Source: Falsirhodobacter sp. alg1
GTDB taxonomy: Bacteria; Pseudomonadota; Alphaproteobacteria; Rhodobacterales; Rhodobacteraceae
Reading direction: 5' to 3'
DNA: 64,000 nt
NCBI RefSeq assembly: GCF_000739715.2
Contig: NZ_BBJC02000004.1
Span: forward strand, 83,131-147,130
Shown one piece after another: positions 1 through 64,000 of this stretch. Numbering within the stretch: the first letter of the stretch is position 1; every line of letters starts with the position of its first letter. A program made the translations under genes and the position numbers. The notes beneath the pieces are model-generated. The model did not search any database, was not told the origin of the DNA, and saw only the letters and a program-made list of their open reading frames with translations.

Positions 1-1237
1 GCGCACCTTGGCCGATGTTATCGGGCAGGAGCGTATTCTGTCAGCTGACGGGCCGCTGGGGGCGATGCTTGCGGCGCATAGCCTTTCGTCGATCATTCTC
101 TGGGGGCCGCCGGGTGTCGGCAAGACAACGATCGCCCGCTTGCTGGCCCATGAAACAGATCTGGCCTTTGTGCAGATCAGCGCCATTTTCACCGGCGTGC
201 CCGATCTGCGCAAGGTTTTCGAACAGGCCCGTGTCCGGCGTCAGAACGGGCAGGGGACGCTACTGTTCGTGGATGAGATACACCGCTTCAACAAGGCGCA
301 GCAGGACAGCTTCCTGCCGCATATGGAGGATGGGACGATCCTTCTGGTCGGGGCCACAACGGAAAACCCGTCGTTCGAGCTGAACCCAGCCGTCATGTCC
401 CGCTCTCAGGTCATTGTGCTGGAACGATTGGCGCTGAAGGATCTGGAGCGTCTGGCGCAGCGTGCCGAACAGGAAATGGGCCGTGCCCTTCCGCTTGATG
501 GACCGGCCCGGGAAAGCCTGATGGAAATGGCGGATGGTGACGGTCGTGCGCTGTTGAACCTGATCGAGCAGGTCAGCGCGTGGAAGCTGGACCGTATCCT
601 GGACCGTACGGCCCTGTCAGAGCGGCTGATGCGCCGTGCCGCCAAATATGACAAGGCCGGGGAGGAGCATTACAACCTGATGTCCGCCCTGCACAAATCG
701 GTGCGCGGGTCCGATCCAGATGCAGCGCTTTATTGGTACGCCCGCATGCTGGAAGGGGGCGAGGACCCCCGTTATCTGGCGCGGCGGATCGTTCGGATGG
801 CAGTTGAGGATATCAGCCTTGCCGACCCTACGGCGATGGGCATCTGCCTTGAGGCGTGGCAGACCTATGAACGGTTGGGATCACCCGAGGGGGAATTGGC
901 GCTTGCAGGGGCGGTCGTGTACATCGCCTTGGCCCCCAAATCCAACGCTGTCTATACCGCCTACAAGGCGGCCCGTGCCGCTGCGCGTGAATCGGGATCC
1001 CAGCCCCCGCCACTGCATATCCGCAACGCTCCCACCCGTATGATGAAGGATATGGGCTATGGGGCCGATTACGCCTATGACCATGACCAGCAGGATGGCT
1101 TTTCAGGCCAGAATTATTTCCCCGAAGGCATGAAGCGCCCGGTATGGTATGCACCGGAGGAGCGCGGATACGAGCGGGAGCTGAAAAAGCGGGTCGAGTA
1201 TTTCGCCAAACTGCGTATCAAACGCAACGGCGGTTGA
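1..1237 (+). CDS. rarA: Replication-associated recombination protein A (RarA/MgsA), 5' end outside window
   Basis: AAA+ ATPase of the clamp-loader-like RarA/MgsA family, which acts at stalled replication forks. About 411 residues are visible. The reading frame is open to base 2 and begins within the usual RTLADVIGQ region, so the true start lies upstream of the window. Walker A (GPPGVGKTT, about residue 36), Walker B (FVDEIHRF) and sensor 1 (GATTENPSFELN) are intact. The C-terminal part carries the family's conserved pattern (SVRGSDPDAALYW, then RMAVEDISLADP). It is followed 31 bp later by crcB on the same strand. Only about 20-30 N-terminal residues should be missing. Confidence 0.93.
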   Translation, partial: RTLADVIGQERILSADGPLGAMLAAHSLSSIILWGPPGVGKTTIARLLAHETDLAFVQISAIFTGVPDLRKVFEQARVRRQNGQGTLLFVDEIHRFNKAQQDSFLPHMEDGTILLVGATTENPSFELNPAVMSRSQVIVLERLALKDLERLAQRAEQEMGRALPLDGPARESLMEMADGDGRALLNLIEQVSAWKLDRILDRTALSERLMRRAAKYDKAGEEHYNLMSALHKSVRGSDPDAALYWYARMLEGGEDPRYLARRIVRMAVEDISLADPTAMGICLEAWQTYERLGSPEGELALAGAVVYIALAPKSNAVYTAYKAARAAARESGSQPPPLHIRNAPTRMMKDMGYGADYAYDHDQQDGFSGQNYFPEGMKRPVWYAPEERGYERELKKRVEYFAKLRIKRNGG

Positions 1238-1268
1238 CATTCGAAGCCCAGCACCGGAGACAGCGTCG

Positions 1269-1643
1269 ATGTTTCTCACAATTCTACAAGTCGGTTTGGG
1301 TGGCGCCATTGGCGCCTGTTTGCGGTTCGGGGTCAATATGACCGTCGGACGTCTGGGTATTGCCGTGCCGTGGGCTACGCTTTCTGTTAATATTGCAGGA
1401 TCGTTGCTGATGGGGGTTCTGGCAATGACACTGGCGGAAAAGGGCGGCATGCGTTTCGCACCGTTCCTGCTCACAGGCTGCCTTGGCGGCTTCACGACCT
1501 TTTCCGCCTTCTCGCTGGATACGTTGACCCTTTGGGAACGTGGCGAGGTTCTTACCGCCGGTGCATATGTGCTGGCATCCGTTATCCTGTCGCTCCTTGC
1601 CGTGATGGCCGGCGCGGCCCTTGCCCGAGGAGTGCTGGCATGA
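1269..1643 (+). CDS. crcB: Fluoride channel CrcB/Fluc
   Basis: 124-residue, four-helix membrane protein of the CrcB/Fluc family, which works as a dual-topology dimer that lets toxic fluoride leave the cytoplasm. The family signature GGFTTFSAFS is present around residue 77, and the length is normal. Its stop overlaps the ATG of the next gene (ATGA), so the two are probably translationally coupled. No fluoride riboswitch fits in the 31-bp upstream gap; the gene probably shares a transcript with rarA. Confidence 0.9.
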   Translation: MFLTILQVGLGGAIGACLRFGVNMTVGRLGIAVPWATLSVNIAGSLLMGVLAMTLAEKGGMRFAPFLLTGCLGGFTTFSAFSLDTLTLWERGEVLTAGAYVLASVILSLLAVMAGAALARGVLA

Positions 1644-2665
1644 GCGTTCAAACCGTGACCGTATCCGAGGATGAGGGGGAGCAGCGTCTGGACAAATGGT
1701 TCCGTCGCCGTTTTCCGCAGGTAACGCAGGGGGCCATCGAAAAGATGTGCCGCACCGGCCAGATCCGCGTGGACGGTGGCCGGGTGAAGGCATCCGACCG
1801 GGTAGAGCCGGGAATGTCGGTCCGCGTGCCACCTTTGCCGGAAGAGCAGGCCCCGCATCCCGCAGGTGCGCGCATAACTTCGGCTGATATCAAGATGATC
1901 CAGGATGCGGTCATCTACAAGGATGAACATATAATCGTCATCAACAAGCCTCCGGGCCTGCCCAGCCAGGGCGGTTCGGGGCAGGGGATGCGCCACGTGG
2001 ACGGCCTCGCCGAAGCCCTGATGTTCGGGTACAAGGACAAGCCCAAGCTGGTCCACCGACTGGACAAGGATACGTCGGGTGTCCTGATGCTGGCCCGCAC
2101 GGATCGCGTGGCCCGTGCCCTGTCCGAATCCTTGCGCCACCGGAATGCGCGCAAGATCTATTGGGCATTGGTGGCAGGTGTACCTACGCCGAAAAAGGGC
2201 ACGATCAAATACGGCCTCATGAAAACAGGTGGCCGTGGGGATGGTGAAAAGATGGTCTGCGTGCATCCGGCAAAGATGTCAGATTTCCCGTTGGCCAAGC
2301 GGGCGCAGACCGATTATTTCGTGCTCTGGTTCCTTGGTAACCGTATGTCGTGGATGGCGCTGGAGCCTGTAACGGGCCGCACCCACCAGTTGCGGGCGCA
2401 TATGGCCGAAATGGGTCACCCGATCTTGGGGGATGGCAAATACGGCGGCAGCGGTCAGGAGAATCTTGGCGATGGCTGGGGCGCACAGGTGGGCGGCGAT
2501 GTCAGCCGCAAGATGAACCTGCACGCGCGCCAATTGACGATCGAACATCCGATCCTGAAAAAGGACATGACCTTCGTTGCGCCCTTGCCCGATCATATGC
2601 TCCGTACGTTCAAGCTGCTGGACATGAAGGAAAACGACGTTCCTGCCGATCCTTTCGGGGCCTGA
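1640..2665 (+). CDS. RluC/RluD-family 23S rRNA pseudouridine synthase
   Basis: 341 residues. An N-terminal S4 RNA-binding domain (about residues 15-75, RLDKWFRRRFP) is followed by a pseudouridine synthase domain with the catalytic-aspartate motif HRLDKDTSGVLML. This domain order is that of RluA-family enzymes acting on large rRNA (RluC/RluD type). The start was placed at the ATG overlapping the crcB stop; the frame stays open upstream, but only in the shadow of crcB. Which uridines are modified cannot be read from sequence, although RluC is the closest guess. It is followed 2 bp later by the ATP12 chaperone gene. Confidence 0.88.
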   Translation: MSVQTVTVSEDEGEQRLDKWFRRRFPQVTQGAIEKMCRTGQIRVDGGRVKASDRVEPGMSVRVPPLPEEQAPHPAGARITSADIKMIQDAVIYKDEHIIVINKPPGLPSQGGSGQGMRHVDGLAEALMFGYKDKPKLVHRLDKDTSGVLMLARTDRVARALSESLRHRNARKIYWALVAGVPTPKKGTIKYGLMKTGGRGDGEKMVCVHPAKMSDFPLAKRAQTDYFVLWFLGNRMSWMALEPVTGRTHQLRAHMAEMGHPILGDGKYGGSGQENLGDGWGAQVGGDVSRKMNLHARQLTIEHPILKKDMTFVAPLPDHMLRTFKLLDMKENDVPADPFGA

Positions 2666-2667
2666 AC

Positions 2668-3369
2668 ATGGAATGGTCGCCCAAACGGTTCTGGACCGCT
2701 GCCACCGTTGCCCCTGAAGGCGACGGTTTTGCCGTTCATCTTGATGGTCGCCCCGTACGCACACCGGCAAAGACTCCGCTGATCGTGCCGACGGAGGGGC
2801 TGGCGAAGCTGATTGCATCGGAGTGGGAAGCGCAGACCGATGCCGTCCGCCCGGACACGATGCCCGCCACCCGCAGCGCGAATGCAGCCCTCGACAAGGT
2901 TGCCCCCCAGAGGGAGGCCGTGGTGAATGAAATCGCGAATTACGGTGGCAGCGATCTTCTGTGCTACCGTGCCGATGGCCCTGCCGAGCTGGTCGGCCGT
3001 CAGGCGGCGTGGGATGCGCTGCTGGACTGGTCACGGACCCATCTGGATGCCCCCCTGGATGTTACTGTCGGATTGATTCCCATACAGCAGCCCGATGCGT
3101 CCATTGCCCGTTTGCGGGCACATGTGTCTAATCTTTCATCGTTCGAACTTGCGGCGCTGCATGATTTAGTAGCAATTTCCGGCTCGTTGATTTTGGGGCT
3201 GGCGGTTGCGAACCAGCGGCTCAAAGGCGCCGAAGCCTTCGAAATATCCCGTATAGACGAAGCATTTCAGGCAGAGACCTGGGGTGTAGACGAAGAATCT
3301 TCCATTGTTGATGCCCGTCGGCGCGCTTCATTTTTAAGCGCCGAAGCGTTTTTCCTATTGTGTCGGTGA
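2668..3369 (+). CDS. ATP12-family F1-ATPase assembly chaperone
   Basis: 233 residues matching the ATP12 family, whose mitochondrial member holds the F1 alpha subunit before assembly. Family features: N-terminal KRFWTAATV and HLDGRPVRTPAK, central SEWEAQ and TMPATRSANAALDK, and YRADGP further on. The start is the ATG 2 bp after the RluC-type stop; longer versions of this frame only overlap that gene. The gene ends the crcB transcription unit. The chaperone role is inferred from family membership; the F0 genes are elsewhere in this window (51-54 kb). Confidence 0.87.
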   Translation: MEWSPKRFWTAATVAPEGDGFAVHLDGRPVRTPAKTPLIVPTEGLAKLIASEWEAQTDAVRPDTMPATRSANAALDKVAPQREAVVNEIANYGGSDLLCYRADGPAELVGRQAAWDALLDWSRTHLDAPLDVTVGLIPIQQPDASIARLRAHVSNLSSFELAALHDLVAISGSLILGLAVANQRLKGAEAFEISRIDEAFQAETWGVDEESSIVDARRRASFLSAEAFFLLCR

Positions 3370-3461
3370 CAATCTGACGGAATAGCTTGGTCATCCGGAT
3401 CGCGAATTAAGCAGTTCCAGATTGTCTGATTGAAAAAGATACTCTGGGGCTGTGGCGCGAC

Positions 3462-3491
3462 TTGACGCGATGAAACCATAAGCCCGAATAT
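3462..3491 (+). promoter_or_regulatory. Possible sigma70 promoter of aapJQMP
   Basis: TTGACG at 3462-3467 and GAATAT at 3486-3491 are separated by 18 bp. They lie in the 217-bp gap between the ATP12 gene and aapJ. The -10 match is only moderate. Nothing else recognisable was seen in this gap. Confidence 0.35.
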
Positions 3492-3586
3492 GGGCACGCG
3501 CGGAAAAACGCCTAACGGGAACTCTCCCTGCGGTGTTCGAGGCCGACATACCGTCCAACGGGGCGGACAATCAGGAAGAGGTAACT

Positions 3587-4603
3587 ATGAAAAAAACCGT
3601 ATTCTTTGGCACCCTCACAGCGGCTGGCCTTGCTGCCGGCCTGGCATCGGCGGCAACGCTTGATGACGTGAAGGCACGCGGAGAGCTGGTCTGCGGCGTG
3701 AACCCCGGCCTGACCGGATTTGCGGCCCCTGACGCCAACGGCACATGGACTGGCTTCGATATCTCGCTATGCCGCGCGGTTGCCGCTGCGGTGCTGGGGG
3801 ATGGCACCAAGGTGCGTTTCGTTCCGACCACTGCCGAGACACGCTTTACCGCGCTGGCTTCGGGCGAGATCGACATGCTCGCACGGAACTCCACCTGGAC
3901 CTTCTCGCGTGATACAGACCTTGCGCTCGATTTTGCAGGCGTGAACTACTATGACGGCCAGGGCTTCATGGTGAACAAGGCGCTTGGCGTAACATCGGCC
4001 AAGGAGCTGGATGGCGCGACGATCTGTATCCAGACCGGTACCACGACCGAGCTGAACCTCGCAGATTACTTCGCGATCAACAACATGAGCTATACGCCTG
4101 TTGCGATCCAGTCGAATGCCGAAGGCGAGCAGCAGTATCTGGCAGGCGCATGTGATGCCTATACCACGGACGCGTCCGGCCTGGCTGCGACGCGCGCTGC
4201 CTTTGCCACGCCTTCCGACCACATCATCCTGCCGGAAATCATCTCCAAAGAGCCGCTCGGGCCTGCTACGCGCCAAGGTGACAGCCAGTGGAACGATATC
4301 GTTCGCTGGACGCTGAATGCCCTGGTTGCGGCCGAGGAATACGGCGTCACCTCGGCCAATATCGAAGAGCTGGCGACCAATTCGCAGAACCCCGAGGTCA
4401 AGCGCCTTCTGGGAACCGAAAACAACCTCGGCGCCATGATCGGTCTTGATGCCGACTGGGCAAAACGCGCGATTTCGGTCGGCGGCAACTATGGCGAAAT
4501 CTTCTCTGCCACGATCGGTGAATCGACCCCGATCGGCCTGGCACGCGGGCTGAACGCCCAGTGGACACAAGGCGGCCTGCTGTACGCGCCTCCCTTCCGC
4601 TAA
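3587..4603 (+). CDS. aapJ: General L-amino-acid ABC transporter, periplasmic binding protein AapJ
   Basis: 338 residues with an N-terminal Sec signal peptide (MKKTVFFGTLTAAGLAAGLA, cleavage near ASA). The mature part is a family-3 solute-binding protein: RGELVCGVNPGLTGFA, a GFDISLCRAVAAAV loop and the TTAETRFTALASGEIDM core. In rhizobia and rhodobacters AapJ delivers many L-amino acids to the AapQMP permease. The start is the ATG at 3587, preceded by a GGAAGAG ribosome site; an upstream in-frame start would ruin the signal peptide. It heads the aapJQMP operon, with a hairpin before aapQ. Confidence 0.94.
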   Translation: MKKTVFFGTLTAAGLAAGLASAATLDDVKARGELVCGVNPGLTGFAAPDANGTWTGFDISLCRAVAAAVLGDGTKVRFVPTTAETRFTALASGEIDMLARNSTWTFSRDTDLALDFAGVNYYDGQGFMVNKALGVTSAKELDGATICIQTGTTTELNLADYFAINNMSYTPVAIQSNAEGEQQYLAGACDAYTTDASGLAATRAAFATPSDHIILPEIISKEPLGPATRQGDSQWNDIVRWTLNALVAAEEYGVTSANIEELATNSQNPEVKRLLGTENNLGAMIGLDADWAKRAISVGGNYGEIFSATIGESTPIGLARGLNAQWTQGGLLYAPPFR

Positions 4604-4610
4604 GGTTTCG

Positions 4611-4637
4611 GGGCGCGGCGGCATGACTGCCGCGCCC
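4611..4637 (+). terminator. Hairpin between aapJ and aapQ (attenuator-like)
   Basis: A perfect 9-bp GC-rich stem (GGGCGCGGC / GCCGCGCCC) with a 9-nt loop lies 7 bp after the aapJ stop. No U-run follows, so partial termination or protection of the aapJ mRNA 3' end is more likely than full termination. This would raise binding-protein levels over permease. Confidence 0.6.
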
Positions 4638-4711
4638 GCTTCATGACGACAGGTAAGGCCGCATAGACGCCACCGGTCGCAAAGACTGACATTCCATAAC
4701 AGGGGGTGCAC

Positions 4712-5974
4712 ATGGCACATGCCGTGGAGAGGCCGAAAGACACCTTTCGGCTGAGCATGCTGATCTACGACACACGTTACCGGTCGCTTACCATTCAGGT
4801 CATTGTTTTCCTGCTTGTTATGGCTGGCGCAGCCTGGCTCGTCGACAACATCATCCGCAATCTTTCCGCTTTGGGTAAGGATTTCGATTTCGGATTTCTG
4901 GGTGTCCGCGCAGGCTATGATATCGCGCAGCGGTTGATCCCTTATTCGCAGAACAGCACGCATGCGATGGCGCTGCTGGTCGGGCTGATGAACACGCTTC
5001 TGGTGGCGGTTCTGGGCTGTATCATGGCCACGATCGTTGGCGTGATGGTCGGCGTTCTGCGGCTGTCCTCCAACTGGCTTGTTGCGCGGTTGATGACGGT
5101 CTACGTGGAAATTTTCCGTAACGTGCCGGTCTTGTTGTGGATTCTGCTGATCTACACGGTCTTTACCGAAGCCTCTCCTGCACCGAATGCCTTCCGCCCC
5201 GATCCGCAAACAGGTGAGGTGACGAAAACGCTGTTCCTTGGCCTTTTCGCGATCACCAACCGCTATACCGCCATTCCGAACCTGCAATTCGAGCAGGGTC
5301 TCGGGTCGCTGGATCTCGGCCTGTTCTCTTTGAACCTTACGTTCGCGGCTGTGGTCGTCCTGCTGGCTATCGGGCTTTATGTCCGCAGCCGCATCATTCG
5401 CCATGCCACCGCAGTGCAGCACGCTACGGGTAAACGGCCCCAGACCTGGTGGAAATCGCTTCTGGTGGTTTTCCTGCCGACGATCCTGCTGTGCATTGCC
5501 CTTGGCGCACATTTCGATCTGCCCGTGCTGCGCGGGTTCAACTTTGTCGAAGGGCTCAATGTTTCCAACTCGTTGATGGCCCTGTGGCTGGCGCTTTCGC
5601 TTTATACAGGAGCGTTCATTGCAGAAATCGTGCGGGCCGGTATTCTTGCCGTATCGCAGGGACAATCCGAGGCGGCCTTTGCCTTGGGGCTGCGCCCGCG
5701 CCGGACAATGAACCTCGTGATCCTGCCGCAGGCACTGCGGGTAATCATCCCTCCGCTCATTTCGCAATACCTGAACCTTATGAAGAACTCGTCCCTCGCC
5801 ATTGCCGTGGGCTATCTTGATCTGCGTGGCACACTTGGCGGGATCACCCTGAACCAGACCGGGCGAGAGCTGGAATGCGTTTTGCTGATGATGCTGATCT
5901 ATCTTGCGATCAGCCTTGTGATCTCCAGCGGAATGAACGTCTACAACTCCCGCGTAAAACTGAAGGAGCGGTAA
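4712..5974 (+). CDS. aapQ: Amino-acid ABC transporter permease AapQ
   Basis: 420 residues and about eight membrane helices, longer than ordinary HisM-type permeases, as expected for AapQ. The C-terminal half carries the ATPase-contact (EAA) loop, QSEAAFALGLRPRRTMNLV, followed by ILPQALRVIIPPLISQYLN. It pairs with AapM in the inner membrane to form the channel for AapJ cargo. The start is the ATG at 4712 behind AGGGGG at 4701-4706; a GTG at 4706 lies inside that ribosome site and is unlikely. The gene is separated from aapM by one base. Confidence 0.94.
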   Translation: MAHAVERPKDTFRLSMLIYDTRYRSLTIQVIVFLLVMAGAAWLVDNIIRNLSALGKDFDFGFLGVRAGYDIAQRLIPYSQNSTHAMALLVGLMNTLLVAVLGCIMATIVGVMVGVLRLSSNWLVARLMTVYVEIFRNVPVLLWILLIYTVFTEASPAPNAFRPDPQTGEVTKTLFLGLFAITNRYTAIPNLQFEQGLGSLDLGLFSLNLTFAAVVVLLAIGLYVRSRIIRHATAVQHATGKRPQTWWKSLLVVFLPTILLCIALGAHFDLPVLRGFNFVEGLNVSNSLMALWLALSLYTGAFIAEIVRAGILAVSQGQSEAAFALGLRPRRTMNLVILPQALRVIIPPLISQYLNLMKNSSLAIAVGYLDLRGTLGGITLNQTGRELECVLLMMLIYLAISLVISSGMNVYNSRVKLKER

Positions 5975-5975
5975 G

Positions 5976-7292
5976 ATGAGCGATACCGACGCACAATCCG
6001 TATTCTTCATGCGCGATACGATGCTGCCGCAGGTCCCGCCGCCTGCGGGGCAATCCGGCCCGGTGCGGTGGCTGCGCGAAAACCTTTTTTCCGGGTGGTT
6101 CAATACCATTCTGACCATTTGCGGTCTGATCGCGCTTTATTTCCTGCTGCGTGGGCTGCTGCCGTGGTTTGCCCATTCGGTCTGGACGGCCGATACCCTG
6201 TCGGAATGCCGGCAGATCATCGCGGCAAAATGGGGACCTGATGCGACAGGGGCGTGTTTTGCCGTCGTGCGCGAACGCTGGACGCAATGGCTGTTCGGTT
6301 TCTACCCGCGCCATCTGTACTGGCGGCCCGTTCTGACGCTGGTCCTGATGTTTGTCGCCATGGCGCCGGTCCTGTTTCCGGGTGTCCCGCGCAAGCTGAT
6401 GATCTTTTCGGCGATCTATCCGTTCCTCGGGTTCTGGCTGCTCTGGGGCGGTTCGGCCTGGGTGCCACTGGGTGGAATGGCAGGATTTGTGTTGGGTTAT
6501 ATCGCTTGGCGAGTGCTACGGGAGAACCGTCCGTTGGTCGGTATTCTGGTGGCGGTAGTCATTGCGCTTCTCTGGTGGTTGCTGCTGGCCGGACCGGTCA
6601 TCGACCTGTTCCGCTCGATCGCACCGCTTGCAATCGAATCCGTCCGTTCGGACCGGTTTGGCGGGTTTGTTCTGTCCCTGACGATTGGCGTGGCGGCCAT
6701 TGCGATCTCCCTCCCGCTGGGAATTGCGTTGGCGCTTGGCCGGCAGTCGGACATGTTCCTGATCAAGACACTGTCGGTCGGCTTCATCGAATTCATCCGG
6801 GGGGTTCCGCTGATCACGCTGCTGTTCACGGCGTCTCTGCTGCTGAACTACTTCCTGCCGCCGGGCACGAATTTCGACATCATCCTGCGCGTCATCATCA
6901 TGGTCTCGCTGTTTGCTGCCGCCTATATCGCCGAGGTGATCCGCGGCGGTCTGGCTGCCCTGCCACGAGGACAGTATGAGGCCGCGGATTCCCTCGGGCT
7001 GGATTATTTCCAGGCGCAGCGCCTTATCGTGCTGCCGCAGGCGCTGAAGATCTCCATCCCCGGAATCGTGTCGGTGTTCATCGGATTGTTCAAGGATACC
7101 ACGCTGGTCATCTTCGTCGGGCTTCTGGACCCGTTGAAGGGTATCACCGATGCCGTCCGTGCCTCGATCGACTGGAAAGGCATCTATTGGGAGCCGTATA
7201 TCTTCGTCGGCTCGATCTTCTTCCTCTTCTGTTTCGGCATGTCCCGCTACTCCATGTATCTGGAGCGCCGGCTGAAACGCGACCACCGTTAA
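5976..7292 (+). CDS. aapM: Amino-acid ABC transporter permease AapM
   Basis: 438 residues with about eight membrane helices and an N-terminal cytoplasmic segment. The EAA loop is [20 protein letters not shown], followed by [21 protein letters not shown]. It is the second permease subunit of the Aap system. The start ATG is one base after the aapQ stop, with GAGCGG overlapping the end of aapQ as a ribosome site. Ten bases separate it from aapP, so the operon is tightly coupled. Confidence 0.94.
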
Positions 7293-7302
7293 GGAGACCA
7301 TC

Positions 7303-8088
7303 ATGGAAACCATCGAACGCGCCCCCGATATGAGCCATATGCAGGTCAGCGACGAAATCGCGATCCAGATCCGTGATATGAACAAATGGTACGGCACATT
7401 CCACGTATTGCGCGACATCAACATGACCGTGAACCGGGGCGAACGAATCGTTGTCTGCGGCCCGTCCGGCTCGGGCAAATCGACGCTGATCCGCTGCATC
7501 AACCGTCTGGAAGAGCATCAGGCCGGTCAGATCATCGTAGATGGCACCGAGCTGACATCGGACCTGAAGAATATCGACAAGGTCCGCTCCGAGGTTGGTA
7601 TGGTGTTCCAGCACTTCAACCTGTTTCCGCATCTGACGATTCTGGAAAACTGTACCCTTGCGCCCATCTGGGTGCGCAAGGTGCCAAAGGCCGAGGCGGA
7701 TGCCACGGCAATGCATTTCCTTGAAAAGGTGAAGATCCCCGATCAGGCGCATAAATACCCGGGGCAGCTTTCAGGCGGGCAGCAACAGCGGGTCGCGATT
7801 GCCCGTTCGCTTTGCATGAAGCCGCGCATCATGCTGTTTGACGAGCCGACATCCGCGCTGGATCCTGAAATGATCAAGGAGGTTCTGGATACCATGATCT
7901 CCCTGGCAGAAGAGGGGATGACCATGATCTGCGTGACCCATGAAATGGGCTTTGCCCAAGCTGTCGCGAACCGTGTCGTGTTCATGGACCAGGGTCAGAT
8001 CGTGGAGCAGAATACCCCGCGCGAATTCTTCAACAATCCGCAGTCAGAACGTTCGCGTACATTCCTCAGCCAGATTCTGGGGCATTGA
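7303..8088 (+). CDS. aapP: Amino-acid ABC transporter ATP-binding protein AapP
   Basis: 261 residues. Walker A is GPSGSGKST (around residue 50), the Q-loop [11 protein letters not shown], the signature [14 protein letters not shown], Walker [15 protein letters not shown] and the switch histidine VTHEMGFA. This is the HisP/GlnQ/AapP group of polar amino-acid importers. An AAGGAGACC ribosome site precedes the ATG. The gene closes the operon and its stop directly abuts the stop of sixA on the other strand, with no terminator hairpin seen between them. Confidence 0.95.
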
Positions 8089-8574
8089 TCAAAGGTCGCG
8101 GGGCACGGTAAAGGCAACCGGCTCCGCACCCGCAAATCCTGCGTCTTTCCAGCTGTCGCCCCCAAAATCTGCAATCAGCGTGGCGGCTGTCGGATAATCG
8201 GCAAAGCGTATGTGCGAAGGAAAACGCATCAGGATATTCTGGGCAAAACTGCCGATCCCGGGATTATGCCCGATCATGGCCACCGTGCCTGCGGTGGCCT
8301 TTCGCAATTCACGCATCATGCAGTCAGGGCTGGCATGATAGAGGTCCGGAATAAGGGTCGGCGTGATCGCCGGAAATACCAGCGCCGATGTTTCCCGGGT
8401 TCGCCGCGCATCCGAACACAAGATCTCGGAGGGGGCGATGCCCTGCTGCTCCAGCCATCCGGCAATGGCGGCACATGACTCTATTCCCCGTGGGGCAAGC
8501 GGGCGCTGGTGATCTGTCAGAAGCGGATCATCCCATCCGGATTTTGCATGCCGGATCAGGATCAGGCGCGGCAT
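8089..8574 (-). CDS. SixA-like phosphohistidine phosphatase (histidine phosphatase superfamily)
   Basis: 161 residues. The N-terminal LILIRHAKSGWDD contains the RH catalytic motif of the phosphoglycerate-mutase/histidine-phosphatase fold, and a second conserved histidine occurs in MIGHNPGI. This short form resembles SixA, which removes phosphate from histidine on phosphotransfer or PTS proteins. Its ATG overlaps the argB stop by one base (TGATG), so expression is probably coupled to arginine biosynthesis. The substrate is unknown. Confidence 0.82.
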   Translation of the reverse strand: MPRLILIRHAKSGWDDPLLTDHQRPLAPRGIESCAAIAGWLEQQGIAPSEILCSDARRTRETSALVFPAITPTLIPDLYHASPDCMMRELRKATAGTVAMIGHNPGIGSFAQNILMRFPSHIRFADYPTAATLIADFGGDSWKDAGFAGAEPVAFTVPRDL

Positions 8575-9470
8575 CAGTCGACCCTCGGTTTCACGCGTGC
8601 CTCGCTGGAACGGATCATGGAGCCTGCACCGTGATCGGTGAAAAGTTCCAGCAGCACCGCATTCGGAACACGGCCATCCAGAATGACAACGGCCCGCACG
8701 CCGTCCTCGATGGCGGCCAGTGCCGTTTCGGTCTTGGGGATCATCCCGCCGGCAATGGTCCCGTCCTCGGTCATTGAGCGTACATCGTCCGGGGTCAGCT
8801 GGGTCATGACATCGCCCGCCTTGTTCTTCACACCCGAAACATCGGTCAGAAGCATCAGGCGGTCCGCCTTCAATGCACCGGCAATCGCGCCTGCGGCGGT
8901 ATCCCCGTTCACATTGAACGTCTCGTTATCTTCCATGCCCGTGGCCACGGGGGCTACGACCGGAATGATACCCGCCTGATACAGGTCACGGATGACCTGA
9001 ACGTTCATCTCGACAGGGCGGCCAACGAAGCCAAGTTCCGGATCATCGGCGACGGCAACCATCAGGTCGTCATCCTTGCCCGAAATTCCCACAGCACGGC
9101 CACCCTGATCGTTGATAGCCTGTACGATGCGCTTGTTCACAAGGCCGGACAGAACCATTTCCACGACTTCGACGGTTGCTTTGTCGGTCACTCGCTTGCC
9201 GCGCACGAATTCAGATTTGATACCCAGCCGGCCCAGCAGATCATTGATCATCGGTCCCCCGCCGTGAACGACCACGGGGTTTACGCCCACCTGGCGCATC
9301 AGCACGATGTCCCGGGCGAATTCGGCCATCGCCTCATCATCGCCCATGGCGTTTCCGCCGAATTTCACGACGACAACGGCACCCGCGTAGCGCTGCAGAT
9401 AGGGCAGCGCTTCGGACAGGGTGCGGGCGGTGGCAATGGAATCACGCATCATGGCAAGCTGTTTCTTCAT
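8574..9470 (-). CDS. argB: Acetylglutamate kinase
   Basis: 298 residues. It phosphorylates N-acetylglutamate in the second step of arginine synthesis. The amino-acid-kinase fold is clear: [13 protein letters not shown], the substrate loop [10 protein letters not shown], and [13 protein letters not shown] and LLTDVSGV near the nucleotide site. The start was chosen at the ATG at 9470, preceded by AAGGACT; a TTG nine codons upstream is possible but has no ribosome site. The N-terminal helix (about residues 1-25) is of the type seen in arginine-feedback-sensitive enzymes. It is followed by sixA with a one-base overlap. Confidence 0.94.
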
Positions 9471-9529
9471 GGGGGGCAGTCCTTGAGGATCGCACAAGGA
9501 CTAGCCGCTTTACGGGGGCCTGCCAAGCG

Positions 9530-11266
9530 TTACGGTAGCTTTGGCGGTATTACGAGATCGTCTGTCAGCGGGACGGTTTGCCGTTCGATCATCCGGTGAA
9601 CCGGGGGATCGCCCTCTCCCTGATGAAGGGCGCGCAATGCGTTGTAGCTTTCGACGTCTGCGCGGGTGCGCCGGATGTTATGGCGGATGTATTCGACCCA
9701 TGTAGGGACGTGATAGGTTTCCACCCAGATGTCGGGGTTTTCCAGATCGCGCAGCAATGCCCACTGCCGCGCCCCGTCCCGGATACGCACCCGCCGCCGC
9801 GCTGTCATCGCGGCCAGAAAGGCCGCGGTGTTTTCCGGCGGTATATCCCAATCGATCATGATCATGATCGGCCCCGACTGGGGCTTCAGGTCCAGTCGCA
9901 GGGCAGGGGCGCTGAACGTATCGGCGGGGTCCAGATTTTCATTGTTGAAATCGGGCATGGGCCAGATCCGGCCCATGAGGGCGCCCAGCAGCATCACCCC
10001 TACTGCAATCAGCAGGGTGATCTGGATTGTGAAGGATTCGGATAATGCACCCCATAGCCAGCTGCCCATGGCCATGCCGCCGAATGTCGCCGTCTGGTAG
10101 ATGGACAGTACCCGCCCCACCACCCAGCGGGGGGTCGATAGCTGGACAGATACGTTGAACAGCGAAAGGGCGCTGACCCATGAGGCTCCGCCCATCATCA
10201 GGCCGATCATGGTCACAGGCTGGAAGCTGGAAAAGGCAACGACCAGCGTTCCCATGGCATAAAGCAGGAATGCACCGGCGACGATGGTTTCGATCCGGAA
10301 CTGTTTGCGCAGGCGGGGCGCGGCAAAGGCGCCGCCAATGGCCCCCAGACCGAAGGCACCCAGCAACACACCGAATGTGCGGGCTTCGGCCTGCAGCACA
10401 TCCCGCGCGATAACAGGAAGGAGCGCCAGCATGATGATGGCCGAGACACCAAACACGAGCCCGCGCAGGATCACACGGCCCAGTTTTGGAGAGAGTGCCA
10501 CATAGCGAAGCCCCGCCGCGATTGCCCCGCCGATCTTTTCCGGCGGAAGCGAGCGCGCCTCTTGCGGGCTTTTCCAGCGGGCAAGGGCGTAGATCACCGC
10601 AGTATAGCTGATGGCATTCAGGGCGAAGGCCGTTGCCGGCCCCGAGGAGGCAACGATGATGCCGCCGATCGCCGGCCCGACCGAGCGCATAAGATTGAAG
10701 CTCATGGAATTGAGGGTGACCGCAGCAGGAAGGTCCTCCCGCGGAACCATATCGCGCATGGACGCCTGCCATGACGGCAGGTGCATCGCATTCCCGCATC
10801 CCAGAAGAAACGTGAATGTCAGCAGAAGCCAGGGGGTCAGCAACCCCATGAACGCCACGACTGCCAGCACGAGGGAAACCACCAGCAAAAAGCTCTGGGC
10901 GGAAAGCATCACCAGACGGCGGGGAAAATTATCGGCCAGCGCCCCGGCTGCAATGGCCAATATCATGACGGGCAGCGTGGTAGAGGCCTGAACCAGCGCA
11001 ACCATGTCATGTGATGGTGTCAGGATTGCCATTTGCCAACCGGCGCCGACGTTCTGGATCAGCGTTCCCATATTGGCCACCAGCGTCGCGATCCAGATCA
11101 TCCGGAATGCGGGGTGGCGCAGGGGCGAGAACATTGATTCCGCCTTTTTCACGTCGGGGGCAGGATCTGCACCCCCCGGTCCGAATGGCACGCTGCTTGG
11201 GCCTGTCACCACCTGCGGGTGTTCTGGGGCGCCTTTGTTATCGGGGGGTGTGGCGTCGGCTGGCAT
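9530..11266 (-). CDS. MFS exporter with C-terminal soluble domain (EntS/MFS_3-like)
   Basis: 578 residues. The N-terminal 60 residues are a Pro-rich cytoplasmic leader, then about 12 membrane helices of the MFS_3 (enterobactin-exporter-like) group: FSPLRHPAFRMIWIATLVAN, LASTTLPVMILAIAAGALAD-type spacing, and NSMSFNLMRSVGPAIGG. After about residue 455 comes a soluble domain of roughly 110 residues (IDWDIPPENTAAFLAAM..., then ENPDIWVETYHVPTWVEYIRH), resembling a ferredoxin-like monooxygenase/dimerisation fold. The start is the ATG behind AAGGAG (8-nt spacing). Cargo is unknown. Confidence 0.8.
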   Translation of the reverse strand: MPADATPPDNKGAPEHPQVVTGPSSVPFGPGGADPAPDVKKAESMFSPLRHPAFRMIWIATLVANMGTLIQNVGAGWQMAILTPSHDMVALVQASTTLPVMILAIAAGALADNFPRRLVMLSAQSFLLVVSLVLAVVAFMGLLTPWLLLTFTFLLGCGNAMHLPSWQASMRDMVPREDLPAAVTLNSMSFNLMRSVGPAIGGIIVASSGPATAFALNAISYTAVIYALARWKSPQEARSLPPEKIGGAIAAGLRYVALSPKLGRVILRGLVFGVSAIIMLALLPVIARDVLQAEARTFGVLLGAFGLGAIGGAFAAPRLRKQFRIETIVAGAFLLYAMGTLVVAFSSFQPVTMIGLMMGGASWVSALSLFNVSVQLSTPRWVVGRVLSIYQTATFGGMAMGSWLWGALSESFTIQITLLIAVGVMLLGALMGRIWPMPDFNNENLDPADTFSAPALRLDLKPQSGPIMIMIDWDIPPENTAAFLAAMTARRRVRIRDGARQWALLRDLENPDIWVETYHVPTWVEYIRHNIRRTRADVESYNALRALHQGEGDPPVHRMIERQTVPLTDDLVIPPKLP

Positions 11267-11308
11267 TACGATATCTCCTTGCCACAAGATCCTAGCGGCG
11301 TATCGCGC

Positions 11309-11956
11309 CTAGTCCAGACCGGCAATGATGGCGCGGAGCGTTTCGATTCCGTCACCTTTTTCCGAACTGGTGACGACCAGTTCCGGATAGGCGGCGGGGT
11401 GGCGCGCCAGCGCACCACGCACCTGATCCGTGATACGTTCGCGGTCGGCCTTGCTGACCTTGTCCGCCTTGGTCAGAACGGTCTGGAACGTGACGGCGGA
11501 TTTATCGAGCAGGGTCATGATCTCCTCGTCCACATCCTTTACGCCGTGGCGGGTATCGATCAGCACGAAGGCACGACGCAGGGTGGAACGACCGGCAAGA
11601 TAGGATTTCAGCAGGGCCTGCCATTTGCGGACGATGGCAACGGGAGCCTCGGCATAGCCGTAGCCCGGAAGGTCGACCATATAGCGTTCCTGCCCCAGGG
11701 CAAAGAAGTTGATCTCTTGGGTCCGGCCGGGTGTGTTCGATGCACGTGCCAGGGATTTGCGGCCTGTCAGGGCGTTGATGAGGCTGGATTTGCCCACATT
11801 CGAACGGCCGGCAAAGCAGAATTCCACCCGGTCGGCCGGGGGCAGGCCGGGCATGGCGACCACGCCTTTGACAAAATCCACAGGGCCCGCAAACAGAAGG
11901 CGACCTGCCTCGCGTTCGGCAAATTCGGGATCCTGGGCGAGGGGGAAGGTAAGCAT
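11309..11956 (-). CDS. engB: Ribosome biogenesis GTPase EngB/YihA/YsxC
   Basis: 215 residues. Small GTPase needed for 50S subunit assembly. G1 FAGRSNVGKSSLINAL, G2 TPGRTQEINFF, G3 DLPGYGYA and G4 LTKADK are all present in the family's order and spacing. The N-terminus (REAGRLLFAGPVDFVKGV) matches alphaproteobacterial EngB. Its ATG overlaps the stop of the MOSC gene by one base (TGATG). Confidence 0.94.
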   Translation of the reverse strand: MLTFPLAQDPEFAEREAGRLLFAGPVDFVKGVVAMPGLPPADRVEFCFAGRSNVGKSSLINALTGRKSLARASNTPGRTQEINFFALGQERYMVDLPGYGYAEAPVAIVRKWQALLKSYLAGRSTLRRAFVLIDTRHGVKDVDEEIMTLLDKSAVTFQTVLTKADKVSKADRERITDQVRGALARHPAAYPELVVTSSEKGDGIETLRAIIAGLD

Positions 11957-12705
11957 CAGGTGCGCTCCTCGGCGGGGGTTACGGGGCTGCCGCGTTCAAT
12001 GAGGCCCCCTTCGACAACAGTGGCATAAACGCCGAAATCACGATGGCCATAGGCTGCGGACAGCCCTGCCAAGGTATCGGCATCGATCATTCCGGTGGCC
12101 GGATCGGCCATGGTGGCACGGCAGCGGGTAATCGGTTCTTCTATCCGCAGCAGGGCATCGCCGATCCGCAGGGTCTTGCCGATCAGGTCACGTTCGGCCA
12201 AGGGGGGCAATCCGTCCAGCCAGATGTTGCCGCGCCAGCGATGGATCGACAGATCGTGCCCCATCCGTGCCGACAGATCCGCCAGTGTGGACATCGAGAG
12301 GATGGAAACGGAGGGAAACGCACTATCCGTCATGCCCCGCCCGGCCGAAATGATCCGTGCCGAGGCGCTGCGGTTGGCGGGCATCAGCGGCGCGACCCAG
12401 TCAAGAAAGCGGGGCAGGTCTGTAGGGTCATCCGGGCTGAAGGTGATGTCCGGGCGGTCGGGGTGCAACAGGGTGATGCGGTCCCCGTCCATCTGTGCGG
12501 TGATCGCCATCAGGGCAGGGGCCTTGGCCCCGCGCGAGAAATTATTGCATGGATTCCAGCCTTCGGTCAGCCGCGCATCTTCATGCGCCACAGCCCAATG
12601 GCGGTCGTATGGCAGGCAGGCTCCCGCGGAAAGCAGAACGGACGCGAGTTCCTCGCGTCCGTGTGCCTTGATCGGGTGCCGGTATAAAGCGGCGACTGTG
12701 ATCAT
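11956..12705 (-). CDS. MOSC domain protein (molybdenum-cofactor-sulfurase C-terminal type)
   Basis: 249 residues: an N-terminal beta-barrel MOSC_N region (LYRHPIKAHGREEL, about residues 1-100) and a C-terminal MOSC domain. The conserved cysteine thought to bind sulfur or Mo-cofactor ligands is in EPITRCRATMADPATG, and RWRGNIWLDG is another family motif. It overlaps the yidC stop by 4 bp (ATGA) and engB by 1 bp, the usual position in rhodobacteria. The physiological substrate is not known. Confidence 0.88.
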   Translation of the reverse strand: MITVAALYRHPIKAHGREELASVLLSAGACLPYDRHWAVAHEDARLTEGWNPCNNFSRGAKAPALMAITAQMDGDRITLLHPDRPDITFSPDDPTDLPRFLDWVAPLMPANRSASARIISAGRGMTDSAFPSVSILSMSTLADLSARMGHDLSIHRWRGNIWLDGLPPLAERDLIGKTLRIGDALLRIEEPITRCRATMADPATGMIDADTLAGLSAAYGHRDFGVYATVVEGGLIERGSPVTPAEERT

Positions 12706-14522
12706 TTGCGTGGTTTCCCCGGTTTCTGTTCTTTCGCGGGGGTGCCGGAAGGGGCTGGCTTACGCTTGAACCCGTCGCGGATATTGCTGAAGATTTCAGG
12801 CCGTTTGCCGTGGCTCCACATGATCATGTATTGCTGGCTGAAGGTGATCAGGTTGTTCGTGATCCAGTAGACGACCAGACCGCTGGCAAAATGGCCGAGC
12901 ATGAACATGAAGACCCATGGCATCCAGGCGAAGATCATCTTTTGCGTGGCATCTGCGGGCGCCGGGTTCAGCTTTTGCTGCAACCACATGGAGATCCCGA
13001 GAAGAATCGGCAGAACACCGATGAAGACCAGGGCCATCGTCGTGCCCGCCTCGGGGGCATCCCAGGGGAGCAGGCCGAACAGGTTGTACAACGAGGACGG
13101 ATCGGGCGCGGACAGATCCTGCAACCAGCCGAAGAACGGGGCGTGGCGAAGTTCGATCGTGACCAGAATAACCTTGTAGAGCGAGAAGAAGATCGGGATC
13201 TGGATCAGGATCGGAAGACAGCCCGCAGCCGGATTGACCTTCTTCTCCTTGTACAGAACCATCATTTCCTTCTGCAGTTTCTGACGATCATCGCCTGCGC
13301 GGGCCTTCAGGGCCTCCATCTCGGGCTGCAATTCTTTCATGCGGGCCATGGAGACATAGGATTTATAGGCCAGCGGCAGAACCAGCGCCTTCAACAGGAA
13401 GGTCAGGGCGATGATCGACACACCCATGTTGCCGATATGCGCGTTCAGCCAGTGCAGCACCGAGAAGATCGGCTTGGTCAGGAAGAAGAACCAGCCCCAG
13501 TCGATGCTGTCGATGAAGCCGCCAACGCCCGCATCGTTCTGGTAGTGACGGATCGTCGCCCATTCCTTGGCGCCTGCGAACATCCGCGAGGACGTCTCGA
13601 TGGATTGGCCGGCGGCAACGGTCATGAGGGGCTGGCGGGTTTCGGTGGTATAGATATCGCCCGAGGGGATGTATTTTTCCACGGCCGTGAACGGCTGCCC
13701 GTCGGCCGGGATCAGGGTGGTCATCCAGTAGTGGTCGGTGAAACCGATCCAGCCGTTTTCCGTAGCCTCATGCGTGGCGACAAGGCCGTTTTCGCGTGGG
13801 GCAGCAGGCAGATCGCGGACCGCTTTGTACTTGGTTTCCAGCAGCTCGCCATCCGTGCGGCCCACAACGCCCTCGTGCAGCACAAAGAAGCCCTGCAGGT
13901 CAGCCGGGGTGCCGTGCCGTGCAATCATGCCGTAGGGGGCCAGCTTCTGCTCTGCCTCGCTGTTGTTCTGCACACGATCGGTAACGGTAAACATGTATTG
14001 CTGGTCAACCGAGATCGTGCGGGTGAACGTCAGGCCGGCGGGGCTTTGCCATTCCAGTGCAACGGGGGCATCGGCAGTCAGCGTGCCGGAGCCGAGAACC
14101 GTCCATTGCGTATCGGGTCCGGGAACGTCGGTGTAATCCAACGCGCCGCCGGGAACCCAGCCCTGAAGGGCGTAGTAGGCATGGTCCTCACCCACCGGGG
14201 TCAGCAGACGGACATTGTCCGAGGCATCGTCCAGTGTGACGTGGTAACCCTTGAGCAGCAGGTCATCGAGACGTGCCCCGATGGTGGAGATCGAGCCGGA
14301 AAGCTCCGGTGTGTCGATCGTGATCCGCGGGGCCTCGGCCGCGACGGGGGCAGCCTGCGAGGTGCCGGTCTGCTCGGTCACGGGCTGTGCCGGGGCCGAG
14401 GTGACCTGATCGGGCACTTCAGGATTATTTGCCTGTTGTTCGGGCGGGAAGGCCCAGAACCACCCCAGCATCACGAGGAGGCTGAGTAGGATTGCTATAA
14501 GGAGGTTCTTAGGATTTTCCAT
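12702..14522 (-). CDS. yidC: Membrane protein insertase YidC
   Basis: 606 residues; inserts and folds inner-membrane proteins, with or without SecYEG. N-terminal helix (KNLLIAILLSLLVMLGWFWA) with FPPEQQ, a large periplasmic domain (about residues 55-350), then the conserved insertase core with helices starting near KPIFSVLHWLNAHIGN, and FLLKALVLPLAYKSYVSM. The loop YKEKKVNPAAGCLPILIQIP is diagnostic, and a basic C-tail follows. The start is the ATG at 14522; the 21 further upstream codons in frame lack homology. It lies in the conserved rpmH-rnpA-yidD-yidC neighbourhood, here with ttcA inserted. Confidence 0.95.
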   Translation of the reverse strand: MENPKNLLIAILLSLLVMLGWFWAFPPEQQANNPEVPDQVTSAPAQPVTEQTGTSQAAPVAAEAPRITIDTPELSGSISTIGARLDDLLLKGYHVTLDDASDNVRLLTPVGEDHAYYALQGWVPGGALDYTDVPGPDTQWTVLGSGTLTADAPVALEWQSPAGLTFTRTISVDQQYMFTVTDRVQNNSEAEQKLAPYGMIARHGTPADLQGFFVLHEGVVGRTDGELLETKYKAVRDLPAAPRENGLVATHEATENGWIGFTDHYWMTTLIPADGQPFTAVEKYIPSGDIYTTETRQPLMTVAAGQSIETSSRMFAGAKEWATIRHYQNDAGVGGFIDSIDWGWFFFLTKPIFSVLHWLNAHIGNMGVSIIALTFLLKALVLPLAYKSYVSMARMKELQPEMEALKARAGDDRQKLQKEMMVLYKEKKVNPAAGCLPILIQIPIFFSLYKVILVTIELRHAPFFGWLQDLSAPDPSSLYNLFGLLPWDAPEAGTTMALVFIGVLPILLGISMWLQQKLNPAPADATQKMIFAWMPWVFMFMLGHFASGLVVYWITNNLITFSQQYMIMWSHGKRPEIFSNIRDGFKRKPAPSGTPAKEQKPGKPRK

Positions 14523-14606
14523 GCGTCGGACGGCGCCTTTTCCAGGGTGCAAGGTCTGGGGTGGTTCAACAGAAGGGGGGCGCAAAGGTCAAGCCTTTTC
14601 CCCCCG

Positions 14607-15476
14607 TCACCCCTCGGGGTTCAGGCGCGGAGCCGCGCCCAAAGCAGGCATTTCGCCTGCCATAAGCCCTGCAAAGTCGAACAGGGCGGGGTCAAGAAGA
14701 TGGGACGGACGTGTATTCATCAGGGCGCGGAACATCACCTGACGCCGGCCGGGGCTGTTCGCCTCCCACCCGTCAAGCATTTGTTTGACCTGTTGCCGCT
14801 GTAGCCCTTCCTGCGATCCGCAAAGGTCACAGGGAATGATCGGGTAATTCAGGGCGCGGGCAAATGCATCACAATCCGCCTCGGATACGAAGGCGAGGGG
14901 GCGGTGGACGAAAAGATCCCCATCCTCGTTCAACAGGCGCGGCGGCATCGTGGCCAGCCGTCCGCCATGGAACAGGTTCATGAAGAATGTTTCGAGAATG
15001 TCATCGCGGTGATGGCCCAGCACAACCGCCGAACAACCTTCTTCACGGGCAATGCGGTACAGGTTTCCGCGGCGCAGGCGGGAACAGAGGGCGCACATTG
15101 TCCGGCCCTGCGGCACCTTGTCCATCATGATGGAATAGGTATCCTGATATTCGATCCGGTGTTCCACGCCCATTTTCGACAGGAATTCCGGCAGGACCGT
15201 GGCGGGGAAATTCGGCTGCCCCTGATCGAGATTGCAGGCCAGAATGTCGATCGGCAGCAGGCCGCGCCATTTCAGCTCGGTCAGGACGGCCAGCAGGGTA
15301 TAGCTGTCCTTGCCGCCCGAGAGGCATACGAGCCAGCGATCGCCGGGCCGCACCATGCCATACGCCTCGATCGCCTCGCGCGTTTCACGCACCAGACGTT
15401 TGCGTAGCTTGCGAAACTCGGTCGTCTTGGGGGCACCGTAGAACAGCGGGTGAATGTCGTCAGCTTCGTCAAGCAT
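14607..15476 (-). CDS. ttcA: tRNA 2-thiocytidine synthetase TtcA
   Basis: 289 residues. Adds sulfur to cytidine 32 of some tRNAs. The PP-loop [12 protein letters not shown] binds ATP; the two CxxC motifs (CALC and CDLC) hold the [4Fe-4S] cluster, and [14 protein letters not shown] is also typical of the family. The start is the ATG at 15476, with GGAAAGGAAA upstream; this ATG lies within the last codons of yidD (8-bp overlap). A longer frame exists but would read through yidD. Confidence 0.93.
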
Positions 15477-15705
15477 CGCGTTTCCTTTCCGGCACAGGGT
15501 CATAACCCGATCCGCCAAACGGGTGGCATCGGCACAGCCGGTGCACGGTCAGCCATGTTCCACGAACCGCACCATGGCGCGACAGCGCCTCCAGCCCGTA
15601 GACAGAGCAGGTTGGCTGAAACCGGCACCCATGTCCGACCCAGGGGGACAGCAATAACCGATAGGCCCGTATGGGCAAAGCGACGATATGCGCCAGCGGT
15701 GTCAT
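15469..15705 (-). CDS. yidD: Membrane protein insertion efficiency factor YidD
   Basis: 78 residues, normal for Yid[21 protein letters not shown] followed by [10 protein letters not shown] gives the conserved cysteines, and [18 protein letters not shown] is the C-terminal signature. It sits at the membrane and helps YidC-dependent insertion. The start ATG overlaps the rnpA stop (ATGA). An in-frame extension of 33 codons upstream is only a shadow of rnpA. Confidence 0.93.
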
Positions 15706-16082
15706 TTGTGGATCTGCCGCAGCGCAACCTTCAGATCGTTCATCAAGGCAGAGAATTCGCGCGTGCCCGTCACCTTGGGGCGTCCGACCAGCACGTAATC
15801 CCACCCGTCGCGCCCGAGTTCGGGCAGTGTCAGGCGGGCAATCTCGCGCAGACGGCGCTTGGCCCGGTTCCGCGCCACCGCGTTGCCGAGTTTTTTCGAG
15901 CAGGTGTATCCGACCCGCATCGGGGCATCATCGCCCCGTGCACGTGCCTGCAGCAGAAACCCTTGGGCCCCTTGCCGCCGTGCCTGCGCCGCACGCAGGA
16001 AATCGGCACGTTTGATCAAAACCTGCATATCCGCCCCTGAACACGACAAAACCGCCGGTACCTTACGATCCGGCGGCGTCAT
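15702..16082 (-). CDS. rnpA: Ribonuclease P protein component
   Basis: 126 residues. Protein cofactor of RNase P, which removes tRNA 5' leaders. The RNR motif is [17 protein letters not shown], preceded by [11 protein letters not shown]. Two starts are plausible: 16082 (AGGA 10 nt upstream, Pro-containing N-terminal tail as in related rhodobacteria) and 16028 ([11 protein letters not shown], behind AGGGGCGG). The longer one is given with modest confidence. It lies 20 bp after rpmH and overlaps yidD. Confidence 0.92.
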
Positions 16083-16102
16083 CGCGTCATCGTCCTGTAA
16101 TA

Positions 16103-16237
16103 TCAGGCCGACAGCTTTTTACGGCCCTTGGCACGACGCGCGCTAAGCACGATACGACCACCTTTGGTGGCCATACGGCTGCGGAAGCCGTGGCGACGGG
16201 CGCGAACCAGGTTCGACGGTTGAAAAGTGCGCTTCAT
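16103..16237 (-). CDS. rpmH: 50S ribosomal protein L34
   Basis: 44 residues, the usual size: [20 protein letters not shown], then [20 protein letters not shown]. The ATG at 16237 is the only sensible start although the frame stays open upstream. It is the first gene of the rpmH-rnpA-yidD-ttcA-yidC-MOSC-engB block. Confidence 0.96.
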
Positions 16238-16309
16238 TGCGAAACTCCATGACTTCGGGCAGACGTGAACGCAGAGTGCGGATCGGTACGCCATCTATTC
16301 GAAGACCGC

Positions 16310-16338
16310 TCCATAAGGGTACCCCCCGCCCGAGTCAA
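16310..16338 (-). promoter_or_regulatory. Likely rpmH promoter
   Basis: On the minus strand, TTGACT (16338-16333) and TATGGA (16315-16310) are 17 bp apart and lie about 75 bp upstream of the rpmH start. Good -35, fair -10. It is the only good sigma70 candidate in the 186-bp gap that separates rpmH from the divergent histidine kinase gene. Confidence 0.6.
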
Positions 16339-16423
16339 CCGTTTCGCCCTGTGATTTGCAGTAAACCATTTAGTTGTTAAGGTGTAACGCTGACATATAC
16401 CTATGTAGGTTAAAACGGGTGTG

Positions 16424-17836
16424 ATGGTGATATTTGGGCGTGCGGGCTTTCTGAATTCGCTTTCCGGGCGATTCTTCGTGCTGACGATCATATTCGTGAT
16501 GTTGGCCGAGATCATGATTCTCGTGCCCTCCATTGCCCGTTTCCGTGAGGATTACCTGCAATTGCGGCTGGAAAAGGCGCAAATCGCGTCCTTGGCGCTG
16601 CTGACAACCGATGGCACCATTTCTCCGCAGCTGGAAAAAGAGCTGCTGGATAATGCGGGGGTGTATAACGTTGTGCTGCGGCGCGATGCTGTCCGGCAGC
16701 TGGTTCTGTCTTCGCCGATTCCGCTACCGATCGATGCCACCTATGATTTGCGCACCGTCAGCCATGCCGGGCTGATTCGTGATGCCATGGCCGAATTCTT
16801 CGATCCGGAATTGCGGGTGATCCGCGTCATCGGCAGCCCGGTAGAGCAGGGCGGCGACCTGATCGAGGTGGCGATGTCCACCGGCCCGCTGCGTGCCGAA
16901 ATGCTTGAGTACAGCCGGCGGATTCTGGCGATCTCGGCCGCCATCTCCATTGTTACGGCGGCCATCCTGTTCATTGCCGTGCAGAAGCTGATGGTCGTGC
17001 CGATCCGTCGTGTCGTTTCACATATCGCGGCCTATTCGGAGGCGCCGGAGGATGCACGCCGCCTGATCGCTCCCCGTTCGGGTGTCCGGGAGATACGGGA
17101 GGCGGAGGATGCGCTCAAATCCATGCAGACGCAGCTGACCAGCGCCCTGCGGCAAAAGCAGCGGCTGGCGCAATTGGGAAGCGCGGTGGCAAAGATCAGC
17201 CACGATCTGCGCAATATCCTGACATCGGCCCAGTTGTTTGCCGACCGGATCGGTGACAGTGCCGATCCGGTGGTGTCGCGTGCTGCGCCCAAGCTGCTGA
17301 ATTCGATCAGCCGCGCCGTCAGCCTTTGTGAAACGACACTGGCCTTCGGCAAGGCCGAAGAGCCGCCCCCCACATTGGCGCGCTTTTCATTGCGGACCCT
17401 GGTGGATGAGGTGCTGGAGGCCGAGATCCCGGATCAAAGCGCCATCACCCCTGTGCTGGATGTCCCGGCCGGTGTCATGATCCGTGCGGACCATGAACAG
17501 ATATACCGGGTCCTTTCGAACCTGATCCGAAATGCACGTCAGGCGATCGAGGCGACCGGAGAGCCGGGCAATATCGAGATTGCCGGTGGCGAGGCGGATG
17601 ACGAATGGTGGATCCGCGTGGGCGATACCGGCCCCGGCCTGCCCCCCAAGGCGCGGGAACATCTGTTTACGGCGTTCCAGGGGGGTGCCCGCAAGGGAGG
17701 CTCCGGCCTGGGGCTGGCCATCGCCTCCGAGTTGATCCGTGGGCATGGCGGCAATCTGGAGCTGCTGGATTCTGGCGAGACGGGTTCGGAATTCCTGATC
17801 CGGCTGCCAAAATCTGAAAATATGGGCGAAGTGTAA
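16424..17836 (+). CDS. Sensor histidine kinase (orphan)
   Basis: About 470 residues. A first membrane helix (about 16-38), a periplasmic segment of about 120 residues, a second helix (about 168-190, ISAAISIVTAAILFIAVQ), a HAMP-like linker, then the phosphoacceptor helix AKISHDLRNILTSAQLFADR and an HATPase_c domain (N box NLIRNARQAIE, G1 VGDTGPGLP, G2 GGSGLGLAIA). ATG and GTG codons at 16421-16429 compete as start, and no strong ribosome site is seen. No response regulator is adjacent, so the partner and signal are unknown. It diverges from rpmH and is followed by tRNA-Arg. Confidence 0.86.
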   Translation: MVIFGRAGFLNSLSGRFFVLTIIFVMLAEIMILVPSIARFREDYLQLRLEKAQIASLALLTTDGTISPQLEKELLDNAGVYNVVLRRDAVRQLVLSSPIPLPIDATYDLRTVSHAGLIRDAMAEFFDPELRVIRVIGSPVEQGGDLIEVAMSTGPLRAEMLEYSRRILAISAAISIVTAAILFIAVQKLMVVPIRRVVSHIAAYSEAPEDARRLIAPRSGVREIREAEDALKSMQTQLTSALRQKQRLAQLGSAVAKISHDLRNILTSAQLFADRIGDSADPVVSRAAPKLLNSISRAVSLCETTLAFGKAEEPPPTLARFSLRTLVDEVLEAEIPDQSAITPVLDVPAGVMIRADHEQIYRVLSNLIRNARQAIEATGEPGNIEIAGGEADDEWWIRVGDTGPGLPPKAREHLFTAFQGGARKGGSGLGLAIASELIRGHGGNLELLDSGETGSEFLIRLPKSENMGEV

Positions 17837-17864
17837 AAAAATCGTCGCAAATCAAATTTTCCCC

Positions 17865-17893
17865 TTGCGGCCTCCGATGCCACTGGCTAGAAG
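17865..17893 (+). promoter_or_regulatory. Promoter of tRNA-Arg
   Basis: TTGCGG at 17865-17870 and TAGAAG at 17888-17893, spaced by 17 bp. Transcription would start about 5-7 bp before the mature tRNA 5' end. Confidence 0.55.
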
Positions 17894-17904
17894 GCCCCCA
17901 CAGT

Positions 17905-17981
17905 GGACCCGTAGCTCAGCTGGATAGAGCATCAGACTACGAATCTGAGGGTCGGGCGTTCGAATCGCTCCGGGTTCACCA
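17905..17981 (+). tRNA. tRNA-Arg (anticodon ACG)
   Basis: 77 nt with encoded CCA. Acceptor stem GGACCCG (17905-17911) pairs with CGGGTTC (17971-17977), with one G-T pair. D stem GCTC/GAGC. Anticodon stem TCAGA/TCTGA around loop CTACGAA gives anticodon ACG (17939-17941). T stem GGGCG/CGCTC with loop TTCGAAT. A34 would be deaminated to inosine by TadA to read CGN codons. It borders the arsenic region, so its 3' end is a possible integration site. Confidence 0.95.
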
Positions 17982-18084
17982 ATTATCTTTTGTAAGTTGA
18001 TAGACAAAACCGACTTTTGTCTCATATTGCTCACCCAAAGCATGGCGCTACTTCCGAAGGACGGGGTAGGGGCCAAGTGGTCAT

Positions 18085-18718
18085 TCATGAAAATTGCAGC
18101 GAGTGGCGGGAACGAGCCCGCTTTGTCGGCTTGCGGCGGATGGTCAGACCTGCTGCCAAGGGCGGGACGACATACAGCACTGTGGTCAGGACAAGTGTTT
18201 CCCACGGCACCGACAGCTCCGTCACGTCCAGAAAAAGGGCCAAACCTGGTGCAAAGGCCACTACCACGACCAGATCATTCATCGGGACCTGCACCGGCGT
18301 GTAGGTGGCATCGCTTCTAGTCAGCAGCGACCAGACGAAGACCATCGCCGTGCAGGGCGCGGCCCCGAGCAGGATCAGACCTGCCGTATATTGGGCGGCA
18401 TCTTCAGGCCAAATCAGCGGCGTGAAGACAGGGGCAAAGAACAGCACGGACAGAAGTGCCATGGTGAACGGCTTCATAAGCCAGCGTCACCAGAAGACCT
18501 TTGGGTTGGCGCGCGACACCAGCAACCGCGCCGGAATCCACCCCCACCATCATCGGATGTACCATGGCTCCAGATAGGCACTGCCACGGCAAGGTTCACG
18601 CTCGCGATCTTGGTCGCCGCAATGTCCTGACAAGCTAGGGTGCACCTTGGCCGATCAGGACACCGGCGATCATCACGAGCCCGACGTGGACGGTCAGGTA
18701 GCGTCCGGGAATACTCAT
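18085..18718 (-). pseudogene. acr3: Decayed acr3-type arsenite efflux pump
   Basis: Pieces of an ACR3 permease appear in order but in different frames. The ATG at 18718 overlaps the arsJ stop (ATGA) and opens [20 protein letters not shown], ending at a TAG (18635). Another frame reads IASVNLAVAVPIW, another MVHPMMVGVDSGAVAGVARQ then PKGLLVTLA, and the last open piece (18477-18085) reads KPFTMALL, AGLILLGAAPCTAMVFVWSL, VPMNDL and VPWETL, all ACR3 hallmarks. It then stops, lacking the last roughly 100 residues of a normal 340-360-residue pump. At least three frame disruptions and a 3' truncation make it non-functional. The remnant ends about 100 bp from tRNA-Arg. Confidence 0.85.
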
Positions 18719-19992
18719 GCAGACACCTCGTTCGTCTGGTCGGTCAGGCGTCCCGAGGTCAGGGCCGCCAGGGCGACCATGACCGCCGCCGTGCCCATGA
18801 CGAGGGTCAACCCGCCAATCTGGTAAGTCAGGCCCGACAGGAGCGTGCCGATCAGCCGACCGCCCGCATTGGCCATGTAGTAAAAGCCCACATCCATCGT
18901 CACCCGTTCGGATTTCGAGAAGGCGAGGATCAGGTAGGAGTGGAGCGAGGAATTCACGGCAAACAGCGCGCCGAAGGCCAGCAGGCCCACGACCAGCGTC
19001 ACCGTCAGCCAGGTCTGAGGCGCAGGCGCAAGTGCCACGACCACTGTCAGCGCGGCTGGCACGACGAAGAGCGCAAGCGCCCAACCGCGAGCTGCACGGA
19101 TCAGCTCGCCCTCCGGGCGGCTTGCCGCATGCAGGATCTTCGGTGCGCTGGCCTGCACCATCCCGTAGAGGATGACCCAGACCGCCATGAAGGTGCCGAT
19201 CATGAAAAAGGCCGCGCGGTTGCCATCCTCGGTGCCGTCCGAGAGCACCGCATAGAAGTAGATCGGGATGCCCACGACGAACCAGACGTCGCGCGCCCCG
19301 AACAGGAATACGCGCGCCGCCGACAGCCAGTTGACGTTGGCCGATTTCGAGAAGACCTCGGAAAACTTGGTGCCCTTCTTGCCTTTGGGTAGGCCCGAAG
19401 GCATGAACAGCACCACCGCGACGAGGATCAGGCCGAGAACGATGGCCATACCCAGCACGGCCCAGTCGAAGCCAAGCACCGCCAGCAGTGCGGCGCCGAG
19501 CAGGAAGCCCAGCCCTTTCACGGCGTTCTTCGAGCCCGTCAGAACCGCGACCCAGCGAAACAGCCCGCCATTGCCCGAAGGGGCGAGCAGTTTCACCGCT
19601 GATTTCGAGGACATCTTGGCGAGGTCCTTGGCCACACCTGAAAGACCCTGGACGCACATCACGAAGGCGACCGAGGCCGCGATGCTCCAGCCCGGATCGA
19701 GCTGCGCAAGCGCAATCAGCGCGACCACCTGCAACCCGAGCCCGGCATAGAGCGTCGAGGTGAGGCCGAACCGCAGGGCGATCCAGCCCGCCGCGAGGTT
19801 GGTGATCATCCCCGCCACTTCGTAGAGGATGAACAGATAGGCCAGCTGCACCGCGCTGAAGCCCAGCGTGTGGAAATGCAGCAGCACCAGCATCCTGAGC
19901 GCGCCATCGGTCAACATGAAGGCCCAATAGGCCGCCGTGACGGCGATATAGGCCGACAGCCCTTCGGGTCTGGCTTGGGTGGCGTTGCTCAC
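18715..19992 (-). CDS. arsJ: Organoarsenical (1-arseno-3-phosphoglycerate) exporter ArsJ
   Basis: About 425 residues, 11-12 membrane helices, MFS fold. ArsJ family features: [57 protein letters not shown] and [13 protein letters not shown]. ArsJ exports 1-arseno-3-phosphoglycerate made from arsenate by GAPDH. The start is GTG at 19992, overlapping the GAPDH stop (GTGA) with a GGAG site upstream; a longer open frame would be a shadow of the GAPDH gene. Its stop overlaps the start of the ruined acr3. The pairing with GAPDH makes the assignment strong. Confidence 0.93.
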
Positions 19993-20987
19993 AACGATGC
20001 TCCGACCATCAGCGCCACATCGACCAGCCGGTTGGCATAGCCCCATTCGTTGTCATACCAGGCGTAGATCTTCAGCTGTGTCCCATTGATCACCATGGTC
20101 GATGGCGCGTCGATGATCGAGGAGCGCGGATCGTTTGTGTAATCGGTCGAGACCAGCGGGCGCGTCTCGTAGCCGAGGATGCCTTTCAGTGGGCCATTGG
20201 CCGCAGCCTCGAAGGCCGCGTTCACCTCTGCCACCGTTACCGCGCGCTCCAGTTCGAAGACGCAGTCGGTCAGCGAGGCATTGAGCAGCGGCACGCGCAC
20301 GGCATGGCCGTTCAGACGGCCCTTCAGTTCGGGGTAGATCAGGGTGATCGCGGTGGCCGAGCCGGTCGTCGTCGGGATCAGCGAGTTCAGCGCAGATCGC
20401 GCACGACGCAGGTCCTTTGCTGGGCGGTCAACGATGGTCTGGGTGTTGGTCACGTCATGGATCGTGGTGATGGAGCCATGCTTGATGCCGAAAGTCTCGT
20501 GCACCACCTTCACCACCGGCGCGAGGCAATTGGTTGTGCAGGAAGCCGCAGTGACGATCCGGTGCTCGGCTGGATCATAGGTCTCGTTGTTGACGCCATA
20601 GACGATGTTGGCGGCGTTGCCATCTTTGACCGGGGCAGAGACCACGACCTTCTTCACGCCCGCCTCGAAGTAGGGGGCGATCTTGGCCTCGGTCTTGAAA
20701 ACGCCGGTGCAGTCGATCACCACATCGACGCCGTCCAGCGGCAGATCGGCAATCGCGCGTGCGCCGATGAACGGCAGGCGCATGCCATTGATCGTGACAC
20801 TGTCAGCATCATGCGAGAACGCGGCATCCCAGCGTCCGTGGACCGTGTCGAATTCCAGCAGATGCGCGTGCATCTCCGGATCGCCGACCGCGTCATTGAT
20901 CCAGGCGATCTTGGCGCCGCTTTCGATCAGCGGCTTGAGGGCAAGCTTGCCCATGCGCCCAAGGCCATTCAGTGCGTAGGTGGTCAT
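19989..20987 (-). CDS. ArsJ-associated glyceraldehyde-3-phosphate dehydrogenase
   Basis: 332 residues, a complete GAPDH: N-terminal NAD-binding [14 protein letters not shown], catalytic Cys150 in ASCTTNC, and [14 protein letters not shown]. In arsJ operons the enzyme uses arsenate instead of phosphate, giving 1-arseno-3-phosphoglycerate for export by ArsJ. Overlaps with arsRC (4 bp) and arsJ (4 bp) show one transcript. The dedicated arsenic role is inferred from that context; by sequence alone it could serve glycolysis. Confidence 0.93.
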
Positions 20988-21820
20988 GCGAGTACCTCAG
21001 GGTTGGTACGGCCGATGTCATCGACAGATTGCTGGATGACGATACGGCTCAGGGTTTCGAGATTGAGCGCGGTAAAGAGGTCGATGCGATGCTTGAGTGC
21101 GCCATAGGCTTCTTGGAAGGCGAGCGCCTTCTGAGCATCGTTACCTGTAGCCTTGACCGGATCTGGCATGCCCCAGTGTCCGGTGACGGGCTGGCCCTCC
21201 CATGCCGGGCACTCCTCGTTCGCCGCCTGATCACAGACCGTGAAGACGAAATCGAAATGCGGCGCGTTCGCCCCTGAGAACTCGGAGACATCTTTCGAGC
21301 GCAGGACCGAAGTATCGTGCCCCTTGTCCTTCAGGACCTGTACGGCGAAGGGATCGAGCTGCGATCCGGGCCGTGTCCCTGCTGAAAAAGCGTTGAACCG
21401 ATCGCCCGCCGTCTTGCGCAGGATCGACTCGGCGAAGATGGACCGCGCGGAATTGCCCACGCAGATGAAAAGAACGTTGTATTTGCTGTCAGGCATCATG
21501 GGGACGGTTCCTGTGCTGAAAGGCATGCAGATGTCGGGACGGCCTCGGCAGCAATCACTGAACAGGAAGCCGAACAGCCGTTGCACCGTGGTCATGTTGA
21601 TCGAGTAGAGAAGCGACGTGCCCGCCCGCTGTTGGTCCACCAACCGCTCCCGCGTCAAAGCGGACAGATAGGTGGACATGGTGCTTGCCTTGACGCCAAG
21701 CGTAGAGGCGATCTCCCCTGCCGGAACACGGTCAGGGTAGCGACGCATCAAGAGCCGGAAGATCGCCAATCGCTGCGGGTGGCCCAAGATGGCCAATTGG
21801 TCGGGAATCTCTTTTTCCAT
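20984..21820 (-). CDS. ArsR-ArsC fusion: arsenic-sensing repressor joined to arsenate reductase
   Basis: 278 residues in one frame. Residues 1-105 are an ArsR-type winged helix ([35 protein letters not shown]), with a metal-site-like cysteine group C90-C91...C98 in [10 protein letters not shown]. Residues about 112-278 are an LMW-phosphatase-type arsenate reductase: P-loop CVGNSARS (C120-R126) and the resolving cysteines C196 and C204 in [13 protein letters not shown]. It would repress its own operon and release on arsenite. It overlaps the GAPDH gene by 4 bp and leads the ars operon. No clear Shine-Dalgarno is seen. Confidence 0.92.
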
Positions 21821-22130
21821 ATTTCACGGAATACTAAAATAATGGGTTTATGCAAAGTGAAGCTTCTGTGACACAGAGATCAAAAAGGCGGTCAGGGGCC
21901 GCTTCAAAAGGCCGATGATCCGCTTTTCCGTGAACCTTGATCGCTTCATCGTTTGTTTCATTTGCAAGGAACAGACTAACCGCAAATCGCGGACGTTTCA
22001 GGGGAGCGGGTCAGTTCCCATATGCATGTGTCGGCACCACGGAGAGAGTTAGGGCACTACTTTCATAAAGGGGCAGGAGCAGACCGCGTCAGGAAATCGG
22101 CCAACAAAGCCGACTTTCTCGATACATGCC
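21821..22130. other. 310-bp gap before the ars operon
   Basis: Holds no convincing gene. The end next to arsRC is AT-rich, unlike its surroundings; on the minus strand TTTGCA and TATTCC, 17 bp apart (about 21833-21861), could be the ars promoter, with imperfect A/T-rich repeats suitable for an ArsR operator. The remainder shows nothing recognisable. Confidence 0.4.
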
Positions 22131-23024
22131 TTACGAAGCATGGGCTTCAAACTCTCTCCAGAGCAATTCCGCTACGGCGCGGACGACTGGTTTGGACTGG
22201 CGAAACGCATAAATGGTGACGTCGAAGGCAAGATGCGTGTGTGGCAGGTCTATCTCGCACAGCCACCCTTGCTTCAACTCTTCGGCAATCATGTGTTCTG
22301 GCAGGCGGCCCCAGCCGAGGCCCGCGATCAGAAGTTGCTTCTTTGTGTGCAGATCGCTGACGTACCAGCGGCGCTGCCCTTTCTGGACGCCGATTTCGCG
22401 GTGGAACAGCCCTCCGGCTTGCCCGCTGTCGCTTGCGATGACCTGATGGAAGCGTCGCATGTCCGAGAGCCGCTTGGGATTGTCCATCTCAGCCCAGAGG
22501 GACGGGGACGTAACATTGCGCAACGTCGATGTCCCGATGGGGATGTAGTCGAAGCCCTCTTCCTCGAGCATGATCGAGGACATTGGCGAAATCGCGATTG
22601 CCGCGGTTTCCGTTTTCACGGCCTCGATGGCGCCGGACAGAACCTCGGGCCGCAAGACCACGCGTGTCTCGGGAAAGTCCGTTTGCAGTTTGTGCAGGAC
22701 GGGGGTCAGCGCGTTGAGGTTGGTGCTGGTGTCCACCGCGATCGTGATCGTTTCTTCCTGCCCTTTCTCGAAATGCTGAATCAACTGACCCAGATCCTCT
22801 GCCTCCGTCAGAACGCGCAAGGATTGAAGATAGACCCGTTTGCCGACAGGGGTGAGGTCTAGCCGATACCCCGACCGATCAAACAGTTCGGTTCCTGTCT
22901 GGAATTCCAAGGCCTTCAACGCCTGGCTGATCGCTGGCTGCGTCCGGTTGAGGCGTTCGGCGGCCGCTTTGACCGAGCCGGTTTCAACAACGGCGCGCAA
23001 AACGTTCAGTTGATCGAGTTTCAT
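22131..23024 (-). CDS. LysR-family transcriptional regulator
   Basis: 297 residues. N-terminal winged helix (MKLDQLNVLRAVVETGSVKA, LNRTQPAISQALKALE) and a C-terminal LysR substrate-binding domain. It diverges from the pirin operon 103 bp away, with a T-N11-A palindrome between them, the usual layout for a LysR activator of its neighbour. The ligand is unknown. Confidence 0.88.
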   Translation of the reverse strand: MKLDQLNVLRAVVETGSVKAAAERLNRTQPAISQALKALEFQTGTELFDRSGYRLDLTPVGKRVYLQSLRVLTEAEDLGQLIQHFEKGQEETITIAVDTSTNLNALTPVLHKLQTDFPETRVVLRPEVLSGAIEAVKTETAAIAISPMSSIMLEEEGFDYIPIGTSTLRNVTSPSLWAEMDNPKRLSDMRRFHQVIASDSGQAGGLFHREIGVQKGQRRWYVSDLHTKKQLLIAGLGWGRLPEHMIAEELKQGWLCEIDLPHTHLAFDVTIYAFRQSKPVVRAVAELLWREFEAHAS

Positions 23025-23047
23025 GAGGCGCCAGAAGTTAAGAATTG

Positions 23048-23064
23048 CTTATATAGATGCTAAG
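23048..23064. promoter_or_regulatory. LysR-type binding site between the LysR and pirin genes
   Basis: CTTA (23048-23051), nine bases, TAAG (23061-23064): a T-N11-A dyad in the AT-rich 103-bp divergent gap. TATAAA at 23069-23074 could be the -10 of the pirin operon, putting the dyad just upstream where a LysR activator binds. Confidence 0.5.
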
Positions 23065-23127
23065 AAAGTATAAATATCAATCAAGTTCCGCTTCGCCTAC
23101 CACTGGATCAGCAACCGGAGCGTTTCA

Positions 23128-24051
23128 ATGAAACAAGTTTCTTTCCAGAAACCGGCGCAGCCCGATCGGGTCGGTACATTCACCATCGCACGTGCCCTTC
23201 CGAACCGGGCTGTGACTGCGATCGGCCCGTTCATGCTTCTCGATCATCTGCCAAGGCGCGAAATTGCTGCCGGTGAATTGCCCGAGCCCGATGGCAGCTT
23301 CGCCCATCCCCATGCGGGGATCGTCACCTTCACCTATGTCATGGAAGGCGCCATGACCCATTTCGACAGCCTGGGAAACAACAGCACCGTCACCGGGGGA
23401 GGTGTACAATGGATGAATGCGGGCAACGGCATTATCCATGACGAAATGCTCGCGACGCCCCTGCGCCGTGATGGCGGGGTGCTGCATTCCTTTCAATTCT
23501 GGATCAACCTGCCCGCGCCGAACAAGGTCGAGCCTGCGAAATACATGCCCGTCGCATCTTCGGACCTGCCCGTTGTGATGCTCGCGGGTGGGCGTGGAGA
23601 GGTCAAAGTTCTGCTTGGCGGTTATGATGGGCAATCCTCGCCTATCCCAACCTATGCGGGCGAATTTATCTGGCACCTCAGGATCGAGCCGCTTGCGACG
23701 GTTGATATCGCCTTGCGCGCCGGTCTGCCTGTCGCGGGATACCTGCCGACGCATGGCGCCATGGTTGGTAATGCCAGGATCGATGCCCATACCCTTATCG
23801 GGTTGGACGCTCGGGGCGGGACGTTGGAGATAACCAACCCGGCTGTTGAACCGCTCGATCTGCTGCTGTTTGGCGGGGATGCGATCACCGACCCCATCGC
23901 CATGCGCGGCCCGTTTGTCATGAACAGCGAGGGGGAACTGGCGCAAGCGTTCCGCGCGTATCGCGCAGGGGAATTCGGGCGGATCACCTATCCCGCCGAT
24001 CACGCCGCCCACAAATCAGGAACGAACGCCGCAAAGCCCCAAGAAAGTTAA
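23128..24051 (+). CDS. Pirin family bicupin protein
   Basis: 307 residues. Two cupin halves. The N-terminal metal site is visible as HPHAGIVTFTYVMEG and NAGNGIIHDEM (the H-x-H and H-x-E ligands of pirins). Bacterial pirins include quercetinase-like dioxygenases and redox sensors. It is first in a three-gene operon with an FAD oxidoreductase (4-bp gap) and a secreted lipocalin-fold protein, under a divergent LysR gene. The substrate is unknown. Confidence 0.86.
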   Translation: MKQVSFQKPAQPDRVGTFTIARALPNRAVTAIGPFMLLDHLPRREIAAGELPEPDGSFAHPHAGIVTFTYVMEGAMTHFDSLGNNSTVTGGGVQWMNAGNGIIHDEMLATPLRRDGGVLHSFQFWINLPAPNKVEPAKYMPVASSDLPVVMLAGGRGEVKVLLGGYDGQSSPIPTYAGEFIWHLRIEPLATVDIALRAGLPVAGYLPTHGAMVGNARIDAHTLIGLDARGGTLEITNPAVEPLDLLLFGGDAITDPIAMRGPFVMNSEGELAQAFRAYRAGEFGRITYPADHAAHKSGTNAAKPQES

Positions 24052-24055
24052 AATC

Positions 24056-25144
24056 ATGTCACAGAAAATTGCCATTGTCGGCGGCGGCTACATAGGCGCC
24101 GAACTTGCGAAGTCTCTGGACGGTACCGCGGACGTCACATTGATCGAGCCGCGCAGTCACTTTGTTCACGCCCCGGCCATGATCCGCGCGGTTGTCGACC
24201 CTTCGCTGCTGGATCGCGCTCTCATTCCGTATGATCGGCTGCTTACAAACGGCAGGGTTATCGCGTCCAAGGCAAAAGCCATAGACGCGAAGGGTGTCAC
24301 ATTGGAGGATGGCACTCGGGTAGAAGCGGATCAAATCGTTGTTGCCACCGGGTCCGGCAACGCCATGCCCTTCAAGCCGCAGGGTGCCGACATTGTGGGC
24401 CTCAGGGCGGACAACCAGCGCATTCACCAGCAACTCAAAGCAGCGCGGCGCATCGGTATCGTCGGGGCTGGTGCCGTTGGCACCGAGCTTGCGGGCGAAA
24501 TTGCCTATGCCATGCCGGACAAGAAGGTGGCGTTGATCTCAAGCGACGAGGCGTTGTTTCCGACGATGCCCTCAAAGCTGGGCACCTCTTTGGCCGCGAA
24601 ACTGCGCAAGGCTGGCGTCACGCTTATTCTTGGCCAGAGGGCGGAGAACCTGAAAAGCTTGACCGAGCCCTATGCGGGAACCCTACAACTCACCGATGGG
24701 TCACAGCACGACTTCGACCTGATCTTTCCGGTCATCGGATCTCGCGCGAATTCCGAGGTGCTTGAAACGCTTGCCGGTGTCCAGAAAACGACGGCAAACC
24801 GGATCAAGGTCGATCCGTGGATGCGCCCATCGTCGCTGCCGAACGTTTTTGCGGTCGGCGATGTCGCGGATGCAGGCGACGCCATGACCATCGTCGCCAC
24901 AAGCCGCCAACTGCCCTGGCTCAAGGGGACGCTGTCCGGATTGGGGCAGGGCAAAACCGTCGAGGACATGAAACCTTACAAGCCATGGGGCAGCAGGGCG
25001 CCAATCCTTGTGCCGCTTGGCCCCAAACAGGGAAACTCCTTCCTTGGGTTCTTCACCGCTGGAGACTTTTTGACCAGCAAGATGAAGGGTGCGGACCTGT
25101 TTCTCAAGAAATACGCAAAGCTGCTGAACAGGCCTGAACACTGA
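24056..25144 (+). CDS. FAD-dependent pyridine-nucleotide oxidoreductase (NDH-2/FSP1-like)
   Basis: 362 residues. N-terminal FAD-binding IVGGGYIGAELAKSLDG, second NAD(P)-binding Rossmann loop RIGIVGAGAVGTELAGEIAY (about residue 140), and the FAD motif NVFAVGDVADAGD near residue 265. No redox-active CxxC, so it is not a disulfide reductase. The closest general type is the AIFM2/FSP1 or NDH-2-like group that reduces quinones. It lies 4 bp after the pirin gene, so a pirin-plus-quinone-reductase function is a reasonable guess. Confidence 0.85.
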   Translation: MSQKIAIVGGGYIGAELAKSLDGTADVTLIEPRSHFVHAPAMIRAVVDPSLLDRALIPYDRLLTNGRVIASKAKAIDAKGVTLEDGTRVEADQIVVATGSGNAMPFKPQGADIVGLRADNQRIHQQLKAARRIGIVGAGAVGTELAGEIAYAMPDKKVALISSDEALFPTMPSKLGTSLAAKLRKAGVTLILGQRAENLKSLTEPYAGTLQLTDGSQHDFDLIFPVIGSRANSEVLETLAGVQKTTANRIKVDPWMRPSSLPNVFAVGDVADAGDAMTIVATSRQLPWLKGTLSGLGQGKTVEDMKPYKPWGSRAPILVPLGPKQGNSFLGFFTAGDFLTSKMKGADLFLKKYAKLLNRPEH

Positions 25145-25185
25145 TCGGAACACGGCTGAACCAAACTTCCAAAAGGGGAAATGTC

Positions 25186-26355
25186 ATGGAAAACTCCCGA
25201 AGATCCCTTCTGACGTCGACCGCGGTCGGAGCGGGGCTTCTACTTGTGCCCGGCTTGCGGTCTGCTGCCCGTGCCCAGACGGCCAAACGCGTCATTGGCA
25301 ACTACGAGGCACCGGCCCTGTACGATCAGGCCGCCCAAGAGGTCGTGACAGACCGCGACGACGGCTATCACAATGATGGAAACCCGCGCCATTACGAGTG
25401 GTGGTATTTCGATCTGTTCACCCAGGCAGGCCTCAAGGCCGCGGTGATCCTGATGGACCGCCCGTTGATCATGTTGGACAACCCTGATCTGCCACCGATG
25501 ATGATGTTGAATGTCGAACTCCCCGATGGCACCAACCGCGATTTCCAAGTGCCGTTTCCCGGTGTGGATTTCATCGCCTCCGAGGAGCATTGCGACGTAA
25601 AACTGGGCAACAACTGGTGTAAAGGCCGCTACCCGAATTGGCAGCTTCATGCCGAGCATGGGGATGTGGTCGTCGACCTTGAGCTTGTCGCGACCGTTGA
25701 ATCCTGGCGTGCCGGATCCGGTGCGATGTATTTCGACGAGGCGCTGACGATATTCAACGCGCATGTCGTGCCCGCACCGCGCGCGGTTGTGAACGGCACC
25801 ATTCAGGTCGCGGGCGAAACCATCACGATCGAGGATGGTCATGGTTATCATGACCACAACTGGGGCAATGCCGGTATCGAAGGTGTTCTCAAGGCGTGGC
25901 ACTGGGGCCGTGCGGAATGCGGAGATTTCACGCTGAATTTCTCGTATATTCTTCACAACGCGGATTACGGCAACAAGGTCGTCTGCAAGTTCATGTTGGC
26001 AAAGGGCAGTGAGATCTTGCTCAGCACGGGTGAATTCGAGGACAGTTTCGTTGGTGAAATCCATGTCGGCCCGCAGTCCGGCAACGGCTGGCCTGACGGC
26101 TTTCTGATCGAAGCACCCTACAACTGCGACAGGGTCCGAATCGAGATTTCGAACAATCACCTTCTAAGCGACGCGCTCAATTCCAACCAGCAACCGGATG
26201 CCGAAACCGCACGGCCTGGCTATATCCGCCTAGGCGGCGACATCAGGGTGACGGTGCCACTCGCGGGTGGTGCCGAGGTCGCAACGGGCAACATCATCCA
26301 CGAAATGTCCTTCTCGGAAAGTATTCCCAAATCGGACGCAAACTGGCTTTTGTAG
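25186..26355 (+). CDS. Secreted lipocalin-fold protein of the AttH/CrtC (carotenoid 1,2-hydratase-like) family
   Basis: 389 residues. The N-terminus SRRSLLTSTAVGAGLLLVPG looks like a Tat signal (twin Arg, hydrophobic core, cleavage near ARA). The body has the AttH/hydroxyneurosporene-synthase hallmarks: NPRHYEWWYFDLFTQAG near residue 65 and, in the second half, GHGYHDHNWGNAG followed by WHWGRAECGDFTLNFSY. Family members include carotenoid hydratases and tocopherol cyclase relatives, but the Tat export argues against carotenoid work in the inner membrane. It has an AAAAGGGG ribosome site and is the last gene of the pirin operon. Confidence 0.82.
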   Translation: MENSRRSLLTSTAVGAGLLLVPGLRSAARAQTAKRVIGNYEAPALYDQAAQEVVTDRDDGYHNDGNPRHYEWWYFDLFTQAGLKAAVILMDRPLIMLDNPDLPPMMMLNVELPDGTNRDFQVPFPGVDFIASEEHCDVKLGNNWCKGRYPNWQLHAEHGDVVVDLELVATVESWRAGSGAMYFDEALTIFNAHVVPAPRAVVNGTIQVAGETITIEDGHGYHDHNWGNAGIEGVLKAWHWGRAECGDFTLNFSYILHNADYGNKVVCKFMLAKGSEILLSTGEFEDSFVGEIHVGPQSGNGWPDGFLIEAPYNCDRVRIEISNNHLLSDALNSNQQPDAETARPGYIRLGGDIRVTVPLAGGAEVATGNIIHEMSFSESIPKSDANWLL

Positions 26356-26368
26356 GTCCAGGCTCGCT

Positions 26369-26395
26369 CCCCTTGCGGGCATTCGCCGCAAGGGG
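26369..26395. terminator. Hairpin after the AttH-like gene
   Basis: Perfect 10-bp stem CCCCTTGCGG / CCGCAAGGGG with a 7-nt loop, 13 bp after the stop. No U-run on the plus strand, so it may act with Rho or protect the mRNA end. The rest of the 281-bp gap to the next gene shows nothing recognisable. Confidence 0.6.
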
Positions 26396-26636
26396 GGGCC
26401 GGATGCCTTGATGTAAACTCTCCAGAAATGAACATTTCGGCGCGATATTTGGAACGGCTGGTTCGCAATGCTGTCATGCGTAACTATGCCAACAGCAGCT
26501 TCGGGCCGTCTGTGAAGACGGCCCAATTGTTTAGGTTTCGATAGCCAACGCATGTTCAAACTCGACGCCACGGTATCTGGTCGTGCTATCTATCTCGGTA
26601 TGTCCCAACGGCAGTGGGACACACGCAGGTTGCGGA

Positions 26637-27833
26637 TTATTGGACTACCCTTTTGGATGGAATGCGTGACAAGAGGAATGCGCCTGTCGCCGGGATCAGA
26701 ATTCCCAATGCCATGGGCAGGGGGCTGTCGCTTCCTCCCAATGCGACGCAGGACGATACGGCGAATGCAATTCCGAACTGGACCGCGCCCAGAACGGCGG
26801 AGCCGATCCCCGCGCTGTTCCGTGCTGCGGCCATGGCCAGATGCATCGCATTGGCCGAAAGCAGTCCGACCATGCCGATTGCCAGCCAAAGCGGTACAAT
26901 GAAAATCCACAGCGTTTGGGTGCTGGAAAGCAGCGTAAGGATAAATGCAAAGGCGACATAGCAGGGCAGGCCGGTCTTCAGGATACGCTCCGGGGTGAAG
27001 TGATCCAGCAGCCGGTTGTTGATCTGCCCGAACAGCATCAGCGCAACGGCAATACCCGCAAACATCAGCCCGAACGATACTGCGCTCAGGCCGAATACGC
27101 CCTGAAACACCCCGGATGATCCGGTGATGAAGGCGAACATCCCCGCCTGAACCAGCCCTGCAATAACCGCAGGAATGATGAAGTTGGTGGATTGCAGCAG
27201 CGTGGCTGCGGTTTTTGCCCCGCTGCGGAAAGGTGAGGCAAGCCGTTTTTCCCGCGGCAGGGTTTCCGGGACGATGATCAGTGACAGGATGAATGCGATG
27301 ATTCCGACGGTAATCATGACGACAAAGATAGAGCGCCATCCGAAAGCGCCCAGCAGAAGGCTTCCCAGCGTCGGGGAAATGATCGGCCCGATCGTCAGCA
27401 GCATGACAAGCACGGTCATGGCCTGTGCGGCCCTTCGCCCTTCATAAAGGTCATTAACGATGGCACGGCCCACAACCATGCCGCCACACGCGCCCAAGGC
27501 CTGCAGGAAGCGCAGCGTGTTGAAGGTCGTGATGTCCTTTACCACAATAAGCGCAAGCGATGTGACGACGAACAGCGCCGTTGCCGCCAGCAATGGCCCC
27601 TTGCGGCCAAGCCCGTCCAGCAATGGCCCGATAAGCAGCTGCCCCACGCACAGTCCGAAGAAGAAGATGGAGAGGGACAGCTCGGTCGCCGAGGCGCTCG
27701 CGTTCAGCGACACCGCGATATCGCCCAAGCCTGCAAGGTACATATCCGTGGCCAGAGGGGGAAATATTGAGAGCAGGCCAAGGACGGCTGTCAGACATGC
27801 AGCCTTACGGGCGGTCAGGGGTTCATGGGGCAT
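26637..27833 (-). CDS. Bcr/CflA-type multidrug efflux MFS transporter
   Basis: 398 residues, 12 membrane helices. Features of the Bcr/CflA group: an opening LSIFPPLATDMYLAGLGDIA with acidic D in helix 1, FFFGLCVGQLLIGPLLDGLG with motif A GRKGPLL, and RFLQALGACGGMVVGRAIVND. It is divergent from a TetR regulator gene with a palindrome between them, which fits drug-inducible efflux. The substrate cannot be told. Confidence 0.88.
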   Translation of the reverse strand: MPHEPLTARKAACLTAVLGLLSIFPPLATDMYLAGLGDIAVSLNASASATELSLSIFFFGLCVGQLLIGPLLDGLGRKGPLLAATALFVVTSLALIVVKDITTFNTLRFLQALGACGGMVVGRAIVNDLYEGRRAAQAMTVLVMLLTIGPIISPTLGSLLLGAFGWRSIFVVMITVGIIAFILSLIIVPETLPREKRLASPFRSGAKTAATLLQSTNFIIPAVIAGLVQAGMFAFITGSSGVFQGVFGLSAVSFGLMFAGIAVALMLFGQINNRLLDHFTPERILKTGLPCYVAFAFILTLLSSTQTLWIFIVPLWLAIGMVGLLSANAMHLAMAAARNSAGIGSAVLGAVQFGIAFAVSSCVALGGSDSPLPMALGILIPATGAFLLSRIPSKRVVQ

Positions 27834-27886
27834 TTCGCAACCTTTGGTTGTTTAAAGGCAATCAGTGAAATTTCGGGATTGGTTTG

Positions 27887-27900
27887 TAGACTGCGGTCTA
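27887..27900. promoter_or_regulatory. Palindromic operator between the efflux pump and the TetR gene
   Basis: TAGAC-TGCG-GTCTA, a perfect 5-bp dyad with a 4-bp centre, in the 137-bp divergent gap. TetR-family operators often have this shape. It is near TATCAATAG, so it could block both promoters. Confidence 0.55.
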
Positions 27901-27970
27901 TCAATAGAATAGAACCCTAGTCCAGACTTAATGGAAGGTTCGGGTGGTTTTGCCCGGACAGAGGATGTGC

Positions 27971-28555
27971 ATGGGTGAACAGAAGCGCATGGGCGGTCGG
28001 CCGCGGGATGCAGAGGCTGCAGGTGCAATCAAGGCAGCCACATTGAAATTGTTGCGTGAAAATGGGTACGGAGCCGTCAGCATCGCGGCAATCGCCGCCG
28101 AGGCGGGGGTTGCAAGGCAGACCCTGTATAACCGTTGGAATGCAAAGGCGGATCTGGTGCTGGACGCGCTATACGAGGAAACGGGCCGATATGCAGCGGC
28201 GCCCCTCACGGAGTGCGGTCTGTCCTTTGCCGCGCAGCTTGAGGCTTTTCTGGTTCAGGTGTTTGACCATCTGACCGAGGGCGGCGGTCCGGTACGGTCG
28301 CTGATTGCAGCCGCGCAGGAAGATCCGGCGTTCCGCAAGGTGTTCAAGGAACGGTTCGTCAGGCCACGCGAGCAGATGATTACGGATATTCTGGCCCGTG
28401 CCCGCCAATGCGGTGAGCTTGCTGCCGATCGCGATATCGGAATGCTGTCGGCATTCGTCCATGGAGCTTTCTGGTACGCACTGCTGAATGACGATCCCAT
28501 GGACGCGGCCTTTGCCCATGCCATCACGACCGAGGTCTTCCGGAAAAACGGATAG
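27971..28555 (+). CDS. TetR-family transcriptional regulator
   Basis: 194 residues. N-terminal HTH: GGRPRDAEAAGAIKAATLKL then VSIAAIAAEAGVARQTLYNRW; C-terminal TetR ligand domain. Start at ATG 27971, 6 nt after AGAGGA; earlier in-frame codons (27944, 27965) overlap the ribosome site. Its divergent position makes it the likely repressor of the Bcr/CflA pump. Ends 20 bp from the convergent MerR gene. Confidence 0.87.
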   Translation: MGEQKRMGGRPRDAEAAGAIKAATLKLLRENGYGAVSIAAIAAEAGVARQTLYNRWNAKADLVLDALYEETGRYAAAPLTECGLSFAAQLEAFLVQVFDHLTEGGGPVRSLIAAAQEDPAFRKVFKERFVRPREQMITDILARARQCGELAADRDIGMLSAFVHGAFWYALLNDDPMDAAFAHAITTEVFRKNG

Positions 28556-28575
28556 GACGTCAAAGGTGCCGCCGA

Positions 28576-28986
28576 TCAGGGGCGGTGGTTCAGTGCATCT
28601 ATGATCCGGCAATCGGAAATCGTCGTCCCGCCATGACACTGGTCCCCGATCCGCCGCAATTCGTCGGCAAGGGCGTTGAGATCGGCAATCTTCTCTTCCA
28701 CGGCCGCAAGATGGGTACGGGTCAGGGTATCAACCTCGTCGCAGCAACGCTGGCGGTCCGACGACAGTGCGGCCAGCTCGGTAATCTGGTCCAGCGCAAA
28801 GCCCAGATCGCGGCACCGCCGGATGAAACGGAGCCTGTCCAGCTGCGCCTGCCCGTAGACACGGTAATTGGCAGCACTCCGCTCGGGCGGGGGCATCAGG
28901 CCGATGCTTTCATAGTAGCGGATGGTGACCACCTTTGTCCCTGTCAGCCGGGCAAGATCGCCAATGCGAAAAATCGTCTTGGACAT
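28576..28986 (-). CDS. MerR-family metal-responsive regulator
   Basis: 136 residues. HTH region FRIGDLARLTGTKVVTIRYY, ESIGLMPPPERSAANYRVY, then a coiled-coil dimerisation helix and a Cys-bearing C-terminus: RCCDEVDTL at the start of the long helix, then QCHGGTTISDCRIIDALN. The Cys pattern is that of the Zn/Cd/Pb-sensing MerR branch. Start ATG at 28986; the longer open frame would cross its own promoter. It is divergent from the cation-efflux gene, whose promoter carries the MerR site. Confidence 0.88.
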   Translation of the reverse strand: MSKTIFRIGDLARLTGTKVVTIRYYESIGLMPPPERSAANYRVYGQAQLDRLRFIRRCRDLGFALDQITELAALSSDRQRCCDEVDTLTRTHLAAVEEKIADLNALADELRRIGDQCHGGTTISDCRIIDALNHRP

Positions 28987-28988
28987 GG

Positions 28989-29019
28989 TTGACCCTATAG
29001 TTGCTATAGCCCTTAGATA
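28989..29019 (+). promoter_or_regulatory. MerR-controlled promoter of the cation-efflux gene
   Basis: TTGACC (28989-28994) and TAGATA (29014-29019) are 19 bp apart, the stretched spacing typical of MerR-activated promoters. The spacer holds the dyad CCCTATAG-TTG-CTATAG (28993-29009), close to known CadR/PbrR boxes. Confidence 0.78.
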
Positions 29020-29051
29020 TGGGAGCAACTGGAATACAAAGCGAGTCCCCC

Positions 29052-29696
29052 ATGCCCTGTTGCTCTTCTGATAGCTGTGCCTCCTCTGCCGGAACATCTG
29101 GCCGGTTCCGCCGTGTGTTGTGGATTGCCTTGGTGATCAATGGCGGAATGTTCGTGGCCGAAATTGCGGCGGGCTTGCTGTCGGGGTCGGCGGCACTTCA
29201 GGCCGATGCGCTCGATTTCCTTGCCGATGCCAGCAACTATGCAATCAGCCTGTTCGTGCTGGGCATGACGTTGCGGTGGCGGGCGGGCGCTGCATGGATC
29301 AAGGGGGCCTCCATGGGATTGTTCGGGCTGTGGGTGCTGGCCACGGTCGTCTGGCATATTGCCCATGGCTCGGTTCCCGATGCGCCGACGATGGGGATGA
29401 TCGGAACACTTGCACTGGTCATGAACCTGATCTGCCTGTTGTTGCTGATGGCGTTCCGCGATGGTGATGCCAATATGCGGTCGGTCTGGATCTGTTCGCG
29501 GAATGACGTAATCGCGAATGTCGCCGTTCTGCTGGCGGCGCTGGGCGTGTTCGGTACGGGAACGGGCTGGCCGGATTTCATCGTCGCCAGCCTGATGGCC
29601 GGATTGGCCCTGCAGGGGGCGGCCACCATCCTGCGGGATGCAACATGTGAATGGCGCAGCGCGGAGGACACCGCTGCCGTGCCGATCCTGCGATGA
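29052..29696 (+). CDS. Small CDF-type cation efflux protein
   Basis: About 214 residues, six membrane helices, without the C-terminal cytoplasmic domain of full-length CDF exporters. The N-terminus is Cys-rich (MPCCSSDSCASSAG), likely a metal-capture segment. The metal site in helix 2 is seen in LQADALDFLADASNYAISLF, and helix 5 has SRNDVIANVAVL. Start placed at 29052 because the promoter occupies the bases before; an earlier in-frame codon at 29019 lies in the -10. Probably exports Zn, Cd or a like ion under the adjacent MerR regulator. Confidence 0.83.
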   Translation: MPCCSSDSCASSAGTSGRFRRVLWIALVINGGMFVAEIAAGLLSGSAALQADALDFLADASNYAISLFVLGMTLRWRAGAAWIKGASMGLFGLWVLATVVWHIAHGSVPDAPTMGMIGTLALVMNLICLLLLMAFRDGDANMRSVWICSRNDVIANVAVLLAALGVFGTGTGWPDFIVASLMAGLALQGAATILRDATCEWRSAEDTAAVPILR

Positions 29697-29847
29697 TCTG
29701 ACGGCGAGGGGGGGCAGGACGCCTGTGCCCTTGTCCCATCAGGACTGGCTTGCGTTGCGGATGGTATCGGCTATCTGAACCACAAGCGGACCTTGTCCTG
29801 CTTCGGCAGGAGGCTGCTCTCGGTCAGATGTCTGCAAGGGGTGCCTC

Positions 29848-30858
29848 ATGATCAAGCGGCGGAATTTTCTGGCAGGGGCTGCGGCCCTGTCTGCTGCCCC
29901 CGGCGCAGTCCATGCCGCCGTGCCCACGGATGGGGATTGGGGTGCATGGTGCGCGGCCCATCTGCAGGACAGCGGGCGGGTCGTGGATGGGCCGCAGGGG
30001 CATATCAGCCATTCCGAGGGGCAGGGATACGGCCTGCTGCTGGCTCAGGCCCATGGGGATCGTGCCGCCTTCGAGGCGATGGAGGCATGGACCCGTACGC
30101 ATCTGGCTACCCGTCAGGATGCATTGATGAGCTGGAAGTGGGCACCTGGCGACGATCCGGTCTGGGTTGACTGGCACAATGCAACGGATGGCGACCTGTT
30201 CCGCGCATGGGCCCTGCTGCGGGCAGAGCGTGATTCCGGCTGGCAGGGATATCGCCAGAAAGCCATCGAGATCGCCCGCGACATCGCCGCGCTTTGCCTG
30301 GCTGCGGATCCGCGGGCAGCCGACCAGCCGCTGATCCTGCCGGGGGCCGAGGCTGCCGGCGATCCGGCAAAAGTCATCTTCAACCCCTCCTATGTCATGT
30401 CCCGCGCACTGCGAGAGCTGGGGGAGGCCGCTGGGGAACCGCGTCTGCTGCAGGCCGCAGACCACGGAGAGACGATGCTGGCCGAACTGGCAGCAACGGG
30501 TCTTTTGCCGAACTGGGTGGATGTGACGCCAGAGGGGTATGAGCCACCACGGGATCACGATCTGAAGTGGGGATATGATGCTTTGCGTATCCCGCTGTAT
30601 CTGTGCTGGTCGGGGCGGGCGGCCCATCCTGCGGTCGCCGTGGCGCTCCGTCTGATGGGCACCGATCCGGATCGGGTCACGGTCGAATCAACCCCTGACG
30701 GGAGGGTGCTGGAGGCGAACGACGGGGCCGGATTCCGGGCAATCCGGTCTTTTGCATCCTGCAGAACCGTGTCGGGGGCGATTTGCGGTGATTACTATGC
30801 CGACAGCCTGCTTCTGATGGCCAAAGTTGCGGCACGGGAAGCACAGTGCGAAAAATAA
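29848..30858 (+). CDS. Glycoside hydrolase family 8 endoglucanase (BcsZ-like)
   Basis: 336 residues. Tat-type signal KRRNFLAGAAALSAAPGAVH with cleavage near HAA. GH8 catalytic region: Glu57 in HISHSEGQGYGLLLA (proton donor) and D114/D116 in WHNATDGDLFRAW. A later PSYVMSRALREL and LKWGYDALRIPLYL are also GH8 motifs. Cellulose operons often contain such an enzyme, which trims nascent beta-glucan in the periplasm. Here it precedes a GT2 synthase cluster, separated by an 83-bp AT-rich gap. Start behind AAGGGG. Confidence 0.9.
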   Translation: MIKRRNFLAGAAALSAAPGAVHAAVPTDGDWGAWCAAHLQDSGRVVDGPQGHISHSEGQGYGLLLAQAHGDRAAFEAMEAWTRTHLATRQDALMSWKWAPGDDPVWVDWHNATDGDLFRAWALLRAERDSGWQGYRQKAIEIARDIAALCLAADPRAADQPLILPGAEAAGDPAKVIFNPSYVMSRALRELGEAAGEPRLLQAADHGETMLAELAATGLLPNWVDVTPEGYEPPRDHDLKWGYDALRIPLYLCWSGRAAHPAVAVALRLMGTDPDRVTVESTPDGRVLEANDGAGFRAIRSFASCRTVSGAICGDYYADSLLLMAKVAAREAQCEK

Positions 30859-30941
30859 AATACAGCGTAAGTTGCTTAAAAAAATAAAAAAACTACTGGT
30901 CCGAAAATCGTTCACCTGAACCGTTTTTTCAGCAGGCCATC

Positions 30942-32117
30942 ATGAAATACAGTAGACTGATCATCGGCATCGCCGCGGTCATTTTTGCACTATGGGTCAT
31001 CATCGGAGAGCAAATGTCCGGCGCCAGCGCCGATGCCGTTGTGAACGCTCCGGTCGTGACCGTCCGCGCCCCCGTGGCGGGAAATCTCGAACTGCCGACA
31101 CGGCAGTTGGGCGTATATGTACGCCAGGGCGAGGTGCTGGCCACCATCGCCGATCCCATCGTTGACCGCGTCCATCTGGATGACCTTCTGATGGAGGTCC
31201 AGCTGGAAAAAGCGGGCCGTGACCAGATCGATGCCTTGCTTACCGAAACGCGTGCGATCCGTGACAGCATGCAACAGCGTACCGACACCTATCGCGCCCA
31301 CCGGCTGGACGAACTGCGGGAGCGTCTGTCCCGCGCGGAAGCGCGTCTGCACATCCTGGAAAACGGCGGCGTGCCACAGACCGATGCGGAGCAACGCGCT
31401 GTGGATGCCGTTGCCGAGGATTCGGATGCCCTGCCGGCAGAGCCGCGCATCGCCTCTCTGGTGCTGGAACATGCGCGTGAGCGTGTGGCCGTTCTGCAGA
31501 TTGCTCTGGATGCCGCCGAACAGAACGTGTTTCTGGGCGACGGTTACAATGATGCGCCGAATGCCGAACAGCACATGGTGCAGCTGGACGGCGAAATTGC
31601 CGATATGGTGAGCCGCAAGGCCGAGGCGGATGCCCGCGTCGCCGCCGTGGAGGAGCGTGTGGACCGTGCCCGTGTCAGCGTGAACGCCCTGACCGGAGGA
31701 GAGTTGCGCTCTCCGGTGACCGGCACCTACTGGGAAATTCTGGAAGCAAGCGGCACGAATGTGCAGCGCGGCGACCCGTTGCTGCGTCTGGTCGATTGCA
31801 GCGCGACGGTCGTGACACTGTCGGTGACCGAGCGTGTGTATAACGGATTGACCATCGGCCAGAGCGCCAAGTTCCGTCTGGGCGGGGCATCGGATGTCTA
31901 TGACGCCACGGTCAGCCGTCTGGCAGGCAGCGGCGCGGAAACCGTGTATCGCAATCTGGCCGTGGCCCCCAGCAAGCGGCATCTGGAGCGGTATGACGTC
32001 ACGCTGATCGTGCCCGGTCTGCGGGACAAGGGCACAGACGGTTGTCTGATCGGCCGTACGGGCCGCGCCTTCTTCGATACGCGCCCGCTGGACGGGTTGC
32101 GGAACCTGTTCCACTAG
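30942..32117 (+). CDS. HlyD-like membrane-fusion protein of a beta-glucan synthase locus (BgsB-like)
   Basis: 391 residues. One N-terminal membrane helix (about 5-23, IIGIAAVIFALWVIIGE), a biotinyl-lipoyl-like half (VRAPVAGNLELPTRQLGVYV, about residues 42-75), a long coiled coil (about 80-240), the second lipoyl half (LRSPVTGTYWEILEASGTNV) and a beta-barrel end. One base separates it from the GT2 synthase gene. This B-then-A order resembles bgsBA of Sinorhizobium meliloti, which makes mixed-linkage beta-glucan; that link is inferred, since the fold alone fits many exporters. Confidence 0.8.
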   Translation: MKYSRLIIGIAAVIFALWVIIGEQMSGASADAVVNAPVVTVRAPVAGNLELPTRQLGVYVRQGEVLATIADPIVDRVHLDDLLMEVQLEKAGRDQIDALLTETRAIRDSMQQRTDTYRAHRLDELRERLSRAEARLHILENGGVPQTDAEQRAVDAVAEDSDALPAEPRIASLVLEHARERVAVLQIALDAAEQNVFLGDGYNDAPNAEQHMVQLDGEIADMVSRKAEADARVAAVEERVDRARVSVNALTGGELRSPVTGTYWEILEASGTNVQRGDPLLRLVDCSATVVTLSVTERVYNGLTIGQSAKFRLGGASDVYDATVSRLAGSGAETVYRNLAVAPSKRHLERYDVTLIVPGLRDKGTDGCLIGRTGRAFFDTRPLDGLRNLFH

Positions 32118-32118
32118 A

Positions 32119-34098
32119 ATGCCGGATATCTTCTATCAGGGATCATTGGGGTCCAGCGTCGTCCACCTTTTGTTGGTGTTCGGCGTTGGCCTTACCCTGC
32201 CATACTGGGTGCGGCCCGAAGATAACCGCCATCGCGCCTTTCTGCTGACGATCACCTTCCTGCTGGCCGTCAGATATATCTGGTGGCGGGGCACCGATAC
32301 GCTTGCCCCGGCCGGATTGACCATGGACATGCTGGCAAGCTGGTCGCTCTATGCCCTGGAAGTGCTGGCGATGATCGGCTCGATCAGCTCGTTCATGATC
32401 ATGTCCCGTATCCGTCTGCGCAGCGCCGAGGCGGACGAACATGCAGGCTGGTGGGGCGACAAGGAGCCCCGGGTGGCCATTTTGATTGCCACCTACAACG
32501 AAGAGCTGGATATCCTGGAGCGTAGTATCGTTGGTGCCCGCTCTCTGCGGCATACCAACAAGGAAGTCATCGTTCTGGATGACAGCCGCCGTGACTGGCT
32601 GCGCGATTACTGCGCAGAGCAGGGCGTCCGTTACATGCGGCGCCCCGACAACAAGGGGTCCAAGGCCGGCAACATCAACCATGCGCTGGACCGCCTGGCC
32701 GAAGAAGCCGTGCCGCCGGATTTCGTGGCTGTGCTGGATGCGGATTTCGTGCCGCATCGCGGCTTCCTGTCCCGCACCTTGGCGCTGTTCCACGATCCCA
32801 AGATCGGACTGGTGCAGACACCGCAGCATTTCTTCAATGCGGATCCGATCCAGCACAATCTGGGCATCGCCTCGTCCTATCCTGATGAACAGCGGTTCTT
32901 CTTCGATCAGATGCAGCCCTCGCGGGATGGTTGGGGAATGGCCATCTGCTGCGGCACATCCTCTATCGCGCGCTGGTCCGCCCTGCGCGAACTGGGGGGG
33001 CTGCCCACCGAAAGCGTGACCGAGGATTTCCTGCTGACACTGGCCTTGCAGGAGCGGGGTCTGCAAACCGCCTATCTTGCAGAACCGCTGACCGAGGGTC
33101 TCGCACCCGAGGGGTTGCAGGAATACGTGACGCAGCGGGCGCGGTGGTGCCTGGGGCTGATGCAGATCGCACGGTCCCGTCTGGGGCCATTCGGCAAGAA
33201 CAACCTGCGCTTTCGCGATCGCTGGGGCGTGGCGGATTCCGTTCTGTTCTGGATGACCAGCTTCACCTTTCGTCTGGCGGTCATCGTCTATCCGCTGCTG
33301 TACTGGTTCTTCAACATCGTGGTGGTGGATGCCCAGCTGACGGATGTCCTGGTCTATTTCGGGATGTTCTTCATCTGGTCGATCATGGTCTATCGGGCGA
33401 TCATGCCCGGCTTGCTGATGCCGGTCCTGCATGATGTGACACAGCTGATCGGGGCGGTTCCCATCACGCGGGCGGCCTTTACCGGCCTGTTCCGGCCAAA
33501 GGGGCATCCGTTCTCGGTTACGGCCAAGGGCGGGGATCGCAGCAAGGTCGTGGTGCAATGGAGCCTGATGGCGCCCTTCCTGATACTTCTGATCCTGACG
33601 GTCGTCGGCCTGTCATTGGGCATATTCCTTGACGGTTTTGCCTATAACGACGCAGGGGATGGCAAGTGGGTCGTGATTTTCTGGACGATCTACAACGTCG
33701 TTGTGCTGTCGATCACGGTATTGGCCTGCATCGAGCTGCCGCGTCGTGAAAGCCACATCGCCGATATGCCTGACCGCGGCGCGTTCATCACGGATGGCGA
33801 TATCCGCCGGCAGTGGATCAGCTCCTTGTCAATCGATCAGGCCCGTCTGCGTGGCAAGATCTACCCCGTCGGTACCGAAGGCACACTGCGTCTGAAGGAT
33901 GTGGGGGATGTGCCTGTACGGGTAACGACGCTGACACCTGACGGCAATATCGTGGAGCTGTTGCCCAACGCGGCACAGCGCGAGGCGCTGATGATCCGCT
34001 TCTATGCCGAGGGCGCGGCCCCGGGAACGGGACGCGCGCAGTTCTGGTCGGTTCTGGCCGGGCTCAGTCGTCGTCTCTCGGCTGGTGGTCATCACTGA
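32119..34098 (+). CDS. Cellulose-synthase-like GT2 processive beta-glucan synthase (BgsA-like)
   Basis: 659 residues. Three or so membrane helices (residues 14-100), then a cytosolic GT2 domain with every processive-synthase motif: DD154-155, DAD 207-209, TED 301-303 and QRARW 339-343. More helices follow (about 365-560), then a cytosolic tail of about 100 residues. The tail does not show the RxxxR and D/NxSxxG motifs of the BcsA PilZ domain. BgsA of S. meliloti likewise lacks PilZ yet binds c-di-GMP through its tail. The product (cellulose, mixed-linkage glucan or other) is inferred. The gene end overlaps the convergent sensor gene by 35 bp. Confidence 0.85.
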   Translation: MPDIFYQGSLGSSVVHLLLVFGVGLTLPYWVRPEDNRHRAFLLTITFLLAVRYIWWRGTDTLAPAGLTMDMLASWSLYALEVLAMIGSISSFMIMSRIRLRSAEADEHAGWWGDKEPRVAILIATYNEELDILERSIVGARSLRHTNKEVIVLDDSRRDWLRDYCAEQGVRYMRRPDNKGSKAGNINHALDRLAEEAVPPDFVAVLDADFVPHRGFLSRTLALFHDPKIGLVQTPQHFFNADPIQHNLGIASSYPDEQRFFFDQMQPSRDGWGMAICCGTSSIARWSALRELGGLPTESVTEDFLLTLALQERGLQTAYLAEPLTEGLAPEGLQEYVTQRARWCLGLMQIARSRLGPFGKNNLRFRDRWGVADSVLFWMTSFTFRLAVIVYPLLYWFFNIVVVDAQLTDVLVYFGMFFIWSIMVYRAIMPGLLMPVLHDVTQLIGAVPITRAAFTGLFRPKGHPFSVTAKGGDRSKVVVQWSLMAPFLILLILTVVGLSLGIFLDGFAYNDAGDGKWVVIFWTIYNVVVLSITVLACIELPRRESHIADMPDRGAFITDGDIRRQWISSLSIDQARLRGKIYPVGTEGTLRLKDVGDVPVRVTTLTPDGNIVELLPNAAQREALMIRFYAEGAAPGTGRAQFWSVLAGLSRRLSAGGHH

Positions 34099-35170
34099 CC
34101 CGGTCCTGCTGGAGGTGCAGCAATGCGACCGACAGCAGTGCCGCTTCGCGGGTGGTTGATGAGTTTTCAGGGTATTCCTGCGAACCATTGGCCACGCGTG
34201 AGGCCAGCACCGACAGGCGTGTCAGCGGGTCGATCACGAATTTCAGGAACAGCAGGGTAACCGCCGCGATCAGCGCAAGGCAGATCGCCAATGCGTACCA
34301 CGCCCCGTTCCGCGCCAGATCCAGACCGATCGTTAGCTTGTCCGCATCCAGCCTGCCGACCATGCGCCAGCCGAAATCGGGCAGTTCGCCATAGGTCACT
34401 TCTGGCACCAGCGACGAGAAATATTCCTGACCATCGGGCCATATCTCGCGCCCGGCGGTCTGCACCCCGGCCTGTGCCGCACGCACGATCTTCAGCTCTG
34501 CCTGATCGGGCATGTCCTCGGTCGTCGAGGCCGATACTTCGCCGTTCTGGTTCAGCAGGAACAGGTCGATCCCGAAAGTATCGGAAGCCTCGGCCAGATA
34601 GCGGTTCAGCCAGGACGCATTGATATGCATGCCAAGCACGCCGATCAGATCACCCTTGGCATTGGTGACAGGGCGGGCCAGATCGAAGAAGCGCGGGGGG
34701 GCGCCATCCGTGGCCAGCAGTTGCGCCAGCAGCTTGGCATCATGAACATCGCCGGCATAACCGTTTGCCAGACCATTCTTGAACCACGGCCGTTCGCCCA
34801 CGTTCTGGCCGATCAGCATCTTGTCGGTGGCGGCAACAACCTCACCGCTCAGATCGGCAAAGCCGATCCATGATACACGCTGGCCATTTCCCGAGGCACC
34901 GCTAAGGAAATAGCTCATCTCATCCTGCGTCATGCCATCAAGCTTGCCGGACAGGGCCACAAGGTTGCTCCAGTCGCGGTTCAGGGATCGTGCCAGATCC
35001 TGCGCGATGGCTGCAGTGCGGAAGCGGACTGCATAATCCAGCGTACTGTCGGTGATCCGGTCGCTTTTCAGCCAGGCGAATGCGCCGAAAGTGGCGGTGA
35101 TGATCAGCAGCACGATCAGGATAAGCGCCTGGATCGCGCTTCGCAGGGTTGTTTTGGGAAGGACTTCCAT
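34064..35170 (-). CDS. dCache-type membrane sensor with HAMP but no output domain
   Basis: 368 residues. Membrane helix at about 11-33, a large periplasmic double-Cache domain (about 35-285; WIGFADLSGEVVAATDKMLI, GERPWFKNGL, FDLARPVTNAKGDLIGVLGM), second helix 291-313, then a HAMP-like segment (DPLTRLSVLASRVANGS) and the protein ends near 368. Full-length relatives would carry a GGDEF, kinase or MCP domain here; none follows in any frame because the gene runs into the synthase gene. It has a 6-bp gap to the beta-barrel gene upstream. It may sense through a partner. Confidence 0.82.
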   Translation of the reverse strand: MEVLPKTTLRSAIQALILIVLLIITATFGAFAWLKSDRITDSTLDYAVRFRTAAIAQDLARSLNRDWSNLVALSGKLDGMTQDEMSYFLSGASGNGQRVSWIGFADLSGEVVAATDKMLIGQNVGERPWFKNGLANGYAGDVHDAKLLAQLLATDGAPPRFFDLARPVTNAKGDLIGVLGMHINASWLNRYLAEASDTFGIDLFLLNQNGEVSASTTEDMPDQAELKIVRAAQAGVQTAGREIWPDGQEYFSSLVPEVTYGELPDFGWRMVGRLDADKLTIGLDLARNGAWYALAICLALIAAVTLLFLKFVIDPLTRLSVLASRVANGSQEYPENSSTTREAALLSVALLHLQQDRVSDDHQPRDDD

Positions 35171-35176
35171 GGTGCC

Positions 35177-35758
35177 TCAGAAAGTGTTGAAGGAAAAACC
35201 GATGAAGTATTCTTTGGCATCCGTCTTGTAGCCTGTGCGCAGGCTTACAGGGGTGCCGGTGAACCGCTTCTGCAGGGCGATCGTGGTCTCGCTGTAGCTT
35301 TCGCTGCCCCCGCTGGACAGTTCGATCCCGAATCCGCTGTCGGCAAAGCTGATCTGGCCCAGAACGAACCATGCGTCATAGATCGTGCTGACCTGCGCCA
35401 GCCCGTATACGCCGCCGAATCCGGTGGTCACATAGCGATCCAGAGAGGCAAGGGCACCGATGTCATATTCGGTGTCATCATCATCGGGGTTCTCGAAGCC
35501 GATGGTCGGCCCGACATGTGCCGTAACGATCCCTGCCAGCGGAACGCCATAGGTGACCTGTACGCCCCCTGACCGCCCGCCATCATATCGGGTGGCATTG
35601 CCGCCAAAGCTCCATGCATCGCGCGACACCGCGCCGACAAAGCTGCGCGTGTCCTTGGCAATATCCGATTGCACGAACTCGCCATCGGCAAGGGCCGGAG
35701 ATGCAAGCATCGCAAGTGAAAAGAAGACACCGCTGGCGGTGAATCGGGTGGTGGGCAA
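35177..35758 (-). CDS. Predicted outer-membrane beta-barrel protein (BcsS-like?)
   Basis: 193 residues. Signal peptide (FTASGVFFSLAMLASPALAD), then alternating amphipathic strands and a C-terminal phenylalanine (GFSFNTF), the usual end of an outer-membrane barrel. Size and pattern (FGGNATRYDGGRSGGVQVTY, GPTIGFEN) recall BcsS-type proteins of alphaproteobacterial cellulose loci, though I cannot prove this. It is co-transcribed with the dCache gene and may serve export or retention of the glucan. Confidence 0.68.
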   Translation of the reverse strand: MPTTRFTASGVFFSLAMLASPALADGEFVQSDIAKDTRSFVGAVSRDAWSFGGNATRYDGGRSGGVQVTYGVPLAGIVTAHVGPTIGFENPDDDDTEYDIGALASLDRYVTTGFGGVYGLAQVSTIYDAWFVLGQISFADSGFGIELSSGGSESYSETTIALQKRFTGTPVSLRTGYKTDAKEYFIGFSFNTF

Positions 35759-36138
35759 GACGGTTTCTCCGAGATCTCAGTGGGCGCAGGCCGTGCGCCT
35801 TTCAGCCGCAGCACAGCGCTAATAAATGAATTCTCGCAAGAGGTTGCCGCGGATTATTTTGCAGCGTCACCCAAGCGCAACGCCCACTCCTGCCGTGATC
35901 CAGAAAGGGCGGGTGTGCGGGGTGCCGGGGGAAGTGGATTGCCCCCGTCCAGAGGTGCAAGCGGCAAGGCGGATACGGAACTGCACGGGTCATTTGCCAT
36001 GACAGAAACTTGTCCGGTTTCGGGGGAATTGTTTATGGCCGGGCGATCCATTCCGTTAAAGACTGATGGTTCTGTATATCTCGTAATGTCTTCGCATGGT
36101 CTTGCCTTGCGGTCTTTTGCCAATGATTGGATGGATTG
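35759..36138. other. 380-bp gap between the barrel gene and the DoxX-like gene
   Basis: No gene supported. A frame beginning at 36001 gives 46 residues without homology or a good ribosome site, and overlaps the next start. A GC-rich stretch at about 35906-35980 has many G-runs but no convincing hairpin with a T-run. Promoters for both flanking genes should be here but none stands out. Confidence 0.5.
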
Positions 36139-36552
36139 ATGCCCGATACCAGAATCCCGGTGGCGCTGCTTATCATGCGTCTGACAATCGCCGCGTTTTT
36201 TGCCGCGTGGAGCTCGCTGAAATTCTATCGACCCGAATGGTTCGAAAATGTCTTCAAGAACGTCTACGGTCTGGAATTCGCGTCGCAGAACATGTCGTGG
36301 GTCGTCGGCCTGATCCAGATGCTACTGGTTCTTCTGTTCGTTATCGGGTTTTTGCGGACCTATACCTATGGTGCGATTGCCTTGATGCTTTGCGCAGGCG
36401 TTGTCGGTTCCATTCCTTCGCTGATGGAATACACCACCTATCCGAATAACCTTATGTGGGCGGGTGTGCCGACTCTGGGGGCGGCGATTTCGCTGTTTCT
36501 TTTGCGCGATTACGACCGGTACACGGTTGATGGGCAACGCCGCAAAGCGTGA
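36139..36552 (+). CDS. DoxX-family-like membrane protein
   Basis: 137 residues and four membrane helices. The N-terminal helix with RLTIAAFFAAWSSLKFYRPE and the following VYGLEFASQNMSWVVGLIQM pattern is similar to the DoxX/DoxD family. Start ATG at 36139. The function of these small proteins is mostly unclear; several are tied to oxidative stress or to quinone chemistry. Same strand as the next outer-membrane gene, 208 bp away. Confidence 0.68.
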   Translation: MPDTRIPVALLIMRLTIAAFFAAWSSLKFYRPEWFENVFKNVYGLEFASQNMSWVVGLIQMLLVLLFVIGFLRTYTYGAIALMLCAGVVGSIPSLMEYTTYPNNLMWAGVPTLGAAISLFLLRDYDRYTVDGQRRKA

Positions 36553-36760
36553 TATTTCCCGGCCTGTTTTGCCGTAATCCGGCCTGCCATCGGCAATGGC
36601 CGCGATTGTTCCGTTTTTGCACCAGTCGGAATTTCTAATAGGGAAACGTCCTTTTCGCCTCTGCGAGGTAAACGTAAACGTGATTGACTGTGATCATGGG
36701 CGGTTCCAGCCGCCCTGTTCCACAGCGCGCGAGACCGGTTTGCAAAAGGATACCCCGCCG

Positions 36761-37702
36761 ATGATGCTACGCAATTCGACCTATGCCGGTGTTCTGGCTG
36801 CCTCTGTCTCCGTTCTGGTGCCCGGTATCGCATTCGGGGCCGAAGGGGCATCCAGCCATTACCTGCCCGGCACGGCGGGCGATCTCGGCTTTGCGCTGCC
36901 CCCGGCGGCGGGCTTCCAGTTTGCCAATATCCTGTGGTCGCAATCCGGTGCAGCACAAAAGGCGGTCGTGCAGGGAAACGTCAATCTGGATCTGGATGTG
37001 AATGTCACGCTGGATATCCTTGCGTTGACCTATACGCTGGCAAACCCTGTCTGGGGGGCCACCTATACGTTCGGGGCCAGTCTGCCGTTCGGCAGTGCCT
37101 CGCTGGATGCGGATATCCTTGGCCCGAATGGCGGGCGGTTCGGGGCCAGCCAAAGCTCCTTTGCATTGAGTGATGCCGCCATCACCCCGATCCAGTTGAA
37201 CTGGGCAACGGGCCGTTGGGCGTTTGAGCTTTCGCAGGCTGTTATCGTGGCCAGCGGGGAATATGATGTCGATGACAAGGTCAATCTGGGCCGCAACTAT
37301 ACCAGCTTTGATACTGCAGGCGCTGTTACATGGCTGGACCCTGCCACCGCGCTGGAGGTTTCCGTGGCGGCCGGCCTTATGATCAATACGGAAAACAACG
37401 ATACCGACTACAGGACCGGCAACGAATTCCATATGGATTTCGCGGTGAACCACATGGTCCTGCCGACATTCTCCTATGGTGTTCGGGGGTATTACTACGA
37501 TCAGGTTTCAGCCGACAGCGGAGAGGGGGCAACCCTCGGGGATTTCAAATCCTCGGCGCTGGGCCTTGGGGCGGGGTTCGTCTGGCTGCCGGCAGCGGCG
37601 TCGTCAAAACTGTCGATCGCGGGGCGGTACATGACGGATATCGAGGCGACAAACCGCTTTGAATCCGATTACGCACAGCTTCTGGTAGGGTGGAAATTCT
37701 GA
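36761..37702 (+). CDS. SphA/MetA-pathway-type outer-membrane protein (Phenol_MetA_deg family)
   Basis: About 313 residues. Signal peptide (STYAGVLAASVSVLVPGIAF-GA), then SHYLPGTAGDLGFALPPAAG, a hallmark of the SphA/transporter family found in aromatic-degradation clusters, then a barrel of alternating strands with AFELSQAVIVASGEY. It ends with LLVGWKF, a typical outer-membrane C-terminus. Start ATG at 36761, about 10 nt after AAAGGA; the longer open frame upstream contains no signal peptide. The substrate is unknown, perhaps a hydrophobic organic. Confidence 0.8.
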   Translation: MMLRNSTYAGVLAASVSVLVPGIAFGAEGASSHYLPGTAGDLGFALPPAAGFQFANILWSQSGAAQKAVVQGNVNLDLDVNVTLDILALTYTLANPVWGATYTFGASLPFGSASLDADILGPNGGRFGASQSSFALSDAAITPIQLNWATGRWAFELSQAVIVASGEYDVDDKVNLGRNYTSFDTAGAVTWLDPATALEVSVAAGLMINTENNDTDYRTGNEFHMDFAVNHMVLPTFSYGVRGYYYDQVSADSGEGATLGDFKSSALGLGAGFVWLPAAASSKLSIAGRYMTDIEATNRFESDYAQLLVGWKF

Positions 37703-37720
37703 GCGGACCCCTGAAATTGC

Positions 37721-37742
37721 AAGTGACCCCGAAGGGTCATTT
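37721..37742. terminator. Bidirectional hairpin between SphA-like and TDT genes
   Basis: Stem AAGTGACCC / GGGTCATTT with a CGAA loop (one G-T pair). A-rich on the left and T-rich on the right, so it can serve both convergent genes. Confidence 0.68.
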
Positions 37743-37765
37743 GTGGTCGATGCGGAATACAAGGC

Positions 37766-38908
37766 TCAATTCGATTTGAGGCAGGGGGCCACGAACAGCT
37801 CTCCGTGCCATGCGCCTTTGCAGGTGCGGAAGGCCACGATCATCCACACCACCGCCAGCGCCGCAACCAGAACATGGCCGAAGACGCCGATCACCCCGAT
37901 GGGCAGAATGGAGGCCAGTTTCAAGGTGGCGACGGTGAACACACCCAGCGGGAAGGTATAACCCCACCAACCCAAGTTGAACGGCAGTCCTTCGCGCGCA
38001 TAGCGCAAGGTGATCAGCGTTGCCATTGCCATCCACCACAGGCCGTAACCCCACATGAGCAATCCGCCGATGAAGCCGATGGCTGCTGCTGCGGCCGCAT
38101 ATTGTCCGAGGTCATTCGCTGTCAGGATGTCCGGCGCGGCCTGGCCCAGTGTCATCAGGCCCAATGCCCCCGTGCCGATCGGACCAAGTGCGAGCCAGCT
38201 TGTGGCGGCCATGGAAACATGGGGCAGCTTGTGTACGGCAAGACGCAGGACCAGCACCACGATAACGCTCATCGCGATGGGAACGGACAGGGCCCATAGC
38301 ACATATGACATCCAAAGGACCACCAGCTGCATATGCGCATCCGCCAGATGGGGGGCCAGCAATCCACCCGAAACTGCAGCAACCTCGGCGGCAACCATCG
38401 GCAGCAGCCAGACCGCCGTCATCTGGTCGATCGAGTGGGTCTGGCGGGTGAACATCAGGTAGGGAATGGCAATTCCGCAGGCCACGGCCATCACCACGTC
38501 AAGCCACCACAGAACCGTAGCGATCTCGATTGCAACCGTACCCATCTGGGGCAATCCGAAGATCAGGAAGCCGTTGATGATCGTGGCAAGGCCCATCGGA
38601 ATGCAGCCGAAGAACATCGACACGACAGAATGGCCAAAAACACGCTTTGCCTCTTCGTAAAAGAAGATCCACCGCGCGGCATAAAGCGCGCTGAACAGCG
38701 TAAACAGCCCCATGTTCAGGATCCACAGCGCCTCGGCAACGATATGAAGCGGGCCGGGCATCTGCGACAGGGCGATGGACAGGATACCCGTGCCCATCGT
38801 CGCGGCAAACCAGTTGGGGGTGAACTGTCGGATAACCTCGCGTGGGCTATCCAGCCGCGATAAAGGGCGGCGGCCGGTGATAACGGCTTGGGTGTTCTGA
38901 TCGGACAT
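37766..38908 (-). CDS. TDT-family (TehA/SLAC1/Ssu1-like) anion transporter
   Basis: 380 residues, ten membrane helices. REVIRQFTPNWFAATMGTGI and LSIALSQMPGP are family motifs of the tellurite-resistance/dicarboxylate transporter group, which includes the sulfite exporter Ssu1. A strong ribosome site (AGGAGG) precedes the ATG at 38908, which fixes this start. Divergent from a LysR gene across 168 bp. Sulfite export is the leading guess because related LysR-TDT pairs act in sulfite handling. Confidence 0.85.
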   Translation of the reverse strand: MSDQNTQAVITGRRPLSRLDSPREVIRQFTPNWFAATMGTGILSIALSQMPGPLHIVAEALWILNMGLFTLFSALYAARWIFFYEEAKRVFGHSVVSMFFGCIPMGLATIINGFLIFGLPQMGTVAIEIATVLWWLDVVMAVACGIAIPYLMFTRQTHSIDQMTAVWLLPMVAAEVAAVSGGLLAPHLADAHMQLVVLWMSYVLWALSVPIAMSVIVVLVLRLAVHKLPHVSMAATSWLALGPIGTGALGLMTLGQAAPDILTANDLGQYAAAAAAIGFIGGLLMWGYGLWWMAMATLITLRYAREGLPFNLGWWGYTFPLGVFTVATLKLASILPIGVIGVFGHVLVAALAVVWMIVAFRTCKGAWHGELFVAPCLKSN

Positions 38909-39076
38909 ATGCGCCTCCTGATAAACAAGGGATAGCAAAACCGTGATCATTCATCCAACAGATTAGAATTATTTGAATGATCGATATAATTGATTGATTA
39001 TGTTCCGGTGGGGATCGGATGCGGCAAGGCCCATGCCTGCGGGGCGGTCAGGATCAGGGAAAAAGGGACGTTTGCC

Positions 39077-39931
39077 ATGACATTGGAGCAGCTTCGGATC
39101 TTTCTGGCAGTGGCCGAGCGCCAGCATATGACCGAGGCGGCGCGCGCGCTGAACCTGACGCAATCCGCCGTCAGCGCGGCAATTGCGGCATTGGAGGAAC
39201 GTCACGATGTACGCTTGTTCGATCGCGTGGGCCGGGGCATCGCACTGACCGATCTTGGCCGCAGCTTTGTGGCCGAAGCGCGGGGGGTGCTGGCCCGGGC
39301 GGAGGAAGCGGCAAGCTTTCTGGACATGACGTCAGGTTTGCGGCGAGGCCGGTTGCGGCTGGTCGCCAGCCAGACCGTGGGGCACTACTGGTTGCCGCCC
39401 ATCATGAACAGGTTCCATACGCGGCATCCGGGAATTGATCTGACCTTGCGTATCCTGAACACCCGCGAGGTGTGCGAGGCCGTGGCCGAGGGGGAGGCAG
39501 ATCTCGGGTTCGTCGAGGATGAGGTCCGCTCTGCCGCCTTTACCCTGATTCCCGCTGCCGAGGATCACCTGTTGCTGGTGGCCGCCGCCGAAGCCGATAT
39601 TCCGGACCTTCAAGGCGCGCGCTGGATCATGCGGGAAGAGGGATCAGGCACACGGGCCATTCTGGAGCAGGCGCTGGATGCCGCAGGGCTGGACAGTCGC
39701 GCGCTGAATGTCGGATTGGAACTGCCGTCGAACGAGGCTGTGCGTGCCGCTGTTGAGGCGGGGGCGGGGATAACGGCCCTGTCACATGTGGTGGTCGATG
39801 CATCCCTGGCCGACGGGAGGCTGGTTGCGCTGCCGTTCGCACTGCCATCCCGCCATTTCTTTGCCGTACGGCCCACATTGCGCCACGTCAGCCGCGCGGC
39901 GGAGGCCTTTCTGGCGCATGCCCTACCCTAG
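39077..39931 (+). CDS. LysR-family regulator (YeiE/CysB-like group)
   Basis: 284 residues. HTH LEQLRIFLAVAERQHMTEAA and LNLTQSAVSAAIAALEERHD, followed by a substrate domain. Start at ATG 39077 behind AAAAGGGA; the in-frame upstream region is not coding-like. Resembles YeiE-type regulators that sense sulfite. Probable control of the divergent TDT exporter; the AT-rich gap (38950-39000) has several A/T palindromic tracts but no single clear box. Its end is 2 bp from the convergent next gene. Confidence 0.85.
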   Translation: MTLEQLRIFLAVAERQHMTEAARALNLTQSAVSAAIAALEERHDVRLFDRVGRGIALTDLGRSFVAEARGVLARAEEAASFLDMTSGLRRGRLRLVASQTVGHYWLPPIMNRFHTRHPGIDLTLRILNTREVCEAVAEGEADLGFVEDEVRSAAFTLIPAAEDHLLLVAAAEADIPDLQGARWIMREEGSGTRAILEQALDAAGLDSRALNVGLELPSNEAVRAAVEAGAGITALSHVVVDASLADGRLVALPFALPSRHFFAVRPTLRHVSRAAEAFLAHALP

Positions 39932-39933
39932 GA

Positions 39934-40797
39934 TCACACCCATTGGCCGGGTTCGATCAGTCCGAGGTCCATCAACTGCTGCGAATGCCACTCGAACGGC
40001 ATGGAATAATGCCAGCGGAATTCATTGATGTCATAACGCGATCCGGGGTTGGACCGCAGGGCCTTGGCCGCGCGGAAAGAGCAGATCGCCGTTGTCGCGT
40101 TATGGTGCCACGGGCAGGAGTAAGTGTTATACTCTTCGTCGTTGAAGGTATAATCGGGCAGCATCTGCAGGCCGGCCTTGGCCTGGAACAGGCCGATCCG
40201 GTCAATCCGGCGTTTGTCTACGGGAATATGCTCCTCGAACCGCCAGCGGATTCCGCCATAGAAATCAAGCTGCCGGTCCTTGGGATGCCCGTGGTTTGCC
40301 GGGTCCGGCCGTCCAAGCGCGTAATAGCCCGACCGGTCAAGAAACGCCTCCTCGGTCGAAACGGCCAAGGGGTATTTTTCCAGATCCCCGGCGTAGAGAT
40401 CGACGACGTAGGTCAGGAATGCATACCGCCGTTCCTCGACGTGAAAGCTGATCAATTCACGTACGTCGCGCGATTCGCAGAACGGAAAGAACAGATACTC
40501 GCCGTTGTAGCAGTAATGGAACCACAGCCCCGGCGATGAGGCGATCAACTGGTTCATCGCGATCATCATCGCGTTTTCGGCATGTACGTTGAAGGTGATC
40601 CGGTGAACCTGTGCCTCATCCTCGGCAGGGACCTCAATTTCGTCATGGGTCAGCAGCAGGACACTGGCAAAGCCCTGCCCACGGACATGGCGAAGGGTCG
40701 AGGCTACCTCGACCGGATCCTCTGCCATGACTACGGCAACCGGGCCTTTGCCGACCGCATTGGCGCTAATCGCCTCGTCGAGTGATCGGTATCGCAT
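39934..40797 (-). CDS. Glycosyltransferase-like protein of unknown role
   Basis: About 287 residues, not firmly assigned. The first 85 residues read like a GT-A start ([20 protein letters not shown], then [20 protein letters not shown]), followed by [20 protein letters not shown] and [20 protein letters not shown]. The C-terminal half has conserved-looking aromatic clusters ([17 protein letters not shown] and [13 protein letters not shown]). I recall such proteins described as family-2 glycosyltransferases in rhodobacteria. ATG at 40797 was taken (GGGG just upstream); the frame continues to a TTG further up. Confidence 0.6.
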
Positions 40798-40916
40798 GCC
40801 CCATCCATCATATTCGCCTTGTTTGCCAGATGAATGCAGGAAAGGCACAAGAGCAAGAGGTTCGATTGCCCATCGGGTCGTTTTTCTGTAAAAGACGGCG
40901 ATCCGGGGAATATATC

Positions 40917-42215
40917 ATGTCCAGCGCCAAGAAACTCTTCATCAAAACCTATGGCTGTCAGATGAACGTCTATGACAGCGAGCGTATGGCCGAGGCCATG
41001 GGCGCCGAAGGCTACGTCACCACCGACCGGCCCGAGGATGCGGATATGGTGCTTCTGAACACCTGCCACATCCGCGAGAAGGCCTCTGAAAAGCTGTATT
41101 CCGATCTGGGCCGTTTGCGTCCGCTGAAAAATGCGCGCCCTGATCTGAAGATCGGCGTGGCAGGCTGCGTGGCGCAAGCCGAGGGCGCGGAGATTATCCG
41201 CCGCATGCCGCTGGTGGATCTGGTGGTCGGCCCGCAAAGCTATCATCGTTTGCCGGACATGGTAAAATCCAAGGGCGCGGTCGTGGATACGGATTTCCCT
41301 GCCGAGGACAAATTCGACCACCTGCCCAAGCGCAAGGCCCTGCGCGGCCCGACCGCCTTTCTGACCGTGCAGGAGGGGTGTGACAAGTTCTGCGCGTTCT
41401 GTGTGGTGCCTTATACCCGCGGGGCCGAAGTGAGCCGCCCGCCCGAACGCCTGATTGCCGAGGCCCGTGATCTGGTGGAACGCGGGGTGAAGGACATTAC
41501 CCTGTTGGGTCAGAACGTGAATGCCTATCACGGGGGGGACTGGACGCTGGCCAGGCTGGTACGCGAACTGGCCCGCGTGGACGGGCTGGAACGGATTCGC
41601 TATACCACAAGCCATCCCAACGACATGGAGGACGATCTGATCGCCGCCCATGGGGATGAGGCCAAGCTGATGCCCTATCTGCATCTGCCCGTGCAATCCG
41701 GATCGGACCGCATCCTGAAGGCGATGAACCGCAAGCATACCGCCGAGCAGTATCTGCGACTGATCGAGCGGTTCCGTACGGCGCGCCCCGATATCCTGCT
41801 GACATCCGATTTCATCGTCGCCTTTCCCGGCGAAACGGATGAGGATCACCGCGCGACGATGGATCTGATCCGGGAGGTGCATTATGGCGCGGCCTACAGC
41901 TTCAAGTATTCGGCCCGTCCGGGAACGCCCGCCGCCGAAAAACCGGAACTGGCGCCCGAGATCGGCGATGCCCGGTTGCAGGAACTGCAGGCCCTGATCA
42001 CGACCCAGCAGCGCGCCACGCAAGAGGCTATGGTGGGCCGCGAGGTGGGCGTGCTGTATGAAAAGGCAGGGCGCCTCGAGAACCAGATGGTCGGTAAATC
42101 CGATCACCTTCATGCCGTCCATGTCGAGGATGCGGCGGGGCAGGTGGGCGAGCTGGTACGGGTGCGGATCACGGCGTCATCGACGAATTCGCTGTCAGGC
42201 GTCCGTTTGGGCTGA
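40917..42215 (+). CDS. miaB: tRNA-2-methylthio-N6-dimethylallyladenosine synthase MiaB
   Basis: 432 residues. Radical SAM methylthiotransferase acting at A37 of tRNAs reading U-starting codons. N-terminal UPF0004 domain with three cluster cysteines ([33 protein letters not shown]), radical SAM CxxxCxxC in [11 protein letters not shown], and a C-terminal TRAM domain. Start ATG at 40917, preceded by CGGGGAA. It starts the miaB-phoH-ybeY-corC-lnt-metK core block. Confidence 0.95.
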
Positions 42216-42252
42216 GAATTTTTCAGGCCGCCTTCGATTTGGGATGGATTAT

Positions 42253-42285
42253 GCAGGGTCTGCCCGGTTGTTGGGCAGGCCCTGC
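42253..42285. terminator. Strong hairpin after miaB
   Basis: 13-bp stem GCAGGGTCTGCCC / GGGCAGGCCCTGC (one G-T pair) around a GGTTGTT loop. No T-run; may be a partial terminator before phoH. Confidence 0.6.
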
Positions 42286-42377
42286 GTGCAGATGTGATCA
42301 TAAAAAAATCACTTGCCACATTCGGCATCGCCACCCACATTCAAGGTACGGCAACGCCTGAACAGAGGGAGATCTCC

Positions 42378-43388
42378 TTGGGCATCAGCGCACTGACCCC
42401 CCCGAAACGCCCCGAAGACGTGACAGAAACGCTTCTGGAATTCCCCGACAACCGTTTGTTGATCGAGCTGTGCGGCGAGTTTGACCGCAATCTTGCGCAG
42501 ATCGAGCAGCACCTAGGCGTGCATATCATGCGACGCGGCAATCGTGTGGCAGTGGTGGGTGACAAGATACCGAGGGATACGGGGGCGGCAGTGCTTCGCG
42601 GCCTGTATGCCCGTCTGGAATCCGGTCGTAACGTGGAAACAGGCGATGTGGAGGCAGCGCTCCGGATGAGTGTTCCGATCTTTGGCGATACGGCCGAACA
42701 GATCGAGATGTTCCAGCCCGGAAAATATGAGATCCGCACGCGCAAGAAACCGGTGGAGCCGCGGACCGAGGCGCAGAAGGCCTACGTCCGCAACCTGTTC
42801 GATAATGAACTGGGGTTCGGCATCGGGCCTGCCGGAACGGGCAAGACCTATCTGGCCGTGGCTGTCGGGGTAACCATGCTGCTGGGCGGCGCAGTGGAAA
42901 AGATCATCCTGTCGCGCCCTGCGGTCGAGGCCGGGGAACGTCTGGGCTTTCTGCCCGGGGATATGAAGGAAAAGATCGATCCCTACATGCAGCCGCTTTA
43001 TGACGCGCTGAATGATTTCCTGCCGCAAAAGCAGCTTGCCAAGCTGATGGAGGACAAGCGGATCGAGATTGCCCCGCTGGCCTTCATGCGTGGCCGGACA
43101 TTGGCCAACGCCTTTGTCGTGCTGGACGAGGCGCAGAACGCCACGACCATGCAGATGAAGATGTTCCTGACCCGTCTGGGAGAGGGAAGCCGCATGGTCA
43201 TCACGGGCGACCGGACACAGGTCGATCTGCCGCGTGGCACCGCTTCGGGGCTGACGGATGCCGAACGTATCCTGAAGGATGTGCGGGGCGTGTCGTTCAA
43301 CTACTTCAATTCCAAGGATGTCGTGCGTCACCCGCTTGTGGCCCGCATCATCGAGGCGTATGACGCCGCCGATGGAACAGCTGGTTGA
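42378..43388 (+). CDS. PhoH-like ATPase
   Basis: 336 residues from a TTG start. AAA-type PhoH domain: Walker A GIGPAGTGKTYLAVAVG, RPAVEAGERLGFLPGDM, Walker B VVLDEAQNATTMQMKMFLTR and sensor TGDRTQVDLP. N-terminal KH-like segment (LLIELCGEFDRNLAQIEQHL). The TTG at 42378 has AGGGAG six bases upstream and begins at GISALTPP, where similar proteins start; a GTG at 42294 is possible but lies in a leader without a ribosome site. Linked to RNA metabolism with YbeY, whose gene it overlaps by 17 bp. Confidence 0.9.
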   Translation: MGISALTPPKRPEDVTETLLEFPDNRLLIELCGEFDRNLAQIEQHLGVHIMRRGNRVAVVGDKIPRDTGAAVLRGLYARLESGRNVETGDVEAALRMSVPIFGDTAEQIEMFQPGKYEIRTRKKPVEPRTEAQKAYVRNLFDNELGFGIGPAGTGKTYLAVAVGVTMLLGGAVEKIILSRPAVEAGERLGFLPGDMKEKIDPYMQPLYDALNDFLPQKQLAKLMEDKRIEIAPLAFMRGRTLANAFVVLDEAQNATTMQMKMFLTRLGEGSRMVITGDRTQVDLPRGTASGLTDAERILKDVRGVSFNYFNSKDVVRHPLVARIIEAYDAADGTAG

Positions 43389-43869
43389 TACCGTAATCGA
43401 AGATGAACGCTGGGAGGCCTTCGGCCTTCCGGCCCTTGCGACCCGTGCTGCAGAGGCAACCTTTGCACATCTGGGCGTACACGGCGTGACATTGGCCCTG
43501 ATGGGCTGTGACGATGCCGAAATTGCCGAACTGAATGCCCAGTTCCGCCAGAAGGGCACCCCCACGAATGTGCTGTCATGGCCTTCCGAGGATCGGGCGG
43601 CAGGGGAACCGGGCGGCCTGCCGGATCTGTCCGGTGGGGATGACGATGATCCAGACGAGTTGGGTGACATCGCGATTGCCTGGGAAACCTGCATGGCCGA
43701 GGCGGCGGATCAGGGCAAAGCCCCCCAGGATCATGTGACGCATCTGATTGTACACGGTATTCTGCACCTGCTGGGCTATGATCACATAGAGGATGCCGAT
43801 GCCGAGCTGATGGAAGCGACGGAAACACGCATTCTTGCCGCCATGGGGCTTTCCGATCCCTATGCCTGA
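43372..43869 (+). CDS. ybeY: Endoribonuclease / rRNA maturation factor YbeY
   Basis: 165 residues. Zinc site HGILHLLGYDH near residue 133 (three histidines), with THLIVHG before it, and the N-terminal EIAELNAQFRQKGTPTNVLS motif. Acts in 16S rRNA 3' processing. ATG at 43372, inside the end of phoH (17-bp overlap). Slightly acidic insert (GGDDDDPDELGD) as in other rhodobacteria. Confidence 0.93.
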   Translation: MEQLVDTVIEDERWEAFGLPALATRAAEATFAHLGVHGVTLALMGCDDAEIAELNAQFRQKGTPTNVLSWPSEDRAAGEPGGLPDLSGGDDDDPDELGDIAIAWETCMAEAADQGKAPQDHVTHLIVHGILHLLGYDHIEDADAELMEATETRILAAMGLSDPYA

Positions 43870-43973
43870 ACTTTTCCGCCATTCGTAACACAAGACCTTG
43901 TCAGGGCAGGGCCTCCTCCCTCATATTGCACGTTGGCGCCCGCTTTGAGGCGTCGCTTTTGATAGAAGGACCG

Positions 43974-44885
43974 ATGGCAACCAGCATCGACGGCTCTCCC
44001 GCAGCGCAAGGCGCGCAGGACACCGCAGAAGATGATCAGCGAAGAAACTTTGCTGACCTCTTTCAAAATGAAAACGACACCTCCGAACGCGAAGGGCGTG
44101 GATTTTTCGGCCGCCTTTTCAGCGCGTTCGCGGCAGACGAACGGGAAGATCTTTCTGATCAGGACCGTGCCGATCTGACGGGCATCGCCAATTTGCGCCG
44201 TTTGCGCGTGGACGATGTGGCCGTTCCCAAAGCGGAAATCACGGCCGTTTCGATTGAAATCAGCCTGACGGATCTCGTCTCGGTATTCCGGAATCAGGGG
44301 TATTCGCGCCTGCCGGTCTATGACGGCTCGCTGGATAATCCGCTGGGGATGATTCTCCTGAAGGATCTTGCGCTCAAGCATGATTTTTACAGCACCGAGG
44401 CGTTCGACCTGCGCGCATTGCTGCGCCCTGTCATGTTCGCGCCACCGTCGATGACTGTGGGAACGCTGTTGCACAAGATGCAGCGCGACCGGATGCACCT
44501 TGCGCTGGTGATCGACGAATACGGTGGTGTGGATGGTCTGGTCACGATCGAGGATCTGATTGAAACCATCATCGGCGAGATCGATGACGAGCATGACGAG
44601 GTTGCCGGCGCGCTCTGGGTACAGGACAAGGACGGCCATTTCATTGTCCAGTCCCGCGCCTCGCTGGAGGCGTTCGAACGGGCGACCGGCCTTGATCTGC
44701 GGCGGGACAACGAGGATGAGGATGTCGATACGATCGGCGGCCTTGTGTTTGTCCGCGCGGGCCGCGTTCCCCGTAAGGGGGAGGTGATCGAGCATGAAAG
44801 CGGTGCCACCTTCGAGGTTCTGGACGGCGATCCCCGCCGGATCAAACGGTTGCGTGTCCATCTTCCCAAAGAAGCGGCGGCCTGA
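43974..44885 (+). CDS. CorC/HlyC-type CBS-domain protein
   Basis: 303 residues. Cytosolic: an acidic N-terminal region, two CBS domains (about 90-215; VAVPKAEITAVSIEISLTDL, SRLPVYDGSLDNPLGMI, LVIDEYGGVDGLVTIEDLIE) and a C-terminal transporter-associated CorC_HlyC domain (about 225-300). CorC members affect Mg/Co handling. Start ATG at 43974 just after AGAAGGA. Sits between ybeY and lnt as in other proteobacteria. Confidence 0.9.
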   Translation: MATSIDGSPAAQGAQDTAEDDQRRNFADLFQNENDTSEREGRGFFGRLFSAFAADEREDLSDQDRADLTGIANLRRLRVDDVAVPKAEITAVSIEISLTDLVSVFRNQGYSRLPVYDGSLDNPLGMILLKDLALKHDFYSTEAFDLRALLRPVMFAPPSMTVGTLLHKMQRDRMHLALVIDEYGGVDGLVTIEDLIETIIGEIDDEHDEVAGALWVQDKDGHFIVQSRASLEAFERATGLDLRRDNEDEDVDTIGGLVFVRAGRVPRKGEVIEHESGATFEVLDGDPRRIKRLRVHLPKEAAA

Positions 44886-44901
44886 CCGCCGGCAGTGACG
44901 A

Positions 44902-46380
44902 ATGAGGCCCCGTATGTGGCGTTTCCCCGGCTGGCCCAAAGCGGGTGCGGCCTTTGGTGTCGGGGCCGTTGCGGCCTGTGGTCAGGCACCCTTGGGTTTC
45001 TGGTGGATGACGCTTCTGGGGCTTGCAGCCCTTGCTGTCATGGTGGTGCGGGTGGCATGCCCTCGTACCGCCGCCTGGACGGGGCTTTTCGCCGGCGCGG
45101 GGTATTTCGCGCTGGCGATGAACTGGATCATCGATCCGTTTCTGGTTGATCCTGTGGCATGGGGGTGGGCTGCTCCCTTCGCCGTTGTATTCCTGTCATT
45201 CGGGCTGGCGCTTTTCTGGGCCGGGGCTGCGGCCTTGGCTGCATTTTTTCCTGCGACATTGCGCGCAGCCGCCTTGATCGTGACCCTTACATGTGCGGAA
45301 TTCCTGCGCGGCCATGTGCTGACAGGTTTTCCATGGGCGCTGATCGGGCATGTCTGGGTGGGGTGGGCACCTGCGCAGCTTGCGGCATGGGCCGGCCCGA
45401 ACGGACTGACATTGCTGACATTGGCCATCGCCATGCTGCCCGTCATGTCGCGCTGGCGGGGGCTGATTGTTTCTGCCTTGTTGCTGGGGGCAGCGTTCGG
45501 CGGGGGAATGTGGCGATTGGCGCAGCCGATGCCCGAGGATTCGGCGACCATTGTGCGTCTGATCCAGCCGAATGCGGTGCAGGAAATGAAATGGGACCCG
45601 GATCGTGCCGCGATCCTGTTCCAGAACGGTCTTGATCTGAGCGCGGCCGGTGAGGCGCCCGATCTGGTCGTCTGGCCGGAAACGGCAGTGCCGTATCTGC
45701 TTGATCCCACGGTAGCGGCCGAGATTGCCATTGCAGCCAAAGGGGCAACCTCGGCCGTCGGCATCCAGCGGCTGGAGGGGGAGCGCGGGTATAATTCCAT
45801 GGCCGTGATATCACCCGATGGAAACGTGACGGATGTTTACGACAAGCATCACCTTGTGCCGTTCGGAGAATATGTTCCCCTGGGCGATCTGATGGCCAGG
45901 ATCGGCATTACGGCCTTTGCCTCCCAATTGGGTAATGGATATTCCGCAGGGCCTGGGGCGCGGCTGGTCAATCTTGGGGCTGCGGGCAATGTTTTGCCGC
46001 TGATCTGCTATGAGGCGGTGTTTCCGCAGGATGTGGCTGCGGCCCCTTCGCGGCCGGACTGGCTGCTGCAGATCACCAACGATGCGTGGTTCGGCACGCT
46101 GACAGGCCCTTATCAGCATCTGGCACAGGGTCGCCTGCGGGCCATCGAACAGGGGCTGCCGCTGCTGCGCGCGGCGAATACCGGCGTGTCGGCGGTGATT
46201 GATGCCAAGGGGCGGATCCTGCATGCGCTGCCGCTGGGGCAGGCCGGATATCTGGATGCGCCGCTTCCCGCCCCTCTGCCGCCGACCCTCTATGCACGTT
46301 ATGGTGAGGTGCCGGTTCTGGTGGTTCTGGCAGCACTTCTGGGGCTGCTGTTGGTCCGTCTGCGCAAAAGGGGCTGTTGA
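44902..46380 (+). CDS. lnt: Apolipoprotein N-acyltransferase
   Basis: 492 residues. Six or so membrane helices (residues 1-210), then a nitrilase-type periplasmic domain with the E-K-C triad: Glu in VVWPETAVPYLL, Lys region in YDKHHLVPFGEYVP, catalytic Cys in PLICYEAVFPQ. The last helix is at the C-terminus. Adds the third acyl chain to lipoproteins. Follows corC by 16 bp; its stop overlaps the -35 of the metK promoter. Confidence 0.94.
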   Translation: MRPRMWRFPGWPKAGAAFGVGAVAACGQAPLGFWWMTLLGLAALAVMVVRVACPRTAAWTGLFAGAGYFALAMNWIIDPFLVDPVAWGWAAPFAVVFLSFGLALFWAGAAALAAFFPATLRAAALIVTLTCAEFLRGHVLTGFPWALIGHVWVGWAPAQLAAWAGPNGLTLLTLAIAMLPVMSRWRGLIVSALLLGAAFGGGMWRLAQPMPEDSATIVRLIQPNAVQEMKWDPDRAAILFQNGLDLSAAGEAPDLVVWPETAVPYLLDPTVAAEIAIAAKGATSAVGIQRLEGERGYNSMAVISPDGNVTDVYDKHHLVPFGEYVPLGDLMARIGITAFASQLGNGYSAGPGARLVNLGAAGNVLPLICYEAVFPQDVAAAPSRPDWLLQITNDAWFGTLTGPYQHLAQGRLRAIEQGLPLLRAANTGVSAVIDAKGRILHALPLGQAGYLDAPLPAPLPPTLYARYGEVPVLVVLAALLGLLLVRLRKRGC

Positions 46381-46405
46381 CGGCCCATGGCGGGCGGGAT
46401 AGCGA
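46377..46405 (+). promoter_or_regulatory. Probable metK promoter
   Basis: TTGACG at 46377-46382, overlapping the lnt stop, and TAGCGA at 46400-46405, spaced by 17 bp. It would start transcription about 8 bp before the riboswitch. Confidence 0.5.
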
Positions 46406-46418
46406 TGCTGCTTCATAG

Positions 46419-46465
46419 AACCGTCACAACGGCTTCCTGGCGTGACGGGGATACCCAACGGAGCA
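46419..46465 (+). ncRNA. SAM/SAH riboswitch upstream of metK
   Basis: A 7-bp helix CCGTCAC (46421-46427) / GTGACGG (46442-46448) encloses the conserved loop AACGGCTTCCTGGC; GGAGCA follows at 46460-46465. This loop and tail match the conserved core of the SAM/SAH riboswitch class I remember from Rhodobacterales metK leaders. In that class the loop CTTCC pairs with the GGAG that is also the metK ribosome site, so ligand binding blocks translation. Distance from GGAG to ATG is 9 nt. Confidence 0.9.
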
Positions 46466-46472
46466 CTTCCCC

Positions 46473-47639
46473 ATGTCGCGTAAAGACTACATTTTTACAT
46501 CCGAATCTGTGTCGGAGGGCCACCCCGATAAGGTTTGCGACCGCATTTCCGATGCGATCCTCGATGCCTTCCTGACGCAGGAGCCGATGGCACGCGTTGC
46601 CTGCGAAACCTTTGCCACCACCAATCAGGTGGTCGTGGGGGGTGAGGTCGGCCTGTCCGATCCGGTTCTTCTGGATGAATATATGGGCCGTATCGAGGGC
46701 ATTGTCCGCGACTGCGTCAAGGATATCGGGTACGAACAGGACAAGTTCCACTGGAACACCCTGAATGTCCTGAACCTGCTGCACCCGCAATCCGCCCATA
46801 TCTCCCAAGGGGTCGACCGGGACGGTGCGGGCGATCAGGGCATCATGTTCGGCCATGCGATCAACGAGACGGACGCGCTTATGCCCGCGCCGATCCATTA
46901 TTCCCATGCCATCCTTCGCCGCCTGGCCGAAGCGCGGAAATCGGGGGCCGAGCCGACGCTGGGGCCGGATGCAAAATCGCAGCTTTCGTTGCGCTACGAG
47001 AATGGCAAACCGGTCGAGGTCACGTCGCTGGTGCTTTCGACCCAGCATCTGCATGAACACCAGACGTCGGACGATATTCGCGGCATCATCGAACCCTATA
47101 TCCGCGAAGTGCTGCCCGCAGGCTGGCTGACCGACAAGACCGAATGGTGGGTGAACCCCACGGGTACGTTCGTCATCGGCGGACCGGATGGCGATGCGGG
47201 GCTGACTGGCCGCAAGATCATCGTGGATACCTATGGCGGTGCGGCACCGCATGGCGGCGGCGCATTCTCGGGCAAGGATCCGACCAAGGTTGACCGGTCG
47301 GCCGCTTATGCGGCACGCTATCTTGCGAAGAACGTCGTTGCGGCAGGCTTGGCCGAGCGGTGCACGATCCAGATTTCCTATGCGATCGGTGTGGCAAAGC
47401 CGCTTTCGGTCTATGTGGATACCTATGGCACCGGCAGTGTCGATCCGGCGGCAATCGAGGCGGCCATTCCGCGTGTGATGGATCTGTCGCCCCGCGGCAT
47501 CCGTGAGCATCTGGAACTGAACCGTCCGATCTATGCGCGTACGGCGGCCTATGGCCACTTCGGCCGTGCCCCCGAAGCCGATGGCGGCTTCAGCTGGGAA
47601 CGGACCGACCTGGCAAAGGCGCTGGCTGCGGCATTGTAA
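46473..47639 (+). CDS. metK: S-adenosylmethionine synthetase
   Basis: 388 residues. Makes SAM from methionine and ATP. Family motifs: [20 protein letters not shown] at the N-terminus, the [10 protein letters not shown] segment and the P-loop-like [16 protein letters not shown]. Start ATG at 46473, with its ribosome site held in the SAM/SAH riboswitch, giving product feedback. It is followed by a clear terminator. Confidence 0.96.
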
Positions 47640-47665
47640 AAAGCACGAACCTTCGGGGGCGTGGT

Positions 47666-47698
47666 GCAGGACCGGGGATACCGGTCCTGCTTTCATTT
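47666..47698 (+). terminator. Rho-independent terminator of metK
   Basis: 10-bp perfect stem GCAGGACCGG / CCGGTCCTGC with GGATA loop and T-rich tail TTTCATTT. Confidence 0.88.
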
Positions 47699-47713
47699 CA
47701 AAGCAGGTTTTTC

Positions 47714-48196
47714 ATGCAACGAGCTGACTTCATCCAACCAGACGGGCTGATCCTTGATTTTGCAGCGGACAGCAAGGACGCTTTGTTGCGCCATCTTGCC
47801 GACCGCGTGGCCGAGGCGCGGGGCGTGGATGCGGAACAGTTGTTCAAGAAGCTGGCCAAACGAGAGAAGCTGGGCTCCACGGGAATCGGCGGCGGTGTTG
47901 CCCTGCCGCATTGTCCCTGTCCGGGGGTGCAGACACCTGCAATCGTTTTTGCCCGGCTGAAGCCTGCGATCGATTTTCAGGCCGTCGATGGCAAGAAGGT
48001 GGATCTGGTTCTGATGATCATCCTGCCGACGGAAAACCCGGCGCAACATCTGCCGGTCCTTTCCATGGCGGCACGCGTGTTCCGGCAGGAGGATGCGGTC
48101 AAAGCCTTGCGCAAGACGAATGATGTGGATGAAATATCGTCCATCTTCTCTCGGGCGCTGACGGCCGCTGTAGAAGAAAAACGGCTGGAGTCCTGA
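47714..48196 (+). CDS. PTS EIIA-type protein (PtsN/EIIA-Ntr-like)
   Basis: 160 residues. PTS_EIIA type 2 domain over nearly the whole length; the phosphorylatable histidine is in [14 protein letters not shown] (about residue 66), preceded by [15 protein letters not shown]-Ntr proteins regulate K+ transport and other functions through NPr/EI-Ntr. It lies between the metK terminator and trmD, 2 bp from the trmD start, so it is likely first gene of the trmD-rplS-rpmE unit; this is an unusual neighbour for ptsN. Confidence 0.85.
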
Positions 48197-48198
48197 TC

Positions 48199-49014
48199 GT
48201 GACCGATACACCCCCCCTCAAATCCCACGGCCGTTTATCCATCAGCGCCTCGGCAAAGCCGCGGGATCTGATGGCGGACATGCGCGTCGTGGGGGCTTGG
48301 CGTGCCACGCTGGTGACCCTGTTCCCAGAGGCGTTTCCAGGAATACTGGGCCTTTCGCTGACCGGAAAGGCGCTGGAGCTGGGCCTTTGGGCGCTGGACA
48401 CGGTGGATCTGCGGACCTTCGGTGAGGGGCGTCACCGCAATGTGGATGACACACCTGCAGGGGGCGGGGCAGGGATGGTTCTGCGCCCCGATGTCGTCTC
48501 TCGCGCTTTGGACGCGGCGATCGAGGGGGCCCCGAAGGGCGCGCCGCTTGTCTATCTGTCACCCCGCGGCAAGCGGTTCGATCAGGCCATGGCACAGCGC
48601 TGGTCAGAAGGGCCGGGCATCACCCTGCTGTGCGGCCGGTTCGAGGGCGTGGACCAGCGGGTGATCGACCATTACGGCATCGAAGAGGTGTCGCTGGGTG
48701 ATTTCGTCTTGACGGGTGGCGAGATTGCTGCGCAGGCCTTGATCGATGCGACGGTTCGTCTTATACCGCGCGTCATCGGGAATCATGCGTCGACCGAAGA
48801 GGAGTCCTTTTCGGACGGTCTTCTTGAGTTTCCACACTATACCAAACCTTCGGTCTGGCAGGGCCGCGAGATACCGGAAGTGCTTCTGTCCGGACATCAC
48901 GCGAATATATCCCGTTGGCGGAAGGACGCGGCCGAAAGGCTGACAAAGGAACGCAGGCCTGATCTCTGGCGGGCTTACTGTGCGGCGCATGGTAGGGACC
49001 CGGGCGAAGACTGA
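48199..49014 (+). CDS. trmD: tRNA (guanine-37-N1)-methyltransferase
   Basis: 271 residues. SPOUT fold with a trefoil knot: [20 protein letters not shown], the [12 protein letters not shown] loop, [20 protein letters not shown], and the [19 protein letters not shown] motif. A 33-residue extension ([20 protein letters not shown]) precedes the standard start; I believe related rhodobacteria carry it. GTG start at 48199. The usual partners rpsP and rimM are not upstream. Confidence 0.93.
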
Positions 49015-49072
49015 GAGCAATGAGGCGGCACCAACTTCGTGGAACAAACCACGGGCACAGAAAGGATATGCG

Positions 49073-49444
49073 ATGAACCTTATCGCGCAGATCGAGGCGG
49101 AACAGATCGCCGAACTCGGCAAGACCATTCCGGATTTCAAAGCGGGTGACACCATCCGTGTTGGCTACAAGGTAACCGAGGGCACCCGCTCGCGTGTGCA
49201 GGCCTACGAAGGCGTTTGCATCTCGCGCAAGGGCGGCGCTACGGTTGCTGCATCGTTTACCGTACGCAAGATTTCGTTCGGTGAAGGCGTGGAACGTGTA
49301 TTCCCCCTTTACTCGACGAACATCGAGACGATCGAGGTTGTTCGTCGTGGCCGTGTTCGCCGCGCCAAACTGTACTACCTCCGCTCGCGTCGTGGTAAAT
49401 CGGCACGTATTGCCGAAGACACCAATTACAAAGCCAAAGCCTGA
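49073..49444 (+). CDS. rplS: 50S ribosomal protein L19
   Basis: 123 residues: [40 protein letters not shown], and [20 protein letters not shown]. Start ATG at 49073 with AAAGGA upstream. Located between trmD and rpmE. Confidence 0.96.
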
Positions 49445-49455
49445 GGATTGGACCG

Positions 49456-49677
49456 ATGAAAAAAGAGACCCATCCCGACTACCACATGATCAGCGTGAAG
49501 ATGACCGACGGTACCGTTTACCAGGTCCACTCCACCTGGGGCAAAGACGGCGACCAGATGGCGCTGGACATCGACCCGCTTGCGCACCCGGCATGGACCG
49601 GCGGCAACGCCCGTCTGATGGACACCGGCGGCCGTGTGTCGAAGTTCAAAAACAAATACTCCGGTCTCGGTTTCTGA
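49456..49677 (+). CDS. rpmE: 50S ribosomal protein L31 (cysteine-free)
   Basis: 73 residues: [20 protein letters not shown], then [20 protein letters not shown] and [13 protein letters not shown]. It has no cysteines, so it is the zinc-independent (C-minus) type of L31. Eleven bp after rplS; followed by a terminator. Confidence 0.94.
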
Positions 49678-49702
49678 GACTGCCGATCTCCGGATCGGGA
49701 AG

Positions 49703-49728
49703 GGGGCGCGGGAAACCGCGCCCCTTTT
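49703..49728 (+). terminator. Rho-independent terminator after rpmE
   Basis: 9-bp stem GGGGCGCGG / CCGCGCCCC, GAAA tetraloop, then TTTT. Confidence 0.9.
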
Positions 49729-49816
49729 GCATTGCCGGGTACAGTTCTTTCCCATGCCTCTTGCGTGATGGTGCGTCAGCCGTTAGCGAAAATGTGATGG
49801 CAGAGGGGGCGGTTGC

Positions 49817-50626
49817 GTGGCGCATATCATTGTCGTGGGCAACGAAAAGGGCGGGTCGGGCAAATCGACCACCTGCATGCATGTGGCAACCGCATTGGTG
49901 CGTATGGGCCATCGTGTCGGCGCACTGGATCTGGATGTCCGCCAGCGCAGCTTTGGCCGCTATACCGAGAACCGCGCCGCCTTTCTGAAGCGGGCCGAGA
50001 TCGATCTGCCCAGCCCGCATTACCTTGTCCTGCCCGAAGTGGACGAGGCGGCATTGGCTCCGGGCGAGAATGTCATGGATCGCCGGCTGGCCGAGGGTGT
50101 GGCGCAACTGGAACCGGTTTCGGATTTCATCCTGATCGACTGCCCCGGATCGCATACACGGCTGAGCCAGGTGGCGCATACGCTGGCCGATACGCTGATT
50201 ACCCCCCTGAATGACAGTTTTGTCGATTTCGACCTTCTGGCGCGGATCGATACGGAAACCGGTAAGGTGATCGGTCCGTCGATCTATTCCGAGATGGTGT
50301 GGAATGCGCGGCAGATGCGGGCGCAGGCGGGGTTGAAGCCCATCGACTGGATCGTCTTGCGCAACCGCCTGGGGGCGCAGCAGATGCATAACAAGAAAAA
50401 GGTCGGCGCCGCGCTGGAGGATCTGGCCCGCCGCATCGGCTTTCGCGTAGCCCCCGGCTTTTCCGAGCGGGTAATTTTCCGCGAGCTGTTTCCACGCGGT
50501 CTGACGCTGCTGGATCTGAAGGATATGGGGGTGGAGAACCTTAATATGTCCAACCTCGCCGCCCGTCAGGAGGTCCGCGATCTGGTCGGGGAATTGCAGC
50601 TTCCGGGTGTGACCGTTACGTTCTAG
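49817..50626 (+). CDS. mipZ: Division-plane positioning ATPase MipZ
   Basis: 269 residues. ParA/MinD-type ATPase: deviant Walker A VVGNEKGGSGKSTTCMHVAT, LDLDVRQRSFGRYTENR, Walker B FILIDCPGSHTRLSQVAHTL, then DWIVLRNRLG. These match MipZ, which forms a gradient from the ParB-bound poles and inhibits FtsZ. GTG start at 49817. Its last 11 bp overlap the convergent ArsR-type gene. Confidence 0.9.
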   Translation: MAHIIVVGNEKGGSGKSTTCMHVATALVRMGHRVGALDLDVRQRSFGRYTENRAAFLKRAEIDLPSPHYLVLPEVDEAALAPGENVMDRRLAEGVAQLEPVSDFILIDCPGSHTRLSQVAHTLADTLITPLNDSFVDFDLLARIDTETGKVIGPSIYSEMVWNARQMRAQAGLKPIDWIVLRNRLGAQQMHNKKKVGAALEDLARRIGFRVAPGFSERVIFRELFPRGLTLLDLKDMGVENLNMSNLAARQEVRDLVGELQLPGVTVTF

Positions 50627-50993
50627 ACAATGCCTGGGCAAGGAAGCGTTCAAAGTCGTCCAGATCGACCGGCTCGAACTGCCCGAAGCCCTGCATCCAG
50701 ACCGAGGCCGCCCGCAACGCATCCGGCTCCAGCTTGCACCATCGCAGACGTCCGCGTTTTTCCTGGCTGATCAGACCTGCCTCTGCCAGTACGGCAAGGT
50801 GCTTCGAGATTGCCGCCAGCGACATGGAAAAGGGCGCCGCCACATCTGTGACGGCCATGTCATCCTCCAGCAGCATCGCCAGAATCGCCCGACGTGTCGG
50901 ATCGGCAAGGGCGGCAAAGACATGGTCAAGCGAGGGGATCATGCCCGTATTTGCGCTGTGGATACCCTCTTGGTCAACCAAGGGGTTTAGCAT
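50616..50993 (-). CDS. ArsR-family HTH regulator
   Basis: About 125 residues. Winged helix: DHVFAALADPTRRAILAMLL, MSLAAISKHLAVLAEAGLIS, KRGRLRWCKLEPDALRAA. No metal-site cysteine pair (only C88 in RLRWCKLEP), so not an obvious metal sensor; resembles the ArsR type that accompanies SRPBCC proteins, but no such gene is here. ATG at 50993 or GTG at 50999. The 151 bp to atpI contain the atp promoter and probably its own. Confidence 0.82.
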   Translation of the reverse strand: MLNPLVDQEGIHSANTGMIPSLDHVFAALADPTRRAILAMLLEDDMAVTDVAAPFSMSLAAISKHLAVLAEAGLISQEKRGRLRWCKLEPDALRAASVWMQGFGQFEPVDLDDFERFLAQALSRT

Positions 50994-51088
50994 CGCCACT
51001 GTTCATGCCCTGCGACAAAGCGGCGCGTGAGGGCGCTTATGTATAAATATGTATACTTTACATAGTTTTGCACGATTTCTCGCGTTGC

Positions 51089-51117
51089 TTGACTTAATAG
51101 GCGCGCGCAAGTAGCAC
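51089..51117 (+). promoter_or_regulatory. Likely promoter of the atpI-atpB-atpE-atpX-atpF operon
   Basis: TTGACT at 51089-51094 and TAGCAC at 51112-51117, spacing 17 bp, about 27 bp before the atpI ATG. Confidence 0.5.
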
Positions 51118-51144
51118 TCTCGTAACTGTGAAAGGGACGTGCTC

Positions 51145-51480
51145 ATGGCCGACGAACCCGACACCGAGCGTATGCGGGCCTTTGAGGCCCGCCTTGCGAA
51201 GGTAAGGAAGTCGACAGAGCCGAAGCGATCCGGTGCAACGGGTGAGGCACTATCGGCGGGTGAGGTCGGTTGGCGCATGGTGACAGAGCTTGTCGCCGGA
51301 TTGCTGATCGGGTTCGGGATCGGATATGGCCTTGATGTGCTGTTCGGTACATTGCCGCTGTTCCTGGTGATCTTCACGCTGCTTGGCTTTGTTGCCGGGG
51401 TGCGGACCATGATGCGGACTGCCAGCGCTGTGCAGGCCAGTCAGACGGCGGATGCGTCCGCCCCGAAGGAAGGAAACTGA
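51145..51480 (+). CDS. atpI: ATP synthase protein I (AtpI)
   Basis: 111 residues. Two membrane helices (about 45-65 and 70-90; WRMVTELVAGLLIGFGIGYG) following a charged head; the AtpI/ATPase_gene1 family helps c-ring assembly. ATG at 51145 after AAAGGGA. It starts the F0 operon and is 3 bp from atpB. Confidence 0.87.
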   Translation: MADEPDTERMRAFEARLAKVRKSTEPKRSGATGEALSAGEVGWRMVTELVAGLLIGFGIGYGLDVLFGTLPLFLVIFTLLGFVAGVRTMMRTASAVQASQTADASAPKEGN

Positions 51481-51483
51481 AGC

Positions 51484-52236
51484 GTGGCGACGGGAACGGA
51501 GAGCACAGGGTTCGCAATTCATCCGATGGACCAATTCGTGGTTCGTCCGCTGTTCAGCGATGCCCCGATCCAATGGTACACGGTGACGAACGTCACGCTG
51601 TGGCTGGCGATCGCCGTCTTGTGTGTTCTGGCGCTGATGGTGTTCGGCACCAACCGCCGCGCCATGATTCCTTGCCGCAGCCAGTCCCTGGCCGAACTGG
51701 CCTATGGGATGGTGTACAACATGGTTGAGGAAGTGACGGGCCGCGAAGGCATCAAGTACTTCCCCTATGTCATGACATTGTTCCTCTTCGTTCTGTTCGC
51801 GAACCTTCTTGGCCTGATCCCGGCGTCCTTCACCACCACCAGCCATGTGGCCGTGACCGCAACGCTGGCCCTGATCGTGTTTCTGAGCGTGACCATTCTC
51901 GGTTTCGTCAACAAGGGGCCGGGCTTCCTGAAGATGTTCTGGGTTGAATCGGCGCCGCTGCCAGTCCGTCCGGTTCTGGCCGTGATCGAGCTGATTTCCT
52001 ACTTCGTGCGCCCTGTCAGCCATTCCATTCGTCTGGCGGGCAACCTGATGGCGGGCCACGCGGTTCTCAAGGTGTTTGCCGGCTTTGCCTCCATGGCGAT
52101 CATTTCGCCCGTGGCCGTCGGCGCCGTGACAGCAATCTACGGGCTTGAAACGCTTGTGGCTGTTGTCCAGGCCTATGTCTTTACCATTCTGACCTGTGTT
52201 TATCTGCGTGATGCAGTGGGTGAAAACCACCACTAA
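51484..52236 (+). CDS. atpB: ATP synthase F0 subunit a
   Basis: 250 residues, five to six membrane helices. The stator arginine is in [20 protein letters not shown] (helix 4), and LEEVTGREG-like [20 protein letters not shown] marks the alphaproteobacterial type. Forms the proton half-channels with the c-ring. GTG start at 51484, 3 bp from the atpI stop. Confidence 0.95.
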
Positions 52237-52284
52237 CGCCGGTCCTTTCTTAACCCCTATTCCAAAATCTCAAGGAGAACGATC

Positions 52285-52521
52285 ATGGAAGGCGATATCG
52301 CACTAATGGGCGCATACATCGGTGCTGGTCTGGCCGCTATCGGCTGTGGCGCAGCAGGTATCGGTGTGGGCCACATCGCAGGCAACTTCCTGTCGGGCGC
52401 TCTGCGTAACCCGTCGGCAGCTGCTTCGCAAATGGCGAACCTCTTCGTCGGCATCGCGTTTGCCGAAGCTCTGGGCATCTTCGCGTTCCTTATCGCGCTG
52501 CTGCTGATGTTCGCGGTTTAA
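52285..52521 (+). CDS. atpE: ATP synthase F0 subunit c
   Basis: 78 residues, two-helix hairpin. Helix 1 [20 protein letters not shown], the polar loop ALRNPSAA, and the proton-carrying glutamate in [19 protein letters not shown] (Glu about residue 60). An AAGGAGAACG site precedes the ATG. A small leader gap separates it from atpB. Confidence 0.96.
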
Positions 52522-52600
52522 TCCACGACGCATACGATCTTTGGGCCGGAGGGGTGATTGTGCCCCTCCGGCCTGATCCTTGCCGCCGCGGAGGATAATC

Positions 52601-53143
52601 ATGGAACACGAAGTCGAAACCGTGACAGAGGCCGCTGCTGGTGACGCCCCCTATACGCAGGGCATGCCGCAGCTGAATTTTGAAAGCTGGCCGAACCAGA
52701 TCTTCTGGTTGCTGGTGGCTCTTGTCGCGATCTACCTTATCCTGACGCGTATCGCGTTGCCGCGTGTGGCCTCGGTTCTGGCCGAACGTCGCGGTGCGAT
52801 CACCAACGACCTGTTGGCCGCGGAAGAACTGAAGCTGAAAGCAAAATCTGCCGAAGCGGCCTATAACGCGGCGCTTGCCAAAGCGCGCGAAGAGGCAGCG
52901 GAAATCATTGCAGCGGCAAAGCGTGCTATGGATGCGGATCTGGCGGCTGCGATTGCAGAAGCCGATCGTGAAATCAGCAAGCGCACCGCAGCATCCGAGG
53001 CACGTATCAACGAGATCCATGCAGGTATGCGTGAAAGCGTGACAGAAGTCGCGACCGACACCGCATCCGCATTGGTTGCAGCGCTTGGCGGGCAGGCGGA
53101 CGACTCCGTCAAGGCCGCTGTCGCTGCCCATGTGAAAGGGTAA
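52601..53143 (+). CDS. atpX: ATP synthase F0 subunit b'
   Basis: 180 residues. N-terminal tail ([15 protein letters not shown]), one helix (about 30-50, [20 protein letters not shown]) then a long coiled coil (about 50-170; rich in Ala, Glu, Lys). First of two b-type genes, as in photosynthetic and related alphaproteobacteria, where b and b' form a heterodimeric stator. ATG at 52601 with GGAGG upstream; 4 bp before atpF. Confidence 0.92.
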
Positions 53144-53147
53144 GAGG

Positions 53148-53705
53148 ATGAAAAAGCTGTCCATCGGTCTTTCCCTTCTGGCAACGCCGGCGCTGGCCGC
53201 GGGCCCGCATCCGTTCTTCTCGTTGTACAACACCAACCTGATCGTCGGCATCGCGTTTCTGCTGTTTCTGGCCATTCTGGTCTGGGCCAAGGTTCCGCAC
53301 CGTATTGCTGGCATGCTGGACAAGCGCGCCGGTGATATCCGCTCGGAACTGGATGAAGCGCGCGCGCTGCGCGAAGAGGCCAAGACCCTGCTTGCTTCGT
53401 ATGAGCGCAAGCAGAAAGAGGTTATGGAGCAATCCGAACGGATTGTTGCCAAAGCCCGCCAGGATGCGACCTATGCCGCAGAGCAGGCCAAGGTGTCCTT
53501 GGAAGAGACGATTACACGTCGTGTAAAGTCTGCCGAAGACCAGATCGCTGCTGCAGAGAAATCTGCTGTCAACGAGATCCGGGAGCAGGCAATCGAGGTT
53601 GCTGTTGCGGCCGCACGGGATGTGCTGGCCCGTCAGATGACCCCAGATGCGCGTTCGGCTTCGATCGACACGTCGCTGGATCAGGTTCAGGCAAAACTGC
53701 ACTGA
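53148..53705 (+). CDS. atpF: ATP synthase F0 subunit b
   Basis: 185 residues. Signal-like N-terminus (LSIGLSLLATPALAAGPHPF), one helix (about 28-48), then the coiled coil (KVPHRIAGMLDKRAGDIRSE; ELDEARALREEAKTLLASYE). Second b-type subunit of the stator. Ends the operon, followed by a strong bidirectional terminator. The F1 genes are not in the window. Confidence 0.93.
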   Translation: MKKLSIGLSLLATPALAAGPHPFFSLYNTNLIVGIAFLLFLAILVWAKVPHRIAGMLDKRAGDIRSELDEARALREEAKTLLASYERKQKEVMEQSERIVAKARQDATYAAEQAKVSLEETITRRVKSAEDQIAAAEKSAVNEIREQAIEVAVAAARDVLARQMTPDARSASIDTSLDQVQAKLH

Positions 53706-53721
53706 TTGCTGTAGATGATTT

Positions 53722-53755
53722 AAAAAAGGCCGGTCCCTCGGGGCCGGCCTTTTTC
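53722..53755. terminator. Bidirectional terminator between atpF and the OmpA-type gene
   Basis: AAAAAGGCCGG at the left pairs with CCGGCCTTTTT at the right (centre TCCCTCGGGG). The flanking A and T runs let it work for both converging genes. Confidence 0.9.
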
Positions 53756-53760
53756 GTTTG

Positions 53761-54423
53761 TTACTGGATCGGGCGGATCACGATATCCACGCGGCGGTTT
53801 TGCGCCCGGCCTGCGGCTGTATCGTTCGAGGCGATTGGCTGGCTCAGCCCTACGCCATAGGACGAGACGCGGTTCGACGGCACACCATTGCTGATCAGCG
53901 TGGAGGCGACCGCACCTGCGCGGCGTTCCGACAGGGACTGGTTGTAGGACGCGCTGCCGGTATTGTCGGTGTGACCGACAATCTGGATCGTGGAATTGGG
54001 GTACTGCATCAGGTTTTGCGAAACCGCACGCAGGTCCGAGAGCAGATCCGGGCGCAAGGATGCGCTGTCGGTGGCGAACAGGATGTCCTGCGGCATCGTC
54101 ACAACCAGCTCATTGCCGTTATTCGTGATGCCGATGTTGGATGATGTGGAAGCCCGGAGGGCTGCTGCCTGTTTGTCCATCTGGGCGCCGACTGCGCTGC
54201 CCAGGATTCCGCCTACGACTGCACCGGCGGCAATCTTGGCGCCGCGGTCGCTGCCTGATTGCGCGCCCAATGCACCGCCGATTACAGCGCCCACGGCAGT
54301 ACCCATGTTCGTACGCTGATTGGCGCTTGCGCTGGTGCCGACGCCCGTTCCGTAGGGGTCCTGACAGGCCGCAAGCGCGACAAGCGCCACGGTCGAGAGA
54401 AGGAGTGGTGCTTTGAATTTCAT
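53761..54423 (-). CDS. OmpA-family lipoprotein with glycine-zipper domain (YiaD-like)
   Basis: 220 residues. Lipobox LVALAAC (Cys20) after a signal peptide; a glycine-zipper region (about 40-85, GTAVGAVIGGALGAQSGS, GAVVGGILGSAVGAQ), then an OmpA peptidoglycan-binding domain (about 100-220; FATDSASLRPDLL, VGHTDNTGSASYNQSLSERR, NRRVDIVI). Anchors the outer membrane to the cell wall. Faces the atp operon end to end. Confidence 0.93.
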   Translation of the reverse strand: MKFKAPLLLSTVALVALAACQDPYGTGVGTSASANQRTNMGTAVGAVIGGALGAQSGSDRGAKIAAGAVVGGILGSAVGAQMDKQAAALRASTSSNIGITNNGNELVVTMPQDILFATDSASLRPDLLSDLRAVSQNLMQYPNSTIQIVGHTDNTGSASYNQSLSERRAGAVASTLISNGVPSNRVSSYGVGLSQPIASNDTAAGRAQNRRVDIVIRPIQ

Positions 54424-54575
54424 TCTGTCGCCTCGTAATTCAAGGACGGGCCGATTGCCCGCGTCGTGTATATATCAACGTCATCTGGCTATGGACAGTT
54501 CCCGTGCAGGGTCGGCGGGTTCACGCCAGCACTGCCGCGCTTGCGATGGGGCGGGGGCGCTGGCATATGGGGCGT

Positions 54576-55220
54576 ATGGCAAAACAGCTTCCCTATTCCG
54601 ATGTCCACGCAATCTTCTCGCGGTTCCACGAGATTGACCCCGAACCGAAGGGGGAACTGGACTATGTGAACGCCTATACCCTGCTGGTGGCGGTTGCGCT
54701 TTCGGCGCAGGCAACGGATGTGGGGGTGAACAAGGCTACAAGGGGCCTGTTCGCGCGGGTGACCACCCCGGCCCAGATGCTTGAATTCGGCGAAGAGCGG
54801 TTGCTGGACGCGATCAAGACGATCGGCCTGTTCCGCCAGAAAGCCAAGAATGTTATGAAGATGAGCCGCATTCTGGTGGACAGTTTCGGCGGAGAGGTTC
54901 CGTCATCCCGTGCTGCGCTGCAATCGCTGCCGGGGGTGGGGCGCAAAACGGCGAATGTGGTGCTGAACATGTGGTTCCACCAGCCGGCCATGGCGGTCGA
55001 TACCCATGTATTTCGCGTAGGCAACCGGACCGGCCTCGCACCCGGGCGTGATGTTGAAACCGTGGAGCGGGTTCTGGAAGACCAGCTTCCGGCCCAGTTC
55101 TCGCTTCATGCCCATCACTGGCTGATTCTCCACGGGCGTTATATCTGCCTTGCGCGGAAGCCCCGATGCGGGATCTGCCCCATTTATGAACACTGCTCTT
55201 ACGAGGAAAAGACCGCATGA
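54576..55220 (+). CDS. nth: Endonuclease III
   Basis: 214 residues. DNA glycosylase/AP lyase. HhH motif SLPGVGRKTANVVLNMWF with the catalytic Lys, catalytic Asp in AVDTHVFRVGNR, and the [4Fe-4S] pattern C-x6-C-x2-C-x5-C in CLARKPRCGICPIYEHC. ATG at 54576; upstream in-frame codons lack homology. Its stop overlaps the next gene (ATGA). Confidence 0.93.
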   Translation: MAKQLPYSDVHAIFSRFHEIDPEPKGELDYVNAYTLLVAVALSAQATDVGVNKATRGLFARVTTPAQMLEFGEERLLDAIKTIGLFRQKAKNVMKMSRILVDSFGGEVPSSRAALQSLPGVGRKTANVVLNMWFHQPAMAVDTHVFRVGNRTGLAPGRDVETVERVLEDQLPAQFSLHAHHWLILHGRYICLARKPRCGICPIYEHCSYEEKTA

Positions 55221-56200
55221 AGCAATTTCAGGTCATCGGCATCGGCAACGCGATGGTTGACGTTCTGGCCCGTACGCCGGACGAATTTCTGACGGAACAC
55301 GGCATCGGCAAAGGTGTCATGCAGCTGATCGACAAGGCCCGCGCGACGGAGCTTTATGCAGGCCTCGGGCCGGCACGTCAGATTTCGGGGGGGTCGGCTG
55401 CCAACACCATTGCCGGCCTTGCCGGTCTGGGGGCACGTACCGCCTATGTGGGGAAGGTGCGGGACGATCAGCTTGGGGCTATTTTCGCCCATGATCTGCG
55501 CGCCCAAGGGGCTGTGTTCGATACACCGATGTCGGGTCCCGATGTCGTGCAGGAAACCGGTCGTTGTCTGGTTTGCGTCACCCCCGACGGCGAGCGGTCG
55601 ATGAGCACCTATCTGGGCGTGTCGGAATTCCTTGGCCCGGACGACATCGACGCAGCCCAGATCGAGGATTCGGACTGGATCTATCTGGAAGGCTACCGTT
55701 TTGACGGCCCCGATAGCCACAGTGCCTTTGCCAAAGCAATCCGCGCCTGCCGCAAGGCCGAGGGTCGCGTCTCGCTGACCCTGTCGGATCCTTTCTGCGT
55801 GGATCGTCACCGCGATGCCTTTCGCAAGCTGGTAGCAGAGGATGTGGATCTGCTGTTCGCGAATCGGGTTGAGATGATTTCGCTCTATGAGGCGGACACT
55901 CTGGATGACGCGTTGAAATCTGCAGCGGCCGAGGTGAGCATCGTGGCCTGTACGGACGGTGAAAACGGCGCGCATATCCTGTCCGGGGGCGAGCGCTGGC
56001 ATATTCCGGCAGTTCCTACCGAGATTGTCGATGCGACCGGCGCAGGTGATCTGTTTGCTGCAGGCTTTCTTTGGGGGCTGATCGAAGGCAAGTCGATGGA
56101 GGCATGTGGCACCATGGGCTGCCTTGCGGCATCCGAGGCCATTTCGCATATCGGCGCACGTCCCGAGGTAGACCTGAAAGAGCTTTTCGCACAGGTTTGA
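55217..56200 (+). CDS. PfkB-family sugar/nucleoside kinase (adenosine-kinase-like)
   Basis: 327 residues. PfkB fold: GNAMVDVLARTPDEFL, GGSAANTIAGLAGLGARTAY (sugar site) and the anion-hole/catalytic Asp in VDATGAGDLFAAGFLWGLIE. The general layout is like the adenosine kinase branch common in alphaproteobacteria. Coupled to nth (4-bp overlap). The substrate is uncertain (adenosine most likely). Confidence 0.88.
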   Translation: MKQFQVIGIGNAMVDVLARTPDEFLTEHGIGKGVMQLIDKARATELYAGLGPARQISGGSAANTIAGLAGLGARTAYVGKVRDDQLGAIFAHDLRAQGAVFDTPMSGPDVVQETGRCLVCVTPDGERSMSTYLGVSEFLGPDDIDAAQIEDSDWIYLEGYRFDGPDSHSAFAKAIRACRKAEGRVSLTLSDPFCVDRHRDAFRKLVAEDVDLLFANRVEMISLYEADTLDDALKSAAAEVSIVACTDGENGAHILSGGERWHIPAVPTEIVDATGAGDLFAAGFLWGLIEGKSMEACGTMGCLAASEAISHIGARPEVDLKELFAQV

Positions 56201-56215
56201 TTGCCTGAAACGAAG

Positions 56216-56247
56216 AACGCCCCGCGACCTGAAGGTCACGGGGCGTT
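56216..56247. terminator. Bidirectional hairpin after the PfkB gene
   Basis: 14-bp near-perfect stem AACGCCCCGCGACC / GGTCACGGGGCGTT (one mismatch) with TGAA loop, placed between two convergent genes. Confidence 0.85.
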
Positions 56248-56266
56248 TATCCGGATAGGGGCGTGG

Positions 56267-57085
56267 TCAGTCGCCCAGGCGCCGGTGGACCTCTTTCAGG
56301 TCAACTTCGGATTTTGGCATCTTGTTGCCCGGATTTTCGAAGTCGTATTTGAACAGCTGGAAATCCTTTTTGTAGATTTCCCACATCAGATGCATCGACA
56401 TATCATCAAAATAATCTTCGACCGGATGCGCCCGTTTGGGGCCATGGCCTTCCGATTCATTGAAACGGGGGATCTTCTTCAGGTCCACCTTATGTTTGCT
56501 GTCCATCGAATCGAGCACTTTGCCCATGCCGTCGTTGAACGATTCGGTAAAGAAGATGTGGTCGTATTTTCCGCCATTGGCGATAAAAGTGGCAACATGC
56601 CCCGACATTGCCGACCAGTGGATGTCAGGATCCATCGGCTTTTTCCAGCGGATGGTGTCCCGCGCAAACAGGAGGAAACGGCGGAAGCTCTTGATCTGGT
56701 CGAATTCCTCGGTGCCGTCAGGACCACCGACTTCGATCCCGTATTTCTGGATCAGAAGCGGCACCATATTGCCGCGGTAACGGCGTCCATTCCGCTGAAT
56801 ACCGCAGATCTTGTCGAAAAAGGACGACAGAATGCGCGTATAGGGGTTCCGGACGCAGGTAAACGTCGGGCTGCCATGCCGCAGGACATTCGCCTCGATC
56901 AGCGGCTGGCTTTCTGATTGCGACCATTTATGGAGGCCGCTTGTTGAATCGTGAATATCGCCGTCAAAGAACTTGCCATGATCCGAATAGAACATGATCT
57001 GCCCGATGGTCGAACATGCGCATTTGGGCACAACACGATAGACGACGCTCTCACTTTCGGTCATCCATGTTCCGGGAAATCCCAT
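56267..57085 (-). CDS. Sulfotransferase family 2 protein
   Basis: 272 residues. PAPS-binding motifs: 5'-phosphosulfate loop VVPKCACSTIGQIMF near the N-terminus and the 3'-phosphate site TCVRNPYTRILSSFFDK. The carbohydrate (HNK-1 type) sulfotransferase family is the best match. AGGAGA ribosome site. It is divergent from a GT14 gene (118 bp), so the acceptor may be a surface glycan made there; this is inferred. Confidence 0.83.
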   Translation of the reverse strand: MGFPGTWMTESESVVYRVVPKCACSTIGQIMFYSDHGKFFDGDIHDSTSGLHKWSQSESQPLIEANVLRHGSPTFTCVRNPYTRILSSFFDKICGIQRNGRRYRGNMVPLLIQKYGIEVGGPDGTEEFDQIKSFRRFLLFARDTIRWKKPMDPDIHWSAMSGHVATFIANGGKYDHIFFTESFNDGMGKVLDSMDSKHKVDLKKIPRFNESEGHGPKRAHPVEDYFDDMSMHLMWEIYKKDFQLFKYDFENPGNKMPKSEVDLKEVHRRLGD

Positions 57086-57203
57086 CGCCGTCTCCTGCTA
57101 AGATCCTTACCTTGCAAGAAGAAGCAGAGGGCGCTGGACATTTCAATCACTGTTGAAGCAATTTAATCATTCTATCGCACCAAGGCTACCAAAAGGCGCA
57201 TGC

Positions 57204-58781
57204 ATGGCCAAGATTGCCTTCATTCTGCTCTGTCACAAAGATCCGGCAGGGATCATCGCACAGGCACGACGGCTGACGGCCTCTGGCGATTTCATCGCGA
57301 TCCATTTCGATCGCAATGCCAATAGTGCCGATTTCGACCGTATTCGTACCGAATTGGCCAGTAATCCCAATGTGGCATTTACCAAACGCCGGGTTAAATG
57401 CGGATGGGGTGAATATTCGCTGGTCGATGCCACGCTATTGACGACCCGGACCGCATTTCATGCTTTTCCCGAGGCAACGCATTTCTACATGCTTTCGGGC
57501 GATTGCATGCCGGTCAAATCGGCGGAATATGCCAAGGATTTTCTGGATCGGGATGATGTCGATTATATCGAATCGTTCGATTTCTTCAAATCCGACTGGA
57601 TCAAGACCGGCATCAAGGAAGAGCGGCTGATCTACCGCCATTACTTCAACGAGCGTCGTCACAAGCCGTTCTTCTATGCGTCATTGGCCCTGCAGCAGAA
57701 ACTGGGGTTGAGCCGGTCCATTCCCGGCGGGCTTGAAATACAGATCGGCAGCCAGTGGTGGTGTCTGCGTCGCAGCACCGTCGAATCGGTACTGAATTAC
57801 TGCAACAGCCACCCCGAGGTGCTGAAATTCTTTGCCACCACCTGGATCCCGGACGAGACGATGTTCCAGACGCTGGTTCGCCATCTGGTTCCGGACAAGG
57901 AGATCAAGACGCGAACGCTGACGTTCCTGATGTTCTCGGATTACGGGCTTCCGCTGACGTTCTACAATGACCATTTCGAGCTTCTTGCCTCGCAGGATTA
58001 CCTGTTCGCCCGCAAGATCTCTCCGCAGGCGCTGGAGTTGAAAAAGCGGCTGGGTGATCTCTGGGCCGAAGAGGGGCGCCAGTTCCCGATTTCGAATGAA
58101 GGCCGGACATTGCTGACCTTCATGCGGCAAAGGGGCCGGATCGGACGGCGGTTTGCTCCACGCTTCTGGGAAACAGAATCCAGCATCGGACGTGAACGGC
58201 AGCTGACGATCATCATCTGCAAGAAATGGCACGTTGCCAAACGGCTGGTGGACCGGATGGCGGATGTTCTGGATATTCGCGGTGTGCATTATCTGTTCAA
58301 CGAGGCGTCTACACCGCTTCCTGCCCTGGGTGGGATCGAGACGACGCTGGCCAAGCGTACACGGCACCGCCGGGCGCTGATGCGGATGCTGTTCGACTAT
58401 TGGGGTACCGACCGTATGGTGGTCTGCATGGACCCTTCGAACCTAGAACTGATGGAAGATTTCGTGACGGACAAGGCGTTGGTCCGCCTCGTGGAAATCG
58501 ACTGCGAGTATGACGACGATTATCTGATCGGCCACGCGCTGCGCGTCGGACTTGCGGGAGAGGAAACACCGCCCGAAACGATGCAGCGGATCCTGCCGAC
58601 CATCCGCTACGACATCCGTTTCGAAAGCGACCGTATCCGAGATGCCGGCTTTGCCCGGTATCGCCGTATCCGGCAAAAACATTCCCCCGAGCAGAACGCC
58701 CGCGTCCTGTCCGAATTCCTGGGAATTCCCGAAGGGAAGGCCCATGAAATCACCTCGACCCACTATCTGTTCATGGATTGA
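57204..58781 (+). CDS. GT14-family (core-2/I-branching-like) glycosyltransferase with extra C-terminal domain
   Basis: 525 residues. The first 290 residues match the branching-enzyme family: KIAFILLCHKDPAGIIAQAR, FIAIHFDRNANSADFDRIRT, CGWGEYSLVDATLL, FYMLSGDCMPVKS, IGSQWWCLRR, WIPDETMFQTL. The last 200 or so residues (from about 325, RQLTIIICKKWHVAKRLVDR) form a separate domain which I believe accompanies this family in rhodobacteria. ATG at 57204 behind AAAAGG. Bacterial members act on unknown acceptors. The gene is divergent from the sulfotransferase gene; its stop overlaps the HIT gene start. Confidence 0.85.
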   Translation: MAKIAFILLCHKDPAGIIAQARRLTASGDFIAIHFDRNANSADFDRIRTELASNPNVAFTKRRVKCGWGEYSLVDATLLTTRTAFHAFPEATHFYMLSGDCMPVKSAEYAKDFLDRDDVDYIESFDFFKSDWIKTGIKEERLIYRHYFNERRHKPFFYASLALQQKLGLSRSIPGGLEIQIGSQWWCLRRSTVESVLNYCNSHPEVLKFFATTWIPDETMFQTLVRHLVPDKEIKTRTLTFLMFSDYGLPLTFYNDHFELLASQDYLFARKISPQALELKKRLGDLWAEEGRQFPISNEGRTLLTFMRQRGRIGRRFAPRFWETESSIGRERQLTIIICKKWHVAKRLVDRMADVLDIRGVHYLFNEASTPLPALGGIETTLAKRTRHRRALMRMLFDYWGTDRMVVCMDPSNLELMEDFVTDKALVRLVEIDCEYDDDYLIGHALRVGLAGEETPPETMQRILPTIRYDIRFESDRIRDAGFARYRRIRQKHSPEQNARVLSEFLGIPEGKAHEITSTHYLFMD

Positions 58782-59140
58782 TGATGACCAAGGCCTATGA
58801 CGACCAGAACATCTTCGCGCGCATCCTGCGCGGAGAGATTCCGAACAAAACGGTGGCTGAAACCGAGCATACGCTGGCGTTTCACGACATAGCCCCCCAT
58901 ACCCCGAACCATATCCTGGTCATTCCCAAAGGGGCATATGTCGATTTTGCGGATTTCGCCGCACATGCCACGGCAGAGGAAATCACGGACTTCCATCGCG
59001 TTGCGGCAAAGCTCTGCGCAGATTGGGCTGACGGATACCGCGTCATTTCCAATTCGGGCACGCATGGGGGCCAAGAGGTGCCGCATTACCACCTGCACCT
59101 GCTGGCAGGCCGCCCCCTTGGCCCGATGATCCAGCGTTAA
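58781..59140 (+). CDS. HIT-family nucleotide hydrolase/transferase
   Basis: 119 residues. Histidine triad HYHLHLLAGR near the C-terminus (HxHxHxx) and the N-terminal IFARILRGEIPNKTVAETEH motif of the HINT/PKCI-1 branch. Hydrolyses AMP-linked phosphoramidates. ATG at 58781 or 58784, overlapping the GT14 stop. Its stop overlaps the polA stop on the other strand by 3 bp. Confidence 0.92.
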   Translation: MMTKAYDDQNIFARILRGEIPNKTVAETEHTLAFHDIAPHTPNHILVIPKGAYVDFADFAAHATAEEITDFHRVAAKLCADWADGYRVISNSGTHGGQEVPHYHLHLLAGRPLGPMIQR

Positions 59141-61929
59141 TGCGCCGCGGCCCAGTTCGGGCCGCGTCCTGCCTCGACGACCAGCGGAACGGACAGCTTC
59201 ACAGCCGGATCGCTGGCGTTTTCCATCACATCGCGGGCGCGCGCGATCAGCTCGTCGGCGGCGGCCTCTTCCACCTCGAACAGCAATTCGTCATGCACCT
59301 GCAGCAACATCGTTGCTGGCAGGTCTGCAATGGCCTCCGGCATCCGGATCATCGCGCGGCGGATGACGTCGGCTGCCGTGCCCTGAATGGGGGCGTTGAT
59401 CGCGGCACGACGGGCAAAGCCTGCACCGGGGCCCTTTGCATTGATCTCCGGCGTGTTGATCTTGCGACCGAACAGGGTGGCGACATGGCCGTTGGCTTTG
59501 GCAAAGGCGATCGTTTCATCCATATACGTGCGGATTCCCGGAAAACGCTCAAAATACCGGTCGATGAACCCCTGCGCATCCGCCCGCGGAATGCGCAGGT
59601 TGCGCGCCAGACCGAAGCCGGAAATGCCATAGATCACACCGAAGTTGATGGCCTTGGCCTGCCGGCGGATCATCGGGTCCATACCTTCCAGTGGCACATT
59701 GAACATCTCGGATGCCGTCATGGCGTGGATGTCATGCCCCTCCCGGAAGGCGTCTTTCAACGCGGGTATATCAGCGATATGCGCCAGGATACGCAACTCG
59801 ATCTGGCTGTAATCCAGACTGACCAGAACCTTGCCTTCGCCCGCAATGAAGGCTTCGCGGATGCGGCGCCCCTCTTCCGAGCGGACGGGAATATTCTGCA
59901 GGTTCGGATCGGTCGAGGCGAGCCGCCCGGTGATTGCCCCAGCAATGGAATAGGAGGTGTGAACCCGGCCGGTATCAGGGTGGATATGATCCTGAAGCGC
60001 ATCGGTATAGGTCGATTTCAGCTTCGACACCTGACGCCAGTCCAGCACCCGTGCCGGAAGGTCGTTCCCCTCGGCGGCCAGATCCTCAAGAATATCGGCA
60101 CCCGTGCTGTAGGCGCCATTCTTGCCCTTGGTGCCGCCTTGTAATCCCAGCTCGTCGAACATCACCTCACCCAGCTGTTTGGGCGATCCGACGTTGAAGG
60201 GACGACCGGCAAGAGCGTGGATCTCCTCCTCCAGCATCGCCATCTTCTGGGCAAAGGCGTTTGACATGCGCGACAGGGTATCGCGGTCCACCCGTACGCC
60301 CGCCATTTCCATAGACGCAAGAACAGGCACCAGCGGGCGCTCCAGGGTTTCATAAACCGTGGTGACCTGTGCGCGGTGCAGACGCGGTTTCAGCAGCTGC
60401 CACAACCGCAGCGTGACATCGGCATCCTCAGCAGCATAGGGAGTGGCAGTTTCAAGAGGGACGTGGTCGAAGGTGATCTGGCTTTTTCCCGTCCCGATCA
60501 GCCCCTTGATCGGAATGGGGGTGTGGCCAAGGTACTGATCGCTCAGCGCGTCCATGCCGTGATTGTGCAGCCCTGCGTGCAGGGCGTAGGAGATCAGCAT
60601 CGTATCATCGACAGGCGCCACCTGGATGCCGTAGCGGGCCAGCATCTTGCAATCGTACTTAGCGTTATGCGCGATCTTCATGATCGACGGATCTTCCAAT
60701 ACCGGCTTCAGGGCCGACAGAACCGTCTGAAGCGGGATCTGGCCCTCCAGCAGGTCGGGGCTGCCGAACAGATCGTCACCACCCTTGCGGTGCCCTACAG
60801 GAATATAACAGGCTTTTCCCGCCGTGATGCAAAGCGAGATGCCGACCAGATCGGCCTGCATTTCGTCAAGGCCGGTTGTCTCCGTGTCGAAAGCGACATG
60901 GCCTGCCTCGTAGATCTCGGCAATCCAGCTATCCAGCTGTGCCGCATCGGTAACTGCCTGATAGGCCGTCGTATCAAAGGGGGCCGCCTCGGGCGCCTCA
61001 AGGGCTTCTACCTCGGCCACCGGGGGGGCTTCCGGCGGCTCCACGCCACGCTTTTCGGCCACGCGACGGGTCAATGTGCGGAATTCCATCCTGTTGAGGA
61101 AATCCAGCAGAACGGCATCGTCCGGGTCACGTACCTCAAGGCTTTCGAGCGTGAAATCCAGCGGAGTGTCGCAATCCAGCTGCACGAGACGCTGGGAAAT
61201 ACGGATCTGCTCCGCGTGTTCGATCAGGACCTGACGGCGCTTGGGCTGCTTGATCTCTCCCGCGCGGGCCAACAGCGTTTCCAGATCACCGTATTCCTGG
61301 ATAAGCAGTGCTGCCGTCTTGATGCCGATACCCGGTGCGCCGGGCACGTTATCCACCGAATCACCGGCCAGCGCCTGCACATCCACCACACGGTCGGGGG
61401 CGACGCCGAATTTCTCGATCACCTCGTCCCGGCCAATGCGGCGATTCTTCATCGGGTCCAGCATTTCCACGCCGCCGCCCACCAGCTGCATCAGATCCTT
61501 GTCGGAAGAGATGATGGTGACCCGACCGCCGGCATCCCGCGCCTTGCAGGACAGGGCGGCGATAATATCATCGGCCTCGTATCCCTCGGTTTCGATGCAG
61601 GCGATGTTGAACGCGCGCGTCGCATCCCGCGTCAGCGGGAATTGCGGCCGCAGATCCTCGGGCAGTTCGGGGCGGTTGGCCTTGTACTGCGGATAGATCT
61701 CGTTGCGGAATGTCTTGGACGAATGGTCGAAGATGACGGCGACATGGGTGGGCGCATCGCCCCCCTTGGCATCTTCGACATAGCGGAACAGCATGTTGCA
61801 GAAACCGGCCACGGCCCCGATGGGCGTTCCGTCCGATTTCCGCGTCAGCGGGGGAAGCGCGTGGTATGCGCGAAAGATGAATGCCGATCCGTCGATCAGA
61901 TGCAGATGGTGGCCCGTGCCAAAGGACAT
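59137..61929 (-). CDS. polA: DNA polymerase I
   Basis: 930 residues. All three domains appear intact: 5'-3' exonuclease (residues 1-290; LHLIDGSAFIFRAYHALPPL, IISSDKDLMQLVG), 3'-5' proofreading exonuclease with its DEDD residues (HVAFDTETTGLDEMQADL, IAHNAKYDCKMLARYG, YAAEDADVTL) and the polymerase (VSLDYSQIELRILAHIADIP, MIRRQAKAINFGVIYGISGF, LLQVHDELLFEVEEAA). ATG at 61929 behind GAAGGGGG; the longer frame extends into the zinc-finger gene. Okazaki-fragment processing and repair. Confidence 0.96.
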   Translation of the reverse strand: MSFGTGHHLHLIDGSAFIFRAYHALPPLTRKSDGTPIGAVAGFCNMLFRYVEDAKGGDAPTHVAVIFDHSSKTFRNEIYPQYKANRPELPEDLRPQFPLTRDATRAFNIACIETEGYEADDIIAALSCKARDAGGRVTIISSDKDLMQLVGGGVEMLDPMKNRRIGRDEVIEKFGVAPDRVVDVQALAGDSVDNVPGAPGIGIKTAALLIQEYGDLETLLARAGEIKQPKRRQVLIEHAEQIRISQRLVQLDCDTPLDFTLESLEVRDPDDAVLLDFLNRMEFRTLTRRVAEKRGVEPPEAPPVAEVEALEAPEAAPFDTTAYQAVTDAAQLDSWIAEIYEAGHVAFDTETTGLDEMQADLVGISLCITAGKACYIPVGHRKGGDDLFGSPDLLEGQIPLQTVLSALKPVLEDPSIMKIAHNAKYDCKMLARYGIQVAPVDDTMLISYALHAGLHNHGMDALSDQYLGHTPIPIKGLIGTGKSQITFDHVPLETATPYAAEDADVTLRLWQLLKPRLHRAQVTTVYETLERPLVPVLASMEMAGVRVDRDTLSRMSNAFAQKMAMLEEEIHALAGRPFNVGSPKQLGEVMFDELGLQGGTKGKNGAYSTGADILEDLAAEGNDLPARVLDWRQVSKLKSTYTDALQDHIHPDTGRVHTSYSIAGAITGRLASTDPNLQNIPVRSEEGRRIREAFIAGEGKVLVSLDYSQIELRILAHIADIPALKDAFREGHDIHAMTASEMFNVPLEGMDPMIRRQAKAINFGVIYGISGFGLARNLRIPRADAQGFIDRYFERFPGIRTYMDETIAFAKANGHVATLFGRKINTPEINAKGPGAGFARRAAINAPIQGTAADVIRRAMIRMPEAIADLPATMLLQVHDELLFEVEEAAADELIARARDVMENASDPAVKLSVPLVVEAGRGPNWAAAH

Positions 61930-61975
61930 GATGCCCCCTTCAGTTTTTGCTCGTGTGGGATCGGTTCGCGGTGGT

Positions 61976-62155
61976 TCAGTGGCCGCCGTCGATATGGTCG
62001 GTGTCCAGAACGTAGCGCTTGTCGCAATAGCCGCATTCGACAAATCCCTTGTCGTGCGGAATGGTCAACCAGACGCGCGGGTGGCCGCCGGCGCCGCCAT
62101 CGCACGCGATGGTCCGTGTGGTAACGATCTGGGTTTCCGGTGGTTCGATGGTCAT
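61976..62155 (-). CDS. Zinc-finger (zf-CHCC) domain protein, NDUFS6-like
   Basis: 59 residues. [20 protein letters not shown], then [20 protein letters not shown], then [11 protein letters not shown]. Ligands Cys18, His25, Cys41 and Cys44 form the CHCC zinc site known from mitochondrial complex I subunit NDUFS6 and common as a stand-alone protein in alphaproteobacteria. Too small for many ORF callers. Lies 46 bp before polA on the same strand. Confidence 0.88.
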
Positions 62156-62210
62156 GGGCGCGCACCTTTGATATGCAATGAAGCCTATTCTATCCCCTGT
62201 TGCCGCAGCT

Positions 62211-62432
62211 TCAAGCGGTCAGCCACCTGACCAGCCTGCGGACCACCGGCGCCAGCATCAGGACCGAGGGGAAGGCGAGAGACCAGGAACAGACCGAACC
62301 GACCAGCCATTCCGGAACGAAGCTGTTCGTTATCCCGTCCAGACGGACCACAGTGGCTGCCGACAGGATGAATGACATCAATCCCGACAGGATCAGCCCA
62401 TAGATCGTGGAGAAATAGCGTTCGGGGATCAT
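62211..62432 (-). CDS. DUF2798 small membrane protein
   Basis: 73 residues, two membrane helices (about 9-30 and 42-63). The pattern [20 protein letters not shown] and [20 protein letters not shown] is that of DUF2798. ATG at 62432. Function unknown. Upstream of the zf-CHCC gene by 55 bp. Confidence 0.78.
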
Positions 62433-62480
62433 TGCTTGGCTCCGTACAGTCTGGCCCGGCAGGATCTAGGAGAAATTCCG

Positions 62481-63017
62481 TCAATAAAAACCCAAGGACA
62501 TCCGGTGCCCGCCGCTGTGCAGCACCAGTTCACCGGCCTCGTCCACCGCCATGTCGATCAGGAGATAGAACGTCTTGCGGTCGATCAGGGCTTCCATCCC
62601 GCCCCGGACATGGACATAGGGCGCCGGGGTTCCCTGCGGATCCTCGACCCGCAGCGCATGGTCCGGGCCAAGGGGCAGCATCTCTCCGGTTGCGGTGTGC
62701 AGCACTATGACACCCCCGGCCGCATCAAGGCCGGTCACGACAAAAGGCGCATCCTCCACGACGATCTTCAGTTTTTCTGCGGGGGTAACCAGAAAATAGG
62801 CGTCCCCCTCCCGTTTCAGGACGGAGGAGAACAGCTGCACCATCTGCGGGCGCGTGATCGGGCCGCCTTCGTGAAACCAGGTGCCATCCCGTGCGATGCG
62901 GATGTCAATTTCCCCGCAATATTCCGGGTTCCACAGGTGGACCGGCGCAGGTCCGCGCGGGTTGGCATGGGAAACCAGCGATTTCACGGCTTTTTGTCCG
63001 TTCGCGTCGTTTGCCAT
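62481..63017 (-). CDS. DUF1285 domain protein
   Basis: 178 residues. HLWNPEYCGEIDIRIARDGT, WFHEGGPITRPQMVQLFSSV, LKREGDAYFLVTPAEKLKIV match DUF1285, usually encoded beside moxR/DUF58 genes as here. ATG at 63017; the remaining upstream frame overlaps moxR antisense and is not coding. The promoter is shared with the divergent moxR gene (63-bp gap). Confidence 0.87.
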   Translation of the reverse strand: MANDANGQKAVKSLVSHANPRGPAPVHLWNPEYCGEIDIRIARDGTWFHEGGPITRPQMVQLFSSVLKREGDAYFLVTPAEKLKIVVEDAPFVVTGLDAAGGVIVLHTATGEMLPLGPDHALRVEDPQGTPAPYVHVRGGMEALIDRKTFYLLIDMAVDEAGELVLHSGGHRMSLGFY

Positions 63018-63080
63018 TTGAGCCTGCCTCACAAAACCGTTTGTATGGCGGTGAATATAGTTGCCCGCGAAAGGAATGTC

Positions 63081-64000
<920 letters not shown>

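Follow-up and report, generated by a model that had tools for sequence, protein, structure and literature searches.

A beta-glucan synthase locus of Falsirhodobacter sp. alg1 with its own dCache-HAMP sensor, a possible substitute for c-di-GMP control

The control of cellulose-like synthases is textbook c-di-GMP signalling. In the BgsB-BgsA system of Sinorhizobium meliloti and Rhizobium etli, whose product is an alternating beta-1,3/beta-1,4 glucan, the gene for an HlyD-type protein lies directly before that for a BcsA-like GT2 with an FxVTxK gating loop and no PilZ motifs, and neither BcsB nor BcsC is present. Although it has no PilZ motifs, BgsA binds c-di-GMP through other residues (PMC5567048). 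The CrdA-CrdS-CrdC curdlan synthase of Agrobacterium combines an HlyD-like protein, a GT2 and a third exported protein, while the BcsA-BcsB cellulose synthase has a PilZ-like domain and a GH8 partner (BcsZ). According to the available part of a review, the cyanobacterial XcsA-XcsB-XcsC system comprises a synthase, an HlyD-like protein and an endoglucanase, with TolC proposed as the exit, and c-di-GMP activates the PilZ domain of XcsA (PMC12430437).

The locus described here lies in a 64,000-nucleotide stretch of the genome of Falsirhodobacter sp. alg1 (hereafter, the window). With BgsB-BgsA it shares the gene order, the gating loop and the lack of BcsB, of PilZ motifs and, as read from the locus, of BcsC; however, in the two BgsB-BgsA loci examined we found no dCache-HAMP, GH8 or barrel gene beside the GT2, and in S. 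meliloti a cyclase gene lies next door instead of the sensor. The curdlan synthase belongs to a separate clade, its third protein does not match a GH8 model, and its locus gave no sensor match. BcsA resembles the window GT2 in overall fold, PilZ-like domain included, but the window genome has no BcsB, and its GT2 has changed filter residues and lost the PilZ motifs. The Xcs system is similar in its synthase, HlyD-like protein and endoglucanase and differs by the c-di-GMP-activated PilZ domain; an output-less sensor like that of our locus goes unmentioned in the part of the review available.

Gene content of the locus

The locus consists of the following features.

29848-30858, plus strand: GH8 endoglucanase-like protein, predicted periplasmic trimming enzyme (PF01270, 1.9e-41)
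30942-32117, plus strand: HlyD-type membrane-fusion protein, BgsB-like (HlyD_3, 3.3e-14)
32119-34098, plus strand: GT2 beta-glucan synthase (Pfam GT2 families; closest PDB sequences are BcsA)
33739-34098, plus strand: PilZ-derived C-terminal domain of the GT2 (helices following six strands; motifs RxxxR and DxSxxG lost)
34064-35170, minus strand: dCache-TM-HAMP sensor ending after the HAMP, with no output domain (dCache_1, 2.1e-14)
35177-35758, minus strand: small outer-membrane beta-barrel with a signal peptide, 12 strands and a KdgM/NanC-like fold (AF2 model, pLDDT 91.3)

The five ORFs are real and correctly placed, as judged from their translations and a Pfam scan of the window. An earlier note, made from the letters alone, had read GH8, HlyD and GT2 genes in tandem facing a barrel and a dCache sensor, and ORF positions and Pfam matches agree with this. 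It had also taken the HlyD and GT2 genes for a compact unit with its own sensor and outer-membrane protein, and these do occur together in other genomes, where the flanking genes proved conserved; the lack of BcsB was borne out, as PF03170 at E 0.001 matched nothing in the genome. Searches of the open-licence literature gave no paper describing such a unit, which does not imply its absence from print.

The GT2 gene starts 1 bp after the end of the HlyD gene, and its 3' end is overlapped by 35 bp by that of the sensor gene on the opposite strand. The barrel gene, with a TTG start, lies 6 bp ahead of the sensor gene. Between 29500 and 36200, no promoter-like sites were found, and terminator-like sites were no commoner than in shuffles.

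The HlyD protein directly upstream of the GT2 is BgsB-type: the family model gave 218 bits for the S. meliloti BgsB-type protein and 75 bits for the CrdA-type protein. All four aligned GH8 sequences share E57 and D244, by analogy with BcsZ the presumed catalytic acid and base, and a Tat-type signal peptide (KRRNFLAG) could be recognized by eye in the window GH8. The barrel has no Pfam match and models as a 12-stranded KdgM/NanC-like porin fold (VhGalP, Z 16.6; KdgM, 15.8; NanC, 15.4), with the copper transporter PcoB within 1 Z of the KdgM and NanC matches. The likeness to these oligosaccharide porins lies in the small 12-stranded barrel, sequence identity to KdgM/NanC porins being just 6-16%. 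An assignment as BcsS found no support (hhalign against one BcsS-family protein, probability 1.4%); the BcsS profile (PF17036) gave weak matches to 2 of 33 barrel family members, the better at E 0.062. As accessories, GH8 and barrel belong mostly to Rhodobacterales, being found in 26 and 28, respectively, of the 40 Rhodobacterales loci among the best 80 of at least 579 GT2 relatives.

Family and probable product of the synthase

The GT2 translation contains DD, DAD, TED, QRARW and FSVTAK, that is, the DD, DxD, TED and QxxRW motifs and the FxVTxK gating loop expected of BcsA in a GT2 fold, and the key residues of these motifs are invariant among 59 aligned clade members. The synthase motifs and the GH8 Glu/Asp are thus intact, as the earlier note had it. 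Residues 1-536 form the membrane and catalytic part and residues 541-659, approximately, the PilZ-derived domain. The AF2 model (pLDDT 87.7) could be superposed over residues 8-655 on BcsA with c-di-GMP (4p00; Z 36.5, 631 residues aligned, rmsd 3.3).

Identity with BcsA was nevertheless rejected, as the TIGR03030 (BcsA) score was 366.9 bits, below the NCBIfam cut-off of 699.1, with no BcsB partner and no PilZ motif pair. The GT2 did not group firmly with BcsA or with a hyaluronan/chitin branch, either of which the earlier note had named as contrary to its reading. Its suggestion of a streamlined bgsBA, on the other hand, was not borne out: in the trees, the window clade includes neither the BgsA rows (L106 and L007, identified from similarity and gene order, as their records do not use that name) nor the CrdS row (identified from its gene order instead of its name). 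Orthology with either was rejected on these trees, even if the branching order of BgsA, CrdS and the window clade is weakly resolved. Furthermore, R599 and H615, with which BgsA binds c-di-GMP, are alignment gaps in the window GT2, which is 36.8% identical to the Rhizobium phaseoli BgsA orthologue. The GT2 trees exclude L069, which is truncated, and L109, 28% filled in the first tree, is absent from later ones.

Judged from its sequence, then, the GT2 is a processive-type synthase; its catalytic and gating-loop motifs are intact, and it belongs to a distinct clade related to BcsA. It is the sole close family member in its genome (next match, E 3e-5). The window clade could correspond to the unnamed 'clade 4' of PMC6821405.

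Filter positions 276/298/299/302 read Q/Q/R/F in the window GT2 versus H/N/E/Y in Rhodobacter sphaeroides BcsA, and all 92 clade rows carry the CrdS/BgsA letters, unlike the five cellulose synthases compared. These residues argue against plain cellulose, and the product is probably another beta-glucan. At the channel entrance (412/477/480), the window GT2 has D/D/Q, BgsA P/T/G and CrdS H/E/H; given this difference and the missing counterparts of BgsA R599 and H615, a mixed-linkage product is not established, and the clade may make a beta-glucan of a linkage so far undescribed.

Sensor and PilZ-derived domain among relatives

The window sensor has the architecture of a receptor (periplasmic dCache, TM helices, HAMP), and it stops at the point from which a diguanylate cyclase or kinase domain would usually follow. 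Among 81 sensor relatives, 78 matched dCache_1 and 51 HAMP at E 0.05; the window protein matched dCache_1 only, and its HAMP was recognized by alignment with the relatives, in which the hallmark positions P315, L319 and E342 are invariant or nearly so. With no output domain after the HAMP, it was rejected as a diguanylate cyclase, histidine kinase or chemoreceptor. The earlier note was silent on this end and on the PilZ-like domain without motifs. At E 0.1, we found no sequence relatives of the sensor in the PDB; no amino-acid-type dCache motif was recognized by eye.

In the closest named GT2 loci (the best 80 of at least 579 confirmed relatives), HlyD accompanies the GT2 in 79 and an output-less dCache-HAMP protein in 74, the tail beyond the sensor profile being 57 aa or less in 74 of 74. 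The sensor gene lies opposite-downstream in 39 of these loci, same-downstream in 19, same-upstream in 10 and opposite-upstream in 6, and the GT2 tree calls for no fewer than 9 switches between these arrangements. In an even draw of 385 alphaproteobacterial genomes, those without a clade GT2 gave 23 sensor relatives (E 1e-30), 22 of them in frames of 555-1200 aa, and a domain scan of 10 found GGDEF in 7 and histidine-kinase domains in 3. One candidate for an output-less sensor away from a GT2 (L138, tail of 28) was rejected, as it carries histidine-kinase, receiver and Hpt domains; another short frame without a clade GT2 (G179) has a second frame overlapping it.

Two of the 385 genomes (five candidates scored in each) hold a clade GT2 (>900 bits), and the sensor adjoins it in both, with a broken frame in one (G352). 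Four genomes of one family hold both GT2 types (a few candidates scored per genome): the PilZ-intact type has no adjoining sensor, and the sensor adjoins the other type in three, the fourth being cut by a contig end. Such figures bear on whether this could be a standard locus for cellulose or mixed-linkage glucan, its neighbours being plasmid hitchhikers, as might be suggested by the several loci on plasmids and by public annotation, where the GT2 is named cellulose synthase or glycosyltransferase. Co-location in 74 of the 80 loci across four arrangements and the distribution of the sensor in the genomes with both GT2 types speak against hitchhiking, and the filter letters against cellulose, making this explanation highly improbable.

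In fold, the C-terminal domain of the GT2 is PilZ-like, yet it lacks RxxxR and DxSxxG; Pfam PilZ at E 0.05 matched 6 of 59 clade members, the window protein not among them. The distribution of the motif pair follows the tree. The three nearest sister groups, all sensorless, have both motifs in 16 of 16 rows (sensorless rows were divided post hoc by whether they carry the motifs, the three groups being upheld by the tree). In an Azospirillaceae-type clade, sensor and both motifs are found together (4 of 4 rows, then 11 of 11, with two repeats). Of 86 rows in the derived clade that includes the window, 80 have the sensor and none has the motif pair, which is also missing from 4 rows of a further sample (two repeats). 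Neither sensor nor motif pair is present in BgsA, CrdS or another ten distant relatives, so loss of the PilZ motifs does not require this sensor. As to these rows, the RxxxR of L218, missed by the search anchor, was called by eye; the 37 further places include L200, L203, L212 and L213, on the same contigs, judged by length, as L095, L096, L092 and L094; and L092 and L097 are on short contigs.

The GT2 tree gives one sensor gain when it omits seven derived rows whose available stretch shows no sensor, and five changes of state when five such rows and the other sensorless rows are counted; three derived members (L056, L070 and L091) have no sensor relative anywhere in the genome at E 1e-15. The sensor tree shows one switch, with 21 of the 23 relatives away from clade GT2 included (G179 and G019:C4 not) and an orphan sensor (L015) counted among the GT2-associated ones. 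The trees support a history in which the sensor would have joined the clade a single time and disappeared from some members later; after it joined, the synthase would have lost the PilZ motifs while keeping the PilZ fold.

Possible modes of control

The loss of the sensor's output and of the synthase's c-di-GMP motifs suggests that the HAMP may act directly on the PilZ-derived domain. A periplasmic ligand would bind the Cache domain, the HAMP would relay the change, and the PilZ-derived domain would free the gating loop, starting synthesis from UDP-glucose. Passage of the chain through the periplasm, to a TolC-type channel or the small barrel, would fall to HlyD, and its trimming to GH8. An environmental signal may in this way control the synthase directly, a two-step relay (cyclase, c-di-GMP, PilZ) having presumably given way to a membrane sensor. 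That the locus encodes a separate-clade beta-glucan synthase with export and trimming parts, whose own sensor acts directly in place of the relay, has in our judgement about an even chance. We propose more tentatively that no second messenger is involved, the output-less receptor pressing directly on the former c-di-GMP receptor domain, and, jointly with this, that the Azospirillaceae-type clade preserves a halfway stage with both inputs.

The clade appears to have dropped c-di-GMP at both ends while keeping the membrane sensor, and stages before, during and after the loss of the messenger appear in living lineages, making the shortening of a second-messenger circuit to direct receptor control directly testable. 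It would also extend the beta-glucan synthases by another group, from marine, soil and plant-associated bacteria, whose product is probably not cellulose, with a channel signature of its own and a candidate outer-membrane exit. A ligand-controlled synthase could serve glucan production.

Since BgsA binds c-di-GMP despite lacking PilZ motifs, their absence is no proof that binding has gone. The main rival to direct control is therefore that c-di-GMP still activates the synthase via a non-canonical C-terminal site, as in BgsA (PMC5567048), the sensor pairing with or tuning a diguanylate cyclase. In the genome of the window we counted four GGDEF domains and, at E 0.001, found no PilZ protein; the available stretches of 11 sensor-bearing loci include GGDEF genes, and the sensor family has cyclases and kinases among its relatives. 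Yet a model built from two sequences found no GGDEF-like ORF in 18 kb around the window locus, the two BgsA residues needed for c-di-GMP have no counterpart, and motif loss comes after sensor gain in the tree; we regard this rival as unlikely.

Distances between parts of the locus were compared by partial correlation, with the GT2 catalytic part held constant; the correlations are weak and not clean. HlyD distances correlate with those of the Cache (0.53; 0.43 with 10 divergent rows removed) more than with those of the HAMP (0.19). The former value would fit a sensor acting in the periplasm, where the Cache might read glucan or its fragments (GH8 would release oligosaccharides for it to sense) or touch HlyD, gating export and not polymerisation. 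The Cache-HlyD correlation may, however, reflect shared rates, and a purely periplasmic role would have no need of the conserved HAMP P315, L319 and E342, so we find it improbable, though less so than plasmid hitchhiking. As for the GT2 C-terminal domain, its distances correlate with the HAMP (0.33) and not with the Cache (-0.03), in keeping with direct control; without the 10 divergent rows, though, the values are 0.36 with the HAMP and 0.32 with HlyD. The first sensor helix also correlates with this domain (0.29).

The locus and its distribution

The earlier note had described a five-gene unit at 29848–35758; the gene positions and order were borne out, and the unit is real.

within 29848–35758, + strand: GH8 gene, family supported by Pfam
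within 29848–35758, + strand: HlyD gene, family supported by Pfam
within 29848–35758, + strand: GT2 gene (beta-glucan synthase), family supported by Pfam
within 29848–35758, after GT2, − strand: dCache protein (the sensor), Pfam dCache_1
within 29848–35758, after the sensor, − strand: small barrel

HlyD and GT2 are separated by 1 bp and barrel and sensor by 6 bp; GT2 and sensor share 35 bp at their 3′ ends. In the host genome (2.92 Mb, 154 contigs), the close GT2 of this family is single copy, four GGDEF domains were found, and there was no match to BcsB or, at E 0.001, to PilZ. What makes the unit interesting above all is its regulation: the synthase has lost its PilZ motifs for c-di-GMP, and the sensor next to it has no output domain.

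Scanning named genome contigs with an 11-row alignment of the GT2 yielded at least 579 confirmed relatives. Among the best 80 of these 579, family models matched HlyD at 79/80 loci, the sensor at 74/80, the barrel at 29/80 and GH8 at 27/80. The sensor was found at 37/40 loci in Rhodobacterales, 27/28 in Hyphomicrobiales, 3/3 in Rhodospirillales, 5/5 in Acetobacterales and 2/4 unassigned loci, in four arrangements (39, 19, 10 and 6 loci) that require at least nine changes on the tree. Barrel and GH8 occur chiefly in Rhodobacterales (28/40 and 26/40 loci, respectively, against 1/40 each in the remaining loci). The six sensorless loci of this set include L026, whose genome holds a short-frame sensor copy (362 aa) at another place, L092, cut by a contig end, L097, on a short contig, and L056, L070 and L091; the genomes of L056, L070, L091 and L097 contained no sensor relative at E 1e-15, and the HlyD frame is also short in L056 and L070. 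Among ten plasmid-borne loci with a clade GT2, only L001 lacks the sensor. The unit is uncommon overall: when 385 alphaproteobacterial genomes were drawn evenly, two had a clade GT2 scoring above 900 bits, one of them being the window's own genome.

Some individual loci deserve mention. L091 (GT2 and HlyD, no sensor) comes from a MAG assigned to Verrucomicrobiota (Opitutae), yet it groups within alphaproteobacterial sequences, reflecting either transfer or a binning error. In Jannaschia sp. W003 (L013, 5313–6542), a GH8 gene split over two ORFs sits between sensor and barrel. Plasmid At of Agrobacterium fabrum C58 carries sensor, GT2 and HlyD (L113, 12158–16449). Two papers name Atu5091 as RcdB, a "curdlan synthesis protein" altered in a pdhS2 mutant and present in detergent-resistant membranes (PMC7003649, PMC8656257); this tag may be one of the three genes.

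Relatives and product of the synthase

The closest solved relatives of the window GT2 are BcsA chains. For comparison, BgsA rows were assigned in Sinorhizobium meliloti (L106) and Rhizobium phaseoli (L007) by their 79% mutual similarity and by gene order (PMC9495663), and a CrdS row by the gene order CrdA-CrdS-CrdC. In trees, these rows fell outside the window clade, with a weak order among the three groups and some long branches.

Positions 276, 298, 299 and 302 of RsBcsA are, according to PMC6821405, tied to linkage choice or differentially conserved. All 92 clade rows have Q, Q, R and F there, the same letters as CrdS and BgsA, whereas five compared cellulose synthases differ. At 412, 477 and 480 the clade has its own D (92/92), D (92/92) and Q (90/92). 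These letters argue against plain cellulose as the product, whatever its linkage.

Just upstream of the BgsBA-type pair of S. meliloti, on the opposite strand (L106, 3439–4464), lies a gene for a diguanylate cyclase. Its annotation reads "sensor domain-containing", and by eye the product is GAF-like and cytoplasmic; the neighbour at the window locus is instead an output-less sensor.

Motif loss and possible control by the sensor

The AF2 model of the window GT2 (pLDDT 87.7) ends in six strands plus helices and aligns with c-di-GMP-bound BcsA up to residue 655, which indicates that the PilZ fold is kept. Its c-di-GMP motifs, by contrast, have gone. RxxxR and DxSxxG are present together in 9 of the 12 rows outside the clade that lack the sensor and are not BcsA (CrdS and the two BgsA rows account for the remaining three) and in 4/4 Azospirillaceae-type rows, which have the sensor, but in 0/86 derived rows, 80 of which have the sensor within the stretch examined. 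A further sample (two more families; 37 places read, four repeating earlier contigs) gave both motifs in 12/12 of the nearest sensorless relatives (642–729 bits; one motif called by eye), sensor plus both motifs in 11/11 Azospirillaceae-type rows, and both motifs in 0/4 derived rows, three with the sensor and the fourth cut by a contig end. Ten remoter relatives (458–530 bits) had neither sensor nor motif pair. Four genomes (G700, G707, G745, G761) encode both GT2 types; none has the sensor next to the PilZ-intact type, whereas three have it next to the other.

On the enlarged tree, the three nearest sisters of the sensor-bearing clade (L097, a group of 14, and L208) have both motifs and no sensor in 16/16 rows. 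Next comes the Azospirillaceae-type clade (15 rows with sensor and motifs, two of them repeats, one, L121, with a broken sensor frame), after which the derived clade branches. This implies one sensor gain, seven derived sensorless rows being left out. In L121 (6933–8126) the GT2-adjoining sensor is split over two frames; it is a single frame in the relatives L206 and L207.

The simplest reading is that the sensor controls the synthase directly. The serious rival is that c-di-GMP acts on the synthase through a non-canonical site. BgsA, in which the PilZ motifs were lost in a separate event, binds c-di-GMP through other residues (PMC5567048). In our alignment these BgsA residues, R599 and H615, have no counterpart in the window GT2.

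At most 57 residues follow the sensor profile in 74/74 loci of the best 80 of 579, a tail too short for a cyclase or kinase domain. Pfam (E 0.05) found dCache_1 in 78/81 sensor relatives and HAMP in 51/81. The 385 genomes, with five candidates scored in each, gave 23 relatives at E 1e-30 in genomes without a clade GT2, 22 in frames of 555–1200 aa and one, in G179, short and apparently broken. When 21 of the 23 were treed with 81 others (80 GT2-associated plus the orphan L015), they formed one group beside the Azospirillum sensors, set apart from the 81 by one switch; a domain scan of 10 of the 21 found GGDEF in seven and a kinase in three. The orphan, output-less and on a Salipiger plasmid (L015, 7980–9074), had no GT2 in the stretch read.

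Controlling for the catalytic part over 74 loci, divergence of the GT2 C-terminal domain tracks that of HAMP (0.33) and not that of Cache (−0.03), and divergence of HlyD tracks that of Cache (0.53) more closely than that of HAMP (0.19). Both contrasts survive locus resampling and removal of 10 divergent rows. The picture is not clean, though: the GT2 C-terminal domain also tracks the first sensor helix (0.29) and, in the reduced set, HlyD (0.32, close to the 0.36 of HAMP). The pattern hints at contact between the parts but does not prove it.

The barrel and other features of the window

AF2 models the barrel protein as 12-stranded, with a signal helix (pLDDT 91.3). Its best structural matches are VhGalP (Z 16.6), PcoB (15.8), KdgM (15.8) and NanC (15.4), other barrels scoring Z 13.9 or less. 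It may serve as an exit for oligosaccharides or for the chain. Alternative outer-membrane candidates are the OEP (TolC-type) efflux proteins, matched by three frames of the same genome.

Elsewhere in the window, a MerR-type regulator gene (CadR/PbrR-like) diverges from a short cation-efflux (CDF) gene at 28576–29696, with overlapping 5′ ends, and a SAM/SAH riboswitch (46418–46465) immediately precedes an S-adenosylmethionine synthetase gene (46473–47639).
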